From: Arthrobacter globiformis
Lineage (GTDB): Bacteria; Actinomycetota; Actinomycetes; Actinomycetales; Micrococcaceae
DNA: 64,000 nt
Assembly: GCF_003261175.1 (NCBI RefSeq)
Contig: NZ_QLNP01000017.1
Location: 1-64,000, forward strand
Direction of reading: 5' to 3'
The notes beneath the pieces were generated by a model. That model was given only the letters and a program-made list of their open reading frames with translations. It had not been told where the DNA came from and made no database searches. A program made the position numbers and the translations under genes. Positions within the stretch are counted from its first letter, which is position 1, and the number at the start of each line of letters is the position of its first letter. Shown in pieces: positions 1 through 64,000 of the stretch.

Positions 1-1518
1 ATCCAGGCTGCACTGGAACGTCGAATTGGTTTCAGTCGAGGTGAACGTGAACGAGGCGCTGGTCGACGTCCCAGGGGGTGGCGACGTGATCGTCGTATCC
101 GGAGCCGCGGTGTCGGTGCCGCCACCGCCACCGGTGGGGTCGTAGTAGTGCCAGTACCGGCTTGTGGCGTTCACATCGGCGAGCAGCAGCAGCCCGCTGT
201 TGGCCGTGCCCGATGCATTACTGTTGAGGTTCTGCTTCGTCGACGTTACGTTGTGGACATACTGGTCGTCGTCCACGATACGGGCCGTCTTCGTGGTGGT
301 GAAGCTGATGTTGTTCAGCGGCGTGGACTTTTCGTAAACCGCGCCGCCCGAGCTGGTGCAGACACCGGCGTTCGTGGTGCCACTCGGCTTCGGATAGGTA
401 GCGAAGGTACGCAGCTTCTGCGCAAACTCGTCGATCATGACGATCACCCGGTTCGGGCACTCCGACACGGTCGCGATCGTGTGCGCCGACCATGCTGATG
501 TCGTGTTATTCAGAACCAACAGCTGGATCAGCGGCAGAGACGCCGACGTGTTCGAGGTCTTAGTTGCGGCGAAGACCCGGCCACCCGATGAGTCCAGCCA
601 CTTCAGGTTCATATGGTCATCACCGGTGCGCAGCCCCTTCACCGCCGCCACAGGAGTGGTCCAGGTGGTGTTGGACGCACCATCGACGTGGAAGCTCCAG
701 TACATGCCGTCGCTGGCGTCACCGAGCTGCCGGCTCCACATCACGCCCATCTTGCCGTTGCCGGCTCCGCCGAACGCGATCACAGCCGAGGTATCGTCCA
801 CAGACACGTTGCTCAACGACGCAGGATGCGCGAACGGCGTCCCCCAGAACGTGCCAGTCTCGTCAGTGACGTTCAGAAAAATCCGGTTCCCCTGCTGCCA
901 GGTGGCCCACACCCGACCAGTCGAGTCCTTGTCGATAGACATGGTCTCAACCTTGTTGTTGTGGATCCTTTGAGAACTCAGTAGCGTGTACGTCTTCGTG
1001 CTCGAGTTGTAGCTGTAGCGCCGCATTGTTGACGGGAAGTTCGGCTCAAACGGCAGGCCGTCATTGACGAACCGATAGCTCGCCACGAACAACGTAGTCC
1101 CGTCCCACAACACGTCATGGTGAGTGTTCGCCTGCGTCTCCGTCGCCACACCCGTATTGACCCATGAGTTGGTCGAGGCATTGAACCGGAAGATGTGGAA
1201 ATCCGAGCTGGCAGTGTCCCACAGGTTGCCCCACCAGATCCCGTCGTTGAACCACAACGCATTCGTCTGCCGCTTTGTACCCGTGGGCGTCCCGGTCCCC
1301 GTATGCGAGAAATCCTGCACCCCCACATCAGCTGCAGCGGCCGTAACCGGCACCACCAGGACACCCAGCGCGAGCAGGAGCGCTGCCAGCAGGGCGGTGA
1401 GGCCCAGATTCCGCGACCCGGGGAGCCGGCCTCTGCCAGGCCCGCCCCTGTGAAAAGTTGTCTTGCCCAGTAACGTTGCTTCCCGGAGTTGAACGTCGGC
1501 CTGTATAGGGATGCTCAC
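1..1518 (-). CDS. Secreted protein with C-terminal Ig-like segment, partial (runs off the window start)
   Basis: The frame is open from the GTG at 1518 to the window edge, giving about 505 residues with no stop. I chose this GTG because a GGTGAGG Shine-Dalgarno-like stretch lies about 4 nt upstream and an in-frame TGA lies just before it. The N-terminus has a basic stretch, then a hydrophobic core (LTALLAALLLALGVLVVPV) and an AAAAD cleavage-type region, so it is probably exported. The middle is rich in W, G, S, T and N, with phrases such as ALWFNDGIWWGNLWD and HHDVLWDGTTLFVASYRF that suggest a beta-propeller or repeat fold. A glycine-rich linker then leads into PDTTITSPPPGTSTSASF, the start of an actinobacterial Ig-like repeat ending FQCSLD. 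The function is unknown; it is probably a cell-surface or extracellular binding protein. Confidence 0.75.
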   Translation of the reverse strand, partial: MSIPIQADVQLREATLLGKTTFHRGGPGRGRLPGSRNLGLTALLAALLLALGVLVVPVTAAAADVGVQDFSHTGTGTPTGTKRQTNALWFNDGIWWGNLWDTASSDFHIFRFNASTNSWVNTGVATETQANTHHDVLWDGTTLFVASYRFVNDGLPFEPNFPSTMRRYSYNSSTKTYTLLSSQRIHNNKVETMSIDKDSTGRVWATWQQGNRIFLNVTDETGTFWGTPFAHPASLSNVSVDDTSAVIAFGGAGNGKMGVMWSRQLGDASDGMYWSFHVDGASNTTWTTPVAAVKGLRTGDDHMNLKWLDSSGGRVFAATKTSNTSASLPLIQLLVLNNTTSAWSAHTIATVSECPNRVIVMIDEFAQKLRTFATYPKPSGTTNAGVCTSSGGAVYEKSTPLNNISFTTTKTARIVDDDQYVHNVTSTKQNLNSNASGTANSGLLLLADVNATSRYWHYYDPTGGGGGTDTAAPDTTITSPPPGTSTSASFTFTSTETNSTFQCSLD

Positions 1519-1681
1519 TAGCCTCACCACTCATCGAAGTTGTCTGCCTATGCCAGTTCCGAGCAACCTTCCGGGCTGAATCGGAGACAACGAAGCGCCT
1601 GCTACTACGGTCCTGGCAACTTGCGTGCACTCCCCCTCGGACCATGGTCGACTCGGCAACTTGTAAAAAGCTTGGGAATTC

Positions 1682-1711
1682 TTGAGCCAGCCCCAGTTAT
1701 CGGGGGGCTCA
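1682..1711. terminator. Hairpin between divergent genes
   Basis: TGAGCC and CCCC pair with GGGG and GGCTCA around a short loop, with small bulges. It lies in the 267-bp gap between two divergently transcribed genes. On the minus strand a T-rich stretch follows about 14 nt later. It may be a weak terminator or a 5'-region structure; I see no gene in this gap. Confidence 0.3.
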
Positions 1712-1772
1712 GGATCGTTGGAAACCGGCAAGGCTCACTGCCACATTGCTCCATGGCCACCCGGCGCCGGAC

Positions 1773-1778
1773 TAGACT
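1773..1778 (+). promoter_or_regulatory. -10 box TAGACT, leaderless-type
   Basis: TAGACT ends 7 nt before the ATG at 1786, the spacing expected for an actinobacterial leaderless transcript. No Shine-Dalgarno sequence is present, which supports this start. Confidence 0.55.
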
Positions 1779-1785
1779 CTCCCCC

Positions 1786-2655
1786 ATGGCCGTCTACCTC
1801 GATCCGCCGCTTTGGCCTGCCCATGAAACACTTTTTTCGCATCTGATTTCGGACACTTCCCTGGCCGAACTGCACGCCTTCGCTGCTGCGGCGGGCATCC
1901 CTGAGCGGGCATTCGACGGCGACCACTATGACGTGCCGCAGCGCCGCTATGACGGTCTGGTGGCCGCCGGTGCCATCCCGGTTGAGGCACGGGTCCTCGT
2001 GCGGAAACTCATTGCCAGCGGGCTCCGGATCCCCGCGCGCAGCCGCACGAAGTCCCTCAAGACTCCCCTGCTCAACCGCTGGAACATGGTGCTGCCGGGC
2101 CATGACGCCCTGTTCCTGGACCTGCTGGACCGATGGAGTGAGAGCCACCGCAGGTACCACGGCTGCACCCACCTGCTCGCCGTGCTGGAGGCCCTGGACC
2201 TGCTCACCGCACCCGCCCGGCCGCCGCGCACCGTGCTGCTGGCGGCATGGTTCCACGACGCCGTCTACCGGGGAGTGGCGGGCCAGGACGAGGAGGAATC
2301 CGCCCGGCTCGCCGAACTCAGGCTCAGCCAGGCCGGACTGCCGGAAGCCGACGTCGACGAGGTAGCGCGGCTGGTCCGGCTCACTTCCGATCACCGGCCG
2401 GAGGCCGGGGACGACGACGGCGCCCTCCTGTGCGACGCGGACCTGTCAGTTCTCGGCGGCGGACCGGAGCCCTACGCCCGGTATGTGGCCGCCGTCCGGG
2501 AAGACTATGCGCACATCGGCGACGCCGACTTTGCGGCCGGCAGGGCCGCCGTCGTCCGCCAGTTGCTGGCACTGGACCCGCTCTTCCACACCGAGCGGGC
2601 CCGCAGCCTGTGGCTGGAGGCCGCCCGGCGGAACCTGCAGGGCGAACTGGCCTGA
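1786..2655 (+). CDS. DUF4031 plus HD-like domain protein
   Basis: The protein is 289 aa. The frame stays open upstream, but the ATG at 1786 is preferred because it begins with the DUF4031 signature (AVYLDPPLWPAH, then FSHLISDTSLAELHAFA and DHYDVP) and follows a leaderless-type TAGACT box. DUF4031 fills roughly residues 1-85. The rest resembles an HD phosphohydrolase-like domain: YHGCTHLLAVLEAL, AAWFHDAVYRG, and an acidic metal-site-like DADLSVLG. This two-part layout is common in Actinobacteria and is usually annotated only as hypothetical or as a predicted metal-dependent HD-superfamily phosphohydrolase. The substrate is unknown. Confidence 0.85.
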   Translation: MAVYLDPPLWPAHETLFSHLISDTSLAELHAFAAAAGIPERAFDGDHYDVPQRRYDGLVAAGAIPVEARVLVRKLIASGLRIPARSRTKSLKTPLLNRWNMVLPGHDALFLDLLDRWSESHRRYHGCTHLLAVLEALDLLTAPARPPRTVLLAAWFHDAVYRGVAGQDEEESARLAELRLSQAGLPEADVDEVARLVRLTSDHRPEAGDDDGALLCDADLSVLGGGPEPYARYVAAVREDYAHIGDADFAAGRAAVVRQLLALDPLFHTERARSLWLEAARRNLQGELA

Positions 2656-2679
2656 CGGCGCTGCCGAACTGTCTCTGGG

Positions 2680-3081
2680 TTAACGGTAGGCCGTGATGAA
2701 CGGCCTGTCCGTGGGCACGATCTGCTTGCCCAGTGGCATGAGGGAAACCGGAATCAGCTTCAGGTTGGCGATGGCCAGTGGGATGCCGATGATGGTGACG
2801 GCCATGGCGAACGCCGTGACCACGTGCCCAATGGCGATCCAGATGCCGGCCACCAGCAGCCAGATCACGTTGCCGAGGAGCGAGAACACGCCGTTTCCGC
2901 CCGGCTTGTCCACCACCATCCGTCCGAAGGGCCACAGGGTGTAGGACGCGATCCGGAAGGAGGCGATGCCCCAGGGGATGGTCACGATGAGCAGGCAGCA
3001 GATGATGCCGGCGGCGAAGTAGCCCAGCGCCAACCAGAAGCCGCCGAATACCAGCCAGATGATGTTCAGGAGTGTCTTCAT
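2680..3081 (-). CDS. YccF domain inner-membrane protein
   Basis: The protein is 133 aa from the ATG at 3081; an upstream extension to 3114 adds 11 unlikely residues. It carries two similar halves, each with hydrophobic helices followed by glycine- and proline-containing turns (TIPWGIASFRIASYTLWPFGR and TIIGIPLAIANLKLIPVSLMPLGK). This is the YccF/DUF307 pattern. It is a small integral membrane protein of unknown function. It ends 25 bp from the convergent upstream gene. Confidence 0.88.
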   Translation of the reverse strand: MKTLLNIIWLVFGGFWLALGYFAAGIICCLLIVTIPWGIASFRIASYTLWPFGRMVVDKPGGNGVFSLLGNVIWLLVAGIWIAIGHVVTAFAMAVTIIGIPLAIANLKLIPVSLMPLGKQIVPTDRPFITAYR

Positions 3082-3132
3082 TCGTCCATTCTGCCGGGCC
3101 GGAGGCTGAAGCACCTCGGGATCTGCCCTGAA

Positions 3133-4302
3133 TTAACCCTTAACCTCGACTCTGGGGCTGAGGCGCGGGATCCCGGCGGCCGCGACCAGCAGCGCGAGGA
3201 TCCCCAGGCCCAGCGGGAGCGAGGCGGCCGTGGCGACGGCTCCCACCAGGAGCGGACCGCCGGCATCGCCGAGTTCGCGGCCCAGCTCGGCCGAGCCCAT
3301 GGTCCGGCCCATCCTGGCCTTCGGCGTACTGTCGGCCAAATGCGCAAAGCCCAGCGGCGTGGCCGCGCCGACGCCGGCCCCAATGAACGCCGCGGCAATG
3401 AAGATGGCGGCCGCCCCGGGGACGACAGCCACCAGGGCGACCCCGGCGGCGGTGAGCAACAGGCCGGTGCGCATCCCGCCTGCGTCACCGATGCGGTGCA
3501 TGTCGCGCATTGCCCCGATCCGCGGCTGGACCAGCAGCGAGGCCACGGCCAGCACACTGACGGCGGCGGTGCCGGCCACCGGGTCCAGGCCGTGCTGCAC
3601 GGCGAGGGCCGGGAGGAAACCGATAGCCGCCCCCATGGCCGCCATCGATGCCGCCAGCACCATGGTGGGCACCAGGAACCTGCGCTCGGCAACCTGCCGG
3701 GCCAGGTCCAGCAAGGTGTACCGCTGGCGCGGAAGCGGCGGCAGGTGCGGCACGGCGAGAAGGACCCACACAGCGGTGGCCGCGGCAAGCGCGGACAGAG
3801 CCCCAAAGAGGAGCGCAAAACCGCCGACGGCGATCAGCCCGGCACCGAGCAGCGGGCCAATTACATAACCGAGGCTCTTCCAGGACCCGTACCTGCCGAA
3901 GAAGGTCCCGGCATTCTTCCCGGCCGAGAGCCGGGCCACCATCGCTGAGGACGCCGGGGAGAAGGCCGATGCGGCGGCCCCCTGGCCTAGGCGGGCAAGG
4001 CCCAGCAGCAGCGGATCCGCGGCTCCCAGTCCGATCAGGGACAGCGCGGCGAAGCCGAGGAGTCCGCCGACGATGACCGGCTTGGCGCCGATCCGGTCGC
4101 TCAGCGCGCCAAAGACCGGCTTGAGGAACACCTCGGAGATGTCGTAGACGGCCAGCAGGATTCCCAGGTTCAGCAGGGTCAGGCCGATGTTGCCGCTCTG
4201 GGCGCCCATGCCTGCGGCAATGCTGTGGGCGCCGAACGCGGTCACGAAACCGGCGGCGTAGAGGGGTGCCGCGGGCGTCCGGGCGCGCGTCGCCTGAGTC
4301 AC
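3133..4302 (-). CDS. MFS transporter
   Basis: The protein is 389 aa with about 12 hydrophobic segments. A motif-A-like loop between helices 2 and 3 reads GALSDRIGAKPV, and the central cytoplasmic loop is basic. It is a major facilitator superfamily permease of the drug-efflux-like type; the substrate cannot be read from the sequence. The start is GTG at 4302, inside a 17-bp tandem duplication that also holds a second, out-of-frame GTG. The gene follows trpF by 24 bp in the same direction, and there is no good Shine-Dalgarno sequence, so translation may depend on trpF. Confidence 0.82.
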   Translation of the reverse strand: MTQATRARTPAAPLYAAGFVTAFGAHSIAAGMGAQSGNIGLTLLNLGILLAVYDISEVFLKPVFGALSDRIGAKPVIVGGLLGFAALSLIGLGAADPLLLGLARLGQGAAASAFSPASSAMVARLSAGKNAGTFFGRYGSWKSLGYVIGPLLGAGLIAVGGFALLFGALSALAAATAVWVLLAVPHLPPLPRQRYTLLDLARQVAERRFLVPTMVLAASMAAMGAAIGFLPALAVQHGLDPVAGTAAVSVLAVASLLVQPRIGAMRDMHRIGDAGGMRTGLLLTAAGVALVAVVPGAAAIFIAAAFIGAGVGAATPLGFAHLADSTPKARMGRTMGSAELGRELGDAGGPLLVGAVATAASLPLGLGILALLVAAAGIPRLSPRVEVKG

Positions 4303-4331
4303 GGGGCGGTCAGGGTCACGGGGCGGTCAGC
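4298..4331. repeat. 17-bp tandem duplication at the trpF/MFS junction
   Basis: The unit GTCACGGGGCGGTCAGG occurs at 4298-4314 and again at 4315-4331 (last base C). It covers the trpF stop and the MFS start region on the minus strand. Confidence 0.85.
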
Positions 4332-4923
4332 CTTTGGCTGCCGTCACGAAGGCCCTGATCTTGGCCAGGTCCTTTACTCCCCTGCTTTGTTCGACGCCGG
4401 AGGAGACGTCAACGCCCCATGCCGCGGCGTCACGGGCGGCTTCGGACACGTTGGCGGGATCGAGGCCGCCGGCCAGGAGCCACTGCCGTCCCGCCAGGCC
4501 TTTGGCGCGCACGGAACCGTAGTCCCAGGCCTCGCCGGACCCGGGAACTGCGGCGTCGATAAGCAGCATTTCCTCGCCCCAGTCGGCAAACGCATCCGGT
4601 GCGGCACCCATGGTGACGGCGCGGATGACCTTCATGCCGGCGTCGTGCGCTGTTTTGACATCATCCGGTGTGCGATCACCGTGAAGCTGGATCCAGCTCA
4701 GCCCCGCGGCGCGCGCGATGGCCACCGCGTCGGCGGCCGGTTCGGAACGGAAGACGCCGACGGCGGCCACACCGTCAGGCACGGCCTTGACGAGCTGGGT
4801 AACCTGGTGCGGTGAGACCGCCCGGGGGCTGGCCGTCAGGACAAAGCCGACGGCGTCGGCTCCGGCTTCCACGGCCTCCCGGACCGATTCAGGCGTGCTC
4901 AGGCCGCAGACTTTGACGAACAT
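4327..4923 (-). CDS. trpF: Phosphoribosylanthranilate isomerase
   Basis: This 198-aa TIM-barrel enzyme converts N-(5-phosphoribosyl)anthranilate to CdRP in tryptophan biosynthesis. The family N-terminus FVKVCGLS carries the catalytic cysteine at residue 6. The general-acid aspartate fits MLLIDA near residue 122, and the phosphate-binding LLAGGLDPANV and GVDVSSGVE strands are intact. Length matches the family (about 200 aa). It is not in a trp operon here; its neighbour is an MFS gene. Many Actinobacteria lack trpF because PriA performs both isomerisations, so a separate, intact copy is notable. Confidence 0.93.
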   Translation of the reverse strand: MFVKVCGLSTPESVREAVEAGADAVGFVLTASPRAVSPHQVTQLVKAVPDGVAAVGVFRSEPAADAVAIARAAGLSWIQLHGDRTPDDVKTAHDAGMKVIRAVTMGAAPDAFADWGEEMLLIDAAVPGSGEAWDYGSVRAKGLAGRQWLLAGGLDPANVSEAARDAAAWGVDVSSGVEQSRGVKDLAKIRAFVTAAKG

Positions 4924-5017
4924 TCACCGGCTCCTCGTTGTTGAAAGCGTCGACCACTTTCTGCAGCGATCCGTCGCCGACTTTACGCGGGGAGGGAGGG
5001 TGCGGGCAACGCGCCGA

Positions 5018-5023
5018 TAGGCT
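5018..5023 (+). promoter_or_regulatory. -10 box TAGGCT, leaderless-type
   Basis: TAGGCT ends 6 nt before the HutD-family ATG at 5030. There is no ribosome-binding site in this interval. Confidence 0.5.
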
Positions 5024-5029
5024 GGGCTG

Positions 5030-5662
5030 ATGCAGATCATCCGCTTCGCCGACCTCAAACCCCAGCCATGGCGCAACGGCGGCGGGGTCACCCGCGAGCT
5101 GGCCAGCCATCGCGGCGGCGCTTCAGCTGGGGCCGCCTCATCGGGGGCCACGGCATCAGACGATGGCGCGTGGGACTGGCGAGTCAGCATCGCCGACGTC
5201 ACCAGTGCCGGGGACTACTCCCCCTTTCCGGGGATGGAACGCGTGCTGACCGTCGTCGAGGGCGAACTGCTGTTGCTCGCCGTGGACGGGACCGAGCACC
5301 CGCTCGAGAAGTACCGGCCCTTCCGGTTTCCCGGCGGTGCAGCCTCCTCCTCGGCTCTGCCCACCGGGGATGTCCGCAACCTCAACGTCATCGCCCGGGA
5401 GGGCGCCTTCAAGGCGTACACCTCCATCGTGGAGCTGTCCAAGAAGCGGGCCCATCCCGTGTTCGAGGGCCAGCTGGGCATCCTGCTGCAGGGTCAGGCA
5501 GCGGTCAGTCCCGGGAATGCCGGGCAGGAGAGCGGCGGGCAGGACAGTGCGCCCGTGGCGCTCGGCCGCTACGACTCAGTGGTGGGTTCGGACAGCCAGA
5601 TGCCGGAGATCCTGGGCCGCGGCTTCCTGGCCGTGGTGTCCATCGATCCCGTGGCCGGCTAA
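5030..5662 (+). CDS. HutD/Ves family protein
   Basis: The protein is 210 aa. It begins with the family motif MQIIRFADLKPQPWRNGGG followed by VTREL, then a cupin-like beta-sandwich with SIADVTSAGDYSPFPGMERV and the strand-rich core to residue 150. HutD proteins are associated with histidine-utilisation loci or cold-induced Ves; their biochemical role is not settled. No hut genes lie nearby. An Ala/Gly/Ser-rich insert (residues about 26-40) and a Gly/Gln-rich stretch near 160-175 are expansions compared with the core family. The start is supported by the leaderless -10 box. Confidence 0.87.
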   Translation: MQIIRFADLKPQPWRNGGGVTRELASHRGGASAGAASSGATASDDGAWDWRVSIADVTSAGDYSPFPGMERVLTVVEGELLLLAVDGTEHPLEKYRPFRFPGGAASSSALPTGDVRNLNVIAREGAFKAYTSIVELSKKRAHPVFEGQLGILLQGQAAVSPGNAGQESGGQDSAPVALGRYDSVVGSDSQMPEILGRGFLAVVSIDPVAG

Positions 5663-5693
5663 CAAACTCTGGTGCGCATGAGGTGCCGGAACC

Positions 5694-5699
5694 TAGACT
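5694..5699 (+). promoter_or_regulatory. -10 box TAGACT, leaderless-type
   Basis: TAGACT ends 7 nt before the ferritin ATG at 5707, fixing that start over longer upstream reading. Confidence 0.55.
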
Positions 5700-5706
5700 C
5701 GGTGCC

Positions 5707-6237
5707 ATGACCAAGTCCAGATTCAGCGACCTCCTGCTCCTGCAGATAGGCAACGAATTCGCGGCCTCGCAGCAGTACATTGCCGTGGCCGTCTGGTTCG
5801 CCAACCAGGACCTTCCCCAGCTGGCCAGGTACTTCTACCGGCAGTCGGTGGAGGAACGCAACCACGCCATGATGATGGTGCAGTACATGGTGGACCGCGG
5901 CGTTTCCGTCAGCATCCCCGGCGTGCCCGCCGTCCGCAATGACTTCGCCTCCGTCACCGACCCGCTCGCACTCGCGCTGCAGCAGGAAAAGGAAGTCACC
6001 CGAAGCATCGAAGGCCTCTTCCGCGCGGCCCGGGCCGAGGACGACGCCCTCGGCGAGCAGTTCATGCTCTGGTTCCTCAAGGAGCAGGTGGAGGAAGTCG
6101 CCTCGATGACCACCCTCCTGAACATCGCCGAACGGGCGGACAACACCTTCGACATCGAAAACTTCGTTGCCCGGGAAACCATCGGCGACGGCGGCCGCGA
6201 CGCCGCAGCGCCGGAAGCGGCCGGCGGCACCCTCTGA
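5707..6237 (+). CDS. Ferritin
   Basis: This 176-aa non-haem bacterial ferritin should oxidise Fe(II) and store iron in a 24-mer shell. Ferroxidase-type residues sit in the expected helices: the Glu in IGNEFAASQQYIA, the Glu/His pair in SVEERNHAMMMVQYM, the Glu in LQQEKEVTRS and the Glu/Gln region in LKEQVEEVASM. The C-terminal 20 residues are Gly/Ala-rich and variable. The frame continues upstream, but the ATG at 5707 aligns with the family N-terminus and has a leaderless -10 box. It resembles mycobacterial BfrB-type ferritin more than haem bacterioferritin, since there is no clear haem methionine. Confidence 0.92.
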   Translation: MTKSRFSDLLLLQIGNEFAASQQYIAVAVWFANQDLPQLARYFYRQSVEERNHAMMMVQYMVDRGVSVSIPGVPAVRNDFASVTDPLALALQQEKEVTRSIEGLFRAARAEDDALGEQFMLWFLKEQVEEVASMTTLLNIAERADNTFDIENFVARETIGDGGRDAAAPEAAGGTL

Positions 6238-6296
6238 CCCGGGCGCGCTGGCGGTGAGCTTTGCCACCAACGGTGGCCGCCGCCGTCGGGCGTTGC

Positions 6297-6302
6297 TAGG
6301 GT
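6297..6302 (+). promoter_or_regulatory. -10 box TAGGGT for the SMR operon
   Basis: TAGGGT lies 28 nt before the riboswitch aptamer, so transcripts starting near 6309 would carry the whole aptamer in the 5' leader. Confidence 0.4.
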
Positions 6303-6330
6303 GAAAACCAGGGTCCCCTTCCCCGGACCT

Positions 6331-6371
6331 CCGGACGACGGTTCAGTACCCGGTGCGCGACAAGACTGGCC
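6331..6371 (+). ncRNA. Guanidine-III riboswitch (ykkC-III)
   Basis: The segment begins CCGGACGACGG, continues to GTACCCGG and ends GACAAGACTGGCC. These are the conserved blocks of the ykkC-III/guanidine-III class (CCGGACGA, GUACCCGG, GACAAGAC). The 5' CCGG (6331-6334) can pair with CCGG at 6350-6353, and GGT-CAGT (6340-6347, one T bulged) pairs with ACTGGCC (6365-6371), giving the compact pseudoknot of this class. The Shine-Dalgarno AAAGGA (6372-6377) touches the 3' edge, so guanidine binding probably controls ribosome access to the SMR genes. I identified it by comparison with the known class; covariance scoring would settle it. Confidence 0.88.
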
Positions 6372-6383
6372 AAAGGATCTGTC

Positions 6384-6707
6384 ATGTCGTGGTTCATACT
6401 CATTTTTTCCGGTGCCCTCGAGGCGGTGTGGGCGGCGGCGCTGCACCGGGCGTCCCAGTCCTCCGGCCGGCGCCGGGTCGCGGCCGGGGCCCTTTTCCTT
6501 GTCGCGGTCGTGGCCAGCACCGCCGGCCTCGGCATCGCCATGCAGTCCATTCCCACCGGCACCGCCTACGCGGTGTGGGTCGGCGTGGGTGTAGTGCTGA
6601 CGTCCGCCTACGCGATCGTCGCCAAAGTAGAACGGCCGACGGCGGCGCGGCTCCTGCTGCTCGCCGGAATCGCCGCGTGCGTGGTTGGCCTGAAGGTGGT
6701 GGCGTGA
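6384..6707 (+). CDS. SMR-family guanidinium exporter subunit 1 (Gdx-like)
   Basis: This 107-aa protein has four transmembrane helices of the small multidrug resistance family. The essential membrane glutamate sits in ALEAVWAAAL on helix 1, and helix 3 carries GTAYAVWVGVG, the pattern seen in guanidinium exporters (Gdx) rather than in generic EmrE drug pumps. AAAGGA lies 6 nt before the ATG. The next gene, a second SMR subunit, overlaps by one base, so the two are translated together and probably form a heterodimer. The guanidine-III riboswitch upstream supports guanidinium as the substrate. Confidence 0.92.
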   Translation: MSWFILIFSGALEAVWAAALHRASQSSGRRRVAAGALFLVAVVASTAGLGIAMQSIPTGTAYAVWVGVGVVLTSAYAIVAKVERPTAARLLLLAGIAACVVGLKVVA

Positions 6708-7090
6708 TGCTCGCGAAGCCTGCCACGGCGTGGATCATCCTGCTCGCCTCGGCTGTCCTGGAAGCCGTCTGGGCAACGGCCCTGGGCCTGTCCGACGGCC
6801 TGACCCGGCCAGTGCCCACCGTTGTTTTCGTGGTGACGGCCGCGCTCAGCATGCAGGGGCTGGGCATGGCGGTGAAGCACATCCCGCTCGGCACCGCCTA
6901 CGCCGTCTGGGTGGGGATCGGAGCGGCACTGACGGTCGGCTGGGCCATGGCCACCGGCGTCGAACCCTTTAGCCTGCTCAAGGTGCTGTTCATCGCGGGG
7001 ATTGTAGGATGCGCGGCCGGGCTCAAGATGCTGCCGGCCGGCTCTGTCCGTCAGCGCGGGACCGAACACAGGGCTGATCCGGCTCCCTAG
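6707..7090 (+). CDS. SMR-family guanidinium exporter subunit 2 (Gdx-like)
   Basis: The protein is 127 aa. It starts at the ATG that overlaps the previous stop codon (TGATG). It has four transmembrane helices with the conserved glutamate in AVLEAVWATAL and the helix-3 motif GTAYAVWVGIG, followed by a hydrophilic tail of about 20 residues that the first subunit lacks. Paired SMR genes of unequal length commonly work as obligate heterodimers with subunits in opposite membrane orientation. Membrane topology probably differs from subunit 1 through loop charges. Function is inferred from the riboswitch and the Gdx-type motifs. Confidence 0.9.
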   Translation: MLAKPATAWIILLASAVLEAVWATALGLSDGLTRPVPTVVFVVTAALSMQGLGMAVKHIPLGTAYAVWVGIGAALTVGWAMATGVEPFSLLKVLFIAGIVGCAAGLKMLPAGSVRQRGTEHRADPAP

Positions 7091-7105
7091 GCTGGGGCGT
7101 ATCCC

Positions 7106-7111
7106 TAGACT
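7106..7111 (+). promoter_or_regulatory. -10 box TAGACT, leaderless-type
   Basis: TAGACT ends 6 nt before the ATG at 7118 of the metallo-beta-lactamase-fold gene. Confidence 0.5.
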
Positions 7112-7117
7112 GGGCTC

Positions 7118-7768
7118 ATGGACACGCTCATGCACTCACTTCGGGACATCACCATCCGCCGGATCTCGGTCAGCGAGATGGACAACAATGTGTATCTGCT
7201 GACCGCAAAGGAGTCCGGAGCGCAGCTGCTGATTGACGCCGCTGATGACCTGCCGGCCATCCAGAGCCTGCTGGCGGATGCCACGGCGGACACCTCAGGC
7301 GAGCCCAAGCTGGCGCTCATCGCCACCACGCACCAGCACTGGGACCATGTGCGCGCACTGCCGGGCCTCGTTGAAGCCACCGGAGCCAAGACCGCAGCGG
7401 GCACGGACGACGCCCCGGGACTCCCTGTGAAGGTGGACGTGCTGCTGGACCACGGCGACTTTGGGAACTTCGACGGGTTCGACGTCACCGCCGTCCACCT
7501 GCGCGGCCACACCCCCGGCTCGGTGGCGCTGGTCTACCATGACCCGGAGGGACCGGCCCACATCTTCTCCGGCGACTCCCTTTTCCCTGGCGGCGTGGGC
7601 AACACGCAGAAGGACCCGGCGCGGTTCAACCAGCTGCTCACGGACGTCACCGAGCGGATCTTCGCGGTCTACCCGGACGACACTGTGGTGCACCCGGGCC
7701 ACGGCAAGCCCACGACCCTCGGCGCGGAGCGCCCGCACCTCGAGGAGTGGCGCGCCCGCGGCTGGTGA
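7118..7768 (+). CDS. MBL-fold metallo-hydrolase (glyoxalase II-like)
   Basis: The protein is 216 aa. The metal-binding motif reads THQHWDH (residues about 69-75), a HxHxDH variant with Gln and Trp in the variable positions. It is followed by GHTPGS, the FSGDSLFPGGVG loop with a metal-bridging Asp, and a final VHPGHG His. This layout matches glyoxalase II-like hydrolases acting on thioesters or lactones; the natural substrate is unknown. The leaderless -10 box supports the start. A second ATG lies five codons downstream. Confidence 0.87.
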   Translation: MDTLMHSLRDITIRRISVSEMDNNVYLLTAKESGAQLLIDAADDLPAIQSLLADATADTSGEPKLALIATTHQHWDHVRALPGLVEATGAKTAAGTDDAPGLPVKVDVLLDHGDFGNFDGFDVTAVHLRGHTPGSVALVYHDPEGPAHIFSGDSLFPGGVGNTQKDPARFNQLLTDVTERIFAVYPDDTVVHPGHGKPTTLGAERPHLEEWRARGW

Positions 7769-7784
7769 GCGGGTACTTTTGCGC

Positions 7785-7838
7785 TACGCAAAATGCCGGC
7801 CGCTACGGGAATTCCCATAGCGACCGGCATTTTGCGTA
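7785..7838. terminator. Long bidirectional terminator-like palindrome
   Basis: A 21-bp stem (TACGCAAAATGCCGGCCGCTA against its complement, one C/A mismatch) surrounds a 12-nt loop. It lies exactly between the converging MBL gene and the DEAD-box gene and can act on both strands. Its perfection and A/T-flanked stem also look like a dispersed palindromic repeat. Confidence 0.75.
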
Positions 7839-7849
7839 TCGACAGCTAG

Positions 7850-9703
7850 TTAGCGGCCGCGGCGCTCGTTCGACGCCGGGGCCGACGCGCGGCGCGGGGC
7901 CTTCCGCGCCGGACGTCCGTCACCGGAGCGGCCGCTGCCGCCCGAAGAGGATCCGCCCGAGTACGAGCCGCCCGAGGTGCCGCCTGTGGTGGAGGACCAG
8001 ACCGGAGCGTTGCCGCCGGCCTTGCTGCCGGCCGCCGCGCGCTGCCCGGTGGCGGGACGTCCGCTCCGCTGGCCGCCGCTGGCCGGGCGGCCGGTGCCGC
8101 CACGGGGGGCATCGCTGCGGGTGAAGCGGGACTCGGAACGACCGTCCGAACCGCGGCCAGCAGATGAACGGCCGCCGGCCGCGGGAACATCGTTGCGGTG
8201 CGTGGATGCCGTGCCACGGCCACGTGCGTTGCGGCGGGCCGCAGCTGCCGCAGTGGCGCGGTCCTCGTTCTGCTCGACTATGCGGTCTGCAGCGTCACGG
8301 GCAGCGGCGCGGCCCTCGTAGGTCGCGGCACGGCGTTCAGCGCGGGGCAGGTCCGTGCGCGGAGCCTCGGCGGAAACCCGCCCGCGGCCGCCGCGACCGC
8401 CCCGGCCGCCGGCCGTGGGTGATGCCTGGCGGCGTGCGCGCTTGCGCTCGGCGTTGGCGCCGGTGGACTTGCCGGCACCCTGCTGCGGAGCTTTCGCTGC
8501 GAGGAGTGCCGCGCGGGTCCGCGGGTCAACCTTGTCGGCTATCGCGCCCACCAGCTCGGCAACGATCGGCGAGCTTGCGGTGACGCGCTCGAAGCTGACC
8601 TCGACGCCGGCTGCCTTCATGAGCTTCTTGACGTCTGTCTGCTGCTCCGGCAGGGTCAGCGTGACCACGGTGCCGTCGGAGCCGGCACGGGCGGTGCGGC
8701 CGGAGCGGTGCAGGTAAGCCTTGTGCTCGGTGGGCGGATCGACGTGGATGACCAGTTCGACGTCGTCGACGTGGACGCCGCGGGCGGCGACGTCGGTGGC
8801 CACCAGGACGCGGACGTCGCCGGAGGAGAACTCGGCAAGGTTGCGGTCGCGGGCGTTCTGCGACAGGTTGCCGTGCAGGTCGACGGCGGGAATCCCGGCG
8901 TCGGTCAGGGTCTTGGCCAACTTACGGGCGTGGTGCTTGGTGCGCATGAACAGCACGCGGCGGCCGGCGCCGGACGCCAGTTCAACGATCAGCTGCTTCT
9001 TGACGGTCTGGTCGTTGACCACCAGCACGTGGTGCTCCATGGTGGTCACCGCTGCCTGCGGATCGTCCACGGAGTGGGTCAGCGGGTTGGACAGGTAGCG
9101 CTGGACGATCTTGTCCACGCCGTTGTCCAGAGTGGCGGAGAACAGCAGGCGCTGGCCCTGGCTCGGGGTCATGTCCATGAGCTTCTTGACCACGGGCAGG
9201 AAGCCGAGGTCGGCCATGTGGTCGGCCTCATCCAGCACCGTCACCTCGACGGCTTCGAGAGTCAGGATGCGCTGGCGGATCAGGTCCTCCAGCCGGCCCG
9301 GGCAGGCGATGACAATGTCGACGCCGGCGCGCAGCGCCTTCTCCTGGCGGGCCTGGGAGATGCCGCCGTAGATCACGGTAGTGTTCAGGCCCATGGCCTT
9401 GGCCAGCGGTTCGATCGTCGCGTTGATCTGGGTGGCCAGTTCACGGGTCGGTGCCAGGACCAGGCCCATCGGGCGGCCGGGCTTGCGGAAGTATGCGGCT
9501 TCGCGCTCGGCGAGGCGGGCCACCAGGGGGATGGCGAAGGCGATGGTCTTACCGGAGCCGGTGCGGCCACGGCCCAGGACGTCGCGGCCGGCCAGGGTGT
9601 CCGGCAGGGTCTTGACCTGGATGGGGAACGGGGATTCGATGCCCTGGGCGGCCAGGATTTCGGTGAGTGCCTTGGGTGTGCCGAGGGCAGCAAAAGTAGT
9701 CAT
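7850..9703 (-). CDS. DEAD-box ATP-dependent RNA helicase
   Basis: The protein is 617 aa. The two RecA-like domains fill residues 1-370: Q-motif (PFPIQVKTLPDTLAG), Walker A GRTGSGKT, PTRELA, GG..Q, CPGRLEDL, DEAD, SAT, then VLVATDVAARGVHV and HRSGRTARAG. Walker A has GR in place of the common AQ. Residues about 400-617 are a disordered Arg/Gly/Ser-rich tail with RG and GGS repeats that would bind RNA. It probably unwinds structured RNA in ribosome assembly or mRNA decay, especially in the cold. An intrinsic-terminator-like hairpin lies about 175 nt upstream on the same strand. Confidence 0.93.
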   Translation of the reverse strand: MTTFAALGTPKALTEILAAQGIESPFPIQVKTLPDTLAGRDVLGRGRTGSGKTIAFAIPLVARLAEREAAYFRKPGRPMGLVLAPTRELATQINATIEPLAKAMGLNTTVIYGGISQARQEKALRAGVDIVIACPGRLEDLIRQRILTLEAVEVTVLDEADHMADLGFLPVVKKLMDMTPSQGQRLLFSATLDNGVDKIVQRYLSNPLTHSVDDPQAAVTTMEHHVLVVNDQTVKKQLIVELASGAGRRVLFMRTKHHARKLAKTLTDAGIPAVDLHGNLSQNARDRNLAEFSSGDVRVLVATDVAARGVHVDDVELVIHVDPPTEHKAYLHRSGRTARAGSDGTVVTLTLPEQQTDVKKLMKAAGVEVSFERVTASSPIVAELVGAIADKVDPRTRAALLAAKAPQQGAGKSTGANAERKRARRQASPTAGGRGGRGGRGRVSAEAPRTDLPRAERRAATYEGRAAARDAADRIVEQNEDRATAAAAARRNARGRGTASTHRNDVPAAGGRSSAGRGSDGRSESRFTRSDAPRGGTGRPASGGQRSGRPATGQRAAAGSKAGGNAPVWSSTTGGTSGGSYSGGSSSGGSGRSGDGRPARKAPRRASAPASNERRGR

Positions 9704-9876
9704 ATGCGTTTATCAGGGTCTTTCAGGCGGTATCCAGCGGATATCGGCCCCCGACGCCGGTTGGCGCAGGGGGTCGCCGAAGAAAAGTCAGGTGGTCAAC
9801 CGGGCTGCTGCCAGAGTTCGAACAGCGGCCGCCGGGACCAATAGCGTTCATCGACGCAGGATGTGCCTCTCACATG

Positions 9877-9914
9877 AAAAAAGCCCGCTCTCCAAATTAC
9901 AGAGCAAAGCGGGC
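9877..9914 (-). terminator. Intrinsic terminator/attenuator in the DEAD-box leader
   Basis: Read on the minus strand, GCCCGC pairs with GCGGGC across an inner TCT/AGA extension, directly followed by six T residues. This is a proper Rho-independent terminator facing toward the helicase gene, not away from it. It therefore looks like a transcription attenuator, or the end of a short leader RNA. Confidence 0.65.
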
Positions 9915-9926
9915 ATCACTGCACAT
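9897..9926 (-). CDS. Possible 9-residue leader peptide
   Basis: ATG TGC AGT GAT GCC CGC and on to TAA encodes MCSDARFAL. Its last codons lie in the 5' arm of the attenuator hairpin, so ribosome position could affect hairpin folding. A TAGACT -10 box lies 11 nt upstream of the ATG, and GGGA is the only weak ribosome-binding sequence. Too short to be sure. Confidence 0.3.
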   Translation of the reverse strand: MCSDARFAL

Positions 9927-9937
9927 CAAGTCCCATC

Positions 9938-9943
9938 AGTCTA
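9938..9943 (-). promoter_or_regulatory. -10 box TAGACT for the DEAD-box leader RNA
   Basis: On the minus strand TAGACT would place the start near 9931, giving a leader of about 230 nt that includes the attenuator. No clear -35 element is visible. Confidence 0.35.
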
Positions 9944-10314
9944 CCATCCGGGCGTTCCGGGCCCTATTTACCCCCTCGCTGCACCGCTTTACCCCTTCGC
10001 AGCACGGCCAGGTTTTGCGTGATGCAGCTCACGGACAACAATGGACGACATTTGGGACTGGCATGCTGGACATATGTCGAAGACTATTGCGGCGTTTCGC
10101 GCTCCGTGCGAATTTCCAAATAGCAGCACCAAATCCCGGCTGGACTGCAGCAATGCGCTTTTCCGGCGGGCCGCTCCACCTGGCGCGCGGACGGCCCGCC
10201 CGCCCGGTACCGAGCAGCGCGGGCGGCGGGCGCACTCTTTGCCGCACGCCGCCGCTCATAGTCTTAACACCATCCCAACTGTTAGTTCCGTCACATCTGC
10301 GGCGGACCGACGCG

Positions 10315-10345
10315 GCCGGCACGGCACCTTCCCGTACGTGCCGGC
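10315..10345 (+). other. Hairpin before the permease ribosome-binding site
   Basis: GCCGGCACG pairs with CGTGCCGGC across a 13-nt loop. It ends 8 nt before the AAGGAAG Shine-Dalgarno region of the permease. It may be a 5'-UTR structure or an operator; I see no known riboswitch core. Confidence 0.4.
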
Positions 10346-10369
10346 ACCTGTGACAAGGAAGAAGACTTG

Positions 10370-11860
10370 ATGTCTGAACGCACCACCAGCATTTCCGATC
10401 AACCGTCCACAGAGCGTGCTGAACCCGGCCAAAGCGTGGAGCCGCACCTCGCCCGCGGACTTGGCAACCGCCACATCCAGCTCCTGGCCATCGGCGGCGC
10501 CATCGGCACCGGCCTGTTCATGGGCTCCGGCAAGACCATCTCCCTCGCCGGCCCGTCCGTCATTTTCGTGTACATGATCATCGGCTTCATGCTGTTCTTC
10601 GTCATGCGGGCCATGGGCGAAATCCTGCTCTCCAACCTGAACTACAAGTCCTTCAGCGACTTCGCCGGCGACATCCTTGGCCCGTGGGCAGGGTTCTTCA
10701 CCGGCTGGTCCTACTGGTTCTTCTGGGTAGTGACGGGCGTGGCCGACATCGTGGCCATTGCAGGCTACGTGGACAAGCTGGCCCCGGGCACTCCCCTCTG
10801 GATCCCGGCACTGATCACACCCGTGGTCCTCATCCTGCTGAACCTTCCCACGGTCAAGGCCTTCGGCGAGGCGGAGTTCTGGTTCGCCATCATCAAGGTG
10901 GTGGCCATCCTCGCTCTGATCGCCACAGGTGTGGTCATGATCGCCACCAACTTCACCTCGCCGAGCGGCGCGGTGGCCAACCTGGCCAACATGTGGAACG
11001 ACGGCGGCATGTTCCCGCACGGCATGTTCGGCTTCATCCTCGGCTTCCAGATCGCCATCTTCGCCTTTGCCGGCATCGAGCTCGTGGGCACGGCGGCCGC
11101 CGAAACCAAGGACCCGGAAAAGAACCTTCCCCGGGCGATCAACTCGATCCCGATCCGTGTCCTGCTCTTCTACGTGGGCGCCCTGGTGGTCATCATGGCC
11201 GTCAACCCGTGGCGCAGCATTGACGCCGCCAGCAGCCCGTTCATCGGCATGTTCACCCTCGCCGGCTTGGGCATCGCCGCCGTCGTGATCAACCTCGTGG
11301 TCCTCACTTCGGCCGCCTCCAGCGCCAACTCCGGCATCTACTCCACCTCGCGCATGGTTTATGGCCTCGCCCAGGACGGCAACGCCCCGAAGGCCTTCGG
11401 CAAGCTCAGCGTCCGCAAGGTTCCGCAGAACGCGCTCCTGTTCTCCTGCATCTTCCTGCTGGCCGGCCTGGTCCTGCTGTACGCGGGCGACTCCGTGATC
11501 GGTGCCTTCACCATCGTCACCTCCGTGGCCTCGGTGCTGACCATGTTCGTCTGGTCGATGATCCTGATCAGCTACATCGCGTTCCGCCGCCGCCGGCCGG
11601 AACTCCATGAGGCCTCCGCCTTCAAGATGCCGGGTTCAGCCTTCATGCCCTACGTGGTCCTGGCCTTCTTCGTGTTCATGCTCGTAGCCCTGGCCCAGGC
11701 CGAGGACACCCGCCTCGCGCTGGTGGTTGCCCCGGTATGGTTCCTGCTGCTGGGCGCTGCCTGGTACTTCAACCGCCAGACGCCGCTGCAGCAGGCCCGG
11801 ATCGAGGAGTGGAAGGCCGAGGGCGCCAGCGTCCCCGTGGTCAGCTCCGGCAAGGCCTGA
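10370..11860 (+). CDS. Amino acid permease (CycA-like, D-serine/D-alanine/glycine type)
   Basis: This 496-aa APC-superfamily permease has 12 transmembrane helices. The first helix carries the diagnostic AIGGAIGTGLFMGSGKTI, and FAFAGIELVGTAAAETKDPEKNLPRAI matches the amino-acid transporter AAT family. The sequence is close to CycA, which imports D-serine, D-alanine and glycine by proton symport. The ATG at 10370 follows AAGGAAG by about 10 nt; a TTG one codon earlier is less likely. A strong terminator follows, so it is probably monocistronic. Confidence 0.9.
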   Translation: MSERTTSISDQPSTERAEPGQSVEPHLARGLGNRHIQLLAIGGAIGTGLFMGSGKTISLAGPSVIFVYMIIGFMLFFVMRAMGEILLSNLNYKSFSDFAGDILGPWAGFFTGWSYWFFWVVTGVADIVAIAGYVDKLAPGTPLWIPALITPVVLILLNLPTVKAFGEAEFWFAIIKVVAILALIATGVVMIATNFTSPSGAVANLANMWNDGGMFPHGMFGFILGFQIAIFAFAGIELVGTAAAETKDPEKNLPRAINSIPIRVLLFYVGALVVIMAVNPWRSIDAASSPFIGMFTLAGLGIAAVVINLVVLTSAASSANSGIYSTSRMVYGLAQDGNAPKAFGKLSVRKVPQNALLFSCIFLLAGLVLLYAGDSVIGAFTIVTSVASVLTMFVWSMILISYIAFRRRRPELHEASAFKMPGSAFMPYVVLAFFVFMLVALAQAEDTRLALVVAPVWFLLLGAAWYFNRQTPLQQARIEEWKAEGASVPVVSSGKA

Positions 11861-11875
11861 TTCCGCACGATAAAC

Positions 11876-11917
11876 GCCGCGCCGCGGGGCACCCAAGTGA
11901 CCCGCGGCGCGGCTTTT
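11876..11917 (+). terminator. Rho-independent terminator after the permease
   Basis: A perfect 13-bp stem (GCCGCGCCGCGGG with its complement) around a 12-nt loop is followed by TTTT. It starts 15 nt after the permease stop. Confidence 0.85.
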
Positions 11918-11946
11918 CCACGCCTGGCCGAGGGACGGTGAGGAAG

Positions 11947-11990
11947 GTGTTAAGCAGAAATTACACAGGCAGCCGGGCGATGTAACACGT
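11947..11990 (+). promoter_or_regulatory. AT-rich half-sites upstream of the nitrite operon
   Basis: GTGTTAAG, TTACAC and TGTAACAC half-sites cluster in an otherwise GC-rich gap, with TTACA and TGTAA arranged as an inverted pair. This is the kind of place where a nitrogen regulator such as GlnR would bind, but the match to the GlnR consensus (GTnAC-n6-GAAAC) is only partial. Confidence 0.35.
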
Positions 11991-12061
11991 GCGGCGAAGG
12001 ATGGACTCATGCCGGGCTGATGCCAGCGGCCGCAGCGTTCCTCCGCCGAAAGGATCTGACC

Positions 12062-12409
12062 GTGATCTTGAAGAACATCTTCCTTCAGGGCATCTTCCCG
12101 TTCGACGGTGCAGGGATCGAAAAGGCCGTGCCCATCCACAGCCAGCTGTCCCATTTCGTCCCGGACGGAGTCATCAACCAGACCCTCTATTTCCGGGGCG
12201 GCAACTCCTCCGGGGAGCTGATCACGGTGGTCCTGATGCGCGACGGCGTGCCCATGCGCTACTTCCCGATTGCGGCCAGGGGCGACGTCCACGTCCCGCT
12301 CCGCGTTGTGGAAGACATCGACGGCGGCTCCCTGATCGAGCTGAGGCTGCTGGCGGACACGGGGGTCAGCGGATCCGTCGTTGTCGACATGGGCATGGTG
12401 GAACACTGA
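12062..12409 (+). CDS. Conserved small protein of the nitrite reductase operon
   Basis: The protein is 115 aa from the GTG at 12062, with AAAGGA 7 nt upstream. Its stop overlaps the nirB start (TGATG), so it is translationally coupled to nirB. No signal peptide or transmembrane helix is visible. The sequence is beta-rich, with alternating hydrophobic residues (VINQTLYFRG, ELITVVLMRDG, VPLRVVEDIDGGSLIELRLLAD). I do not recognise the family. Its tight linkage to nirBD suggests a role in nitrite assimilation or its control, for instance as an accessory or sensory protein; this is inference from position only. Confidence 0.75.
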   Translation: MILKNIFLQGIFPFDGAGIEKAVPIHSQLSHFVPDGVINQTLYFRGGNSSGELITVVLMRDGVPMRYFPIAARGDVHVPLRVVEDIDGGSLIELRLLADTGVSGSVVVDMGMVEH

Positions 12410-14919
12410 TGACCGCCCTCGCCAGCCGCGGGCGGAGCACGCCAGCTGATACGCGGCGCAGGCTCGTGGTGATCGGCAACGGGATGGCCGGTGCGCGCGC
12501 CGTCGAGGAAATCCTGGCCCGCGGCGGCGCGGTCCAGCACAGAATCACCATGTTCGGCGACGAGCCCTATGGCAACTACAACCGGATCATGCTCAGCCAT
12601 GTCCTCTCCGGCGAGGAGGACGCGGGTGGCATTTTCCTGAATTCGCTTGACTGGTACCGGGAGAACGGCATCACGCTGCACGCGGGGGTCCGGGTCGAAA
12701 AAATCGACCGTTTCGCCAAGCTGGTGTTCTCCGACGACGGCCGGGCCACGCCGTACAACGTCCTGATCATTGCCACCGGCAGCCGCTCGTCCATGCCCGC
12801 CGTCGAGGGCCTGTACACGCCGGGCGGCCGGCTGCTGCCCGGCGTGTTCGCTTTCCGGACCATCGATGACACCCAGGGCATGGTGTCGTACGCCCAGCAG
12901 GACCACCAGCGCCGCGCCGTCGTGATCGGTGGCGGACTGCTGGGGCTGGAAGCCGCGCGGGGCCTGCAAAGCCACGGTGTCGGCGTCGACGTCGTCCATT
13001 CCGGCGGGCACCTGATGAACGCGCAAATGGGCCCCGACGGCGGCGCGGTCCTGCGCCGCAGCGTGGAGGCACTCGGCATCAGGGTGCACACGAGCAGCCG
13101 GACAACTGCCATCCTGGGCGGCGACAAGGTGCGCGGCGTCCAGCTGCGGGACCAGCCGGACATCGACTGCGACCTGGTGGTGGTGGCTGCCGGAATTCGC
13201 CCCAATGTGGAGGTGGCGGTGACCAGCGGCCTGCCGGTGGAGCGGGCCATCGTGGTGGACGACCACATGCGCGTCCCCGACGAGGACGAGATCTACGCCG
13301 TCGGAGAGTGCGTCCAGCACCGCGGAGAGGTGTACGGGCTGGTGGCACCGCTGTGGGAGCAGGCCGCCGTGCTGGCCGACCACGTCACCGGGGCAGATCC
13401 TTCCTCTGTCTACCTGGGATCCCGCACCGCCACGAAGCTCAAGGTGGCCGGCGTCGACGTCGCCTCCATGGGGCTGCAGGCCCCGGAACGCGACACCGAC
13501 GAGCACGTGGTGTTTTCCGAGCCCAGCAGGGGCGTGTTCAAGTCCATCGTGATCCGCGACAGCAAGATCGTGGGCGCAACGCTGCTCGGGGACAGCCGCA
13601 AGGTGGCCTACCTGACGCAGGCATTCGACCGCGGGCTGCCGCTGCCGGAGGAACGGGTGTCCCTGCTCTTCGATCTGGGCGGACCCGGCGAGGAAGCCGG
13701 GGTGGCCGAACTCGACGGCGATGCCCAGGTCTGCAACTGCAACGGCGTCAGCAAGCGAGCGATCACGGACACCGTGAGGGGCGGCTGCACCACGCTGTCC
13801 GGCGTCATGGACGTCACCCGCGCCGGCAAGGGCTGCGGATCCTGCAAGCTGCTGGTCCGCCAGGTGGTGGAATGGGCCGCTGATGGCGCCGTGGATGAGG
13901 ACCCTGCGGCCGCCTACTACGTTCCCGGTGTGCCTCTGGAGAAGGCCGCGCTGATGTCGGCGATCAGGGACCAGGGCCTGCGGTCCGTGTCTGCCGTGTT
14001 CGCGGCGCTGGCACCGGCCGGCGCCGAGGACGCAAAGTCCAAGATGGGGCTGGCGTCCCTGCTGAAAATGATGTGGGCCGGTGAGTACATCGACGAGCGC
14101 GACGCGCGGTTCGTCAACGACCGCGTCCACGCCAACATCCAGCGCGACGGCACCTTCTCGGTGGTGCCGCAGATGAAGGGCGGGGTGACCTCCCCGGAGC
14201 AGCTCCGCCGGATCGCCGACGTCGCGGACAAATACAACATCCCGATGGTCAAGCTGACGGGCGGGCAGCGGATCGACCTGCTCGGTGTCCCCAAGGAGGA
14301 CCTGCCAAAGGTGTGGGCAGACCTGGGCATGCCTTCGGGCTACGCGTACGGCAAGAGCTTCCGCACCGTCAAGACCTGTGTGGGCCAGGAGTTCTGCCGC
14401 TTCGGCACGGGGGATTCCACGAAGCTGGGCATCGAGATCGAGTCGCGGTTCCAGGGCATCGAGTCTCCCGCGAAACTGAAACTCGCGGTGTCCGGCTGCC
14501 CCCGGAACTGCGCGGAATCCCTGGTCAAGGACGTTGGGGTTGTGGCGGTCGACGGCGGACGCTGGGAGATCTACATCGGGGGCGCGGCGGGTGCCCACAT
14601 CCGGAAGGGGGACCTGCTGGCCACCGTGGACGATCCCGGGACCGTGACGCTGCTGGCCGGTCGGTTCATGCAGTACTACCGGGAACACGCCAACTGGCTT
14701 GAACGCACATATTCCTTCGTGCCGCGCGTCGGGATTGAGCACCTCCGCGCCGTGATCGTGGACGACGCCGAGGGGATCGCCGCCGGGCTGGACGAGGCGA
14801 TGCAGCGGTCCGTCGACAGCTATACCGACCCCTGGGCCGAGCGCAACGACCCCTTCACCCCTGGCCAGTTCCGCACGTCGCTCCCGCTCGAGGTGCTCCC
14901 CCGGGTGCCGGTCCGATGA
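12409..14919 (+). CDS. nirB: Assimilatory nitrite reductase [NAD(P)H] large subunit
   Basis: This 836-aa cytoplasmic enzyme reduces nitrite to ammonium with six electrons from NAD(P)H. Domains in order: FAD-binding Rossmann fold (LVVIGNGMAGARAVEEIL, about 17-34), NAD-binding fold (AVVIGGGLLGLEAARGL, about 169-185), a BFD-like [2Fe-2S] domain (CNCNGVSKRAITD from about 442, with CGSC near 483), the ferredoxin-like half domain, and the sirohaem/[4Fe-4S] domain with TCVGQEFC (from about 654) and GCPRNC (about 696-701). All cofactor cysteines are present and length is normal. The start overlaps the preceding small gene, and nirD follows with a 4-bp overlap. Confidence 0.96.
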   Translation: MTALASRGRSTPADTRRRLVVIGNGMAGARAVEEILARGGAVQHRITMFGDEPYGNYNRIMLSHVLSGEEDAGGIFLNSLDWYRENGITLHAGVRVEKIDRFAKLVFSDDGRATPYNVLIIATGSRSSMPAVEGLYTPGGRLLPGVFAFRTIDDTQGMVSYAQQDHQRRAVVIGGGLLGLEAARGLQSHGVGVDVVHSGGHLMNAQMGPDGGAVLRRSVEALGIRVHTSSRTTAILGGDKVRGVQLRDQPDIDCDLVVVAAGIRPNVEVAVTSGLPVERAIVVDDHMRVPDEDEIYAVGECVQHRGEVYGLVAPLWEQAAVLADHVTGADPSSVYLGSRTATKLKVAGVDVASMGLQAPERDTDEHVVFSEPSRGVFKSIVIRDSKIVGATLLGDSRKVAYLTQAFDRGLPLPEERVSLLFDLGGPGEEAGVAELDGDAQVCNCNGVSKRAITDTVRGGCTTLSGVMDVTRAGKGCGSCKLLVRQVVEWAADGAVDEDPAAAYYVPGVPLEKAALMSAIRDQGLRSVSAVFAALAPAGAEDAKSKMGLASLLKMMWAGEYIDERDARFVNDRVHANIQRDGTFSVVPQMKGGVTSPEQLRRIADVADKYNIPMVKLTGGQRIDLLGVPKEDLPKVWADLGMPSGYAYGKSFRTVKTCVGQEFCRFGTGDSTKLGIEIESRFQGIESPAKLKLAVSGCPRNCAESLVKDVGVVAVDGGRWEIYIGGAAGAHIRKGDLLATVDDPGTVTLLAGRFMQYYREHANWLERTYSFVPRVGIEHLRAVIVDDAEGIAAGLDEAMQRSVDSYTDPWAERNDPFTPGQFRTSLPLEVLPRVPVR

Positions 14920-15245
14920 GCGCCGGACTGTCCGGCGGTGGGCTGCACGTCCTCGGCCCCGTGGACCAGATCCCGGTAGGCGAGGGGCGCGCGTACGGGG
15001 TGGCCGGCGAACAGATCGCCGTGTTCCGCCTCCGGGACGGTTCCCTGCGCGCGGTGTCCGCTGTGTGCCCGCACAAAGGCGGACCCATCGCCGACGGCAC
15101 CATCGACCGGGACGTGGTGATGTGCCCGCTGCACCAGCACGCGTTTGACCTGGAGACGGGCTGCTCCACCACCGGTGCCGGCCCCCTGCGGAGCTACCCG
15201 GTGTTCGCCGACGGCTCGCAAAACGTGGTGGTCCGGCTCCCCTGA
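14916..15245 (+). CDS. nirD: Nitrite reductase small subunit (Rieske-type)
   Basis: The protein is 109 aa and overlaps the nirB stop by 4 bp. It has a Rieske fold with CPHKGG (residues about 48-53) and CPLHQHAF (about 69-76). Unlike many enterobacterial NirD proteins, which have lost the cluster ligands, this one keeps the full C-x-H ... C-x2-H set, so it should bind a [2Fe-2S] cluster. It forms the NirBD complex with the large subunit. Confidence 0.94.
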   Translation: MSAGLSGGGLHVLGPVDQIPVGEGRAYGVAGEQIAVFRLRDGSLRAVSAVCPHKGGPIADGTIDRDVVMCPLHQHAFDLETGCSTTGAGPLRSYPVFADGSQNVVVRLP

Positions 15246-15287
15246 CTTGCCCTAGTTGGGCCCCCGATTCTGTGGCAGGGTGATCCC

Positions 15288-15992
15288 ATGGACCACGAAG
15301 GGCACGACGGCGCCGCGCGCCATTGGGACGAAATGTACCGCAGCAGGCCGCGCGTCTGGAGCGGCCGGCCCAACCCGCAGCTGGTGGCCGAAGCATCCGG
15401 GCTGGAGCCCGGCACTGCCCTTGACCTGGGTTGCGGAGAGGGCGCCGACGCCCTGTGGCTCGCCGAGCAGGGCTGGACGGTGACAGCGGTGGACGTCTCC
15501 GCCGTCGCACTTGAACGGGCCGAGCAGCACGCCGCGGATTCGGCGGCCGGGAGCCGCATCACGTGGCTGCAGCGCGACCTTGACGCGTGGGCGCCGGAGG
15601 AGCAGTTCGACCTCGTGTCGGCCCAGTTCCTGCACTCCACCGAGGCCCCATGGCAGCGGCCGCACCGTGTGGCAGCGGATGCGGTGCGACCGGGCGGGAC
15701 ACTGCTGATCGTCGGCCACCATCCCGACGGCCTGCCGCCCTGGCGGAGCACTTCGGATGAGGACAGCCACGCCGAGGGACACAGCCACTCGCACGGGGGC
15801 GGCGGCCACGCGGGTTCAGCGATGTTCTTCACTGCGGAGCAGGCCGCGGCCGAACTCGGCATCGCCCCGCCTGGGTGGCACGTGGACGTCGCGACCAGCC
15901 GGGAACGGGCGGCCACGGGCCCGGACGGGCAGTCGGCCACGCTCGCCGACGCCGTCCTGCGCGCCACCCGCCTGCAGACCCTGGACGGCTAG
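15288..15992 (+). CDS. Class I SAM-dependent methyltransferase with His-rich loop
   Basis: The protein is 234 aa. The SAM-binding motif I reads LDLGCGEGADALWLAEQGW (residues 45-63), followed by the acidic VTAVDVS of motif II. Residues 161-174 form a histidine-rich loop (HAEGHSHSHGGGGH) and the N-terminus also starts MDHEGH, which suggests metal binding. The family is related to small-molecule methyltransferases of the thiopurine/tellurite type; the substrate is unknown. A CAGGGT -10-like box ends 6 nt before the ATG. Confidence 0.85.
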   Translation: MDHEGHDGAARHWDEMYRSRPRVWSGRPNPQLVAEASGLEPGTALDLGCGEGADALWLAEQGWTVTAVDVSAVALERAEQHAADSAAGSRITWLQRDLDAWAPEEQFDLVSAQFLHSTEAPWQRPHRVAADAVRPGGTLLIVGHHPDGLPPWRSTSDEDSHAEGHSHSHGGGGHAGSAMFFTAEQAAAELGIAPPGWHVDVATSRERAATGPDGQSATLADAVLRATRLQTLDG

Positions 15993-16081
15993 CACCCCAT
16001 CGTCGTGCTCCAGGGCGACGCCGTGTCCCACCTCTACTACAGGGTCCTCCCCCGCATCTGACCTATTCCATTGGATGCAAG

Positions 16082-17479
16082 CTAGTGGGCGACGCGGGGC
16101 GCTATGGCGACCGCGGCTACGGCGATCACCGCGGTCAGCACGAAGACGCCGGCGAAGGAGGCCGCCGTCGTCGTAAATGCCGTGAACACGATTCCCGTGG
16201 CGGCGAGCGCGAGGGCACCGCCCAGGGAATCGGAAATGGACATCGCGGAGCTGTTGAAGCCTTCCGTGTCCGGCGTGGAAAGGGCCAGCGTCATCACGCT
16301 CAGCCTTGGATACGCCAGCCCCATCCCGCCGCCGGCAAGCACCCAGCCGGCAATGGCGATGGCGGCCGGCCAGCCAAGCGCCGTCGTCACCAGCGCCAGG
16401 GCAATCGCCAGCAGCACCATCACGGAGCCGATCCGCACGGCGGCCGGGCTGGCCAGCCGCCCGCCCAGACGGCTCTGGACGCCCGACGCCGCTGCCCAGG
16501 CGAGGGCTCCGCCGGTCAAGGTCAGACCGGCGAACGTTGGCGAGAAGGCGTAACGCTCCACAAGCAGGTACGGCAGGTACACCTCGGCACCGAAGAAACC
16601 GGCCGCCACCAGCCCGCGGATCAGGATCACGCTGGGCAGGCCCCGCCGGGCGGTGAGGGTTCCGCGCGGCACCAGCGGCCTGACGGCCAGCAGGGCAATC
16701 ACGACGGCGGCCCCCGCCGCGAGCGGTCCGGCCACCGGAAGCCCGGCGGACAGGTTCAGGCCCAGCACCGCCAGCGCGGCCAGGGCCGCCCAGGCGAGCC
16801 GCCCCAGCGCCCAGGGCACCTGCCCGCCCACTGCATCTGAACCGTTCCCCTTCGCTGCGCCGTTCCCGTTCGCGTTGCCGGACCGGACGCCGCGCAGCGC
16901 GGGAAGGAGCATCGCCACGGCGGGGAGCACCAGCACGACGACTCCGAGGAACACCCAGTGCCAGCTCGCCAGCTGGGCCACAAGCCCGGCGGCGAACGGC
17001 CCCACAAGGGACGGGATGACCCACGCGGCGGAGAAGGCGGCGAAGATCTTGGGATGCAGGACCGGCGGATAGACCCTGGCCACCACCACGTACAGGGCCA
17101 CCGTCATGGCGCCGCCGCCCAGCCCCTGCACCAGCCTGCCGGCCACCACGGCCCACATCGTGCCGGCCGTCCCCGCCACGAGCAGTCCCAGCGCGAAGAC
17201 CGCCACGGAGGCGAGTAGCGGGCCGACGGGCCCGCGCCTGTCGGACCAGTTTCCGGCGCCCACCATGCCGATCACACCGGTGGCCAGCGGGCCGGCGAAG
17301 GCGAGCGCGTACAGGCCGGCCCCGCCAAGCTCCCGGCTCACCACGGGCATGACGGTGGTGACGGCGAGGGACTCGAACGCGGCGAGAAACACGAGGGCGC
17401 AGGCCCCCACGGTCACCAGCACGTAGGGCCGCTGGAGGATTCCGGCGCCGGGTGGAGCGGACACGGCAGATTCGTGCAT
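16082..17479 (-). CDS. MFS transporter, drug-efflux type
   Basis: The protein is 465 aa with 12-14 hydrophobic helices. It has a motif-A-like loop (GNWSDRRGPVGPLL) and the helix-4 arginine GRLVQGLGGGAM typical of drug:H+ antiporters. A short Asn/Gly-rich insert (GNANGNGAAKGNGSD) sits in the central loop. It starts 2 bp after the stop of the Lrp/AsnC regulator gene on the same strand, so the regulator probably controls this exporter. The substrate is not predictable. Confidence 0.86.
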   Translation of the reverse strand: MHESAVSAPPGAGILQRPYVLVTVGACALVFLAAFESLAVTTVMPVVSRELGGAGLYALAFAGPLATGVIGMVGAGNWSDRRGPVGPLLASVAVFALGLLVAGTAGTMWAVVAGRLVQGLGGGAMTVALYVVVARVYPPVLHPKIFAAFSAAWVIPSLVGPFAAGLVAQLASWHWVFLGVVVLVLPAVAMLLPALRGVRSGNANGNGAAKGNGSDAVGGQVPWALGRLAWAALAALAVLGLNLSAGLPVAGPLAAGAAVVIALLAVRPLVPRGTLTARRGLPSVILIRGLVAAGFFGAEVYLPYLLVERYAFSPTFAGLTLTGGALAWAAASGVQSRLGGRLASPAAVRIGSVMVLLAIALALVTTALGWPAAIAIAGWVLAGGGMGLAYPRLSVMTLALSTPDTEGFNSSAMSISDSLGGALALAATGIVFTAFTTTAASFAGVFVLTAVIAVAAVAIAPRVAH

Positions 17480-17481
17480 GG

Positions 17482-18554
17482 TCAGCCCACCAGCTCGGGG
17501 GCGCCGGTGGTCACGGCGACAACGTCACCGCTGGCCGTCGAATCGGGGTTGAGCATCCAGCCCACCCGTTTGACCGTCCTCAGCATGACCACGCTCTCCA
17601 CCAGCTCGATGCCCGGGATGCGCTGCTGAAGGGCCAGCTCCGCGGTCATGACATCCGCCAGCGACTGCAGCCACATAATGATGACGAAGTTGGTGCGCCC
17701 GGTGGTGGAGGCGCTCAGCCGCACGTTCCGGAAACTGCGGAGCTCCTCGGCCGCCGCCTCATGCTGGCCCGGCGGGACGTTGGCGAACCAGTGGCAGGTC
17801 ACCGGGAAGCCCGAATACCGCTGCGCAATCTCGCAGCGGAAGGAGAGTACGCCGCTGGCAAGCACCCTGTTCAGCTGGCGCTGCACCGTGGCCGGATGCC
17901 GGTCCAGAGCCCGGGCGATTTCGGCCGCCGTCGCCCGGCCGTCCGTCGACAGGAAAGGCAGGATCGCCAGGTGGCTGGCGGGCAGCGGCTCCCCCACCGC
18001 CCCCGAGGGTGCCGACCCTGCGGCCTCGGGACCGGCGAGCGCCCGGAGCGCCTGGAGTTGGCTCCGGTTGAGGACGTTGATGCGCCAGGCGTAGGCGCCG
18101 GTGTGCAGCCGTGTGGCCAGTGAGGTCTGGTACTTGACCAGCCCCTCGATGGCGTGCAGCTTCGACGCCACAGCGGTGAAGTGCTGCAGGGAGCCCGTGA
18201 TGACCGTCAGCATCAGGTCCCGGTTGCTCGCTGCCTCCTCCACGGTGACGATCTCGGGCACCGCCGCCAGCGCCCGGGTGACCTCCGCCCGGCGGTGGAC
18301 TCGCACTCGACATCAACGAAGGCGAGGCACATTTTCTTCGGATCCCCCATCGGATGAGCCGTGACCCAGGCGGCACCGGCGGCGGTGAGGCGCTCCCACC
18401 GCGCGGCCAGGGTGGTGGCGTGCACGCCCAGGACCTCCGCGGCGTCGGCCCAGCTCAGCCGCGGTGCGATCTGTAGGGCGTTGATCAGCGCGAGGTCTTC
18501 TTCGGTGACGTCCAGCGGTTCTCTCCCCGGTTGGGTAATGCACGAATCCTGCAT
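17482..18554 (-). pseudogene. Lrp/AsnC-family double-domain regulator, frameshifted
   Basis: The ATG at 18554 begins a frame encoding a first AsnC-type HTH (EDLALINALQIAPRLSWADAAEVLGV, LAARWERL) through KKMCLAFVDVECE. The homology then jumps frame near 18,298-18,303 and continues as VHRRAEVTRALAAVPEIVTVEEAASNRDLM, followed by a second HTH (HLAILPFLSTDGRATAAEIARALDRHPATVQRQL) and a second ligand-binding domain to 17482. One missing G (GAGTCC for GAGGTCC) explains it. Intact, it would be a protein of about 357 aa with two HTH/RAM units, a known actinobacterial type. Whether the shift is real or a sequencing error cannot be told here. It precedes the MFS exporter by 2 bp and diverges from the amidohydrolase. 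Confidence 0.85.
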
Positions 18555-18654
18555 TTTGGTTAGGGCTTTTGCATCTTTCCAGCACTTCGGACGGATGTGA
18601 AGCAGGCCACTCCAGAATAGACCCACAGCACCGGACCACCAACGAGGAGAACAC

Positions 18655-19953
18655 GTGCCGATTGCCGCAGACGCCTGCCACATGCAGGAAGACCTTGCCC
18701 GGTTCCGCCACAGCCTGCACCGGGAACCCGAAATCGGACTGCAGCTGCCGCGGACGCAGGAGAAGGTGCTGAAGGCCCTGGAGGGCCTGCCGTACGAAAT
18801 CACTCTGGGCAAAGAGACGACGTCGGTCACCGCAGTGCTGCGCGGCGGGGCTTCCGCCGGCGGAACTAAAGACACCGCACCCGCCGTGCTGCCGCCCGCG
18901 GTGCTGCCGCCTGCCGTGCTCCCGCCTGCCGTGCTCCTTAGGGCGGATATGGACGGGCTTCCCGTGCAGGAGAAGACCGGCGTCGGTTACAGCTCCACCA
19001 TCGACGGCGCCATGCACGCCTGCGGCCATGACCTCCACACCTCCATGCTCACCGGCGCAGCCACCCTCCTCGCCGAGCGCCGGCACCGGCTGGCGGGCGA
19101 CGTCGTCCTGATGTTCCAGCCCGGCGAGGAAGGCTTCGACGGCGCCAGCTACATGATCCGCGAAGGCGTCCTGGACGCAGCCGGCCGGCGCGTTGACGCC
19201 GCCTACGGCATGCACGTGTTCTCCTCCCTTGAACCGCACGGAACGTTCTGCACCAAGCCCGGCGTGATGCTCAGTGCCTCCGACGGCCTGGTGGTCACCG
19301 TGCTCGGCGCCGGCGGCCACGGCTCCGCCCCGCATTCGGCCAAGGATCCCGTGACGGCCGCGGCCGAGATGGTCACGGCCCTGCAGGTCATGGTCACGCG
19401 CCAGTTCAACATGTTCGATCCCGTGGTTCTCTCCGTCGGCGTCCTCCACGCGGGCACCAAGCGCAACGTCATCCCGGAAACGGCCCGGATCGAGGCCACC
19501 ATCCGCACGTTCTCCGAGGAGAACCGGCAACGGATGATGGATGCCGTCCCGCGGCTGCTCAAGGGCATCGCCTCTGCACACGGCCTCGACGTCGACGTCG
19601 ACTACCAGCAGGAATACCCGCTCACCATCACCGACCAGGACGAGACGCACACCGCGGAAAAGGTCATCACCGAACTGTTCGGCGACTCGAGGCTCTCGCG
19701 GTGGGCCACGCCGCTCAGCGGCTCCGAGGACTTCTCCAGAGTCCTGGCCGAGGTGCCCGGCACGTTTGTCGGGCTGAGCGCCGTCCCCCGGGACGCGGAC
19801 CATGCCACTTCCCCGTTCAACCACTCGCCGTACGCAACGTTCGACGACGGCGTGCTGGCCGACGGGGCCGCGCTCTACGCGGAACTCGCAATCCACCGCC
19901 TGGACGCCCTGGCCGCCGCCGCCCGGGTCCCCGCTTCCGTTCCGGCCCTCTAG
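18655..19953 (+). CDS. M20-family amidohydrolase (hippurate hydrolase-like)
   Basis: The protein is 432 aa and starts with GTG, with AGGAG 7 nt upstream. It is a dinuclear zinc peptidase/aminoacylase: LRADMDGLPVQE, HACGHDLHTSML, QPGEEGFDGA and late H in SPFNHSPYATFDD supply the metal ligands. Such enzymes cleave N-acyl amino acids or hippurate-like amides. Just before LRADMD there is a four-fold PAVLP repeat (residues 76-95) encoded by a 15-bp tandem repeat. The MHS transporter 25 bp downstream probably imports the substrate, and the frameshifted Lrp/AsnC gene diverges upstream. Confidence 0.9.
   Translation: MPIAADACHMQEDLARFRHSLHREPEIGLQLPRTQEKVLKALEGLPYEITLGKETTSVTAVLRGGASAGGTKDTAPAVLPPAVLPPAVLPPAVLLRADMDGLPVQEKTGVGYSSTIDGAMHACGHDLHTSMLTGAATLLAERRHRLAGDVVLMFQPGEEGFDGASYMIREGVLDAAGRRVDAAYGMHVFSSLEPHGTFCTKPGVMLSASDGLVVTVLGAGGHGSAPHSAKDPVTAAAEMVTALQVMVTRQFNMFDPVVLSVGVLHAGTKRNVIPETARIEATIRTFSEENRQRMMDAVPRLLKGIASAHGLDVDVDYQQEYPLTITDQDETHTAEKVITELFGDSRLSRWATPLSGSEDFSRVLAEVPGTFVGLSAVPRDADHATSPFNHSPYATFDDGVLADGAALYAELAIHRLDALAAAARVPASVPAL
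18880..18939 (+). repeat. Four tandem 15-bp units inside the amidohydrolase
   Basis: Four units of the form CCCGCCGTGCTGCCG encode PAVLP x3 and PAVLL. Units 3 and 4 share CCTGCCGTGCTC while units 1 and 2 differ at single bases. The array expands the strand before the LRADMD active-site loop. Confidence 0.9.
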
Positions 19954-19978
19954 CCCGCCCACTCCAGGGAGACAACCC

Positions 19979-21268
19979 ATGACCGCCATCATCAACACCC
20001 AGCGCGAGGGCCGGATCACGACCCGCAAGACCATCATCGGCACCGGCATCGGAAACGCCGTCGAATGGTACGACTGGGCCATCTACGCCACTTTCACGCC
20101 CTTCATCGCCAGCCAGCTGTTCAGCAAGTCCGACCCCGCTTCAGCCGTGCTGTCCACGCTGGCGATCTTCGCCGTCGGCTTCGTTGCCCGTCCTTTCGGA
20201 GGTTTCCTGTTCGGTTGGATCGGTGACCGGGTGGGCCGCAAGGCGTCCATGACGCTCGCCGTCGGCCTGGCGTCGCTGGGCAGCCTCATGATCGGCGTCG
20301 CCCCCACCTTCGCCAGCGTCGGGGCCTTCGCGTCGCTGATGCTGCTGGTGGCCCGGCTGGTCCAGGGCCTGGCCCACGGCGGCGAGCTGCCGTCGTCGCA
20401 GACCTATCTGTCTGAAATGGCGCCCCGGGAGCACCGCGGCTTCTGGGCCACCCTGATCTACACCTCCGGGACGGTGGGGATCCTGTTCGGCACGCTGCTG
20501 GGCGCCGTCCTGAACATGGCACTGACCACTGAGGTCATGAACGCCTGGGGCTGGCGTATCCCGTTCCTGATCGGGGCCGCGATGGGCCTGTACGCACTGA
20601 TCATGCGGTCCCGGCTGCACGAGACGGACGTGTTCGAGGGCGAGTCCGCCACAGAGAAGCGCGCCCCGCTCTGGCCGCAGATTGTCCGGTACCGCAAGCA
20701 GGCGGTGCAGGTGATCGGCCTGACCGTGGGACTCACCGTCATCTACTACATCTGGGGCGTGGTGGCTCCCAGCTACGCCACCACCGCCCTGAAGATCGAC
20801 CGCGGCGAGGCACTCTGGGCCGGCGTCATCGGCAACATCGTCTTCATTGCCGCGCTTCCGGTCTGGGGCAAGCTATCGGACCGGATCGGCCGCAAGAAGG
20901 TGCTGTGGGCCGGCGCAATCGGTTCCGCGGTCATGCACTTCCCGATGACGTGGCTGCTGAAGGATTCCGCCTGGCAGCTGGCCGTGGGCATGTCCGTGAT
21001 GCTCATCTTCATCGCCGCGAGCGCCGCCATCGTTCCGGCCGTGTACGCCGAGCTGTTCCCCACCAGCATCCGCACCGTGGGCGTGGGCGTGCCGTACTCC
21101 ATCTGCGTGGCGGTGTTCGGCGGCACGGCGCCCTACCTGCAGCAGTGGCTGGGCACCACCGTCCACATGCCGGACCTGTTCAACGTCTACGCGGTGGTGC
21201 TGCTGGCCGTCAGCATCGCGTTCATCTTCACCATCCCCGAGACCAGGGGCAAGGACCTGGCGCACTAG
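19979..21268 (+). CDS. MHS-family MFS transporter (metabolite:H+ symporter)
   Basis: The protein is 429 aa from the ATG at 19979, with CAGGGAG upstream; a longer open frame exists but lacks support. It has 12 helices. The N-terminus GTGIGNAVEWYDWAIYATFTPFIASQLF is the signature of the metabolite:H+ symporter family (ShiA/ProP/KgtP relatives), with motif A GWIGDRVGRKASM and the repeated GKLSDRIGRKKVL in the second half. It probably imports an organic acid or N-acyl amino acid hydrolysed by the upstream M20 enzyme. Confidence 0.9.
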   Translation: MTAIINTQREGRITTRKTIIGTGIGNAVEWYDWAIYATFTPFIASQLFSKSDPASAVLSTLAIFAVGFVARPFGGFLFGWIGDRVGRKASMTLAVGLASLGSLMIGVAPTFASVGAFASLMLLVARLVQGLAHGGELPSSQTYLSEMAPREHRGFWATLIYTSGTVGILFGTLLGAVLNMALTTEVMNAWGWRIPFLIGAAMGLYALIMRSRLHETDVFEGESATEKRAPLWPQIVRYRKQAVQVIGLTVGLTVIYYIWGVVAPSYATTALKIDRGEALWAGVIGNIVFIAALPVWGKLSDRIGRKKVLWAGAIGSAVMHFPMTWLLKDSAWQLAVGMSVMLIFIAASAAIVPAVYAELFPTSIRTVGVGVPYSICVAVFGGTAPYLQQWLGTTVHMPDLFNVYAVVLLAVSIAFIFTIPETRGKDLAH

Positions 21269-21280
21269 CCCTTCCCCCTT

Positions 21281-21346
21281 CCCAACTGACTCGCAGTTGT
21301 TGTCGTTTTGAGCCCTCATAACGACAACAACTGCTAGTCAGTTGGG
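21281..21346. repeat. 66-bp palindromic repeat, copy 1
   Basis: CCCAACTGACTCGCAGTTG and onward to TTGTCGTT pairs with AACGACAACAACTGC and AGTCAGTTGGG around a 12-nt loop. It begins 12 nt after the transporter stop, where it can terminate transcription. A second copy of the same length with nearly the same arms lies at 54472-54537, so this is a dispersed genomic element. Confidence 0.85.
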
Positions 21347-21450
21347 TGCTCACAGGCCGTCATCACATTTTTACCGTCAATTCAGCGCGGCCAGTTTGAT
21401 GTCTTCTACTGAGCAGCCACTACCGCCCCTGAATTCCGGGGCTTCACCGG

Positions 21451-22698
21451 TCAGCGCGCCCAGAGCGGCCACAGGCGCTCGGCCCGGCGGCGGACCTGGG
21501 AGTAAGGCACATCCGCACTTTTGGCCTGCTCGAAGATGCTCAACCCCAGCATTGACGTGGCAAGCGCACGAACCGTGTGGAACCGGTTTTCGAAGAGGCT
21601 TCGTTCACTGATCCAGGACACCGCGTCGGCTTCCGGCTTCCACCGTTCCGTGTACGTTTCGGCCGCCTGCGGCAACCGGTCCGGCGAACTGCCGGTGTCC
21701 CGGATGCACTGGTCCAAGACCATGGCTGATTCCATTGCCCCGTTCACTCCCTGTCCTATCGGCGGGTAAGGCGCGGCTGCGTCCCCGATCAGGACTGCTT
21801 TGCCGCCATGGAACTGGGAACAGGTCAGGCTGCGTCCGATGTGGTAGCACGTCCGGTTGGCGAAGGCCGATACCTGTTCGTCGCCAGCGAATTCAAGAAC
21901 CCGGGGACACCGCGTCTGCAGAAATCTGCGTGCCTCCTCCGGTCCGGAGAACCGGATCTTCTCCTTCGTTCCGATGGCACAAAACCACCGGGCCGACTCC
22001 TGCCCGGCATCACCCTTTATGGCGCCCGCCACGCAGAAGGGCCGGGTCGAAAGTCCGTGGAGATAGTTCTTGTCCAGCCGGTCCCCGACGTTATCGAGCT
22101 CTATCATCGTGCAGTAGTTGGGAAAGGACTTGGAGGTGACTGTAAACCCGGGAATGCGGGCCCGAAGCGCCGACCGAACTGTGGATCCGGCCCCGTCGGC
22201 CCCAACAAGCAGGCCGAATGTCCTGATGTCCAATTCCCCGGATCGTTGGCGGGATCTCAGTGAACCTGTGACTGGGTCGACGCCTTCCACGTTGGTTTCA
22301 AACTCCATTGCCACCCTGTCCTTATATTGGTCGAGGACCGACATGAGCGCCCGGAGGATGTCGCCCCGTGACCCGGTCCACCCGGGCAATGTCCACTCCT
22401 CCGTTCCTCGACCCGGGATTTTGAGGCCCTTAAAACGGAATATGCGGCGGTCGAACTCCTCCACGGCCTCGATGTGGCGGAGTGCCTTGAGCCCATGGCC
22501 CGAGATGTCGATGGTGTAGGAACGGTCCGGATTGAACCGCGGCGCAACGTCGGGAGGGACGTCGCGTTCGATGACGGTGGCCGACAGTCCGCGCCGGGCA
22601 AGGGAAATTGCGAGTACCAGCCCTGCCGGTCCCGCCCCGAGGATGGCTATGGTGCCCGGGGAAGTCGCTGGTTCAGAGAGGAATGCAGATGGTTCCAT
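21451..22698 (-). CDS. FAD-dependent monooxygenase (kynurenine 3-monooxygenase-like)
   Basis: The protein is 415 aa from the ATG at 22698, preceded by CAGGAAAC; a 10-residue longer form starts at 22728. The N-terminus carries the FAD Rossmann motif IAILGAGPAGLVLAISLARRG, the middle has the DG motif LLVGADGAGSTVRSALR, and the second FAD motif reads AVLIGDAAAPYPPIGQGVNGAMESAMVL. The order and the NYCTMIELD/KNYLHGLSTRPF region resemble kynurenine 3-monooxygenase more than salicylate hydroxylases. No tryptophan-catabolic genes lie beside it, so the substrate is uncertain. Confidence 0.85.
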   Translation of the reverse strand: MEPSAFLSEPATSPGTIAILGAGPAGLVLAISLARRGLSATVIERDVPPDVAPRFNPDRSYTIDISGHGLKALRHIEAVEEFDRRIFRFKGLKIPGRGTEEWTLPGWTGSRGDILRALMSVLDQYKDRVAMEFETNVEGVDPVTGSLRSRQRSGELDIRTFGLLVGADGAGSTVRSALRARIPGFTVTSKSFPNYCTMIELDNVGDRLDKNYLHGLSTRPFCVAGAIKGDAGQESARWFCAIGTKEKIRFSGPEEARRFLQTRCPRVLEFAGDEQVSAFANRTCYHIGRSLTCSQFHGGKAVLIGDAAAPYPPIGQGVNGAMESAMVLDQCIRDTGSSPDRLPQAAETYTERWKPEADAVSWISERSLFENRFHTVRALATSMLGLSIFEQAKSADVPYSQVRRRAERLWPLWAR

Positions 22699-22869
22699 GG
22701 AGTTTCCTGAAGCTGCGTTGTAATGCATTCATCCGCCGTCACGGCGGGAAAACGTCCCCAGGGACGGGCGGCGGCTCATGAGCGTTTCCGTGGAAAGCCG
22801 GCGGAATAGCAACACTGTACGCCGCCCTGCTGCACGGCGTAACTGGCTTAGGCCGCCGAAAACCGCCGG

Positions 22870-22875
22870 TATTCT
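22870..22875 (+). promoter_or_regulatory. -10 box TATTCT before trmB
   Basis: TATTCT ends 7 nt before the ATG at 22883, with GGAGGGG in the interval. Confidence 0.45.
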
Positions 22876-22882
22876 GGAGGGG

Positions 22883-23815
22883 ATGAGCGAATCTCCCGAA
22901 TCCCCGCAGCCGCCGGCAAGTCCGAACCAGCCGAGGCCGGTCACGCCGGGAAGCCAGGCCTCCTACGGAACCTACGGCGGACGGCCGGTCAGCTTTGTTC
23001 GCCGCGGAACCCGGCTGCAGGGGCGCCGCCAGGCGGCCTGGGAGGAGCACTCCGGCCGCTGGGCCATCGACGTGCCCCGCCATATTGCCAACACCTCGGT
23101 CCACCCCGACTACACGTTTGATGCCGAAGCCGAGTTCGGGCGCAAGGCACCGCTGATCGTGGAGATCGGCTCAGGCCTGGGCGATGCCGTCTGCCATGCC
23201 GCGGAGGAAAACCCGGACACGGACTTCCTCGCCGTGGAGGTCTATACCCCCGGCCTGGCCAACACCATGATCAAGATCAACAGCCGTGGCTTGACCAACG
23301 TACGGGTCGTCGAGGCGAACGCTCCCGAGGTCCTGGCCACCATGCTCCCGGCCGGCTCGGTCAGCGAGCTGTGGGTTTTCTTCCCGGACCCCTGGCACAA
23401 GTCCCGGCACCACAAGCGCCGCCTGATCCAGCCCGAATTCGCCGAGCTCGCCGCGAAGGCACTGAAGCCGGGCGGCCTCTGGCGCATCGCCACAGACTGG
23501 TCCAACTATGCGGTGCACGTGCGCGACGTCCTCGCCGGATCGGAGGCGTTCGAAAACCTTCACAACGGCGAGCGCAGTGGTCCCGAAAGCCCCCTCACCC
23601 ACGTGTGGCAGACCGGCGTCGAGTCGCTGGTGGGCGGCGCGCCGGTCAAGGAAGGACGGGCGCCCGTGAGCACGGAACACACGGGGCCCAACGAGGGCAT
23701 CGACGAAAGAGGCGGCTGGGCGCCCCGCTTCGAGGGCCGTATCCGCACCAGCTTCGAGAGCAAGGCGCACGAAGCCGGCCGCATGATTTTCGACCTCTGC
23801 TACCGGCGGGTTTAA
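22883..23815 (+). CDS. trmB: tRNA (guanine-N7-)-methyltransferase
   Basis: This 310-aa enzyme makes m7G46 in the tRNA variable loop. The start at 22883 has GGAGGGG and removes an unlikely upstream extension. After a Pro/Ser-rich N-terminus of about 50 residues come IVEIGSGLGD (SAM motif), the FLAVEVYTPGLANTMIK loop, VFFPDPWHKSRHHKRRL (catalytic PDPWxK region) and the late GRIRTSFESKAHEAGR motif. About 35 residues near 255-290 (VKEGRAPVSTEHTGPNEG) are an insertion relative to the E. coli enzyme. Confidence 0.95.
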   Translation: MSESPESPQPPASPNQPRPVTPGSQASYGTYGGRPVSFVRRGTRLQGRRQAAWEEHSGRWAIDVPRHIANTSVHPDYTFDAEAEFGRKAPLIVEIGSGLGDAVCHAAEENPDTDFLAVEVYTPGLANTMIKINSRGLTNVRVVEANAPEVLATMLPAGSVSELWVFFPDPWHKSRHHKRRLIQPEFAELAAKALKPGGLWRIATDWSNYAVHVRDVLAGSEAFENLHNGERSGPESPLTHVWQTGVESLVGGAPVKEGRAPVSTEHTGPNEGIDERGGWAPRFEGRIRTSFESKAHEAGRMIFDLCYRRV

Positions 23816-23866
23816 CCCCGTCCGGGACCTCTGTTCCCGGGCGCCCCGCCGTGGCACGATAAGCCT

Positions 23867-24727
23867 GTGGCGGAGTGTCACAGCAGTTGCCGGCGCGGAG
23901 GAACGATCATCAAACGAGAACTGAGAAGCGCAGCCGGCAAAGCAGAGGACGTCACGAACTCGAAGCCTCTCGAAATGCTGGCACGCGGTGGATTTGCAGT
24001 GAGCGGTGTGCTCCACATCCTGGTCGGCCTCATTACCTTAGGGCTCGCCCGGGGCCGTGGCGGCCGCGCGGATGTGAGCGGCGCCGTCGCCGAACTTGCC
24101 AGCCAGCCCGCCGGGCCGGTGCTTCTGTGGTGCAGCTTTGCCGGATGTGTGGCGCTGGCCCTGTGGCAGGCCGGTGATGCGATTTTCGATTTCGAGCGGT
24201 TGCCCACTAAGCACAAGGCCGGCAAGAAACTGCAGGCCGCAGCACAGGCTGTCGTGTATGCCGGGCTGGCATTCACGCTGGCCGCCTTCGCCCGCGGCGC
24301 CGGCAAGGACAACCGGGAATCAACCAGCGACTTCACGGTCAATCTGATGAAGGCACCGGGCGGCATCCTGCTTTTGGTGCTGATCGGTGCCGGGGTTGCC
24401 GTCGTTGGGATCATCTACGCGGTCCGCGGGTTCAAAAAGTCCTTTGAGAAGCACATCAATCCGCCGTCTAGCCCGGGCGGACGCAAAGCCATCACCGCCC
24501 TCGGGATGGCGGGCTATGTGGCCAAGGGCGTCGCCCTGTTTGTGACAGGCCTGCTGATAGTCATCGCCACCATCACTGTCCACCCCGAGCAGTCGACAGG
24601 TCTCGACGGCGGGCTCCGCGCACTCCGGGAACAGCCCTACGGTGTGTACGTGCTGGCCGCGGTGGGCGCCGGACTTATTTGCTACGGGGCCTTCACGGTG
24701 GTGCGGGCGCGGCTCGCCAAGATGTGA
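23867..24727 (+). CDS. DUF1206 membrane protein
   Basis: The protein is 286 aa from a GTG. It contains three repeated two-helix units, each with a glycine-rich start: LARGGFAVSGVLHILVG, QAVVYAGLAFTLAAFARG and LGMAGYVAKGVALFVTG. This triple repeat is the DUF1206 pattern of Actinobacteria and Bacteroidetes. Function is unknown. The first 25 residues are hydrophilic, and a later start is possible. It lies 51 bp after trmB but has its own promoter-like GATAAG sequence. Confidence 0.87.
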   Translation: MAECHSSCRRGGTIIKRELRSAAGKAEDVTNSKPLEMLARGGFAVSGVLHILVGLITLGLARGRGGRADVSGAVAELASQPAGPVLLWCSFAGCVALALWQAGDAIFDFERLPTKHKAGKKLQAAAQAVVYAGLAFTLAAFARGAGKDNRESTSDFTVNLMKAPGGILLLVLIGAGVAVVGIIYAVRGFKKSFEKHINPPSSPGGRKAITALGMAGYVAKGVALFVTGLLIVIATITVHPEQSTGLDGGLRALREQPYGVYVLAAVGAGLICYGAFTVVRARLAKM

Positions 24728-24773
24728 GCTCGCCAAAAATGTGAGTCCGCCGGGCCAGCTCAGGTGAGACGGT

Positions 24774-25457
24774 TCACGTGCCCGGTACAGCGATGACGGC
24801 AATGGTCTGCTGCCGGTCGTTCCGCACTTCGACGCTGGCGATGCTCGTGTACTGCAGCGGCGTCGCGCTGGTGACCCGGACCCTTCCGCTCGGTGTCGCC
24901 ATCCACGCGCAGGCACGGTCCGCAACCCCGGCACGGTCCTTCACCCACAGTGAAAGCCGGCCGTTCTGGGGCAGGCTCCGTCCGTCGACGGCCAGTTCGG
25001 TTCCCCAGGTTTTCTTGACCATTCCCACCGTTACCTGCATGCCCGTATCGGCTTTGACCGAATAGCTGGCATCGGGCTTCGCGGCGGGGTCAAAGAGAGG
25101 CGCCGCCGCAAAACCCAGGGCGAGGCAGGCCGCGGCCACCACCCCAACGAGGGCCGTCAGCCGCCGTCGGGAATTACGACGGCGGGCCACCAGTTGGTCC
25201 AGTATCGGCTGGGGGACGGGGGACGGGGCCGGTAACGCGGCATCGGAGCCGTGCCGGCTTGCCGCCGGGACGGCGAGCGCCACTGCGTCCGGGACCGGCA
25301 CGGCATCCAGCAGTCCGGGCAGGGATTCCAGGTCCGACAGTTCACTGCGGCAGGTGTTGCACTGCTTAAGGTGCTCTTCGAAGCGCAGCCTCTCTGCGTC
25401 GTCGAGCCCTCCCAGCAGGTATGCCCCCAGCAGCTCATGGACTTCCTTGCCGTTCAC
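24774..25457 (-). CDS. Anti-sigma factor with zinc-finger N-terminus
   Basis: The protein is 227 aa. Residues 1-45 hold the ZAS-type motif (HELLGAYLLGGLDDAERLRFEEHLKQCNTC, giving H-x3-C-x2-C). A single transmembrane helix lies near residues 100-122 (LTALVGVVAAACLALGFAA), and the C-terminal 100 residues form an extracytoplasmic anti-sigma-K-like domain. Its start overlaps the sigma-gene stop by 4 bp. It should hold the upstream ECF sigma factor inactive at the membrane until a signal, possibly proteolytic or redox, releases it. Confidence 0.9.
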   Translation of the reverse strand: MNGKEVHELLGAYLLGGLDDAERLRFEEHLKQCNTCRSELSDLESLPGLLDAVPVPDAVALAVPAASRHGSDAALPAPSPVPQPILDQLVARRRNSRRRLTALVGVVAAACLALGFAAAPLFDPAAKPDASYSVKADTGMQVTVGMVKKTWGTELAVDGRSLPQNGRLSLWVKDRAGVADRACAWMATPSGRVRVTSATPLQYTSIASVEVRNDRQQTIAVIAVPGT

Positions 25458-25954
25458 CGTTCCACACCCATTTCATCGAGTATTGTCCGCAGGGCCTTCA
25501 CCGCGTAGAAAGCCCTGGATTTCACCGTTCCGCTCGGAATGTTCAACTGGACTGCAGCCTCGCCCACCGTGAACCGCCGGTAGTGCAGCGCCACCAATAC
25601 ATCACGGTGCTCCGCGCTCAGCCGGAGCAGCGCTTCCTCCATCAGCACCTTGTTCAGCAGGTCGTCAACCCGCCCCGTGGCTTCCTCCGGATCCGCAAGG
25701 TCACGGTCCTCGGCTTCCACCGGCCGGCGCTGGGCTTTCCGGTAGTTATCGATCATGATGTTCCGGGCAGTCCGGAAAAGGTAACTGCGCATGCTGCCCG
25801 TAACTGTGGGCGCCTGTTGCCAGACGCGAAGCACTGTTTCCTGCACGATGTCGTCGGCAAGATGCGGGTCGCGGGAGGCGCTGAGCACAAACCGGCGCAG
25901 GGCCGTTCCATGCTCACGGTATATCGCTGCAACCAAATCCTCATCCAGCGGCAC
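25454..25954 (-). CDS. ECF sigma factor
   Basis: The protein is 166 aa from a GTG. Region 2 covers about residues 10-75 (AAIYREHGTALRRFVLSASRD, DDIVQETVLRVWQ) and region 4 covers about 108-160 (LSAEHRDVLVALHYRRFTVGEAAVQLNIPSGTVKSRAFYAVKALR). It overlaps the anti-sigma gene by 4 bp. A promoter-like GAACC-N16-CGTC element lies upstream, and the same element occurs before the divergent lipoprotein gene, so it probably controls itself and that target. A region-4-only paralogue lies at 56,876. Confidence 0.93.
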   Translation of the reverse strand: MPLDEDLVAAIYREHGTALRRFVLSASRDPHLADDIVQETVLRVWQQAPTVTGSMRSYLFRTARNIMIDNYRKAQRRPVEAEDRDLADPEEATGRVDDLLNKVLMEEALLRLSAEHRDVLVALHYRRFTVGEAAVQLNIPSGTVKSRAFYAVKALRTILDEMGVER

Positions 25955-26012
25955 CTTCGGCCTCCCTGCAATGACCTATAAAGCCGTTCCGAGCGGGCCG
26001 GCCTTCCTGGCA

Positions 26013-26044
26013 AATACGACGCCGGCAGCGGGCGATAGGTTCAA
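26013..26044 (-). promoter_or_regulatory. ECF-type promoter of the sigma/anti-sigma operon
   Basis: On the minus strand TTGAACC and CGTCGTAT are separated so that exactly 16 bp lie between GAACC and CGTC. This is a typical ECF -35/-10 layout and matches the plus-strand copy at 26067. Confidence 0.72.
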
Positions 26045-26066
26045 TTCCGGCCAGCGTCAAATTCTT

Positions 26067-26096
26067 TGAACCATTCTTCACCTTTGTGCGTCATTC
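26067..26096 (+). promoter_or_regulatory. ECF-type promoter of the lipoprotein gene
   Basis: TTGAACC and CGTCATT are again separated by 16 bp between GAACC and CGTC. It lies 50 bp before the lipoprotein start and stands back to back with the sigma operon promoter. Confidence 0.72.
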
Positions 26097-26145
26097 CAGA
26101 TAGCGCCGGTCTCTCAGTCTGCCGGCCCGAGCCAAGGAGCAGCAC

Positions 26146-26667
26146 ATGAAGAAGCAACTGAGCGTTGGCCTCGCAGTTATGGCCCTTGCCGCCTCACTGA
26201 CGGCCTGTGGCGGCGGATCCGGCACAACCACCACCACCTCCGCGCCCGCCCCGGCCAGCGAGTCACCGGCGACGACCGCCAGCGAGTCGGCCTCGGCGTC
26301 CGCCAGCGAGATGGCCTCGGTGGACCTCAAGACCGCGTCGTCCAGCAAGGGTGACATCGTGGTGGACGGCAAAGGCATGAGCGTCTACTACTTCACGAAG
26401 GACGTCAAGGACTCCGGCAAGAGCAACTGCACCGGCGACTGCCTCGTGAAGTGGCCTCCGGTAATTGCTGCCACGGACACCCCCAAGGTGGAGGGTGTAA
26501 CGGGAACGGTCGGCACCATTGATACGCCGGACGGCAAGAAGCAGGTGACAGTCAATGGCATGCCCGTCTACCTGTGGGAGAAGGACAAGGCCCCCGGCGA
26601 CATTACTGGCCAGGGCGTCGGCAACGTTTGGTACCTCGTGGCACCCGACGGGACGATGATCAAGTAA
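26146..26667 (+). CDS. COG4315-type secreted lipoprotein
   Basis: The protein is 173 aa. The signal peptide ends with the lipobox LTAC (Cys 21), followed by a Gly, Thr, Ser and Ala-rich linker to about residue 60. The rest has two copies of the secreted-repeat motif: GDIVVDGKGMSVYYFTKD...CTGDCLVKWPP and KKQVTVNGMPVYLWEKDKAPGD...WYLVAPDG. This domain is common in actinobacterial envelope proteins but its function is unknown. A strong terminator follows. The ECF promoter upstream makes it the likely target of the neighbouring sigma factor. Confidence 0.9.
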   Translation: MKKQLSVGLAVMALAASLTACGGGSGTTTTTSAPAPASESPATTASESASASASEMASVDLKTASSSKGDIVVDGKGMSVYYFTKDVKDSGKSNCTGDCLVKWPPVIAATDTPKVEGVTGTVGTIDTPDGKKQVTVNGMPVYLWEKDKAPGDITGQGVGNVWYLVAPDGTMIK

Positions 26668-26683
26668 AGCCCGCAGATTTGGG

Positions 26684-26710
26684 GCCGGCACCTCTGACGG
26701 AGGTGCCGGC
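26684..26710 (+). terminator. Terminator after the lipoprotein gene
   Basis: A perfect 11-bp stem GCCGGCACCTC/GAGGTGCCGGC with a 5-nt loop. There is no long T-run. Confidence 0.65.
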
Positions 26711-26712
26711 AC

Positions 26713-26718
26713 TACCAT
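26713..26718 (+). promoter_or_regulatory. -10 box TACCAT, leaderless-type
   Basis: TACCAT ends 6 nt before an ATG at 26725 that is out of frame with the following coding region, which points to a frameshift in that gene's start. Confidence 0.45.
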
Positions 26719-26776
26719 CGGAGCATGGCGGATCCACACAATTCGAAATCAGCGGCAAGAAGGCTATCCCGAGTTC

Positions 26777-27133
26777 ATGCTGCGGGACGCCGACGAACTC
26801 TTTGATGGCCAGTACAGGGACCATCCGAACCTGCGGCCCATTGCCAACACCCTCCTGGCATGGGCCGCAGCCCACCCGGGCGTGGAGATCCAGATGCGCA
26901 AAGGCTACGTATCGCTGCACACCACCCGCCGGAAGTTCGCGCAGGTGACCCGGGCGAACAGCACAGCAGTGGACGTTACTCTCCGCCTTGAGGCGCCAAT
27001 TGGGGAGCGCCTCAAGGCGGTCAAGGTCCGTGCGGGCGATTTCTTCGACCGCAAGGTCCGGCTCACGTCGGAGGAAGATGTGGACCAGGAGTTACTGGAC
27101 ACCCTCGAGGCGGCCCTCGAGCAGAACAGCTAA
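26777..27133 (+). CDS. DUF5655-like protein, probably frameshifted near its start
   Basis: The open frame gives 118 aa from the ATG at 26777. The core, IANTLLAWAAAHPGVEIQMRKGYVSLHTTRRKFAQVTRA and the EEDVDQELLDTLEAALEQ end, resembles DUF5655/DUF1801-type small proteins that carry a conserved RKxYV..xTxRxxFAQ motif. The frame stays sensible upstream of 26777 (RQEGYPEF) but has no start codon, while an ATG at 26725 with a leaderless -10 box sits in another frame. One extra base between 26725 and 26756 would join them. It could be a real mutation or a sequence error. Confidence 0.65.
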   Translation: MLRDADELFDGQYRDHPNLRPIANTLLAWAAAHPGVEIQMRKGYVSLHTTRRKFAQVTRANSTAVDVTLRLEAPIGERLKAVKVRAGDFFDRKVRLTSEEDVDQELLDTLEAALEQNS

Positions 27134-27135
27134 GG

Positions 27136-27203
27136 GCAACGCGGGGTCACTTACGGCCCATTCCGGAGCGGTTATCCGGCTGTAAGTGACCCCGCGTTGC
27201 TTT
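27136..27203. repeat. Palindromic intergenic element, terminator-like
   Basis: GCAACGCGGGGTCACTTAC pairs with its perfect complement, giving a 19-bp outer stem, and GC/GC extends it inward. TTT flanks the plus-strand end. It lies between the converging DUF5655-like gene and the GH32 gene. Its size and shape suggest a dispersed palindrome family different from the 66-bp one. Confidence 0.75.
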
Positions 27204-27214
27204 AGTTTGCAGGC

Positions 27215-28753
27215 TTAGCCCGTGACGGTGAGGCTCACCAGGGTGGCGCCGTTGCCTTCGGCCAGGAGCCCGACGGCGGTGCTGGACTCCGCGGGGAAGA
27301 TCTGGTCCGTGAGGGTCACCAGCCCGTCCTGGGCGAAAACCTCCACGGAGCACCGGTCCAGGAAGATCGTCAGCCGCAGCAAGCCGCTGCTGTCCAGCGA
27401 AACCGGCACGCGCTCCACGGACGGGAAGTCGGCATGGAACCCGACGTTCCCGGAGGCCGTCCGGTCCAGGCTGAGCTCCCCGGACAGCGACCCCCCGGAA
27501 CCGGCGGAGTAGGCCAGCACCGTCCGCTCCTGCAGGCCGTCAGCCTCGCCGGCACGCAGTACCAGCCCCACCTTGGCTGCGGAACCGGGCCGGATTTCGG
27601 CGTCAATGCGCAGCACATCCCCCGATGCCTCCGCGGGCAGCCACTGCACCCCGTCCGCAAGCGGCGCCGGTCCGGCGGCGAACAGCTCCGTCCCGGAAGC
27701 CGCGAACGGGTCCACCGCAGCCTGCACCAGCACAGGGCGCCCGGCGCGGGTTTCCAGCCGTACCTCGCGGACCAGGGACATGGCGCTGCGCCAGCCCTGC
27801 GACGGCGTCGACGCCGCGTACTGCCAGTTGTTCATCCAGCCGATCATGAGGCGGCGGCCGTCGGGAGCGTTGCTGAACGAGACGGCGGCGTAGTAGTCCC
27901 GTCCCCAGTCGAGCCAGCCGTAGTCGGGCATCCGGCTGTCGTCGGTCTGCATGCCCTCGGTGACGGTGGTTTCGGAACGGAACGTCACGCCGTCGAACGT
28001 TCCCAGGAAGTACTGGCCCGCCGAGCCGCCGGCGATCCCGCCGGGGCTCAGGTTCACCACGAGGACCCAACGGGTGTTGCCAGGATCGCCGTCCACGGGC
28101 AGTTCGAACAGGTCAGGGCATTCCCAGACCCCGCCCGTCGCGTTGGCCGGACCGAAGGTGCTCAGATGCTCCCACGACTTGAGGTCGGCGGACTTATAGA
28201 GCACCACCTCGTGCCGGACGGCCTCCACGGCGGCCATCACCCAGTAGCTGCCGGCTTCGCCGTCGTACCAGAACACCTTGGGGTCGCGGAAGTCAGCGGA
28301 TGCCCGGTCCAGCACCGGGTTCCCCGCGTACTTGGTCCAGGTGGCGCCGTCGTCCGTGCTGTACGCGAGGGACTGTGCCTGCCGGCCAGTAAGAGGCGAC
28401 GCCGGGGAGTAGGCACTGGTGTAGACCGCCACCAGCGGCGGCACTCCCCCGACGCCGAAACCGCTGGTGTTCAGGGTGTCCACCACGGCTGATCCGGAGA
28501 AGATGGCCTCCTGCTCGTCGCACGGGATGGCCACGGGCTGTTCGTCCCAGGTCAGCAGGTCCGCCGAGGTGGCGTGGCCCCAGGACATGTTGCCCCACAC
28601 GTCGCCGAGCGGGTTGTGCTGGTAGAAGAGGTGGTACACCCCGTTGGTGTACACCAGCCCGTTGGGGTCATTCAGCCAGTTGCGCTCGGCGGCGTAGTGC
28701 CATGTGGGCCGGTAACGGCAGTCGAGTGCGGGCGTTGCATTCAGGGAAGTCAT
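27215..28753 (-). CDS. GH32 beta-fructosidase (sucrose/fructan hydrolase)
   Basis: The protein is 512 aa with no signal peptide, so it acts in the cytoplasm. The five-bladed propeller carries the nucleophile in WLNDPNG (Asp 29), the FRDPKV motif that stabilises the transition state, and the acid/base Glu in WECPDLF. A C-terminal beta-sandwich follows (LDRCSVEVFAQDGLVTLTDQIFP). It should release fructose from sucrose or short fructo-oligosaccharides that the neighbouring ABC transporter imports. It is the last gene of the lacI-led operon. Confidence 0.93.
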   Translation of the reverse strand: MTSLNATPALDCRYRPTWHYAAERNWLNDPNGLVYTNGVYHLFYQHNPLGDVWGNMSWGHATSADLLTWDEQPVAIPCDEQEAIFSGSAVVDTLNTSGFGVGGVPPLVAVYTSAYSPASPLTGRQAQSLAYSTDDGATWTKYAGNPVLDRASADFRDPKVFWYDGEAGSYWVMAAVEAVRHEVVLYKSADLKSWEHLSTFGPANATGGVWECPDLFELPVDGDPGNTRWVLVVNLSPGGIAGGSAGQYFLGTFDGVTFRSETTVTEGMQTDDSRMPDYGWLDWGRDYYAAVSFSNAPDGRRLMIGWMNNWQYAASTPSQGWRSAMSLVREVRLETRAGRPVLVQAAVDPFAASGTELFAAGPAPLADGVQWLPAEASGDVLRIDAEIRPGSAAKVGLVLRAGEADGLQERTVLAYSAGSGGSLSGELSLDRTASGNVGFHADFPSVERVPVSLDSSGLLRLTIFLDRCSVEVFAQDGLVTLTDQIFPAESSTAVGLLAEGNGATLVSLTVTG

Positions 28754-28785
28754 GGTTCGCTTTCGAACTAGGAAGAGGGGCCGGA

Positions 28786-29664
28786 TCAGCCCTTGACACC
28801 GCTGGAGGCGATGCTGTTGATGAAGGAGCGCTGGAACGCGATGAAGAGGACCACCACGGGAACCGTGATCAGCGAGGCGTAGGCCATGACCTCACCCCAG
28901 GAGACGTTCAGCTGGAAGAAGTACTGGATGCCGATCATCACCGGGCGGAGCTCCTCGGACTGGACCACCATGAGCGGCCACAGGTAGGAGTTCCAGGCAG
29001 GCAGGAAGGTCAGGATGGCCACCGTGGCCGTGGCGGGACCGGCGAGCGGCATCACCACCTGGCGGTAGATCTTGAACCAGCCGGCGCCGTCGATCCGGGC
29101 TGCCTCGTCCAGTTCCTTGGGGATGGACTCGAAGTACTGGTGGTACAGGTAAATGGAGAACGCGTTGGCGATGAACGGGATGATCTGCACCTGGTACGTG
29201 TCCAGCCAGCCCTTTGAAATCTCCAGGCTGAAGCCGTTGAGTTCGAAGTAGGGCAGTTGGTTCACCCACCACACCAGCGGCAGGGCGAGCGTCTGGAACG
29301 GCACGATGAGGGTGGCCAGGATCGCCGTGAACACGACCCGCTTGCCGCGGACCTGCATGCGGGACAGCGCGAAGGCGCACAGGCTGTTGATGAAGATTCC
29401 CAGCACCACTGTCACGGCGGAGATACCGACGGAGTTGATGAGGAAGCGGGCGGCCGGAACCCGGTCAAAGACAGCGGCGTAGTTGTCCAGCGAGATGTTG
29501 CCGATGGGCAGGAAGGCCGCCACCGAGGACATGTCACCGAAGATCTGCTGGTCCGGCTTGAGCGAGGACACGAGCATGAACACGATGGGGAAGGCGGCGA
29601 CGGCGGCAAACAGGATGCGCACGGCCATGGCGCCGATCGAATTGAGGCGGAGCACGTTTTTCAC
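28786..29664 (-). CDS. Carbohydrate ABC transporter permease (MalG type)
   Basis: The protein is 292 aa with six transmembrane helices. The EAA loop that contacts the ATPase reads PKELDEAARIDGAGWFKIYRQVVMPLAGPA. It starts 1 bp after the stop of the partner permease. No ATPase gene is in the operon, as in other actinobacterial sugar systems where a shared MsiK-type ATPase serves several importers. Confidence 0.93.
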   Translation of the reverse strand: MKNVLRLNSIGAMAVRILFAAVAAFPIVFMLVSSLKPDQQIFGDMSSVAAFLPIGNISLDNYAAVFDRVPAARFLINSVGISAVTVVLGIFINSLCAFALSRMQVRGKRVVFTAILATLIVPFQTLALPLVWWVNQLPYFELNGFSLEISKGWLDTYQVQIIPFIANAFSIYLYHQYFESIPKELDEAARIDGAGWFKIYRQVVMPLAGPATATVAILTFLPAWNSYLWPLMVVQSEELRPVMIGIQYFFQLNVSWGEVMAYASLITVPVVVLFIAFQRSFINSIASSGVKG

Positions 29665-29665
29665 G

Positions 29666-30625
29666 TCAGTCCTTCTCTCGGGTCAGGTAGCGCTGGACCG
29701 CGGAGATCAGCAGTACCAGGACGAAGAATACGAGCGAGATGGCGGAAGCGTAGGAGGTCTCCTGCTGCTTGAAGCCGGAGCGGACCGCCTCATAGATGAT
29801 GGTGGTGGTTGAGTCGAGCGGGCCGCCCTGCGTCATGACGCTCACCTGGTCGAAGAGCCCGAGGGCCTGGATGGTGATGGTCACCAGGACGAGGCTCCGC
29901 GTGTGCTTCAGGCCCGGCCATGTCACGTACCGGAACTGGTGCCACCGGCTTGCGCCGTCCAGCTGGGCGGCCTCGTACAGCTCGCCGGAGATACTCTGCA
30001 GCCCTGCCAGCCAGATGATCATGTGGAAGCCGGCTGCCTGCCAGATGGACAGGGCGATGATGGCCGGCATGGCGGTGGCGGGGTCGTTCAGCCAGTCCGC
30101 GCCCTGGATCAGGCCGAAGCTGAAGGTGGACAGCAGCTCGTTGATCAAACCGTCCTTGCGGTACATGAAGAGCCAGAGCAGCGACACCACCACCATGGAC
30201 GTGACCACGGGCAGGAAGTAGACGGTGCGGAAGAAGTTCACGCCGCGGAACTTCTTGTTGATCAGCAGGGCCATGGCCAGGGCGAGGCCTGACTGCACCG
30301 GCACCACCACCACGGCGAAGTAGCTGACGTTCAGGAGCGCCCGCCAGAAGGTGGGGTCGGTGAAGAGCCGGGCAAAGTTGTCCATTCCGACGAACTCCAC
30401 CGGCCGCGGCGAGATGAGGCGGGCGTTCGTGAAGGCCAGCCCGAAGCCGAGGATCGCGGGCAGGAACACGAAGGCGAGGAGGAGGACCGCGGCCGGCGCG
30501 ATCATCCCCCAGCCGCTGAGCTGTTCACGCAGGCGGCCGGGGCGCTTGCGGCGGGCTGCCGCCGGGGTGGTTCCGCCCGGCGCCGGAGCGGCGGGGCGGC
30601 GGGAGGGAAGCTGGGTGGTTGTCAT
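29666..30625 (-). CDS. Carbohydrate ABC transporter permease (MalF type)
   Basis: The protein is 319 aa. A basic N-terminal tail of about 35 residues precedes six transmembrane helices, and the EAA loop is SGELYEAAQLDGASRWHQFRYVTWPGL. It pairs with the MalG-type subunit immediately downstream to form the importer channel for the sugar bound by the lipoprotein upstream. Confidence 0.93.
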   Translation of the reverse strand: MTTTQLPSRRPAAPAPGGTTPAAARRKRPGRLREQLSGWGMIAPAAVLLLAFVFLPAILGFGLAFTNARLISPRPVEFVGMDNFARLFTDPTFWRALLNVSYFAVVVVPVQSGLALAMALLINKKFRGVNFFRTVYFLPVVTSMVVVSLLWLFMYRKDGLINELLSTFSFGLIQGADWLNDPATAMPAIIALSIWQAAGFHMIIWLAGLQSISGELYEAAQLDGASRWHQFRYVTWPGLKHTRSLVLVTITIQALGLFDQVSVMTQGGPLDSTTTIIYEAVRSGFKQQETSYASAISLVFFVLVLLISAVQRYLTREKD

Positions 30626-30655
30626 GGGAGTCTCCGTTGACAGTCAGTGCCGGGT

Positions 30656-30695
30656 GGAGGACGACGGCGGCAGGTGCCGCCCGCCGTCGTCCTCC
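30656..30695 (-). other. Intra-operon hairpin after the binding-protein gene
   Basis: GGAGGACGACGGCGG pairs with CCGCCGTCGTCCTCC around a 10-nt loop, in the gap between the binding-protein stop and the first permease. Such hairpins often stabilise the upstream mRNA or cause partial termination, so the binding protein is made in excess. Confidence 0.6.
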
Positions 30696-30709
30696 CGTCC
30701 GGCGGCTGG

Positions 30710-32005
30710 CTAGTTCTTGTAGCCGCCGTTGGACTTGATATTGGCGTCGATCGCCTTGACCGCCTTGTCCAGGACAGTTTTGGGCTCGGCGCCGGCGAGG
30801 ATGTCCTGGACGGCCTTGGCGTACTCCGTGGCGATGAACGGGTACGCCGGCGTTTCCGGACGCATGACGGCCTGCTGGCGGGAGAGCTCCATGAAGATCC
30901 GGTTTTCGCCGCCCTCTGCGAAGGCCGGGAGCAGGGCCGCGGCTTCATCCGTGGCCGGGATGGTCCCGGTGGCCTTGGCTACGGCGGCGATGTTTTCCGG
31001 CTTCAGGGAGTAGGAGAGGTAGTCCATGGCGGCCTCGGAGTTCTTGCAGCCGCTGGTCACGCCCCACTGCCACGAGGCGCCGCCGATCTTCGGTCCGTTG
31101 CCGAGGTCCACCGACGGCATGATCGCCAGGTCCTTGCCGAGCGCCGTGCGCGCCTTGTCCGCGGCCCACGAGCCGGTGTAAACGAGGCCGCTCTTGTTGT
31201 TCAGGAAGTCCTGGGTGGAGTCCTTGCCGCTCTTCTTGGCCATGAAGCCCTGGTCCGCGAGTCCCCGGAACCACGCCGCCCATTCAACGGCCTTGTCGCC
31301 GTTGAGGGCACCGTCCGCCGACTGGAAGCCGTCGCGGTTGACGAGGTCTCCGCCGAAGGACTGCAGCAGCGGGGAGTACGCGTAAGGCAGCCACTCGCCG
31401 GTGCCGGCGGTACCCATGTCGAGGGGGTACTGCCATTTGCCCAGGGCCTTGAGCTTGGTCAGTGCGTCCTGGAACTCCTCCTTGGTCCACGGCTTCTCCA
31501 CGGTAGCTGTGCGGATGCCGGCAGCCTTGAGGTCAGAGGCACGGGCAAACAGAGCGAGTGCGACGTCGTAGTAGCCCACCGCGTACGTTTCGCCCTCCCA
31601 CTTGGCGACCGTGCTGGGGAGGTTCTTGGACAAGTCGGTTGAGAGCTTGAGCGGGGTCAGGTACTTGGCCCACGCCCAGTTGGGGACGTTGGGTCCGTCG
31701 ATGTCCACGATGCACGGGAGCTTCCCGGCAGCGGCGGCCGAGACCACGGAGTCGTTGTAGGAGTCCTGCGGGAAGGCCTGCACCTTGATTTGGGCCTTGG
31801 CGGCGCCGCTCTTGTTGTACTTGTCGACGATGGAATTGATGGCCGCGAGCTCGTCAGGGTTTCCCGCGTTGTGGGTCCACATGGTGATCTCATTGCCGCC
31901 CTCGGACGTGGCGGACGCGCTGCCTTTGCCGCAGGCAGCGAGGCTGCCCATGAGCGCAGCCGCGGCTATGCTGGTGGCCAGGATCCGTGTGAATCGCTTG
32001 TTCAT
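30710..32005 (-). CDS. Sugar-binding lipoprotein of ABC transporter
   Basis: The protein is 431 aa from the ATG at 32005. The signal peptide ends in the lipobox SLAAC (Cys 25). It is a family-1 extracellular solute-binding protein: NEITMWTHNAGNPDELAAINSIVDKYN, the QDSYNDSVVSAAAAGKLPCIVDIDG hinge region and GASWQWGVTSGCKN. It delivers a sugar, most likely a fructoside because GH32 is in the same operon, to the two permeases. Confidence 0.92.
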   Translation of the reverse strand: MNKRFTRILATSIAAAALMGSLAACGKGSASATSEGGNEITMWTHNAGNPDELAAINSIVDKYNKSGAAKAQIKVQAFPQDSYNDSVVSAAAAGKLPCIVDIDGPNVPNWAWAKYLTPLKLSTDLSKNLPSTVAKWEGETYAVGYYDVALALFARASDLKAAGIRTATVEKPWTKEEFQDALTKLKALGKWQYPLDMGTAGTGEWLPYAYSPLLQSFGGDLVNRDGFQSADGALNGDKAVEWAAWFRGLADQGFMAKKSGKDSTQDFLNNKSGLVYTGSWAADKARTALGKDLAIMPSVDLGNGPKIGGASWQWGVTSGCKNSEAAMDYLSYSLKPENIAAVAKATGTIPATDEAAALLPAFAEGGENRIFMELSRQQAVMRPETPAYPFIATEYAKAVQDILAGAEPKTVLDKAVKAIDANIKSNGGYKN

Positions 32006-32142
32006 GAAGGTCCAGTCTTTCTGCTGTTTTGCGCGTGGATGATTGGCCCGGGGGTCCGGAAGGGGCGCGGCCGCTGCAACGGCTGCGTCCCTTTTTGGCG
32101 GACGCCGGGTGGACTGCTGGGTAGTGTTCTTTTGAAGTGCGG

Positions 32143-33165
32143 TCAGGTCCGGGGCGGCCCTACGGATCCCCGTTCGATGAGGGGACATGCGAGCCGCACC
32201 TGTTCCGGCGGCGCGCCCGGGTTCTCGATGTCGTCAAGAACGCGGTTAACAGCCCACCGCCCCATGCCGTAATGCGGCAGGGCCACGGTGGTCAGCCCCG
32301 GCCACAGCGAGTCCGCAATGAGCTCGAGATTGTCGATGCCCACGATCGAAACGTCGTCCGGGATGTTCAGCCCCAGCGCTGTTGCCGCCTGGTAGGCGCC
32401 CATGGCAACCCTGTCACTGAAGCAGAACAGTGCCGTTGGCCGGTCCGGCTGGCTGAGCAGGCCCAGTGCGGCCTCACGGCCTCCGGTGGTCTCGGGCACG
32501 CCGATCACAAGGTGTCTCGGATCGTGCTGGATGCCGTGGCGGCGCAGCGCATTGTGGAATCCCTCCAGCCGGCCGTGCGTTGCGGGAATGTCGTCCACGT
32601 TGTTGATCATGCCGATCCGGGTGTGGCCGGCCCTGATGAGGGCTTCGACGGCGGTTTCGGCGGCCTCGACCTCGTCCGGCACGATGGAGGAGACCGACGG
32701 GTCCCCGGTGACGGCGTCCAGCAGCACGGTGGGGATCCCGGAGAGCGCCGGCGGCAGTTCGACTCCCTGGTGGTACAGCCGGGCATACACCACGCCGTCC
32801 ACCTGGTGCTGCTGAAGCATGGTGATTTCGCGGTGTTCGAGCTCGCTGTCCAGGCCCGAGTTCACCACCATGACCACGTAGCCCCGCTCGTAGGCTGCGT
32901 CCTGCGCTCCGCGGATCATGGCCCCGGCGAACGGTGTGGTGGTGATCTCGTCGCTGACCAGGCCGAGGATCTGGGAGCGCTGGTTGCGCAGCCCGCTGGC
33001 GAGCCGGTTGGGGGCGTAGCCAAGGTTCCTGGCCACGTCCCGGACGTGCTGCTGGGTTTCCGCTTTGACCCGGGAGCTGGTGGCGTCGTTGAGGGCGTGG
33101 GACACAGTGGTCACTGAGACTCCGGCGGCCTTGGCCACTTCGCGTATCCCTACTCGCGTCGTCAT
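32143..33165 (-). CDS. LacI-family transcriptional regulator
   Basis: The protein is 340 aa. The DNA-binding headpiece reads IREVAKAAGVSVTTVSHALND, followed by the hinge helix RNLGYAPNRLASGLR and a periplasmic-binding-like effector domain. The ATG at 33165 is the family start; upstream codons overlap its own operators. Two copies of CAAAACGTTTTG lie just upstream, so it almost certainly represses its own promoter and with it the five-gene operon lacI, binding protein, two permeases, GH32. A fructoside or its product is the likely inducer. Confidence 0.93.
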   Translation of the reverse strand: MTTRVGIREVAKAAGVSVTTVSHALNDATSSRVKAETQQHVRDVARNLGYAPNRLASGLRNQRSQILGLVSDEITTTPFAGAMIRGAQDAAYERGYVVMVVNSGLDSELEHREITMLQQHQVDGVVYARLYHQGVELPPALSGIPTVLLDAVTGDPSVSSIVPDEVEAAETAVEALIRAGHTRIGMINNVDDIPATHGRLEGFHNALRRHGIQHDPRHLVIGVPETTGGREAALGLLSQPDRPTALFCFSDRVAMGAYQAATALGLNIPDDVSIVGIDNLELIADSLWPGLTTVALPHYGMGRWAVNRVLDDIENPGAPPEQVRLACPLIERGSVGPPRT

Positions 33166-33177
33166 CGACTTCCTTTG

Positions 33178-33189
33178 CAAAACGTTTTG
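33178..33189. promoter_or_regulatory. LacI-family operator 1
   Basis: The perfect palindrome CAAAACGTTTTG lies 12 bp upstream of the lacI-type start, with the central CG typical of LacI-family sites. Confidence 0.88.
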
Positions 33190-33211
33190 GTTCGGTGTGA
33201 ATGAGAGTACA

Positions 33212-33223
33212 CAAAACGTTTTG
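33212..33223. promoter_or_regulatory. LacI-family operator 2
   Basis: A second perfect CAAAACGTTTTG, centred 34 bp from the first, about three helical turns, which would let two dimers bind one DNA face. Confidence 0.88.
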
Positions 33224-33315
33224 CATGTGTCAAGCGTCACCCTCTACCACGCCCTAACTTCGGGACCTCGGCCAGCAAAACCTGCGGGCGTGGCCCCGGC
33301 ACCCTCGGGCATGGG

Positions 33316-33358
33316 TCCGGCCCGGCGCTGCCCTTTCGGGTGGCGGCGCCGGGCCGGA
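33316..33358 (-). terminator. Terminator-like hairpin downstream of the Ig-domain gene
   Basis: TCCGGCCCGGCGC pairs with GCGCCGGGCCGGA, with an inner GCC/GGC pair. It lies 20 bp after the stop of the secreted Ig-domain gene on the minus strand. Confidence 0.65.
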
Positions 33359-33378
33359 GGTCCTGTGAAGCTGCGTGG

Positions 33379-35103
33379 CTACCTTCCTGTGGTGAAGCTC
33401 CAGGAAAGGCCGCTGAGCGGGTTCCCGCCGGCATCCTTGATGCTCGCGGAAATAGTGGCCGTGTACCTCGTGTTGGCCGCCAGCGTCACGTTCGGGTTCA
33501 GCGTTGCTACCCGGGTGGTGGCGTTGTAGCTGACGGCGTAGCTCACAAGCGCCCCCGTTGCGGCGTTGCGGAGGGCGAAGGTGCCGTTGGCCACGCCGGT
33601 GACCCTTTCACTAATCGTCGCCGTGACGTTGGCCGTGCGGCTGACCCCGGTCGCGTTCGCTGCCGGCGACTTAGCGGTCACCACCGGGCGTGGGCCCGTC
33701 GTGAACACCCAGGAGTTCGCGACAATCGGATTGCCGGCGATGTCCGTAATGCCTGCAGTCACGGCTACCGTGTGCTTCCGGTCAGGGTTGAGCGTTACGT
33801 TCGGGTTGAGAGTGGCCGCACGGGTCGTGGCGTTCCAGGTGACGGGAGCCGCGATCACCGCCCCTTCGGAGTTCTTCAAGTTGAAGGACGCGAATCCTAT
33901 GCCGGCAATCGGCTCACTGAAGGTTGCCGTGACGTTGGCCGTCTGGCTGACCATCAGCGAGTTGATGGCCGGAGCCTTGGCGGTGACAACGGGAGCCACA
34001 GTGTCAACGGTGAAAGCCAGTGACCCGACGGAGCGCGTTTCGATTCCGCCCGGGCTGACCTCCCCGGCGGTCACGGTGTGCCGCCCGTTGGCCAGCGCCC
34101 GGCTGGACGTGATCGAGTAGCTGCCGTTAGCGGCGACCGATGCCGAACCGCTGGCCACCCCGTCAATGTAGAGGTTGACGCTGGCGGCGTCCGGCAAGGC
34201 AACGGCACCCGTGAAGCTGGGGGTGGTGCTGCGGGTGATGTTGTCCGTGTTCAAACGACCGGTGTCGCTTGCTGCGGTCAGGTCGGGTGTGCTCGGTCCC
34301 TTGGCCAGAGGTGCCGTGCATTCCGGGCCGGCCGGACCGCCGATGGCCGCGTACTCGAAAATGGTGACTTCGTTGCCGACCGCGGCGTCGCGTCCCAGCC
34401 ACATGCCCCGGCTCTCGGCGCTGGTGGGTGATGCCGCGCGGTCTGCATCCGACAGGCCGTCGGCACCAACACCGGCGAGGCCATTCCAAGTGGCCGTCCA
34501 CGTGGTGAGGCCCGGCCCGTCGTAAACAACGACGCCGTCCTCGCCGGAACCCGGGGCACCGGCACGCAGCGTGCGCCGCCCGTTCAGTGCGAACGACTGG
34601 TTGGATGCCACGACCCTGGCCTCCAGCTGGTCCGCCGGAAGCTGCCCGCCGCCGGCGGCAACAGCGGTACCCTTCATCACCACGGTGTTGGCGTTGATCT
34701 TCGTGGCCCGCTGCGTGACGGTGACGTTCCCCACGAATGTCTGGTCACCGACGTCGGGGGCCGTCAGAACACGGACCACATCACCCGGGCGGATGTCCGG
34801 GGTGGTGCCTTCCCAGCATCCTCCGCCGGGGTGGTTGACTTCCACGATGCCAGCCACAGGCGTCAGGACCGACGACGTGCCGATGACTGCGCCGCCGCGA
34901 AGCACCTGGATCGTGGGGCGGTCGCCGGCTGCGTACCCTTCGGCCGAGACCATATCCCGTTCCGGGAAAACGGTGATGATGTGTGTACCCGGGTCGCTAA
35001 TGACGGCGAAAGCCGGAACAACCGTGGTCGGAACGGCCAGCGCAATCAGCGCGCCGGCTGTGACGGCGGCTGCCAGGCGCGGACGAATTCTTGCAGGTTT
35101 CAT
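33379..35103 (-). CDS. Secreted protein with Ig-like (Big_5) domains
   Basis: The protein is 574 aa with a signal peptide ending near PAFA (residue 33). An N-terminal region of unknown fold (to about 300) is followed by a bacterial Ig domain (LPDAASVNLYIDGVASGSASVAANGSYSI) and then two tandem Big_5 domains beginning VVTAKAPAINSLMVSQTANVTA and VVTAKSPAANATGVSRTANVTA. Each ends in a W-FTTG motif (NSWVFTTG, LSWSFTTG). It is not anchored by any motif I can see. It probably acts outside the cell as an adhesive or binding protein; no catalytic domain is evident. Confidence 0.88.
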   Translation of the reverse strand: MKPARIRPRLAAAVTAGALIALAVPTTVVPAFAVISDPGTHIITVFPERDMVSAEGYAAGDRPTIQVLRGGAVIGTSSVLTPVAGIVEVNHPGGGCWEGTTPDIRPGDVVRVLTAPDVGDQTFVGNVTVTQRATKINANTVVMKGTAVAAGGGQLPADQLEARVVASNQSFALNGRRTLRAGAPGSGEDGVVVYDGPGLTTWTATWNGLAGVGADGLSDADRAASPTSAESRGMWLGRDAAVGNEVTIFEYAAIGGPAGPECTAPLAKGPSTPDLTAASDTGRLNTDNITRSTTPSFTGAVALPDAASVNLYIDGVASGSASVAANGSYSITSSRALANGRHTVTAGEVSPGGIETRSVGSLAFTVDTVAPVVTAKAPAINSLMVSQTANVTATFSEPIAGIGFASFNLKNSEGAVIAAPVTWNATTRAATLNPNVTLNPDRKHTVAVTAGITDIAGNPIVANSWVFTTGPRPVVTAKSPAANATGVSRTANVTATISERVTGVANGTFALRNAATGALVSYAVSYNATTRVATLNPNVTLAANTRYTATISASIKDAGGNPLSGLSWSFTTGR

Positions 35104-35157
35104 GGAAAGCTCCCCTCAAAGGCCCCAGACTTCACCCGGCCGAGACCCAGCGAGGTG

Positions 35158-35188
35158 ATCCTCTTCAGGTCCATGATCTGAAGAGGAT
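35158..35188. promoter_or_regulatory. 11-bp inverted repeat upstream of the Ig-domain gene
   Basis: ATCCTCTTCAG and CTGAAGAGGAT flank a 9-nt spacer, 55-85 bp upstream of the secreted protein's start. It has the size of a dimeric-regulator operator, but could also fold as an RNA hairpin. Confidence 0.5.
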
Positions 35189-35231
35189 GCCAGTATCCGG
35201 ACGCCACGCTGGGGAAACCTTTAACCAAAAG

Positions 35232-35262
35232 CTGCGGGACCCCTCATCGAGGGGTCCCGCAG
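35232..35262 (-). terminator. Rho-independent terminator of the DUF4375-like gene
   Basis: A perfect 14-bp stem CTGCGGGACCCCTC/GAGGGGTCCCGCAG with a 3-nt loop, followed on the minus strand by CTTTTGG. It lies 43 bp after the stop of the minus-strand gene. Confidence 0.85.
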
Positions 35263-35304
35263 AACCGCGGCCCGACAAGGCCACACGCCCGGTTTGCCCG
35301 CGCG

Positions 35305-36195
35305 CTACGCCTCCACGAGGTCCTCGTCCACGTCGGCGTCCAGTTCTTCGAACTCGACGGCGGCCACGATTTCCCTGGTCTCGGGGTTGAGCATGAAGGC
35401 CTCGTCGTCGTCCTCGATCATCAGGAAGTCGCCGTGGTCGGTGCTGAAGCGCCAGGCCAGCACGGTCTCGCCGTTGTGGTTGTAGTTCGGGTCGCCCATG
35501 GTGATTTTCTGCAGCCCGTACCCGGCGATGTCGCACAGCTCGCGGATGATGACCTCGAATTCGGGGGCGTTCCCGAGGGCCTCTTCCTCTGCTTCGGCGC
35601 GACGCTCTTCGAGGTCCGGCAGCGCCGCCACGCGCTTGGCGATGTGTGCGGTGAGCTCATCGTCGTTCAGGACCAGCAGGCCTTCCTGTCCGCGCAGCCA
35701 CGCCGCATTGAGGGCCACGATGTCCTCGGTTTCGAGGAGCGATTCGAATTCGGCGTCGAGGTCCTCCAAGGCCTGCACACGTTCCGGAAGCTCGCCGGCT
35801 TCATCGACTTCACTGGCGTCGGCCTCGCCGTCCAGGTAGATGTCGGCTTCCTCCTCGGACAGGGCGTCGAATGCCTCCGCGGTGCGGTCAAAGAGGTCGA
35901 CGTGCCCGGCGGCGCCCATGCCCTCCAGGCCCTCGCGGATGTAGGCGTCAAGCTCCTCACGGTCCGGGGCTGTGAAAACATACTGCGCAAAGCCGCCACC
36001 CAGGGACTGCGTCAGGTAGAAGTCCACGAAGTAGCTGCGCAGCGCGTTGGGTGCGATCTCCTCCGGGCCGAGCAGCTCCTGGTACATGCTGTTCACCACG
36101 GCGACGTTGGAATCAACAATCTCCGCGTCACTGGCACTGCTGCCGCCTGCGGCGCCTTCGACGGTCAGGACAACGGGGTATTCGCTGGAAGTCAT
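35305..36195 (-). CDS. DUF4375 (DMP19)-like acidic protein
   Basis: The protein is 296 aa and very acidic. Residues about 30-70 (VAVVNSMYQELLGPEEIAPNALRSYFVDFYLTQSLGGGFAQYVF) match the DMP19/DUF4375 pattern of a helix followed by a G-G-F-x-Q-Y motif. A Glu/Asp-rich middle (YLDGEADASEVDEAGELPE) and a C-terminal region with NYNHNGETVLAWRFSTDHGDFLM follow. DMP19 is a DNA-mimic protein in Neisseria; whether this one mimics DNA is unknown. It has its own terminator, so it is likely monocistronic. Confidence 0.8.
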   Translation of the reverse strand: MTSSEYPVVLTVEGAAGGSSASDAEIVDSNVAVVNSMYQELLGPEEIAPNALRSYFVDFYLTQSLGGGFAQYVFTAPDREELDAYIREGLEGMGAAGHVDLFDRTAEAFDALSEEEADIYLDGEADASEVDEAGELPERVQALEDLDAEFESLLETEDIVALNAAWLRGQEGLLVLNDDELTAHIAKRVAALPDLEERRAEAEEEALGNAPEFEVIIRELCDIAGYGLQKITMGDPNYNHNGETVLAWRFSTDHGDFLMIEDDDEAFMLNPETREIVAAVEFEELDADVDEDLVEA

Positions 36196-36382
36196 GGGAA
36201 ATCCTCACTGCAGAAAGCCGGTGGTGCTCAGGACCCTTTCAACGTACGCGCCGCCTGCGCCCGCAGGTTGAGGGCGAAGTGAACGCCAGGCGAAGTTTCT
36301 GCAATTTGAGGGCCTCTCCCGCCCGACTAAGATGGATCAGATAACCTGCAGATTTTCGAGTTGCCGAAAGTAGCGCGCACCC

Positions 36383-39820
<3,438 letters not shown>

Positions 39821-39832
39821 CAGGTCCCGCCG

Positions 39833-40225
39833 TCAGGCCGGCGCCGTCAGGATCCGCGGCGCGGTCTGCTTCCGCAGCCAGCGCCCCAGCGCTTTGCCCT
39901 TTCCCTTCCACCAGTTCTCCTCGTCCGTGTCCGTCCGCCACCGGTACGTCACCACCACCAGCACAAACATCCCGAGCATAACGTCCCCCCAGACGCCGGA
40001 GGCCGCATCAATCAGGACGGTAATTGCCATGACCAGAATCGCTGGCGGAGCCAGTGTCCTGAAGACGGTGTTGGCCACGTAGCGCCCGCGGGAGCGGGGC
40101 ACGGAGAGCAGCCGGAGCATGTCGGCACAGGCGCAGACGAGTACGAGGGCCTGCCCCAGCGTCAACAGGATCGACCCCGGCAGGGACCCGGCGAACTGTA
40201 CGGCTGATGCCAGTCCGGCGCTCAT
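39833..40225 (-). CDS. Small membrane protein of unknown function
   Basis: The protein is 130 aa from the ATG at 40225 (upstream codons are Arg-rich and unlikely). Three hydrophobic helices are visible: SILLTLGQALVLVCACADMLRLL, LAPPAILVMAITVLIDAASGVW and VMLGMFVLVVVTYRW. A basic tail with WWKGKGKALGRWLRKQ follows. I do not recognise the family. It converges with the SNF2 gene 12 bp away and diverges from the GAF regulator. Confidence 0.65.
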   Translation of the reverse strand: MSAGLASAVQFAGSLPGSILLTLGQALVLVCACADMLRLLSVPRSRGRYVANTVFRTLAPPAILVMAITVLIDAASGVWGDVMLGMFVLVVVTYRWRTDTDEENWWKGKGKALGRWLRKQTAPRILTAPA

Positions 40226-40433
40226 GGCCTGTAACCGGGCTCGGCCGGCTTTCCTGCAAAGTGCATGTCGTCTCCTCCGTCGCTCTGGGCGGTTCGCGTG
40301 TCCGACCATTCAAGTGCCCCGTACGGCCCCTGTCACGGGCAACCGCTACCCGTCTTTCGTGGTTGAAGTACCCGGATTCGAACAGCGGTACGCAGCTGGC
40401 GACGATTCCATTCGAGCAACTGGCGGCAGACAC

Positions 40434-40439
40434 TACCAT
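40434..40439 (+). promoter_or_regulatory. -10 box TACCAT, leaderless-type
   Basis: TACCAT ends 6 nt before the ATG at 40446 of the GAF regulator, supporting that start over the longer open frame upstream. Confidence 0.5.
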
Positions 40440-40445
40440 TGGCCT

Positions 40446-42404
40446 ATGGGTGCCCAAGACAGCCCGCCAGTGCGTGCGGGCGACGCTCCCCCGCAGGAGG
40501 CGATGACGCTGGGGCGACTTCTGGCTCTTCTGGGCGAAGGCATCTCTGCCGAAGCTCTGGAGACACAACTGGCGGCTATGCAGGCGGAGCACCTCCTCGA
40601 CCCGTCGACGGCAGCGGCGGCCCGCAGCCTCAACGCACGGCTTCGGGAGGCCAGCCGAAGGGAGGGCCTGCTCCGCGTCCTGTACGACACCGCCACGGAC
40701 CTCACCGGCATCCGCGACGTGGAGGCCGTTCTGAAGGCCATCGTCCGCAGAACCCGCTCGCTCATCGGCAGCGACATCGCCTATCTGAGCCTGAACGACT
40801 ACAACTCCGGGGAATCCTACATCCGGGTGACGGACGGCGCCGCCACAGCCCTGTTCCGGAACATCCGCATGCCCCTGGGCGAGGGTGTCCTCGGTGCTGT
40901 GGCCACCGGCGAAGCCCCTTCACAATCCGCGGACTACTTGGTGGACCAGACCAAGTCGCACCTTGAGTCGAGCGACGCGGCGGTCGCGGCAGAAGGCGTA
41001 CGGGCCATCATGGGCGTTCCCTTGCGGGCCGAGGGCAAGGTCATCGGCGCGCTCCTCGTGGCGGACCGGCACGCGCACACGTTCAGCAGCGACGACGTCG
41101 CACTCATGGAATCCATCGGCACCCACGCTGCTGTGGCCCTCGAGAACGCGCGTCACTTCACCGAAATGGCCGATGCCCTGGCCCGTCTGGATCAGGCACA
41201 GCGGCAGAATCTTGCCCATCTGAAGGCCCTGGAGGAGCTATCCTCCCTTGACCAGCGGCTGATGGAGACCCTGGCGTCCGCCAACAGCCTGCCCAACCTC
41301 ATGATGCTTCTCGCCGAATCGATGGACAGCGAGGTGTCCGTCGTTTCACCCATGGGCGAGACCCTGGCAGGACTCGGCGCCAACCCCGACTTTGGCAGTC
41401 CCGCCGCCCTGAGCGCCGCGGAACTCTCCGCCGCGCGGACGCTGCCTGTGCCTTTTACAGTCAGGGGCCGGCACTACACCGTGATGTCCGCGGTGGCCGG
41501 CGACCAGCACCTGGGCTCGCTCATCGTTGCCGGCCACGTCAGCCAGGACCGGCTTGCAGTGCTGGAGCGAAGCGCCCTGGTCCTCAGTGCGGCGTTGCTC
41601 TCTGAAAGGACCTTCCAGGACGCGCAGTACCGGCTGCAGCTCGAGCTCATAGACGAACTCCTGAATCCACGGTCCGAGGATACCGAAGCGCTGAAACGGC
41701 GGGCCGGAAGATTCGGTTTGGCCGACAACATCCCGCTGGTGGTCCGGGTGGTGGGCGTCCGGGAGGACCAGCGGCAGAGGGCTCTGGCAGTACTGAAGCG
41801 GCATGCGCAGGACCGTCCCGGGATCACTGCCCTTCACGAATCCCATCTGTGCGTCATCGAGCCGCGTGCGCGCCGAGGTACTTCCGGTGTTGATATGCCC
41901 TTGGACAACGGACAGTCACTCGTTGATGCCCTGAAGCACCAGCGGATCGAGGCCAGCGTTGGATCGTCCCAGTCGGTGGCGGGATTCTCCCGGCTGGCCG
42001 ACGCTCACGCCGAGGCTGATGCCGTACTACGTGCGCTGCAGGCGCTGGCGCGAAACGGCGAGGCGGCCGACCGGGCTGCCCTCGGCACAGCAGGCATGCT
42101 GCTGGGCGCCATGGACAGCCCCTTTGCCGCCCAGCTGCTGGCGGCTCAGCTCGGACCCCTGCTGGACTACGACGGCCGCCGGGGAACACAGCTGGTTCTG
42201 ACCGCCTGGACCTTTCTTGAGAACGACGCCTCCGGCACCGCAGCGGCGGAGGCCCTGCACATTCATCCCAACACGCTTCGCCAACGGCTGGAACGCATCG
42301 ACAGTGTCCTCGGGGCCAGCTGGCGCAGGGGCGGCCGGTCCCTGGACATCCACGTGGCACTGCGGCTCTGGCGTCTGCAGTCCGCCGGGAGCCGAGGCCA
42401 CTAA
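40446..42404 (+). CDS. GAF-domain transcriptional regulator with PucR/CdaR-type HTH
   Basis: The protein is 652 aa. After a short N-terminal helical region, residues about 75-210 form a GAF domain (LLRVLYDTATDLTGIRDVEAVLKAIVRRT, GVLGAVATGEAP, AIMGVPLRAEGKVIGALLVADR). The C-terminus (about 580-645) carries the HTH_30 helix-turn-helix TAWTFLENDASGTAAAEALHIHPNTLRQRLERID. This is the architecture of actinobacterial activators of small catabolic operons. It stands 157 bp upstream of the adh-aldh-MHS genes in the same direction and probably activates them in response to their substrate. Confidence 0.9.
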   Translation: MGAQDSPPVRAGDAPPQEAMTLGRLLALLGEGISAEALETQLAAMQAEHLLDPSTAAAARSLNARLREASRREGLLRVLYDTATDLTGIRDVEAVLKAIVRRTRSLIGSDIAYLSLNDYNSGESYIRVTDGAATALFRNIRMPLGEGVLGAVATGEAPSQSADYLVDQTKSHLESSDAAVAAEGVRAIMGVPLRAEGKVIGALLVADRHAHTFSSDDVALMESIGTHAAVALENARHFTEMADALARLDQAQRQNLAHLKALEELSSLDQRLMETLASANSLPNLMMLLAESMDSEVSVVSPMGETLAGLGANPDFGSPAALSAAELSAARTLPVPFTVRGRHYTVMSAVAGDQHLGSLIVAGHVSQDRLAVLERSALVLSAALLSERTFQDAQYRLQLELIDELLNPRSEDTEALKRRAGRFGLADNIPLVVRVVGVREDQRQRALAVLKRHAQDRPGITALHESHLCVIEPRARRGTSGVDMPLDNGQSLVDALKHQRIEASVGSSQSVAGFSRLADAHAEADAVLRALQALARNGEAADRAALGTAGMLLGAMDSPFAAQLLAAQLGPLLDYDGRRGTQLVLTAWTFLENDASGTAAAEALHIHPNTLRQRLERIDSVLGASWRRGGRSLDIHVALRLWRLQSAGSRGH

Positions 42405-42423
42405 CACTGGCCCGGTTCACAGT

Positions 42424-42446
42424 GCATGTGGTTTTCAAGCACATGC
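42424..42446. promoter_or_regulatory. Inverted repeat upstream of the dehydrogenase operon
   Basis: GCATGTG and CACATGC flank 9 nt, in the gap between the regulator and the alcohol dehydrogenase gene. A second weaker pair, TGTGGC and GCCACG, follows at about 42459-42485. These are candidate activator sites. Confidence 0.5.
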
Positions 42447-42561
42447 TTCCGCCGCCAATGTGGCAAAAACTTACATAGGCCACGTCACACCACTCTGGAA
42501 CGATGAAATCTGCGGCACCTGTCAGGTAGCCAGCGATCCCCATTTTTAGGAGTCAGTAACA

Positions 42562-43812
42562 ATGTCGTGTGCGCATGCAGCGGGCATCCGTCCCGCAACC
42601 TTCGGCGTCCTGCGGTTGCCGCGGAACATCGTCGTCGGCGCCCAGCAGCGTTTTGCCATCGCCGATATCGCAGCAGAGCTCGGTGACAGCGTCCTCATCT
42701 GCACGGACCCCCGGCTCGCGGCTTCGGACGAACTGCAGAGCCTCGTTACGAGCCTTGAGAGCCGGCAGCTGTCCGTCCGGGTCTACGGAGAAACCCAGGC
42801 CGAACTGCCCACCCCGGGCATCATGGCCTGCATCGAAGAGCTTAAGGGTCAGGACGTCGACGTCGTCATCGGCTTCGGCGGCGGCAGCTGCATGGACATG
42901 GCAAAAGTGGTCTCGGTGCTGCTGACGCACGGCGGCCAGCCCAGCGACTACTACGGCGAATTCGCCGTTCCCGGTCCCGTCAAGCCCGTCATCGCCTTGC
43001 CCACCACGGCAGGCACCGGGTCCGAAGCGACCGCCATTGCCGTGGTTTCCGATCCCGAACTCGGCATGAAGATGGGCATCTCAAGCCCCCACATCATCCC
43101 CTTCGCCTCGGTGTGCGACCCCGAACTGACTTACACCTGCCCGCCGTCCCTGACGGCAGCCACCGGCGCGGACACCTTCGTCCACTTGGTCGAATCATTC
43201 ACGGCCATCACCCGGGAACCGACCCGCACGCTCGCAAGCGAGCGCGTGTTCGTGGGCAAGAATGTCCTGACCGACTCCCTGGCACTGGACGGGATCCGGC
43301 TCCTCGGCAGGAGTTTGGCCACCGCCTACAAGGATCCGGGCAACACCGATGCCCGAGCCGACATGATGCTCGCCGCACTCTACGGCGGCATAGTCCTCAG
43401 CAACGCCGGAACGGCGGCGGCGCACGCCATCCAGTACCCCGTTGGCGCGCTGACTCACACTCCGCACGGCGTGGGCGTCGGCCTGCTGCTCCCCTACGTT
43501 GTCCGTCACAACTTCAGCGCCATCGAACCGCAGCTAGGGCAGATTGCCGAGGCGCTCGGACGCGACATCAAAGGCCTGGACTGCCGGAGCGCGGCAGTTG
43601 CCGGAGTGGAGGCCATCGACGAAATCATCGCCGCCATTGAACTGCCTGCCACGCTACAGGACCTCGGCGTCCAGGAGGCCGACCTTGGCGAGATCGCCAG
43701 GCTGTCCCTGAACTCGAAGCGGCTCATCGACAACAACCCGGTGCCGCTCGACCTGGAGTCAGTTACGTCCATCGTCCGGGCCGCTTACGACGGCGACCGT
43801 ACCATCCGCTAA
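42562..43812 (+). CDS. Iron-containing alcohol dehydrogenase (4-hydroxybutyrate dehydrogenase-like)
   Basis: The protein is 416 aa; TAGGAG lies about 10 nt before the ATG. It is a group III (iron-dependent) alcohol dehydrogenase: VVIGFGGGSCMDMAKV (NAD binding), LPTTAGTGSEATAIAVV, and iron ligands in TGADTFVHLVES, NAGTAAAHAIQYP and LTHTPHGVGVGLLLPYV. In combination with the downstream semialdehyde-type dehydrogenase and transporter, a 4-hydroxybutyrate (GHB) to succinic semialdehyde step is the most coherent reading. Other omega-hydroxyacids or diols cannot be excluded. Confidence 0.88.
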   Translation: MSCAHAAGIRPATFGVLRLPRNIVVGAQQRFAIADIAAELGDSVLICTDPRLAASDELQSLVTSLESRQLSVRVYGETQAELPTPGIMACIEELKGQDVDVVIGFGGGSCMDMAKVVSVLLTHGGQPSDYYGEFAVPGPVKPVIALPTTAGTGSEATAIAVVSDPELGMKMGISSPHIIPFASVCDPELTYTCPPSLTAATGADTFVHLVESFTAITREPTRTLASERVFVGKNVLTDSLALDGIRLLGRSLATAYKDPGNTDARADMMLAALYGGIVLSNAGTAAAHAIQYPVGALTHTPHGVGVGLLLPYVVRHNFSAIEPQLGQIAEALGRDIKGLDCRSAAVAGVEAIDEIIAAIELPATLQDLGVQEADLGEIARLSLNSKRLIDNNPVPLDLESVTSIVRAAYDGDRTIR

Positions 43813-43860
43813 AACGCTTCGCTGTCATATCAGCACCTGATCAAAACCCGAGGATCCCCA

Positions 43861-45336
43861 ATGACACTTCTCTCCGCCCAGGAACCGCTCGACGTCGATG
43901 AGCTTGTGGTCCCCCGCCAGCTGCTCATCGCCGGAGGCTGGCAGGACGCCACGGCCGGCCACACCGTCGACGTCGTCAATCCTTCCGATGGAACCATAAT
44001 CACCGCCATCGCGGACGCCAGCGTCGAGGACGGCCTCGCCGCCGTCGATGCCGCCGCCGCGGCATTCCCCGGATGGGCAGCCACGCCGCCCCGGCGCCGC
44101 GCTGAGATCCTCAGCCGCTGCTTCGAACTGATGACCGAGCGCAGCGAACAACTGGCCCATCTCATCTCTCTCGAGAACGGCAAGGCGCTTCCCGATGCCC
44201 GGGGAGAGGTGGCCTACGCCGCAGAGTTCTTCCGCTGGTACGCCGAGGAGGCCGTCCGGATCATAGGCGAGGTGTCCACATCGCCATCAGGTGCGAACCG
44301 CATCCTGGTCCAGCACCAGCCGATCGGTGTCTGCGTCCTCATAACGCCCTGGAACTTCCCCGCCGCGATGGCCACCCGCAAGCTCGCACCAGCGCTTGCC
44401 GCCGGCTGCACTGCCGTACTCAAGCCAGCCACGCTGACCCCATTGACCTCCCTCGCCATCGCCCAGCTGATGGTCGACGCGGGCGTCCCGGCCGGCGTCG
44501 TCAACGTGATCACCACGAGCAAGACGGGCGACGTCATGACGCCGATCCTGGCTGACCCCCGCGTTCGTAAGCTCTCGTTCACCGGTTCCACCGGAGTCGG
44601 GCGCCACCTGTTGCGGCAGGCGGCGGACAACGTCCTCAAGTGCTCCATGGAACTGGGCGGCAACGCCCCTTTCCTTGTGTTCGAGGACGCCGACCTGGAC
44701 AAGGCAATCGACGGCGTCATGATCGCCAAGATGCGCAACGGCGGCCAGGCCTGCACCGCAGCCAACAGGATCTACGTACAGCGCGGAATCCAGGCGGAGT
44801 TCGCAAGTCGCCTGGCGGGCCGCATGGCCGCCCTGACAGTCGGGCCGGGCACGGATCCGTCCACCGAAGTGGGTCCGCTGGTGGATCAGGCAAGTGTCCT
44901 GAAGGTGGACGCCTTGGTCCGCGATGCCCTCGACCAGGGTGCGCGCCTGCTCACCGGCGGGCAGATGCCGCAAGGGGAAGGCTACTACTACCCGCCCACT
45001 GTGGTAACCAACGTGCCGCTCCATGCACGCATGGTAAGTGAGGAAATCTTCGGGCCCGTAGCATCTGTTATCTGCTTCGACACCGAGGACGAAGTCATCG
45101 CGGCCGCCAACGACTCCGAGTACGGCCTTGCGGCGTATGTGTTCACCGAGGACCTGCGCCGGGGGCTGCGGATATCCGAACGCATCGAAAGCGGAATGGT
45201 GGCCCTCAACCGGGGGCTCGTCTCTGACCCGGCCGCACCGTTCGGCGGCGTCAAGCAAAGCGGCCTGGGACGCGAAGGCGCCCATCAGGGCCTGTTGGAC
45301 TTCACTGAAACCAAGTACATCGCCGTCGACTGGTGA
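43861..45336 (+). CDS. NAD(P)-dependent succinate-semialdehyde-type dehydrogenase
   Basis: The protein is 491 aa with the full aldehyde dehydrogenase fold: ITPWNFPAAMATRKLAPALAAG (cofactor entry), FTGSTGVGRHL, the catalytic Glu in MELGGNAPFLVFEDADLD and the nucleophile Cys in NGGQACTAANRIYVQ, then EEIFGPVASV. The Gabd-like signature and length fit succinate-semialdehyde dehydrogenase. It lies 48 bp after the iron alcohol dehydrogenase, so together they could turn a hydroxyacid into a dicarboxylate for the TCA cycle. Confidence 0.9.
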   Translation: MTLLSAQEPLDVDELVVPRQLLIAGGWQDATAGHTVDVVNPSDGTIITAIADASVEDGLAAVDAAAAAFPGWAATPPRRRAEILSRCFELMTERSEQLAHLISLENGKALPDARGEVAYAAEFFRWYAEEAVRIIGEVSTSPSGANRILVQHQPIGVCVLITPWNFPAAMATRKLAPALAAGCTAVLKPATLTPLTSLAIAQLMVDAGVPAGVVNVITTSKTGDVMTPILADPRVRKLSFTGSTGVGRHLLRQAADNVLKCSMELGGNAPFLVFEDADLDKAIDGVMIAKMRNGGQACTAANRIYVQRGIQAEFASRLAGRMAALTVGPGTDPSTEVGPLVDQASVLKVDALVRDALDQGARLLTGGQMPQGEGYYYPPTVVTNVPLHARMVSEEIFGPVASVICFDTEDEVIAAANDSEYGLAAYVFTEDLRRGLRISERIESGMVALNRGLVSDPAAPFGGVKQSGLGREGAHQGLLDFTETKYIAVDW

Positions 45337-45397
45337 ACCGGGTTCACTCCCCTGATCATTCCCCACATTCCTATTTGACCTTCGAAAGAGAAGACCA

Positions 45398-46777
45398 ATG
45401 ACGCTCTCCGCAGCAACTGCCGGCAACGCACGCCGGGTGCCCTGGCGGGTATCCCTCGCCAGCTTCGCCGGAACCACCATCGAGTGGTATGACTACTACA
45501 TCTTCGGCCTCCTTGCGGCCACCGGCGTTTTCAGCAGGCTCTACTTCCCCGAGCAGGACCCCGCTACAGGTCTCTTGCTTGCCTTCCTCACGTACGCTGT
45601 CGGTTTCGTTGCCCGTCCCTTCGGCGGCATGTTCGCCGGCCACTACGGCGACAAGATCGGCCGCAAACCGATGCTGGTGCTGTCGCTCCTCCTGATGGGC
45701 TTCGCCACCCTGGCGATGGGCCTGTTGCCCGCCTACGCTCAGATCGGCGTTTGGGCTCCGATCCTGCTGACCGTCCTGCGGCTCGTGCAGGGGTTCGGTG
45801 CGGGCGCTGAGTGGGCCGGGGCCGCCATCATCTCCACCGAACACGCCCCGGAAGGCCGCCGCGGATTCTTCGGCAGCTTCACCCAGATGGGCGTCCCGGC
45901 CGGGATGCTGCTTGCCAACTCGTCCGTCCTGGCCGTGAAGGCCAGCGTCCCTGCGGATGTCTTCGATGCCTGGGCCTGGCGTATTCCCTTCCTGCTGAGC
46001 GTGCTGCTGATCGTCGTGGGCCTGGTGGTCCGGGCGAAGCTCGAGGACTCCGAGGACTTCAAGGAGCTCGTGGCCAAGAAGCAGACCGCTCACAACCCGC
46101 TTGGTGAGGCCCTCAAGAAGGAAACCAAGGGCGTCTGGCTGGTCGTCGGCATGCGCCTCGCAGAGAACTCGGCCTTCTACCTGTACACCACCTTCTCGGT
46201 TGTCTACATCATGCGGACGTTCGGGCCCGAACGCGCCAACCAAGGCTCCATGTCCGTTCTGATCGCTTCCGCCATCGGCGTCATCGCCGTGCCGCTCTGG
46301 GCAGCGCTGTCGGACCGGATCGGCCGGAAGCCGCTTTACCTGTTCGGCTCCATCGGCGGCCTGCTGTTCTTCCCGCTCTACTTCGTCATGACGGACACCG
46401 GCAGCGCCCTGCTGGCAACCCTGGCCATCATCATCGGCCTCGCGGTCTTCCACAACTCCATGTACGGCCCGCAGGCTGCCTTCTTCGCCGAACTCTTCTC
46501 CACAAAGCTCCGCTACAGCGGCGCCTCCATGGGTTACCAGTTCGGCTCCGTCCTGGCCGGAGGCATCGCGCCGCTGGTCGCGGTGGCCCTGCTCAATGCA
46601 GGCAACGGCGAACCCGGCTGGGTGATCCTGTACTTCAGCATCATCGGCGTCATTACCGTCGGCTCGGCCATCCTGGCGCCGGAAACGGTGAAGCGGGTAC
46701 GCGGCAGCCTTGAGGCGGCGCAGCAGCAGGGTTCGCAGGTCTCGGAGGATGCAACCGCCCAGACCGGCGGCCGCTAG
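45398..46777 (+). CDS. MHS-family MFS transporter
   Basis: The protein is 459 aa with 12 helices. It opens with SFAGTTIEWYDYYIFGLLAATGVFSRLYFPEQDP, the MHS signature, and has motif A GHYGDKIGRKPMLV and the second-half ALSDRIGRKPLYLFG. It probably imports the hydroxyacid processed by the two dehydrogenases 61 bp upstream. AAAGAGAAG precedes the ATG. A terminator-like hairpin follows. Confidence 0.9.
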   Translation: MTLSAATAGNARRVPWRVSLASFAGTTIEWYDYYIFGLLAATGVFSRLYFPEQDPATGLLLAFLTYAVGFVARPFGGMFAGHYGDKIGRKPMLVLSLLLMGFATLAMGLLPAYAQIGVWAPILLTVLRLVQGFGAGAEWAGAAIISTEHAPEGRRGFFGSFTQMGVPAGMLLANSSVLAVKASVPADVFDAWAWRIPFLLSVLLIVVGLVVRAKLEDSEDFKELVAKKQTAHNPLGEALKKETKGVWLVVGMRLAENSAFYLYTTFSVVYIMRTFGPERANQGSMSVLIASAIGVIAVPLWAALSDRIGRKPLYLFGSIGGLLFFPLYFVMTDTGSALLATLAIIIGLAVFHNSMYGPQAAFFAELFSTKLRYSGASMGYQFGSVLAGGIAPLVAVALLNAGNGEPGWVILYFSIIGVITVGSAILAPETVKRVRGSLEAAQQQGSQVSEDATAQTGGR

Positions 46778-46806
46778 GGGATATTTAGCACACCTCGGCT
46801 AGAAAA

Positions 46807-46846
46807 ACCGGCGGCATTGGCAGTGTGGACTTTCAATGCCGCCGGT
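46807..46846. terminator. Terminator between converging operons
   Basis: A perfect 13-bp stem ACCGGCGGCATTG/CAATGCCGCCGGT with a 14-nt loop, preceded by AGAAAA (a T-run on the minus strand). It separates the MHS transporter from the SulP fusion. Confidence 0.75.
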
Positions 46847-46911
46847 GGTCCCTCTTCGCCGACACTCAACATTCGCCCCCCAGCCGATCCCGTCCGGCGG
46901 GCGGACTCCTG

Positions 46912-49299
46912 TCAGACGGGGGCCGGAACCGTGGGCCAGCTGGCTTCCCCGGCCAGCTCTTCGGCCCGCGGCAGCGGATCCAGGTGGCTGATGCCCGTGG
47001 GCGTGATCTGCAGGACCCGGGCAGTGGCGATGTCATAGAACAGGCCCGTTACATGGACATCGCCGCTCCGGACGGTGTCCTTCAGGCTGGCGTGCTGCTC
47101 CAGCCGTTCGAGCTGGACGGCAACGTTGACCATGGCCAGCTGGTCCACCGCGCCGTACCCGGCCTGCTCGGCTGCAACCTGGACGGGGTGGCCCGCATGG
47201 AACGACTCGAGGCTCGGCCGGCCGTGGTCCAGCCAGGACTCGACGGGGCAACGTTCCTCCTGCCCTTCGGGGCTCTGGCCTGAGAGCTGCTGGCCGGGGG
47301 CCTTCTGGTCCGACTCCGCCCCGGCAGGTCCGGCGAGCAGGGCTGTCATGGCGCCGCAGCCGGAGTGGCCGCATACCACCACCGACGTGACCGACAGCTC
47401 GTCGAGGGCGAACTTCAGCGACGCCTCAACGGACGGTTCGAGGCGGTCACTCCCCACCACGTTGCCCACGTTCCGGACCGTGAACAGGTCCCCCGGGCCG
47501 CTGCTGGTGATCAGGTTGGGCACCAGCCGGGAATCGGCGCAGGTGATGAACAGCGTGTCGGGGTCCTGGAACGTGGACAGCTCCTGGACGTGCGGACGCA
47601 GCAGGTGGGCGTGGCGGCGGTGGTAGCTGTCCACGCCGTTAAGCACCGACCGTACCGGGGCCGGGACATGCCCGGCTGCCTCAGCGGCCAGCGGCGCAGC
47701 GTCCCGCTGCCAGCTCCGCCACGGCGCGAAGCCGCCGCGCAGTGCGGAGCGCGACGAGCCGCGTGCGGGGGTTCCCGCCACGGCGGCGTGGAGCGTGGCG
47801 GTGCCGGTTTCCTCGATCTCCACACTGCCGCCGTTGTTCACGTGCCGCACGCGCCAGGCCTCCAGGGTGTCGTGCACCGGGTGGTCGAGGTAGTCGACGT
47901 CGAGCTCCACCGTGACATGCGCCGCCGGCGGCACCGCGGCCAGCACCTTGCTCAGGCGGGGAAGCGACAGGAACGTGCAGGAGCCGTCGATGACCACGCG
48001 CCAGCGGCCTTCGGCGGTTCCGCCGAGGGGCTCCGCGTGGATGCTGGCCCGGACTACACGCCACAGGACCAGCAGCACTGCCAGCGCGAGCCCGATCAGC
48101 ACGCCGGCAAGCAGGTTGACGAACACCACCGTGAGCAGCGTGGCGGCATAGACGGCCAGGTCACCGGTGACGCGTGCCGTCTGGAAATCGGCCACCTTCA
48201 CGAGGCGGATGCCGATCATGATGAGCAGCCCGGCCAGCACGGCCTGGGGCACCAGCTGGATGACACCCGCCAGCAGCAGGGAAAAGACCAGAACCCAGAT
48301 GCCGTGGAGGACCGCGGACTTGCGGGTGCGCGCCCCGGCCTCGACGTTGGTGGCACTGCGGACGATCACACCGGTGACCGGGAGGCCGCCCAGCATGCCT
48401 GACGTCACGTTGGCAGCGCCCTGGCCGAGCAGTTCACGGTTGAAATTTGTACGCTCGCCGTGGTGCATCTTGTCGACGGCGACGGCGGACAGCAGCGACT
48501 CCACGCTCGCCACCAGGGCGATGGTGACGACGCCGACGGCGATGGCGGTCCACTCCCCCTGCGGCAGGTGCGGAAGGGCAAGGGCGTCCAGCAGCGAACC
48601 ATCGAAGGTGATCCGGTCGACGTCGGAATTGAACGGGAGGGACAGCAGCGTCGCGGCCACCACGGCCACCAGCGGGCCGGGCACGCGGCGGACGGCGGCC
48701 GGCATGTGCTTCCACGCGACGAGCAGTGCGATCACCACAGCCCCCAGGAACGCGGCCTGCGGATCCACGGCGGCCAGGCTGTCCGGCAGTGCCACGATAT
48801 TGTGGAGCGCCGCTTCACCGGCTTCGCTGCCGAGCATCACATGCAGCTGCTGCAGGACAATGATGATGCCGATCCCGGCAAGCATCGCGTGCACCACCAC
48901 CGGCGCAATGGCAAGCGCCACCCGCCCCACCTTGGCCATACCCAGCAGTACCTGGAGGACGCCGGCGGCCACGGTGATGGCGCAGGTGACGGGCCAGCCG
49001 AACTGCTCGATGAGGCCGGCGACGATGACCGTCAGGCCTGCTGCCGGGCCGCTGACCTGCAGCGGCGAGCCGCCGAGGGTGCCGGCAACGATGCCTCCCA
49101 CTGCGGCCGCGATCAGTCCCGCCATAACCGGCGCACCCGACGCCGCGGCGATGCCGAGCGACAGCGGAACGGCAACGAGGAACACCACGAGGGACGCCGG
49201 CAGGTCCCAGCGGAGGCCCGTGGTCAGGCGTGCCAGGACTGGTATCCGGCTCCTGCCGGGGTGGATGGGTTGTGGATCCGTGGCGGCTGGCGAGGGCAT
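46912..49299 (-). CDS. SulP anion transporter fused to STAS and beta-carbonic anhydrase
   Basis: The protein is 795 aa from the ATG at 49299 (AAGGA 7 nt upstream); GTG at 49335 would add 12 residues. The first 420 residues are a SulP membrane domain (GTLGGSPLQVSGPAAGLTVIVAG; NRELLGQGAANVTSGMLGGLPVTG). A STAS-like domain follows (GRWRVVIDGSCTFLSLPRLSKVL). Residues about 540-795 are a beta-carbonic anhydrase with zinc ligands in CADSR (about 584) and HSGCGA (about 643). It should import bicarbonate or a related anion and interconvert it with CO2 on the cytoplasmic side. A Gln/Gly-rich insert follows HSGCGA. Confidence 0.93.
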   Translation of the reverse strand: MPSPAATDPQPIHPGRSRIPVLARLTTGLRWDLPASLVVFLVAVPLSLGIAAASGAPVMAGLIAAAVGGIVAGTLGGSPLQVSGPAAGLTVIVAGLIEQFGWPVTCAITVAAGVLQVLLGMAKVGRVALAIAPVVVHAMLAGIGIIIVLQQLHVMLGSEAGEAALHNIVALPDSLAAVDPQAAFLGAVVIALLVAWKHMPAAVRRVPGPLVAVVAATLLSLPFNSDVDRITFDGSLLDALALPHLPQGEWTAIAVGVVTIALVASVESLLSAVAVDKMHHGERTNFNRELLGQGAANVTSGMLGGLPVTGVIVRSATNVEAGARTRKSAVLHGIWVLVFSLLLAGVIQLVPQAVLAGLLIMIGIRLVKVADFQTARVTGDLAVYAATLLTVVFVNLLAGVLIGLALAVLLVLWRVVRASIHAEPLGGTAEGRWRVVIDGSCTFLSLPRLSKVLAAVPPAAHVTVELDVDYLDHPVHDTLEAWRVRHVNNGGSVEIEETGTATLHAAVAGTPARGSSRSALRGGFAPWRSWQRDAAPLAAEAAGHVPAPVRSVLNGVDSYHRRHAHLLRPHVQELSTFQDPDTLFITCADSRLVPNLITSSGPGDLFTVRNVGNVVGSDRLEPSVEASLKFALDELSVTSVVVCGHSGCGAMTALLAGPAGAESDQKAPGQQLSGQSPEGQEERCPVESWLDHGRPSLESFHAGHPVQVAAEQAGYGAVDQLAMVNVAVQLERLEQHASLKDTVRSGDVHVTGLFYDIATARVLQITPTGISHLDPLPRAEELAGEASWPTVPAPV

Positions 49300-49667
49300 A
49301 TAAGTCCTTAGCTCGTTCGAAGGGTCCTTATCCACGCTATTGACGCCCCCGCAGAGGCCGCAAGGAGACGGCCCGTGAGAAGAAACACGAGGTCAGAGCG
49401 GTCATAATGCGAAAACTCGGCACTAATCCATTCGTTTGCATAAAAGCCGCATTGCTTCACCAGGGGCAGTTCCCCATGCCGCAAGGGGTCCCCGGCGCGA
49501 AGGAAGACCGGCCGCCGTTCAAGTCACATTGAGGCCGGACCCGTCCGACGCCGGATCAGCCGGCAAAGATTTAACGTGCCGGAAATCTTTGGCAGCAGCG
49601 CTTAAATGGCAATGGATCCATCCGGGGACGGATCCATTGCCTAAAGCCGGCTTGTCGGCGGGCGGTT
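49300..49667. other. 368-bp gap between SulP fusion and apnO
   Basis: No gene is visible. It is locally AT-rich around 49,400-49,450 (GTCATAATGCG, TTTGCATAAAAG), which probably holds the promoter of the SulP gene. AAGATTT and AAATCTT (about 49567-49589) form an inverted repeat, and a strong hairpin follows at 49608-49641. Confidence 0.5.
49608..49641 (-). terminator. Hairpin downstream of the apnO operon
   Basis: A perfect 12-bp stem GGCAATGGATCC/GGATCCATTGCC with a 10-nt loop lies 26 bp after the apnO stop on the minus strand. No T-run follows except ATTTAAG. Confidence 0.65.
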
Positions 49668-50528
49668 TTAGCGCTTGACGGCGTCCAGCTTCAGCATCTT
49701 GGCGATGACGTGGTCCAGCTCGGAGTCGTCGAAGATCTTCTTCCAGTCATCCTTGATGATGGTGTCCTTGCCGTACTGGATGGCGATTTCGCAGGCCTCG
49801 GAGAACGGGTTGGAGCCGCGCAGGGCGTTGGTGAGGGCGATCTGCACATGGCCGAACAGCATGGCCTTGGCAGCTTCCTCGGGCACGCCGGCGGTGTGGA
49901 CGGTCTCGTGAAGGGCTTCGTTGAGCAGGGTGCCGATCATGCACGCCACGGTCTCCACGAGGGTGGGCTCGAGGATGGCGAGCTGCTTCACAGTGACCCA
50001 GTGGACGTCGATCACGGGGGCATAGATGACCTTGATGGTGGCCTCGGCTGCAGCCTTTGTGTCCTCGGAAGCGTCCTCGTCGATCGCGGCGACGACGTTC
50101 TGCGGGGCGCCCTCGCCGCCGAAGGTATCGGCCCATTCCTCCTTGGTGGTGCGCTCCAGGAACACGGACGGGTGGCAGGGGTGCGCCACGGCCTGGACGA
50201 CGTCCTCGCGCTGGGCGAGCAGGCCTGCGTAGGCGGCGGCCGGGTCCAGGGTGAGCAGGATGGCGCCGGACTTCATCTGCGGGACGACGCCTTCGGACAC
50301 GACGCCCAGGACGGTGTCCGGAACGGCGAGGATCACGACGTCGGCGCCCTTGACGGCGTCGTCGGTGGCGGTGATTTCACGGCCTTCGGCACGGACGCGG
50401 TCCTGGCCGGCGGGTGAGTTCTCGGAGTAGAAGACGGTGTGGCTGGACTTCTGGAGGTTGCGGGAAACGCGCATCCCCATCTTGCCTCCGGCTCCGATCA
50501 CGGCAACGGTCAACTGTTCTGCAGACAT
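49668..50528 (-). CDS. apnO: Probable D-apionate oxidoisomerase
   Basis: The protein is 286 aa with an N-terminal Rossmann fold (VAVIGAGGKMGMRVSRNLQKS, residues 8-28) and VVILAVPDTVLG. A C-terminal all-helical domain follows (ILEPTLVETVACMIGTLLNEALHETV, ALTNALRGSNPFSEACEIAIQYGKD), of the phosphogluconate-dehydrogenase-like DUF1932 type. The ApnO family, with this layout, turns D-apionate into 3-oxo-isoapionate with NAD+. It is the last gene of a five-gene run, 1 bp after the TIM-barrel gene. The assignment rests mostly on the operon set; a 3-hydroxyacid dehydrogenase with another substrate is the alternative. Confidence 0.75.
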   Translation of the reverse strand: MSAEQLTVAVIGAGGKMGMRVSRNLQKSSHTVFYSENSPAGQDRVRAEGREITATDDAVKGADVVILAVPDTVLGVVSEGVVPQMKSGAILLTLDPAAAYAGLLAQREDVVQAVAHPCHPSVFLERTTKEEWADTFGGEGAPQNVVAAIDEDASEDTKAAAEATIKVIYAPVIDVHWVTVKQLAILEPTLVETVACMIGTLLNEALHETVHTAGVPEEAAKAMLFGHVQIALTNALRGSNPFSEACEIAIQYGKDTIIKDDWKKIFDDSELDHVIAKMLKLDAVKR

Positions 50529-50529
50529 T

Positions 50530-51345
50530 TCATTTGCTCCTTAGGAAATCGAGGCTTTGCTGGGTCCACTGGTTTTCGAGGCGGATGGTTTCGTCCTCGG
50601 AGTCCTGCCACGGCAGCCAGTGTTCGACGATCTGGTTGATGTTTCTTTCTTTGGGCTGAAGCTTCCGGGCCATGTAGTCGTAGTCCAGAAGGCCTTCGCC
50701 GAGCGGCGCGCCGGAGTATGTAAAGCCGACCCACCCCTCCTTGCGGCTGAACGCAAAGTCTTTGATGTGCATGTTCAGGACGTGGGGCGCGACGGCGTCA
50801 ATCACCTCACGCGGCGACTCCAGGGCCGCCACGGTGTTGGCCGGGTCGCTGCACACGCCCAGGTACAGGCTGCCGACGCGCTCCACGACCTCCAGGATCC
50901 GGGACGTGGGAACCTGCTCGTAGGTCTCCAGCGCGATCCGCACCCCAGCGGCCTTGAACTCGGGCAGGATCTCGGTGAAGATCTCCACCGCCTCGTCCGC
51001 CGTCGGGGTGTGGCCCGGGACGTTGAACATGGTCCGCAGCAGCGGCGCACCCAGGATCTTGGCGATGTGCAGGAACCGGCGCAAGTGCTCGGGCCGGATG
51101 CCCTTGGTGCCCAGTTCCAGGCTGATCCCGAGCGAGTCCGCGGTGGCCCGCACGGCCCGCAGGTCGTCGTCGGCCATGGTTTCCAGCGGTGCATAGTCGC
51201 AGATCTGGAACAGGTCCACACCCAGCGCCGCGGTCCGCTCGAGCGCCTCGTGGATGCTCAGCGGCTTGCTCACCTTGTCGGAGAGCTGCCAGAAGAACGC
51301 GTAGCTGCTCAGGCCGATCCGTGAACCCGGTCCAACCCGGCTCAT
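50530..51345 (-). CDS. oiaC: Probable 3-oxo-isoapionate decarboxylase (xylose-isomerase-like TIM barrel)
   Basis: The protein is 271 aa from the ATG at 51345, which overlaps the preceding stop by 4 bp. It is an AP-endonuclease-2/xylose-isomerase-like TIM barrel with metal-ligand strands IALETYE, GVCSDPAN, LNMHIKDFAF and a DYAPLET loop. In the D-apionate route this fold supplies the enzyme that decarboxylates 3-oxo-isoapionate to L-erythrulose. Generic annotation would be sugar phosphate isomerase/epimerase. The gene order next to apnO, lerI, derI and lerK supports the specific call. Confidence 0.7.
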   Translation of the reverse strand: MSRVGPGSRIGLSSYAFFWQLSDKVSKPLSIHEALERTAALGVDLFQICDYAPLETMADDDLRAVRATADSLGISLELGTKGIRPEHLRRFLHIAKILGAPLLRTMFNVPGHTPTADEAVEIFTEILPEFKAAGVRIALETYEQVPTSRILEVVERVGSLYLGVCSDPANTVAALESPREVIDAVAPHVLNMHIKDFAFSRKEGWVGFTYSGAPLGEGLLDYDYMARKLQPKERNINQIVEHWLPWQDSEDETIRLENQWTQQSLDFLRSK

Positions 51346-52184
51346 GCTGCCACCTCCAGGAGCCCAAGGCGCGCTGCGGCTTCGTCGAGGATGTCGCGGA
51401 CGGCTGCCGGGTTGTGGGCGAAGCGGCCGAGGAACAGGCCGGCGACGGCGGGGCCGAGCTGGCTGATGAGGCCGGGGCCGGCGCTGCCGCCGTAGATGAC
51501 CCGGCTGGCTTCCTGGCCTGCGCGGCTGTGCAGGTGGGCGTCCAGTCCGGTGATGACTTCGCTGATGAACTCCGGCGTGGCCGGTTCGGGTGCCCCGATT
51601 GCCCACTGCGGCTCGTAGGCCACGATGGTGCGCCCGGTGCCTCCGAGGCTTCCGGCACGGTTCAGGACGCCGTCGATTTCGCGGATGCAGTGCTTGATGG
51701 CGTCCGCCGCGGTGCCGCGGCCGGGTTCGCCCACGCACAGCACCGGGGTGAGGCCATTGCGGTAGGCCGCAGCGGTCTTCAGCCCGATCACGTCGTCGTC
51801 CTCGCCGAAGATGCGGCGCCGTTCGGCATGGCCCACCTCGGCGTACCGGCCGCCGGTTTCGGCCACCATCTTTCCGCTGACCTCGCCGGTGAAGGCGCCC
51901 TCGTCCTCCCAGAAAATGTCCTGGGCACCGGCCGCCGCACCGGCGGCGGACAGGATCCGCGCGCACTCGGGCAGGACCGGGTGGGCCGGCAGGGCGAACA
52001 GTTCAATGTCGCCGCTGCGGACGGCCGGATGGGCCGAGGCGATTTCAGCCACGTCCCGGCACCAGTCCAGGGTGCGCTCGTAGCCGAAGTACATCTTCAG
52101 GCTGACGCCGATGATCGCCTTCGGGCGGGTGGAGCCGGATGAACCGGCGGCCGCTCCAGCGGAGGAATTAGCAGGAAGTGACAC
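51342..52184 (-). CDS. lerI: TPI-family isomerase (probable L-erythrulose-1-phosphate isomerase)
   Basis: The protein is 280 aa from a GTG that overlaps the derI end by 17 bp. It is a triosephosphate-isomerase fold: SLKMYFGYE (substrate lysine), VGHAERR (catalytic His), [16 protein letters not shown] (catalytic Glu and loop 6), YGGSAGPG and LFLGRFAH. Loop sequences differ from glycolytic TpiA, and a 25-residue low-complexity Ala/Ser/Gly N-terminal extension is present. In this context it should convert L-erythrulose 1-phosphate to D-erythrulose 4-phosphate. Confidence 0.82.
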
Positions 52185-52638
52185 CCTCGTAGTCCTTAAT
52201 CAGGGTGACCTTCTCGGCGGAGGCCGAGGACTCGTCAAAGGTGTACGTCAGCCATTCCTTGGCCAGGCGGCGGGCGAGTTCCAGGCCCACGACGCGCTGA
52301 CCGAAGGTCAGGACCTGGGCGTTGTTGCTCAGGATGGAGCGTTCAACGGAGAAGCTGTCGTGCGCGGTGACGGCACGGACGCCGGGGACCTTGTTAGCGG
52401 CGATCGCCACGCCCAGGCCCGTGCCGCAGACCAGCAGGGCGCGGTCGGCCTTGCCGGCGGCGATGAGTTCGGCGGCGGCGATGGCCACGGACGGGTACGG
52501 GGTGTGGCTGGTGGCGTCCACCCCGACGTCGGTCACGGACGCGACCAGTTCGGACGCTTCCAGGTCTGCCTTCAGGGCTTCCTTGTACTCGAATCCGGCG
52601 TCGTCGGAACCGATGACCAGGCGCAGTTTGGCGCTCAT
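52168..52638 (-). CDS. derI: RpiB/LacA-family isomerase (probable D-erythrulose-4-phosphate isomerase)
   Basis: The protein is 156 aa, usual for the RpiB family. [22 protein letters not shown] is the N-terminal strand, [44 protein letters not shown] holds the catalytic Cys, and [25 protein letters not shown] completes the site. In the tetrulose route this enzyme makes D-erythrose 4-phosphate, which enters the pentose phosphate pathway. Its start overlaps the kinase stop by 4 bp. Confidence 0.85.
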
Positions 52639-54398
52639 GCGTTCTCCTTAGTGGTGGTTGCTGCAGATTTCGCCTCGGCGAAGGTGTTGTGGATGGCGCG
52701 GACGATCAGTGCCATGGATACAGCGCCGGCGTCCGGGGTGCCCAGGCTCTTCTCGGCGTGCGGGCGGGCCCGGCCCATCAGGGGCAGCAGGTTCGCGGTT
52801 TCCTCCGCGGCCTCCTGGGCCACGGTGGCTGCCGTGCCCCAGGCGTCGGTGAGGGACTGCCCCGAGCCGACGGCGGCGGACAGGGCGTCGCGGAACGGAA
52901 CCAGCACGTCCACCAGGGTCTTGTCGCCCACCTTGGCCTTGCCAAAGCCCATGATCGAGGCGGCGGCCTCGGCCACTCCGGCGGCGACAGCGCCGCCGTC
53001 GGGCGTGTTGCTGTTCCCGACCGCGTCCCCGACGGCCCGCAGGGCCATGCCCCACAGTGCACCGGACGTGCCGCCGGCACGGTCGGCCCAGGCGTCGGCG
53101 GCAAGGTGCAGGGTGCTGGCCGCACCGGCACCGCGTTCGACGGCGTCCGTTGCGGCCTCGACTGCGGCCCGGACTCCGCGCTCCATGCCGATGCCGTGGT
53201 CGCCGTCGCCGGCGACCGCATCGATGCGGCCCAGTTCCTCGACGTTGGCGTCAACAACGTCCTTGGCGGCGGCGAGGGCGGCCAGGACACGGACTGCGGC
53301 GGCACGCGACTCGTCCGTGGCTTCCGGAATGGCCGTGGCCTCGGCGGACAGTTCGTCGGCGTTCAGGGCAGCAGTGTCGAGGGCTGCGGCCGTGACGGCG
53401 CCGCGGCGGAAGGCCGGCGCGTCGGCGGGTGCGTTCCAGAGGGTCTCCAGTTCCTCGTCGAGCCAGAAGAGGGTCAGCGAGGTGCCGGCCATGTCGAAGC
53501 TGGTGACCAGCTCGCCGACCTGCGGGTCAACGGCTTCGAGACCGGCCTCGGCCAGGAGCTGGGCGACGCGGCGGTAAACCACGAACAGCTCCTCGTACTT
53601 CACGCTGCCCAGGCCGTTGAGGATCGGGACCACGCGGGCACCGGCAACAGAGAGCCCGTCGGGGACTTCGGTGAGGAGCTTGGCCACGAGCAGCTCGGCG
53701 AGCTCATCCGCCGTCGGGATGTCCGTTTCATCGATGCCGGGCTCACCGTGAATGCCCATGCCCACGGCCATCCGCCCCCCGGGGACGGTGAACAGCGGGT
53801 TTTCGGCCCCGGGAAGGGTGCAACCGGTGAACGCGACGCCGAAGGACCGGGTGCGGTCATTGGCGCGTTCGGCGATGTCGACCGTGGCGTCCATGCTGTA
53901 GCCGGCCTCGGCAGCGGCGGCCGCGACCTTGAAGACCGTCAGGTCCCCGGCGATGCCGCGCCGCTTGGCGCGCTCCTCGAGCGGGGCGGAGGAAACGTCG
54001 TCGGTGACGGCGATGCTGCGGCAGTCGATGCCCTCACGGCGGAGACGCTCCTGCGCCTGGGTGAAATGCAGGACGTCACCGGCGTAGTTGCCGTAACCCA
54101 GCAGGACGCCGGCGCCGTTGTTCGCAGCCTTGGCCACGCTGTAAACCTGCTGCGCCGAAGGGGACGCGAAGAGGTTGCCCATCGCGGCACCATGCGCCAG
54201 GCCCTGGCCCACCAGCCCGGCGAACGCCGGATAATGCCCGGAACCGCCGCCGATCACCAAAGCCACCGTGTCCGCGGTGCTCTTCGTGCTGCGGGCCACG
54301 CCGCCATTCACGCGACGGACCCAGCGTCCGTGCGAGGCAACAAAGCCCTCGATCATCTCATCAGCGAACGCTGCGGGTTCATTGAACAAGCGGGTCAT
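52635..54398 (-). CDS. lerK: DhaK-DhaL fusion kinase (probable L-erythrulose kinase)
   Basis: The protein is 587 aa with AGGAG 7 nt before the ATG. The DhaK half carries [30 protein letters not shown] and the covalent substrate His in MGIHGEPGI. The DhaL half (from about residue 380) has the ATP/Mg motif [16 protein letters not shown] and [19 protein letters not shown]-dependent single-chain Dha kinases of this type include L-erythrulose and D-erythrulose kinases. The isomerases that follow favour L-erythrulose as substrate, made by the TIM-barrel decarboxylase. Confidence 0.85.
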
Positions 54399-54471
54399 TG
54401 CGGTTTCTCCTGGGCCTATCAGTGGAAATCGTGGGGAAGCTGCGGTTGAAGCCGCCTCGGGGTGGTGGTGA

Positions 54472-54537
54472 CCCAACTGACCGGCAGTTGTTGTCGTTAT
54501 GGCCGTCCAAAACGACAACAACTGCGAGTTGGTTGGG
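54472..54537. repeat. 66-bp palindromic repeat, copy 2
   Basis: CCCAACTGACCGGCAGTTG and onward to TTGTCGTT pairs with AACGACAACAACTGC and GAGTTGGTTGGG. It has the same length as the copy at 21281-21346 and near-identical arms. It lies inside the operon, between the transporter stop and lerK, where it could reduce read-through to the kinase and downstream enzymes. Confidence 0.85.
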
Positions 54538-54547
54538 CGGGCCGCGC

Positions 54548-55912
54548 CTACGGCTCGGAGTGGTGTCCGGCGCCGGCGGGATCCAGCGCCTCGGCGGCGA
54601 TGCCCTCGCTGACCTTGCCGGAGCGGCTCAGCGCCACCATCAGGATGCACGACAGGAGCATGAAGCCGCCGACGACGAACATCGGGACCGTGTAGCCGCC
54701 GGTCCAGTCCTTGAGCCAGCCGGTGATGTAGCCGGCGCTGAAGCCCGCCAGGTTGCCGACCGTGTTGATCAGGGCGATGCCCGCCGCGGCGGCTGCGCCG
54801 GTGAGGAACTGGGTGGGAACGGTCCAGAAGTTGGGCAGCGCGGCGAAGATGGACATGGCCGTGATGGTGATGACGGCGATGGTGGCTGCCGGGGAACCGG
54901 CGAACAGTGCCAGCGGGATGCTGAGTCCGCCGACCAGGGCAGGAATGGCAATGTGCCAGGTCTTGACGCCCCGCTTGGTGGCGTCCTTGGACCAGAAGTA
55001 CAGGGCGATGGCTGCCGGCAGGTACGGGATCGCGGTGATCAGGCCCTTCTGGAAGACATCGAACTTGGCGCCGTAGATGCCTTCGAAGCCGGCGATGATG
55101 GTGGGGAGGAAGAAGCCGAGGGCGTAGAGGCCGTAGATAAAGCCGAAGTAGATTGCGGCGAGCATCCAGACGCGGCCGTTGCCGAAGACGGTGCGGACGC
55201 TGACGTGCTTGTTGCTGGCGGCGGTTTCCTTCTTTTCCTTCTCCAGTGCACCGGTCAGCCAGGTCTTTTCTTCGGCCGTGAGCCACTTGGCCTTCGCCGG
55301 GGAGTCCGCCAGGTAGAACCAGGCAATGACGCCGATGATGATCGCGGGGACGGCAACGCCGAAGAACATGACCCGCCAGCCTGCGAGGCCGAAGAGTCCG
55401 TGCTGCTGGATGAGGAGGCCGGCGAGCGGGGCACCGATGACGGTGGTCAGCGGCTGGGCCAGGTAGAAGAGGGCAAGGATCTTGCTGCGGTGCCGGGCCG
55501 GAACCCAAAGGCTCAGGAAGAGGATGGCGCCCGGGAAGAAGCCGGCTTCGGCCACACCGAGGATGAAGCGCAGGATGTAGAGCTGCTCAACGTTTCCGAC
55601 CCACGTGAACAGGAGCGAAACGATGCCCCAGCTGACCATGATGCGGGCCAGCCAGCGCCGGGCGCCGAACTTGTGCAGGGCCAGGTTGCTGGGGACCTCG
55701 AGCAGGATGTAGCCGATGAAGAAGACACCGGAAGCGAAGCCAAACTGCGCCGCGGAGAGGGCGAGGTCTGTGTTCATGCCGTTGGGGCCGGCAAAGGAGA
55801 TGGCCGTGCGGTCCAGGTAGTTGATGAAGAACATCAAAGCGACGAACGGCACCAGCCGGATAGCCACTTTCCTGATTGCAGATCTTTCGACCACCGATTG
55901 TGTGGTGTCCAC
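54548..55912 (-). CDS. MFS transporter, anion:cation symporter (ACS) family
   Basis: The protein is 454 aa with 12 helices. The N-terminus RLVPFVALMFFINYLDRTAISFAGPNGM is the ACS signature (the NYLDR motif of sugar-acid and phthalate transporters), and GVAEAGFFPGAILFLSLWVPARHRSK is the helix 4-5 motif. ACS transporters import organic anions, which fits a sugar acid such as D-apionate rather than a polyol. It is the first gene of the minus-strand operon and diverges from the GntR regulator. Confidence 0.9.
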   Translation of the reverse strand: MDTTQSVVERSAIRKVAIRLVPFVALMFFINYLDRTAISFAGPNGMNTDLALSAAQFGFASGVFFIGYILLEVPSNLALHKFGARRWLARIMVSWGIVSLLFTWVGNVEQLYILRFILGVAEAGFFPGAILFLSLWVPARHRSKILALFYLAQPLTTVIGAPLAGLLIQQHGLFGLAGWRVMFFGVAVPAIIIGVIAWFYLADSPAKAKWLTAEEKTWLTGALEKEKKETAASNKHVSVRTVFGNGRVWMLAAIYFGFIYGLYALGFFLPTIIAGFEGIYGAKFDVFQKGLITAIPYLPAAIALYFWSKDATKRGVKTWHIAIPALVGGLSIPLALFAGSPAATIAVITITAMSIFAALPNFWTVPTQFLTGAAAAAGIALINTVGNLAGFSAGYITGWLKDWTGGYTVPMFVVGGFMLLSCILMVALSRSGKVSEGIAAEALDPAGAGHHSEP

Positions 55913-56042
55913 ATTGACTCCTAGATGTTGGTATCCCCGGCCGCGTCCTGCTCTGGATGCTTAGGGGTTGTCTCATGCCCTCCGCCGGCAGGAGACCGGC
56001 ATTGGCTACGCGTTGTGAGATCAACCATACGACCGGAACGGC

Positions 56043-56060
56043 AAATTGGTCAACCGGTTG
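56043..56060. promoter_or_regulatory. GntR-family operator 1
   Basis: AAATTGGTCAACCGGTTG contains the near-palindrome GGTCAACCGGTTGAC. It matches the second copy at 17 of 18 positions. Confidence 0.8.
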
Positions 56061-56092
56061 ACGGGTTTCCCCTGCGCAGCCGTTTGCCCCGG

Positions 56093-56110
56093 AAATTGGT
56101 CAGCCGGTTG
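56093..56110. promoter_or_regulatory. GntR-family operator 2
   Basis: AAATTGGTCAGCCGGTTG starts exactly 50 bp after copy 1 and ends 1 bp before the TACCCT -10 box of the regulator gene, so binding here would block its own promoter. Confidence 0.8.
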
Positions 56111-56111
56111 C

Positions 56112-56117
56112 TACCCT
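56112..56117 (+). promoter_or_regulatory. -10 box TACCCT, leaderless-type
   Basis: TACCCT ends 6 nt before the ATG at 56124, directly beside operator 2. Confidence 0.5.
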
Positions 56118-56123
56118 TAAAAG

Positions 56124-56867
56124 ATGTCCGCAAACTCCGCCGCCGCCACGGCCAAGATCAGCGCCGCGCTAGGCCCCATGGAACAAGGGTCGGTGGTGTC
56201 CGAGGTCGCGGAACGCCTGCTGGCCTACTTCACCAGCGGGGATATAGCGGCCGGCACCAGGCTTCCTGCCGAACGGACGCTTGCAGCCTCCCTCGGCGTT
56301 GGCCGGTCCGCAGTCCGCGAAGCGTTGGCGGCCCTGGAGATCCTGGGCATCGTGATCGTGCGGCCGGGCTCCGGCACTTATCTGCGGGACGGAGTCTCGG
56401 AGCTGCTGCCCCGGACCCTGAGCTGGGGCCTTATGCTGGGCGCCCCCCGCACCCGCGAGCTGGTGGAGCTGAGGAGCGGGCTCGAAGTGCAGGCTGCGCA
56501 GCTGGCGGCTGAACGCATCGACGATGCGGCGCTGGACCGCATGCGCGCCAACCTGCAGACCATGGAAGATAACCTCGAGGACCTGGCCGCGTTCGTCGAG
56601 GCGGACGCCGCGTTCCACCGGGAGATCGCCGTCAGCTCGGGCAACCAGGTGCTCCGCGAGCTGCTGCAAAGCATCCGCTCGCTGCTCCGCATCTGGGTGG
56701 ACCGGGCACTGACCGACGAAGGCCATGCGGCCGCGGCGCTGAAGGAACACCGCGAAATCCTCACAGCCCTCGAGGCCCATGATCCCGCTGCCGTCACCGC
56801 CACCATGCGTTCACACATGCAGACTGCCACCCGGCGGCTGCTCGCGGGGTTCGACGCCGCCCAGTAG
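56124..56867 (+). CDS. GntR-family regulator with FCD domain
   Basis: The protein is 247 aa. Residues about 25-95 form the winged helix (LLAYFTSGDIAAGTRLPAERTLAASLGVGRSAVREALAALEILGI). The FCD effector domain follows, with metal/ligand residues in the RSGLEVQAAQLAA and AFHREIAVSSGN segments and the closing EHREILTALEAHDPAAV. It diverges from the ACS transporter operon, and two matching operators stand between them, so it should control the transporter-lerK-derI-lerI-oiaC-apnO operon and itself. A sugar acid or phosphorylated intermediate is the probable effector. Confidence 0.92.
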   Translation: MSANSAAATAKISAALGPMEQGSVVSEVAERLLAYFTSGDIAAGTRLPAERTLAASLGVGRSAVREALAALEILGIVIVRPGSGTYLRDGVSELLPRTLSWGLMLGAPRTRELVELRSGLEVQAAQLAAERIDDAALDRMRANLQTMEDNLEDLAAFVEADAAFHREIAVSSGNQVLRELLQSIRSLLRIWVDRALTDEGHAAAALKEHREILTALEAHDPAAVTATMRSHMQTATRRLLAGFDAAQ

Positions 56868-56875
56868 GGCGCGCG

Positions 56876-57157
56876 ATGCTGCCCAACTATGGGGGTTCGT
56901 CCCTAGGAAATCTCGAAGGCCGCGACGCGAGTCTGATTTCCATGCTCAATGACCACGGAATCCGGGAAGCCCTGACGGAGCTTGAGAGCGAGCAGCGGGA
57001 CGTCCTGGTGGCACTTCACTACTGCCGGCTCACGGTGGCCGAAGCGGCAGTGCAGCTGGGCATTCCCGCCGACTCGGTAACCCACCGGGCGCTTGCCGCG
57101 CTGCGTACCCTGCGCCGGCTCCTTGACCAACGTAGCGCCGGCCAGAACCTTCCGTAG
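56876..57157 (+). CDS. Free-standing sigma-70 region 4-like protein
   Basis: The protein is 93 aa. From residue 25, LTELESEQRDVLVALHYCRLTVAEAAVQLGIPADSVTHRALAALRTLRRLLD closely resembles region 4 of the ECF sigma factor at 25454-25954, but region 2 is absent. It starts 8 bp after the GntR stop. The region-4 HTH is intact in frame, so this is not an obviously decayed gene. It could bind -35 DNA or an anti-sigma factor without core promoter melting, or be a remnant of a sigma gene duplication. Confidence 0.72.
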   Translation: MLPNYGGSSLGNLEGRDASLISMLNDHGIREALTELESEQRDVLVALHYCRLTVAEAAVQLGIPADSVTHRALAALRTLRRLLDQRSAGQNLP

Positions 57158-57183
57158 CGCCGCACGCCCAGTGGTTGCGGCGT

Positions 57184-57726
57184 CTATGAGCCGGGCGAAG
57201 AAGGTCCGGGCGAAGAAGGGGCGGCCAGCTGCGCACTGACCTCACCGGCCCACGAATCGATGGCGTCCCAGTCACGGAGGTCACCGAACCTCCCGCCGGT
57301 AAGACGGAACAAGCCCCGGAGCATGGCCGGCATCTGGGCGGCCTGGTAGACGCCGGAGAACAGTTTGTGGTCTCGAAGCGGGACCTGTGGCCGCAAATAC
57401 TGTGCCAGGCGTTCCTGCTGCAGGGCTGCACCGCGCGCCCGAAGAAACTTGGGCAGCCCATCCGACATCCCCACGCTGAAACACCACACCGGCATCCCGT
57501 CCAGCTCGGCGGAGAAACGGCTGACAAAGGACACGGCTGCGGGCAACCATTCCTGGTTATGAATGGCGCTGCCCAGGATGACGGCGTCGTACCCGGAAGC
57601 AGCCTCGACATCGTCCACCGGCCGGCACTCAACATCGTTCACGGCATTCCGCACACCCGAGGCAATGCGTTCCGCGATCTCGGCGGTGGACCCGAACGCG
57701 CTTGCATAGGCAACCAGGACGGACAT
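57184..57726 (-). CDS. Flavodoxin-domain protein
   Basis: The protein is 180 aa from the ATG at 57726; a 26-residue extension has no support. The N-terminal FMN-binding loop reads VLVAYASAFGSTAEIAERIA, and the second FMN loop is GYDAVILGSAIHNQEWLP. The family includes HemG-like menaquinone-dependent protoporphyrinogen oxidase; the C-terminal QMPAMLRGLFRLTGGRFGDLRDWDAIDSWA region is like actinobacterial flavodoxins of unknown partner. It is divergent from the cupin gene. Confidence 0.85.
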   Translation of the reverse strand: MSVLVAYASAFGSTAEIAERIASGVRNAVNDVECRPVDDVEAASGYDAVILGSAIHNQEWLPAAVSFVSRFSAELDGMPVWCFSVGMSDGLPKFLRARGAALQQERLAQYLRPQVPLRDHKLFSGVYQAAQMPAMLRGLFRLTGGRFGDLRDWDAIDSWAGEVSAQLAAPSSPGPSSPGS

Positions 57727-57902
57727 GGGGAAACTCCCTTCCGTTCTCAAGCGTGGCAGAAATTCCGGCGAGCGGAAGGGGCCGATGTTTCCGGTCCTTG
57801 ACATGCCGTCCGGGCAGGCCTACAACGTGGCGTAACAAGCAGCCGCAGCTGCGATTCAAGCCTTCATCCCCCGTACAGAAATATCCACAACAGGAGGTCC
57901 AG

Positions 57903-58265
57903 ATGCCAGGTTTAATCCGCAAGAGTTTTGACTCCCCCGAGGAGACGCGGCCGTTTGAGGGCGGCAAGGGTCAACTCCAACTGGTCAACATGGAGGGCGG
58001 CGGCGTCGGCCGTGCCACGTTCGAGCCGGGATGGCGGTGGTCCGAGCACGTAAAACCGATCGCAGGGACCGACAGCTGCCAGGCTGCCCACATGGGCTAC
58101 TTCATCTCCGGCCGGATGAAGGTCGTCATGGATGACGGCGAGGAAATGGAGTTCGGGCCGGGCGATTTCGGCATCATCCAGCCTGGACATGATGCCTGGA
58201 CCGTTGGCGATGAAGCCTGCGTAGTAATCGACTGGCAGGGGTTCTCCGACTACGCGAAGAGGTGA
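57903..58265 (+). CDS. Cupin-domain protein
   Basis: The protein is 120 aa. The ATG at 57903 follows a near-perfect AGGAGGT ribosome-binding site by 5-6 nt, unusual for this largely leaderless window and suggesting high expression. The single cupin barrel has H in AHMGYFISGRMKVVMDDGEE, then FGPGDFGIIQPGHDAW. The usual metal-binding His/Glu set is incomplete, since the first motif has AHMGYFISG, so it may not bind metal. Function unknown. Confidence 0.82.
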   Translation: MPGLIRKSFDSPEETRPFEGGKGQLQLVNMEGGGVGRATFEPGWRWSEHVKPIAGTDSCQAAHMGYFISGRMKVVMDDGEEMEFGPGDFGIIQPGHDAWTVGDEACVVIDWQGFSDYAKR

Positions 58266-58333
58266 GCAGCACGCCGGTGCCGCACCAACCCGCGTTTGGG
58301 TAAGGCGGCGCCGGGCGTGACATCATACGGAGC

Positions 58334-59191
58334 ATGGCCCAGAAAATTGCGTTCCAGGGTGAGCCCGGCGCCAACTCAGACATAGCCTGCAAGCAGATGT
58401 TCCCCGACCTGGAGAGCGTTCCCTGCGCCAGCTTCGAGGACGCGTTCGAGCTGGTGTCCAGCGGCGAGACGGATCTGGCCATGATTCCGATCGAGAACTC
58501 CATCGCCGGCCGGGTGGCCGACATCCACCTGCTGCTGCCGCACTCGGGCCTGCAGATCGTGGGAGAGTTCTTCCTGCCCATCCACTTCGATCTGCTCGGC
58601 ATCCCGGGCAGCACCATCGAGGGGGCCACGGAGGTCCACAGCCACATTCACGCCCTGGGCCAGTGCCGGAAGCTGATCCGCGAGGCCGGGCTCAAACCCG
58701 TGATCGCCGGCGATACCGCAGGGTCAGCCCGCGAGGTGCGCGAGTGGAACGATCCCGCCAAGCTGTCCCTCGCGCCGCCGCTCGCTGCCGAACTCTACGG
58801 ACTTGAGGTCCTGGCGTCAGCGGTCGAGGACGACCCCTCCAACACCACCCGCTTTGTGGTCCTGGCCCGGGAGACGGAACTGCCGGCCCGGGAAGCCCTG
58901 CCCGGACCGGCAGTCACCAGCTTCGTCTTCCGTGTCCGGAACGTTCCGTCCGCGCTCTACAAGGCCCTGGGCGGCTTCGCCACGAACGGTGTGAACATGA
59001 CCCGGCTTGAAAGCTACATGGTGGGCAACGAGTTTGCCGCGACCATGTTCATGGCAGATGTCGAAGGCCACCCCGAGGACCTTCCGCTCCGCCTGGCTTT
59101 GGAGGAACTGGGCTTCTTCACCACCGAGCTGTGGATCCTCGGGGTCTACCCGGCAGCTGACCACAGAACGCAGCGGGCGGCCAGCAACTAA
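58334..59191 (+). CDS. pheA: Prephenate dehydratase
   Basis: This 285-aa enzyme converts prephenate to phenylpyruvate in phenylalanine biosynthesis. It opens with IAFQGEPGANSDIACKQMFPD, the PDT signature, and keeps the catalytic Thr region (IPIENSIAGRVADIHLLL) and VIAGDTAGSAREV. Residues about 195-275 are an ACT regulatory domain with ALYKALGGFATNGVNMTRLESYMV, where the usual ESR is ESY. It should be feedback-controlled by phenylalanine. Its stop overlaps that of the convergent BenE gene by 3 bp. Confidence 0.95.
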   Translation: MAQKIAFQGEPGANSDIACKQMFPDLESVPCASFEDAFELVSSGETDLAMIPIENSIAGRVADIHLLLPHSGLQIVGEFFLPIHFDLLGIPGSTIEGATEVHSHIHALGQCRKLIREAGLKPVIAGDTAGSAREVREWNDPAKLSLAPPLAAELYGLEVLASAVEDDPSNTTRFVVLARETELPAREALPGPAVTSFVFRVRNVPSALYKALGGFATNGVNMTRLESYMVGNEFAATMFMADVEGHPEDLPLRLALEELGFFTTELWILGVYPAADHRTQRAASN

Positions 59192-60420
59192 CCAGCAGTT
59201 TTGCCCTGCGGCCGGTTCCGGTCCTTGAGGACTGCGCTGACCAGGAGCCCCGCCAGCAGGGCCCAGAACGCCGCCCCGATGCCCAGGAAGCTCAGCCCTG
59301 AGGCGGCCACCAGGAAGGTCACCACCGCGCCGGTCCGCTCGCCCGGTTCTCCCAGCGCCGAGGCGGCAGACCCGGCGAGTGTGCCCAGCAGTGCCAGTCC
59401 GGCAACGGCTTCCAGTACCCCCGGAGGAGCGGCAGCCACCAGGGCGGCGAGCCCCGCGGAGAAGGCTCCAAGGAGCAGGTAGGCCAGACCCGACACGAAA
59501 CCTGCCACCCAGCGCCAGCTGCGGTCCGCGCCCGCTTCCTCCCCGGCGGCCAGCGCGGCGCTGAGCGCGGCAAGGTTGATGGCGTGGCCGCCGAACGGCG
59601 CGGCCAGCAGTGTGCCGGTACCGGTCACCAGCATGGAGGGCCGCCACGGCGCCTGGTAACCGAAGGACCCCAGCACCGCCACCCCGGGCACATTCTGGGA
59701 CGCCATGGTGACGATGTACAGCGGCAGTGCGATGCCCGCCACCGCACCCAGCGACCAGGAGGGCGTTGTCCACTCCATCGCCGGCAGCAGGCCCGCCGTT
59801 GGCACTGCCCGTCCTTCAATAGCCAGCTGGACCAGAATGCCGGCGAGCGCCACGGCCAGCGCACCGGGAACCGACCAGCGCGGCGCGAACCGCGACAACA
59901 GCAGCCAGCAGAGCAATACCGGAACCACCAGCAGCGGAGCGCTCTGCAGGCCCTCCACCGGGGCAAGGCACAACGGCAGGAGAACTCCGGCCAGCATTGC
60001 CTGTGCCAGTGCTGTCGGGATGCTGCTGATGAACCGCCCCAAAGGGCGGACGAGCCCGGTCACAGCGATCAGAACCCCCGTCACCAGAAAGGCGCCGACG
60101 GCGGCCGGCCACCCGCCGTCGGGAACTCCCCCGACAGCCAGCAAAGCGGCGCCCGGCGTTGACCAGGCGAGGGTCACCGGAAGCCTGCTCCGCCAGGCGA
60201 GGAACACGACGCCCGCGCCCACCGCCAGGCAGAGGGCCAGGAGGCCGCTCGACGCCTGCTGCGGGTTTGCCCCCACGGCACGGAGGCCGGAGAGCACCAC
60301 GGCGAAGGTCGAGGTGAAGCCGACAAGCGCCGTCACGATGCCCGCCGTGACCGGCCTTGCCAGCCCCTCGGAAACAGGGGCAGCGGGGTCGCGGGATATT
60401 TGGGGCGAGGGCGGCGGCAT
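59188..60420 (-). CDS. BenE-family benzoate/H+ symporter
   Basis: The protein is 410 aa with about 12 hydrophobic segments. It carries the BenE features: TAGIVTALVGFTSTFAVVLSGLRAVGA, LAWSTPGAALLA, the PLYIVTMASQNVPGVAVL motif and AAPFGGHAINLAALSAALAAGEEA. It is named for benzoate:H+ symport, but many family members act on other aromatic acids or xanthine-like compounds. No benzoate-degradation genes are beside it. The C-terminal strand overlaps the pheA stop. Confidence 0.9.
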   Translation of the reverse strand: MPPPSPQISRDPAAPVSEGLARPVTAGIVTALVGFTSTFAVVLSGLRAVGANPQQASSGLLALCLAVGAGVVFLAWRSRLPVTLAWSTPGAALLAVGGVPDGGWPAAVGAFLVTGVLIAVTGLVRPLGRFISSIPTALAQAMLAGVLLPLCLAPVEGLQSAPLLVVPVLLCWLLLSRFAPRWSVPGALAVALAGILVQLAIEGRAVPTAGLLPAMEWTTPSWSLGAVAGIALPLYIVTMASQNVPGVAVLGSFGYQAPWRPSMLVTGTGTLLAAPFGGHAINLAALSAALAAGEEAGADRSWRWVAGFVSGLAYLLLGAFSAGLAALVAAAPPGVLEAVAGLALLGTLAGSAASALGEPGERTGAVVTFLVAASGLSFLGIGAAFWALLAGLLVSAVLKDRNRPQGKTAG

Positions 60421-60527
60421 GTGAAAGTACGTTACCGGAGACTGTCTGCCGGCACCTTGTCATCGTGCGCCGGGCGATGCAGACTGGTGCACCACCTGTC
60501 CTGACTGCCGGGCCGAAGGAGTGCACC

Positions 60528-61379
60528 ATGAACCCGCTGCACGCGTTAGTTGATGCCATCGAACACTTCGATCGGCTGGACGGGGTGGCGTCCGCCATCT
60601 CCAAGGCCGTTGGAAAAGCCGTCCAGCCGCGACCCGTCCGCAACACCCTCAGCGGCACGTCACTGGGCCATCCGCTGCACCCCGTCCTGACCGATTTCCC
60701 CATCGGGGCCTGGACCATGGCAACCATCCTGGACACCGTGGGAGGGCCGGCATCCGAGCCGGCCGCCGACATCCTGGTCGCCGTCGGAATCGCAACGGCA
60801 GTTCCAACCGCAGCCGCCGGCCTCAATGACTGGTCCGACACGCAGGGAAAGTCACGGCGGGTGGGTCTGGTCCACGCGGTCGCCAACGGAACGGCGCTCT
60901 GCCTGTTCTCGTCCTCGGCCGTGTCCCGGGCGTCCGGAAGCCGGACCGTCGGAAAAACTCTGGGACTGGCCGGTTTCGGCGTCCTGATGTTTGGCGGCTT
61001 CCTCGGCGGCCACCTCAGCTACGGCAACGCGGTCAACGTCAACAAGACGGCAGGCAGGACGGGCCCCCGGGACTGGAAGCCCGTTCTGGCGGAGTCCGAA
61101 CTTGCAGACCGTGAGCACCGGAAAGTGGATGCGGGCAAGATCTCCGTTCTGCTGTACCGCTCCGGCTCCCAGGTCCTGGCCCTGGACAGCGTGTGCAGCC
61201 ACATGGGCGGTCCGCTCGAGGAGGGAACCATCGCCGACGGCTGCGTCACCTGCCCCTGGCACGGCAGCACGTTCCGGCTGGAGGACGGCCACATAGTCCG
61301 CGGGCCGGCGACCACGCCCCAGCCGAGCTATGAAGCCAGGGTGAACGACGGCCAGATTGAGGTCCGCCGGCGCGGCTAG
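60528..61379 (+). CDS. DUF2231 membrane domain fused to Rieske [2Fe-2S] domain
   Basis: The protein is 283 aa from the ATG at 60528 (GAAGGAG upstream). Residues 35-165 are a DUF2231 domain with four hydrophobic helices (SLGHPLHPVLTDFPIGAWTMATILDTVGG; LGLAGFGVLMFGGFLGGHLSY). Residues about 185-283 are a Rieske fold with the cluster ligands CSHMGG and CPWHGSTF. It is a membrane-bound electron-transfer protein of unknown partner; this pairing is common in actinobacteria. Confidence 0.9.
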   Translation: MNPLHALVDAIEHFDRLDGVASAISKAVGKAVQPRPVRNTLSGTSLGHPLHPVLTDFPIGAWTMATILDTVGGPASEPAADILVAVGIATAVPTAAAGLNDWSDTQGKSRRVGLVHAVANGTALCLFSSSAVSRASGSRTVGKTLGLAGFGVLMFGGFLGGHLSYGNAVNVNKTAGRTGPRDWKPVLAESELADREHRKVDAGKISVLLYRSGSQVLALDSVCSHMGGPLEEGTIADGCVTCPWHGSTFRLEDGHIVRGPATTPQPSYEARVNDGQIEVRRRG

Positions 61380-61456
61380 CAGTCGCCGTCCAGGAGCGCG
61401 CGGTTCCCGTCCGTTAGCGCCGTCAGAAACCAGCCGGCCAAAAAATTCCCGGCCTC

Positions 61457-61485
61457 TTGTCGATTTCTGCAAGACCCGTTCGACG
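61457..61485 (+). promoter_or_regulatory. ECF42-type promoter
   Basis: TGTCGA and CGACGG are separated by 17 bp. This matches the published-type ECF42 target motif (TGTCGA in -35, CGA in -10). It lies 50 bp before the YCII gene, which is followed by the ECF42 sigma gene, so it suggests autoregulation. Confidence 0.68.
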
Positions 61486-61535
61486 GGATAGTAGACGGAC
61501 GCACAGGGCGTCCACGTCAACGCAAGGAGAGAACC

Positions 61536-61964
61536 ATGAAGTACATGTTCATCATGCGGGCCACGGACGAAGCCATCGAAGCGTCGAAGCGGGTTCCTTT
61601 CGAGGAGATCCTCAACCAGATGGGCGCCTACAACGAACAACTCATCAAGGCCGGCGTCATGCTCGCCGGTGAGGGCCTGACCGACCTGTCCGAAGGCTCG
61701 GCCTTCGTGGTCAACTTCGACGAGGACCCGCCGGTGGTGACGGATGGCCCCTACGGCGAAACCCATGAACTGTTCAACGGCTTCTGGATTGTCCAGGTGG
61801 CCTCCAAGGAAGAGGCGAAGGAGTGGGCCAGCCGCTGCCCGCTTGGTCCCGGATCGAAACTTGAGGTCCGCCGGATAGCTGAAGCCGACGACTTCGCCGA
61901 CTTCAAGGACAACGAGTACATCCAGAAGGAAGCCGTATGGCGCCAGGAGCTGAACCAGCCCTGA
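61536..61964 (+). CDS. YCII-related (DGPF) protein
   Basis: The protein is 142 aa. It starts MKYMFIMRATDEAIE and has the DGPF-type motif VVTDGPYGETHELFNGFWIVQVAS. This family nearly always stands beside an ECF42 sigma factor, as here, where the sigma gene overlaps its 3' end by 28 bp. AAGGAGAG lies 6-7 nt before the ATG. The protein is thought to be a small enzyme or sensor for the ECF42 system; its chemistry is unknown. Confidence 0.9.
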   Translation: MKYMFIMRATDEAIEASKRVPFEEILNQMGAYNEQLIKAGVMLAGEGLTDLSEGSAFVVNFDEDPPVVTDGPYGETHELFNGFWIVQVASKEEAKEWASRCPLGPGSKLEVRRIAEADDFADFKDNEYIQKEAVWRQELNQP

Positions 61965-63250
61965 GCCGGCTGACGGTGGGTGAAGACCCCGTGAACGAAC
62001 AGGCGGGAGCCGCGGTACGGCGCCGGATTGATGCCCTCTGGCGCATCGAGGGGGCACGCATCGTCGCGGCCCTCGCCCGCGCCACCCGCGACGTCGGTTT
62101 CGCCGAGGACCTTGCCCAGGAAGCCCTGGCCGAGGCCCTGACCCAATGGCCGGTATCCGGGACGCCGGACAACGCCGCCGCGTGGCTCACCGCCGTCGCC
62201 AAGCGCAAGGCCATCGACGCGTGGCGCCGCTCCGAGCGGCTGGAGGAGCGGTACCGGGCCATAGCCCGGGACCTGGAAGACGACGACGGCGTGGCCTGGG
62301 TTCCGCTGGAGGACGACGTGCTCAGGCTCGTCTTCACCGCGTGCCACCCTGTCCTCTCCCGGGAGGCCCAGATGGCCCTGACGCTGCGGGTGGTGGGCGG
62401 CCTCACCACAGAGGAGATTGCCCGGCTGTTCCTGGTTCCCGTCGCCACCGTGCAGCAGCGCATAGTGCGGGCCAAGAAAACGCTGGCGGCGGCCCGGGTG
62501 CCTTTCGAGGTTCCCGAGCCGAACGAGTGGGGCGCCAGGTTGGGAGCGGTCCTCGGCGTCGTCTATCTGATGTTCACGGAAGGCTACGCCGCCACCTCGG
62601 GGGATGCGTGGATCAGGCCCGGCCTGGCCCACGAGGCCCTGCGGATCGGGCGCATCCTGGCCGGGCTGGTTCCCCGCGAACCCGAGGCCCACGGGCTCGT
62701 GGCATTGATGGAGTTCCAGGCGTCCCGCTTCCCTGCCCGCACCACTCCCGACGGGTCTCCGGTCCTGCTGGCGGACCAGGACCGGACGCGGTGGGACCGG
62801 GCGCAGATCGGCCGGGGCCGTGCCGCCCTGCGCCGCTGCGACGCGCTAGGCCGGGGCCGCGGCAACTATGCGCTGCAGGCCGCCATTGCCGAATGCCACT
62901 CGATGGCGCCCAGCGTGGACGACACTGACTGGCAGCGCATCGTGCTGCTTTATGAGGCGCTGGGCAGGATCGCGCCCAGCCCCGTGGTGGAACTGAACAG
63001 GGCCGTGGCGGTTTCCATGGCCACCGGACCGGCGGCCGCGCTGGCTATCGTGGACGCCCTTGCCTCCGGAGGCGCGCTGCGGGGAACGCACCTGCTGCCC
63101 AGTGTCCGCGGGGAACTGCTGGTCCGGCTCGGGCGGAGCGAAGAGGCGCGTTCCGAGTTCATTGCGGCGGCCGGCCTGGCCAGGAACCAGCGCACGCGGG
63201 AGCTTCTGGAGGAGCGCGCTGGCGGCATATTGCCGGCGCCCGACAGCTGA
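61937..63250 (+). CDS. ECF42-type sigma factor with C-terminal helical-repeat extension
   Basis: The protein is 437 aa, far longer than usual ECF sigma factors. Region 2 (ARIVAALARATRDVGFAEDLAQEALAEALTQWP) and region 4 (QMALTLRVVGGLTTEEIARLFLVPVATVQQRIVRAKK) occupy residues up to about 195. The remaining 240 residues are a helical TPR-like domain (LGAVLGVVYLMFTEGYAAT; DWQRIVLLYEALGRIAPSPVVELNRAVAVSMATGP) that defines group ECF42 and is needed for activity in studied members. It has no anti-sigma partner; the YCII gene upstream takes that place. GAAGGAAG precedes the ATG at 61937. Confidence 0.93.
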   Translation: MAPGAEPALSRLTVGEDPVNEQAGAAVRRRIDALWRIEGARIVAALARATRDVGFAEDLAQEALAEALTQWPVSGTPDNAAAWLTAVAKRKAIDAWRRSERLEERYRAIARDLEDDDGVAWVPLEDDVLRLVFTACHPVLSREAQMALTLRVVGGLTTEEIARLFLVPVATVQQRIVRAKKTLAAARVPFEVPEPNEWGARLGAVLGVVYLMFTEGYAATSGDAWIRPGLAHEALRIGRILAGLVPREPEAHGLVALMEFQASRFPARTTPDGSPVLLADQDRTRWDRAQIGRGRAALRRCDALGRGRGNYALQAAIAECHSMAPSVDDTDWQRIVLLYEALGRIAPSPVVELNRAVAVSMATGPAAALAIVDALASGGALRGTHLLPSVRGELLVRLGRSEEARSEFIAAAGLARNQRTRELLEERAGGILPAPDS

Positions 63251-63294
63251 CCGGCACCGGGCAGCCATCTGGCACCCATCCGGCTCAGTCCGGT

Positions 63295-63849
63295 TCAGCC
63301 GGTGAAGGTGATGTCCTTGGTCTCTTCGACGGCGGCGGTCCGCCCCGGCCCTTGGTGGTATTTCCAGTAGAGGTTCGTGAAGGCAATGACCTGGTCCGGC
63401 GGCGGGGCGCCCCATTCGGTCAGGTCCTCCGTGGTGTGGGCGTCGCTGACCAGCGTCACGTCGTAGCCGCGGACGAACGCCCCGTGGATGGTGGACCTGA
63501 TGCATTCGTCCGTCTGGGCTCCGGCGATCATCAGCCGCCCCACGGCCGCTGCGGCCAGCATCTGTTCCAGATCGGTGTCATCGAAGGCGTCGCTGAATGA
63601 CTTGTGCACCACCGGTTCCTGGTCGCGGCGCCCAAGTTCGGGCACATACTCCCAGGCCTCGCTGCCCTTCTCCAGCCGGTCATCGGAATGCTGGACCCAG
63701 ACCACCGGGACCCCGGCTTCGCGCGCCCTGTCCACCAGTGCGGCGATGTTGGAGACCACGGCGTCACGCTGGTGCGCTTCGGCCACCACCCCTTTCTGCA
63801 TATCCAGCACCACCAGGGCGGTGTTTGGCCGGTCCGGCAGTGTGGTCAT
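63295..63849 (-). CDS. Isochorismatase-family hydrolase
   Basis: The protein is 184 aa from the ATG at 63849. The catalytic triad fits LVVLDMQKGVV (Asp 16), the Lys in VHKSFSDAF and the nucleophile Cys in GAQTDECIRST. The motif order is that of cysteine hydrolases of the nicotinamidase/isochorismatase family. The substrate is unknown. A 20-bp-period duplication has put the Shine-Dalgarno AAGGAG before a 7-codon upstream ORF whose TGA overlaps this ATG, so expression may depend on translational coupling. Confidence 0.9.
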   Translation of the reverse strand: MTTLPDRPNTALVVLDMQKGVVAEAHQRDAVVSNIAALVDRAREAGVPVVWVQHSDDRLEKGSEAWEYVPELGRRDQEPVVHKSFSDAFDDTDLEQMLAAAAVGRLMIAGAQTDECIRSTIHGAFVRGYDVTLVSDAHTTEDLTEWGAPPPDQVIAFTNLYWKYHQGPGRTAAVEETKDITFTG

Positions 63850-63878
63850 GAGGGTCTCAACGTGGTCATGAGGGTCTC
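63842..63878. repeat. 17-bp direct repeat across the hydrolase start
   Basis: GTGGTCATGAGGGTCTC occurs at 63842-63858 and 63862-63878, period 20 bp. Both copies contain an ATG on the minus strand; only the upstream one (63869) has a good AAGGAG ribosome-binding site. That upstream ATG opens MTTLRPS-stop. Confidence 0.85.
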
Positions 63879-63959
63879 CTTGCCCGGTGGCTGGTGGGTC
63901 CCAGCCTAGGAGCCGCCGCCACCGTTGGAAACACCCGGCCGTTGTGAACACCCCGGCAC

Positions 63960-64000
63960 ATGAGCACCCACCCATTGCAGGCCGAGCGGGCGGGCGGAAG
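63960..64000 (+). CDS. Possible gene start running off the window
   Basis: ATG at 63960 opens MSTHPLQAERAGG with no stop before the end. It diverges from the isochorismatase gene. No clear ribosome-binding site or -10 box is seen and the product cannot be identified from 13 residues. Confidence 0.25.
   Translation, partial: MSTHPLQAERAGG

Follow-up and report, generated by a model that had tools for sequence, protein, structure and literature searches.

A predicted operon for the catabolism of D-apionate, the acid of a plant cell wall sugar, in Arthrobacter globiformis

The window analysed here, a 64,000-nucleotide stretch of Arthrobacter globiformis DNA, carries seven intact open reading frames between positions 49668 and 56867, six of which lie on the minus strand (49668-55912). 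In their order of transcription, these six encode an MFS transporter of the D-galactonate/HpaX-like type (54548..55912; PF07690), a single-chain DhaK-DhaL kinase (52635..54398; PF02733 and PF02734), an RpiB-family isomerase (52168..52638; PF02502), a TIM-family isomerase (51342..52184; PF00121), a xylose-isomerase-like TIM barrel (50530..51345; PF01261, 70.9 bits), and a dehydrogenase with Rossmann and PGDH_C domains (49668..50528; PF16896, 193.7 bits; PF03446, 37.1 bits). As judged from their coordinates, the kinase and RpiB genes overlap by 4 nt, the RpiB and TIM genes by 17 nt, and the TIM and xylose-isomerase-like genes by 4 nt, while the last two genes are 1 nt apart; the six genes are one operon. 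A GntR/FCD regulator gene (56124..56867, plus strand; PF00392 and PF07729) is divergent from the transporter gene, as it is in most related Arthrobacter loci. Pfam and NCBIfam searches returned the families named above, and six same-strand genes with a divergent GntR regulator are what a first-pass annotation of this DNA had described; its view of the genome as Arthrobacter-type likewise held, the nearest relatives of the dehydrogenase being those of Arthrobacter sp. ISL-65, A. globiformis, and Arthrobacter sp. AFG20.

The operon is preceded by a promoter of the form TTGACC-18 nt-TATGGT (56024..56053, minus strand), the only sigma-70-like site found in 49300-57200; shuffled versions of that region gave a mean of 0.6 such sites (sd 0.8). 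The -35 hexamer is overlapped by the conserved palindrome GTCAACCGGTTGAC (56049..56062), a predicted operator that recurs upstream of the transporter gene with at most one mismatch in all 32 Micrococcaceae loci covering that stretch (29 of them exact) and that has a single exact copy in the whole genome. A second, weaker operator-like site (GTCAGCCGGTTGCT; 56099..56112), recognized by sequence and position, lies just before the start of the regulator gene and suggests that the regulator may also control its own synthesis. Past the last gene, folding predicts a 15-bp hairpin (49608..49641, minus strand) as a putative transcription terminator; the 81-nt stretch that contains it folds at -35.1 kcal/mol (z -4.35, with 0 of 200 shuffles as good), and the hairpin was not listed by a consensus terminator scan, probably because no T run follows it. 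A regulon extending beyond the operon was considered and rejected, as the operator with one mismatch has one other site in the genome (C33:32384) and a backward-read control gave 5 matches per strand; the region around that other site showed no match to apionate genes except for 26-29% identity to ApsD, the Gfo/Idh-type apiose dehydrogenase.

For the two enzymes encoded at the end of the operon, we propose the roles of D-apionate oxidoisomerase (ApnO) and 3-oxo-isoapionate decarboxylase (OiaC). The dehydrogenase, whose best PDB match is 5t57 (E 2.1e-64) and which is 41% identical to ApnO of a rhizobial apiose locus (L088), is proposed from its family and context to convert D-apionate to 3-oxo-isoapionate. 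In a tree of 67 sequences (83 gathered, with 16 Micrococcaceae sequences removed for thinning), 63 OiaC-linked proteins and four rhizobial-type proteins fell on opposite sides of one branch with a support of 99, the window protein thus belonging to a separate clade on a long branch; OiaX was present in the retrieved stretch of three of the four rhizobial-type loci, L087 being the one without it. Between these two types, 56 positions are kept in both and 27 are kept in the OiaC-linked type but differ in all four rhizobial-type proteins compared. The xylose-isomerase-like protein matched no NCBIfam model above its cut-off, and its assignment to the decarboxylation of 3-oxo-isoapionate is likewise proposed from family and context. 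Residues E140, D167, H193, and E241 are invariant across 38 aligned sequences, which were chosen from 81 with omission of one (L072) that has a stop within its stretch, and by inference form a putative metal site.

The kinase (minus strand, as are all operon genes) combines DhaK and DhaL in one chain and scored 740.4 bits against model NF011049 (cut-off 492), consistent with a proposed L-erythrulose 1-kinase (LerK). Further LerK-type loci occur in this genome, one of which (L097) also encodes a GolD/DthD-family SDR and an ABC transporter, and another DhaK/DhaL-type match lies on contig C32. The RpiB-family protein passed the ribose-5-phosphate isomerase model TIGR02133 (RPI_actino; 205.5 against 168.2 bits) and, with 141.3 bits against a cut-off of 240 for NF051858, is not filed under the DerI model; given its DerI-type position, it may nevertheless be DerI-like in function. 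Among the three TIM proteins of the genome the strongest is encoded on contig C13 (297.7 bits, compared to 168.7 bits for the operon protein), and the operon protein, in a LerI-type position, is therefore not regarded as the canonical triose-phosphate isomerase; its second-best solved relative is an L-erythrulose-1-phosphate isomerase (PDB 11ef), and it keeps the K, H, and E that we take to be the TIM active site.

Comparison with other bacteria drew on the best 80 of 220 related loci, with presence scored by fixed identity and length limits and genes called by a simple ORF heuristic; 39 of these loci are from Micrococcaceae and the others from other actinobacteria, Pseudomonas, and Enterobacterales. 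Several of them are short contigs, and a missing gene was hence not read as a loss. The full set of six core genes was recovered from 61 of these 80 loci and the OiaC-ApnO pair from 78, indicating that the gene set is beyond chance. OiaK and OiaX, the alternative route from 3-oxo-isoapionate, had no match in the window and were found in 0 of the 80 loci, as expected if OiaC replaces both. Outside the Micrococcaceae, the transporter is 68-78% identical where found. Near the core, a homologue of D-apionolactonase (ApnL) occurred in 20 of the 80 loci, a Gfo/Idh apiose dehydrogenase in 4, and the binding protein of the rhizobial apiose locus in 7. Specifically, ApsD (52-53% identity) and an apiose-type binding protein stand beside the operon in four Pseudomonas loci (L049, L050, L053, and L059), of which L050 and L053 also have an ApnL homologue that is truncated where the retrieved sequence ends; in two Microbacteriaceae loci (L075 and L078), an apiose-type binding protein (61-63%), ApnL, and an SDR do so, and an ApnL homologue adjoins the operon in part of the Arthrobacter loci. 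The ABC, SMP-30-like, and further genes beside a Pantoea plasmid cluster were rejected as members of the set, since they share at most 32% identity elsewhere, the exceptions being a small gene in L065 and, in other Enterobacterales, the transketolase and the regulator.

Apiose, a branched sugar, occurs in the cell walls and glycosides of plants, and D-apionate is its acid. In a search of the entire assembly (4.88 Mb; completeness 99.98%) for the enzymes that would make this acid, an Arthrobacter ApnL query, which matched in 17 of 26 related genomes chosen from the 39 Micrococcaceae loci, gave 0 matches, and an ApsD query yielded 22 matches, all weak, with 28% as the highest identity. Two actinobacterial ApnL homologues scored 207 and 212 bits, far below the ApnL model cut-off of 750. 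Among 150 genomes of the genus (own genome included; three draws with the same handles, taken as one set), OiaC was matched in 49, ApnL in 32, and the SDR in 20, with only part of the ApnL (8) and SDR (18) candidates scored per genome. OiaC and ApnL occurred together in 23 of the 150 (Fisher p 2.9e-7, a value that is too small owing to kinship within one genus), ApnL was not matched in 26 of the 49 OiaC genomes, and all 20 SDR genomes also have an ApnL homologue. Of the nine ApnL genomes in which OiaC was not matched, six were inspected; one (G158, locus L123) has the operon, its OiaC gene being divided between reading frames, and in the other five ApnL occupies a constant position that has no operon in its vicinity.

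Taken together, these data suggest, at a probability of roughly 0.77, that the operon constitutes a self-contained unit for breaking down D-apionate via 3-oxo-isoapionate and L-erythrulose to erythrose-4-phosphate. The MFS protein would import D-apionate, ApnO would oxidize it and shift the hydroxymethyl group to give 3-oxo-isoapionate, and OiaC would decarboxylate this beta-keto acid to L-erythrulose, the first of these steps being predicted and the other two proposed from family and context. The GntR/FCD protein is a putative repressor that would act at the palindrome overlapping the -35 hexamer until released by a pathway compound. A single route of this kind had been claimed in the first-pass annotation, and families and genome context support it at the level of predicted activities. 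The same annotation had held that apiose dehydrogenase and lactonase are absent, that the acid itself is the likely input, and that the transporter suits an acid better than a polyol; the whole-assembly searches agree with the first point and make the second likely, and the nearest models of the importer are acid transporters, the best NCBIfam model being the D-galactonate transporter TIGR00893 (278.8 bits, below the cut-off of 395).

We regard as unlikely, while giving it some weight, a reading in which the substrate of the operon is a different branched or C5 acid (or the lactone of one), with its 3-oxo form decarboxylated to a ketotetrose and with ApnO and OiaC as relatives of shifted specificity. 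The separate clade and long branch of ApnO, the 27 type-specific positions, and the OiaC genomes with no ApnL match are all compatible with such a shift; against it, certain loci of Pseudomonas and Microbacteriaceae have ApsD, ApnL, and apiose-type binding proteins next to this operon, and 56 positions are common to both ApnO types. Use of erythritol, threitol, erythronate, or threonate via LerK, LerI, and DerI appears very improbable. Although the kinase, TIM, and RpiB proteins are the trio reported for tetritol catabolism in PMC10733421, the operon has no polyol dehydrogenase, its importer is closest to acid-transporter models, and other LerK-type loci exist in the genome, among them L097 with its transporter and SDR genes. 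We can hardly credit a triose route, in which a C4 acid would be oxidized and decarboxylated to dihydroxyacetone for phosphorylation by DhaKL and isomerization by TPI: the triose names of the DhaKL and TIM families speak for it, but it leaves RpiB without a role, the operon TIM protein is divergent with solved kin that include an L-erythrulose-1-phosphate isomerase, and another DhaK/DhaL-type match is available in the genome.

Returning to the D-apionate reading, about half of the relatives with this operon also carry a lactonase homologue, and many carry an SDR, which would make the acid from apiose; the window strain, with neither, probably takes up apionate made by others or extracellularly. 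The SDR that co-occurs with ApnL is possibly a new, candidate non-orthologous D-apiose dehydrogenase. A broader proposal, to which we give slightly less than even odds, is that in Arthrobacter and Microbacteriaceae this SDR stands in for the Gfo/Idh enzyme as a non-orthologous D-apiose 1-dehydrogenase of a kind not yet described, that the MFS protein serves specifically to import D-apionate, and that the window strain and others like it have retained just the acid half of the pathway, growing on apionate that their neighbours release. If the D-apionate reading is true, about a third of the genus sample (49/150) would be able to use the acid of apiose with a compact operon, one that Pseudomonas and Enterobacterales have as well. 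It would also provide an importer open to testing, a regulator paired with its operator, and a candidate for a new dehydrogenase.

The route itself is already known; Carter et al. in 2018 reportedly found D-apionate to be degraded via ApnO, the xylose-isomerase-family OiaC, and then LerK, LerI, and DerI to D-erythrose-4-phosphate. The operon would follow this same sequence of steps and differs in having an MFS importer and a GntR/FCD regulator with its own operator, in a genome with no ApnL or good ApsD match. A literature search, with the 2018 pathway study outside its scope, found no Arthrobacter apionate operon described. That study (Nat Chem Biol 14:696) is cited in PMC13001218, and in PMC11747546 a strain with ApnL, ApsD, ApnO, OiaK, and OiaX genes is reported to grow on D-apiose. 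The rhizobial locus of Rhizobium sp. N1341 (L088), identified by the RefSeq name of OiaX and by a score of 1063 bits against the curated ApnL model (cut-off 750), shares ApnO, LerI- and DerI-type isomerases, an FCD/NanR-type regulator, and nearby DhaK and DhaL genes with the window; by contrast, it has an ABC sugar importer, ApsD, ApnL, and a kinase plus the RuBisCO-like OiaX instead of OiaC. Plasmid clusters in Erwiniaceae (Erwinia E602, L003; Pantoea At-9b, L004) have the order MFS-LerK-TIM-OiaC-ApnO of the window at 52-75% identity, but their RpiB gene is divergent and less alike (49-50%), their regulator is of a sugar-binding (SorC-like) type, and a transketolase gene is adjacent in Pantoea. 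Finally, PMC10733421 describes LerK, LerI, and DerI, with a tetritol dehydrogenase, feeding erythrose-4-phosphate in E. coli; the same kinase and two isomerases would lead to this product in the window operon, fed there by a predicted acid decarboxylase and in tetritol catabolism by a polyol dehydrogenase.

All seven reading frames placed by the first-pass annotation, which read the sequence alone and proposed an operon leading from D-apionate to erythrose-4-phosphate, are present and intact. Six are on the minus strand and are transcribed in the order MFS transporter (54548-55912; Pfam MFS_1), DhaK-DhaL kinase with an ATG start (52635-54398; Dak1+Dak2; putative L-erythrulose kinase, LerK), RpiB (52168-52638; LacAB_rpiB), TIM-family isomerase (51342-52184; TIM), xylose-isomerase-like barrel (50530-51345; AP_endonuc_2; putative 3-oxo-isoapionate decarboxylase, OiaC), and dehydrogenase (49668-50528; PGDH_C; putative D-apionate oxidoisomerase, ApnO); a GntR/FCD gene (56124-56867, plus strand; GntR+FCD) diverges from them. 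By coordinates, the genes from kinase to ApnO overlap or almost touch at their ends, whereas the MFS gene ends 149 nt before the kinase gene starts; a perfect 15-bp inverted repeat with a 12-nt loop, seen by eye in this gap (54484-54525), may mark a processing site or a partial terminator. Separately, 46912-49335 (minus strand) encodes one 807-aa protein that joins a SulP-type anion permease to a beta-type carbonic anhydrase domain (PF00916 + PF00484).

The sole sigma-70-like site detected in 49300-57200 (TTGACC-18-TATGGT, 56053-56024, minus strand; mean of 0.6 in shuffles) has its -35 element within the operator palindrome GTCAACCGGTTGAC (56049-56062), which has no other exact copy in the genome; a second, weaker operator-like site precedes the GntR start. 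Among the 32 Micrococcaceae loci whose stretch upstream of the MFS gene was in hand, all carry the palindrome there with at most one mismatch, 29 of them exactly, and with up to two mismatches it occurs in 9 of 34 non-Micrococcaceae loci, all 9 actinobacterial; it is absent upstream of MFS in the Pseudomonas and Enterobacterales loci among those 34. We infer that the GntR/FCD protein acts as a repressor at this palindrome. A 15-bp hairpin 3' of ApnO folds much better than shuffles (z -4.35).

A scan of 84,980 species genomes yielded 220 relatives of the OiaC-like protein, and in the loci of the best 80, some of them incomplete, OiaC and ApnO occur together in 78 and all six core genes in 61. 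Hosts include Arthrobacter, Pseudarthrobacter, Microbacteriaceae, Streptomyces, Saccharopolyspora, Actinoplanes, Pseudomonas, Pantoea, Erwinia and Enterobacter, among others; the MFS protein is 68-78% identical outside Micrococcaceae, which argues for a single common transported substrate. OiaC is present at E <= 1e-70 in 49 of a drawn sample of 150 genus genomes, one of them the window's own. Pseudarthrobacter sp. AL07 (L052 8258-9402) retains just short OiaC and ApnO pieces, apparently of a decayed operon. Leucobacter weissii (L054 1950-9005) has an OiaC homologue without ApnO, its neighbours being a four-carbon acid sugar kinase (PF07005/PF17042), an aldo/keto reductase, LerK, TIM and a permease that by eye is TRAP-type, and may use the OiaC family differently.

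Genes of apiose catabolism accompany some of these best 80 loci: D-apionolactonase (ApnL) homologues are in 20, an apiose-type binding protein in 7 and a Gfo/Idh apiose dehydrogenase (ApsD) in 4, with OiaX and OiaK in none of the 80. Two Pseudomonas loci (L050, L053) carry the six core genes plus ApsD, then ABC genes and an ApnL homologue that is incomplete at the end of the stretch. In Arthrobacter, L112, L114 and L116 have an ApnL homologue adjoining GntR with an SDR gene after it, ApnL adjoins GntR without the SDR in L113, L115 and L117, and the ApnL-SDR pair is located away from the operon in L118 and L119; L118 also holds an isolated 95-aa ApnO fragment (17036-17323; 93% identical). Across 26 selected Micrococcaceae genomes that carry the OiaC locus, 17 have ApnL and 15 the SDR, all 15 within the 17 (Fisher p 1.8e-5, a value made too small by kinship among same-genus genomes), and a search with the Pseudomonas Gfo/Idh protein, which matches the rhizobial one at 53%, found this enzyme at E <= 1e-40 in 0 of the 26, no known-positive genome being included. 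In the 150-genome sample, 32 genomes have ApnL; the SDR occurs in 20, each of which also has ApnL. Of these 20, 19 have an OiaC match, and in the twentieth (G158) the operon is present with OiaC split over frames. ApnL and SDR lie on separate contigs in one genome, and in Microbacteriaceae (L075, L078) the SDR occurs together with ApnL and an apiose-type binding protein. Since the SDR keeps this company, it is a candidate D-apiose dehydrogenase, and is the part of the findings that could be new; none of the 25 best NCBIfam models listed for it reaches its cut-off. The window's own genome has no match to ApnL, none to the SDR at E <= 1e-70 and no good match to Gfo/Idh; the operon is likely fed by the acid or by some unknown upstream route.

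Several observations weigh against the D-apionate reading. Two actinobacterial ApnL homologues score 207 and 212 bits, far under the curated cut-off of 750, and 9 of the 32 ApnL genomes in the genus sample have no OiaC match; one of these is the frameshifted G158, and in five inspected (L120, L121, L122, L124, L126) ApnL has a constant location close to genes that by eye resemble hut genes, with no operon found in the surrounding stretches. An arginase-family gene (a name tested in L113 alone) and a permease-like gene present at that location likewise border ApnL and the operon in L113 and L117. The window RpiB scores below the cut-off for the isomerase DerI, and in the ApnO tree window-type and rhizobial-type proteins form two sides of one long branch; 56 positions are common to both types, including two histidines of the HPCHP stretch, H116 and H119. 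The OiaX association applies to three of four rhizobial-type rows, the stretch of the fourth (Sinorhizobium meliloti, L087) having no OiaX or OiaK match.

The kinase, TIM and RpiB genes look like a separable module, since OiaC and ApnO occur without them in the fetched stretches of L033, L043, L047 and L056 (with MFS in all except L043). Among solved structures, the window TIM protein is closest to the putative triosephosphate isomerase 3s6d and the L-erythrulose-1-phosphate isomerase 11ef, and it retains the TIM catalytic residues K, H and E; among three TIM proteins in the genome, one on contig C13 scores best (297.7 bits; window's, 168.7). In E. coli, according to PMC10733421, a tetritol dehydrogenase working with LerK, LerI and DerI supplies erythrose-4-phosphate. 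Elsewhere in the genome, an operon of like design (L096, C29:250000-268000) encodes TIM, MFS, SDR, a 3-hydroxyacyl-CoA-type dehydrogenase, RpiB (71%), LerK (57%), a further AP_endonuc_2 barrel and a GntR-like protein, and may serve a sister pathway that handles some other acid; L097 (C57:38000-56000), with a third LerK-type kinase (52%), an ABC transporter, a xylulokinase-like kinase and a GolD/DthD-family SDR (335.6 bits, cut-off 286), is perhaps a tetritol locus.

On balance, the D-apionate reading of the first-pass annotation is the best supported, with a probability of about 0.77; the presence of ApnL, ApsD or an apiose-type binding protein beside some of these loci speaks for it. Growth on D-apiose of a strain with ApnL, ApsD, ApnO, OiaK and OiaX genes is described in PMC11747546. 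Rhizobium sp. N1341 (L088) has the known type of D-apiose locus, with an OiaX named by RefSeq, ApnL at 1063 bits (cut-off 750) and a protein for which the OiaK model is the best match (473.5 bits, under the cut-off of 700); the Gfo/Idh protein beside them we take, from its position, to be ApsD. Compared with L088, the window ApnO is 41% identical to the ApnO there, the window TIM protein 37% identical to LerI and the window RpiB 40% identical to DerI. Two Erwiniaceae plasmid clusters have a regulator of a different kind from the window's GntR/FCD protein. The D-apionate pathway is already known, and the window operon is an added case of it, with a predicted MFS importer and predicted GntR control.
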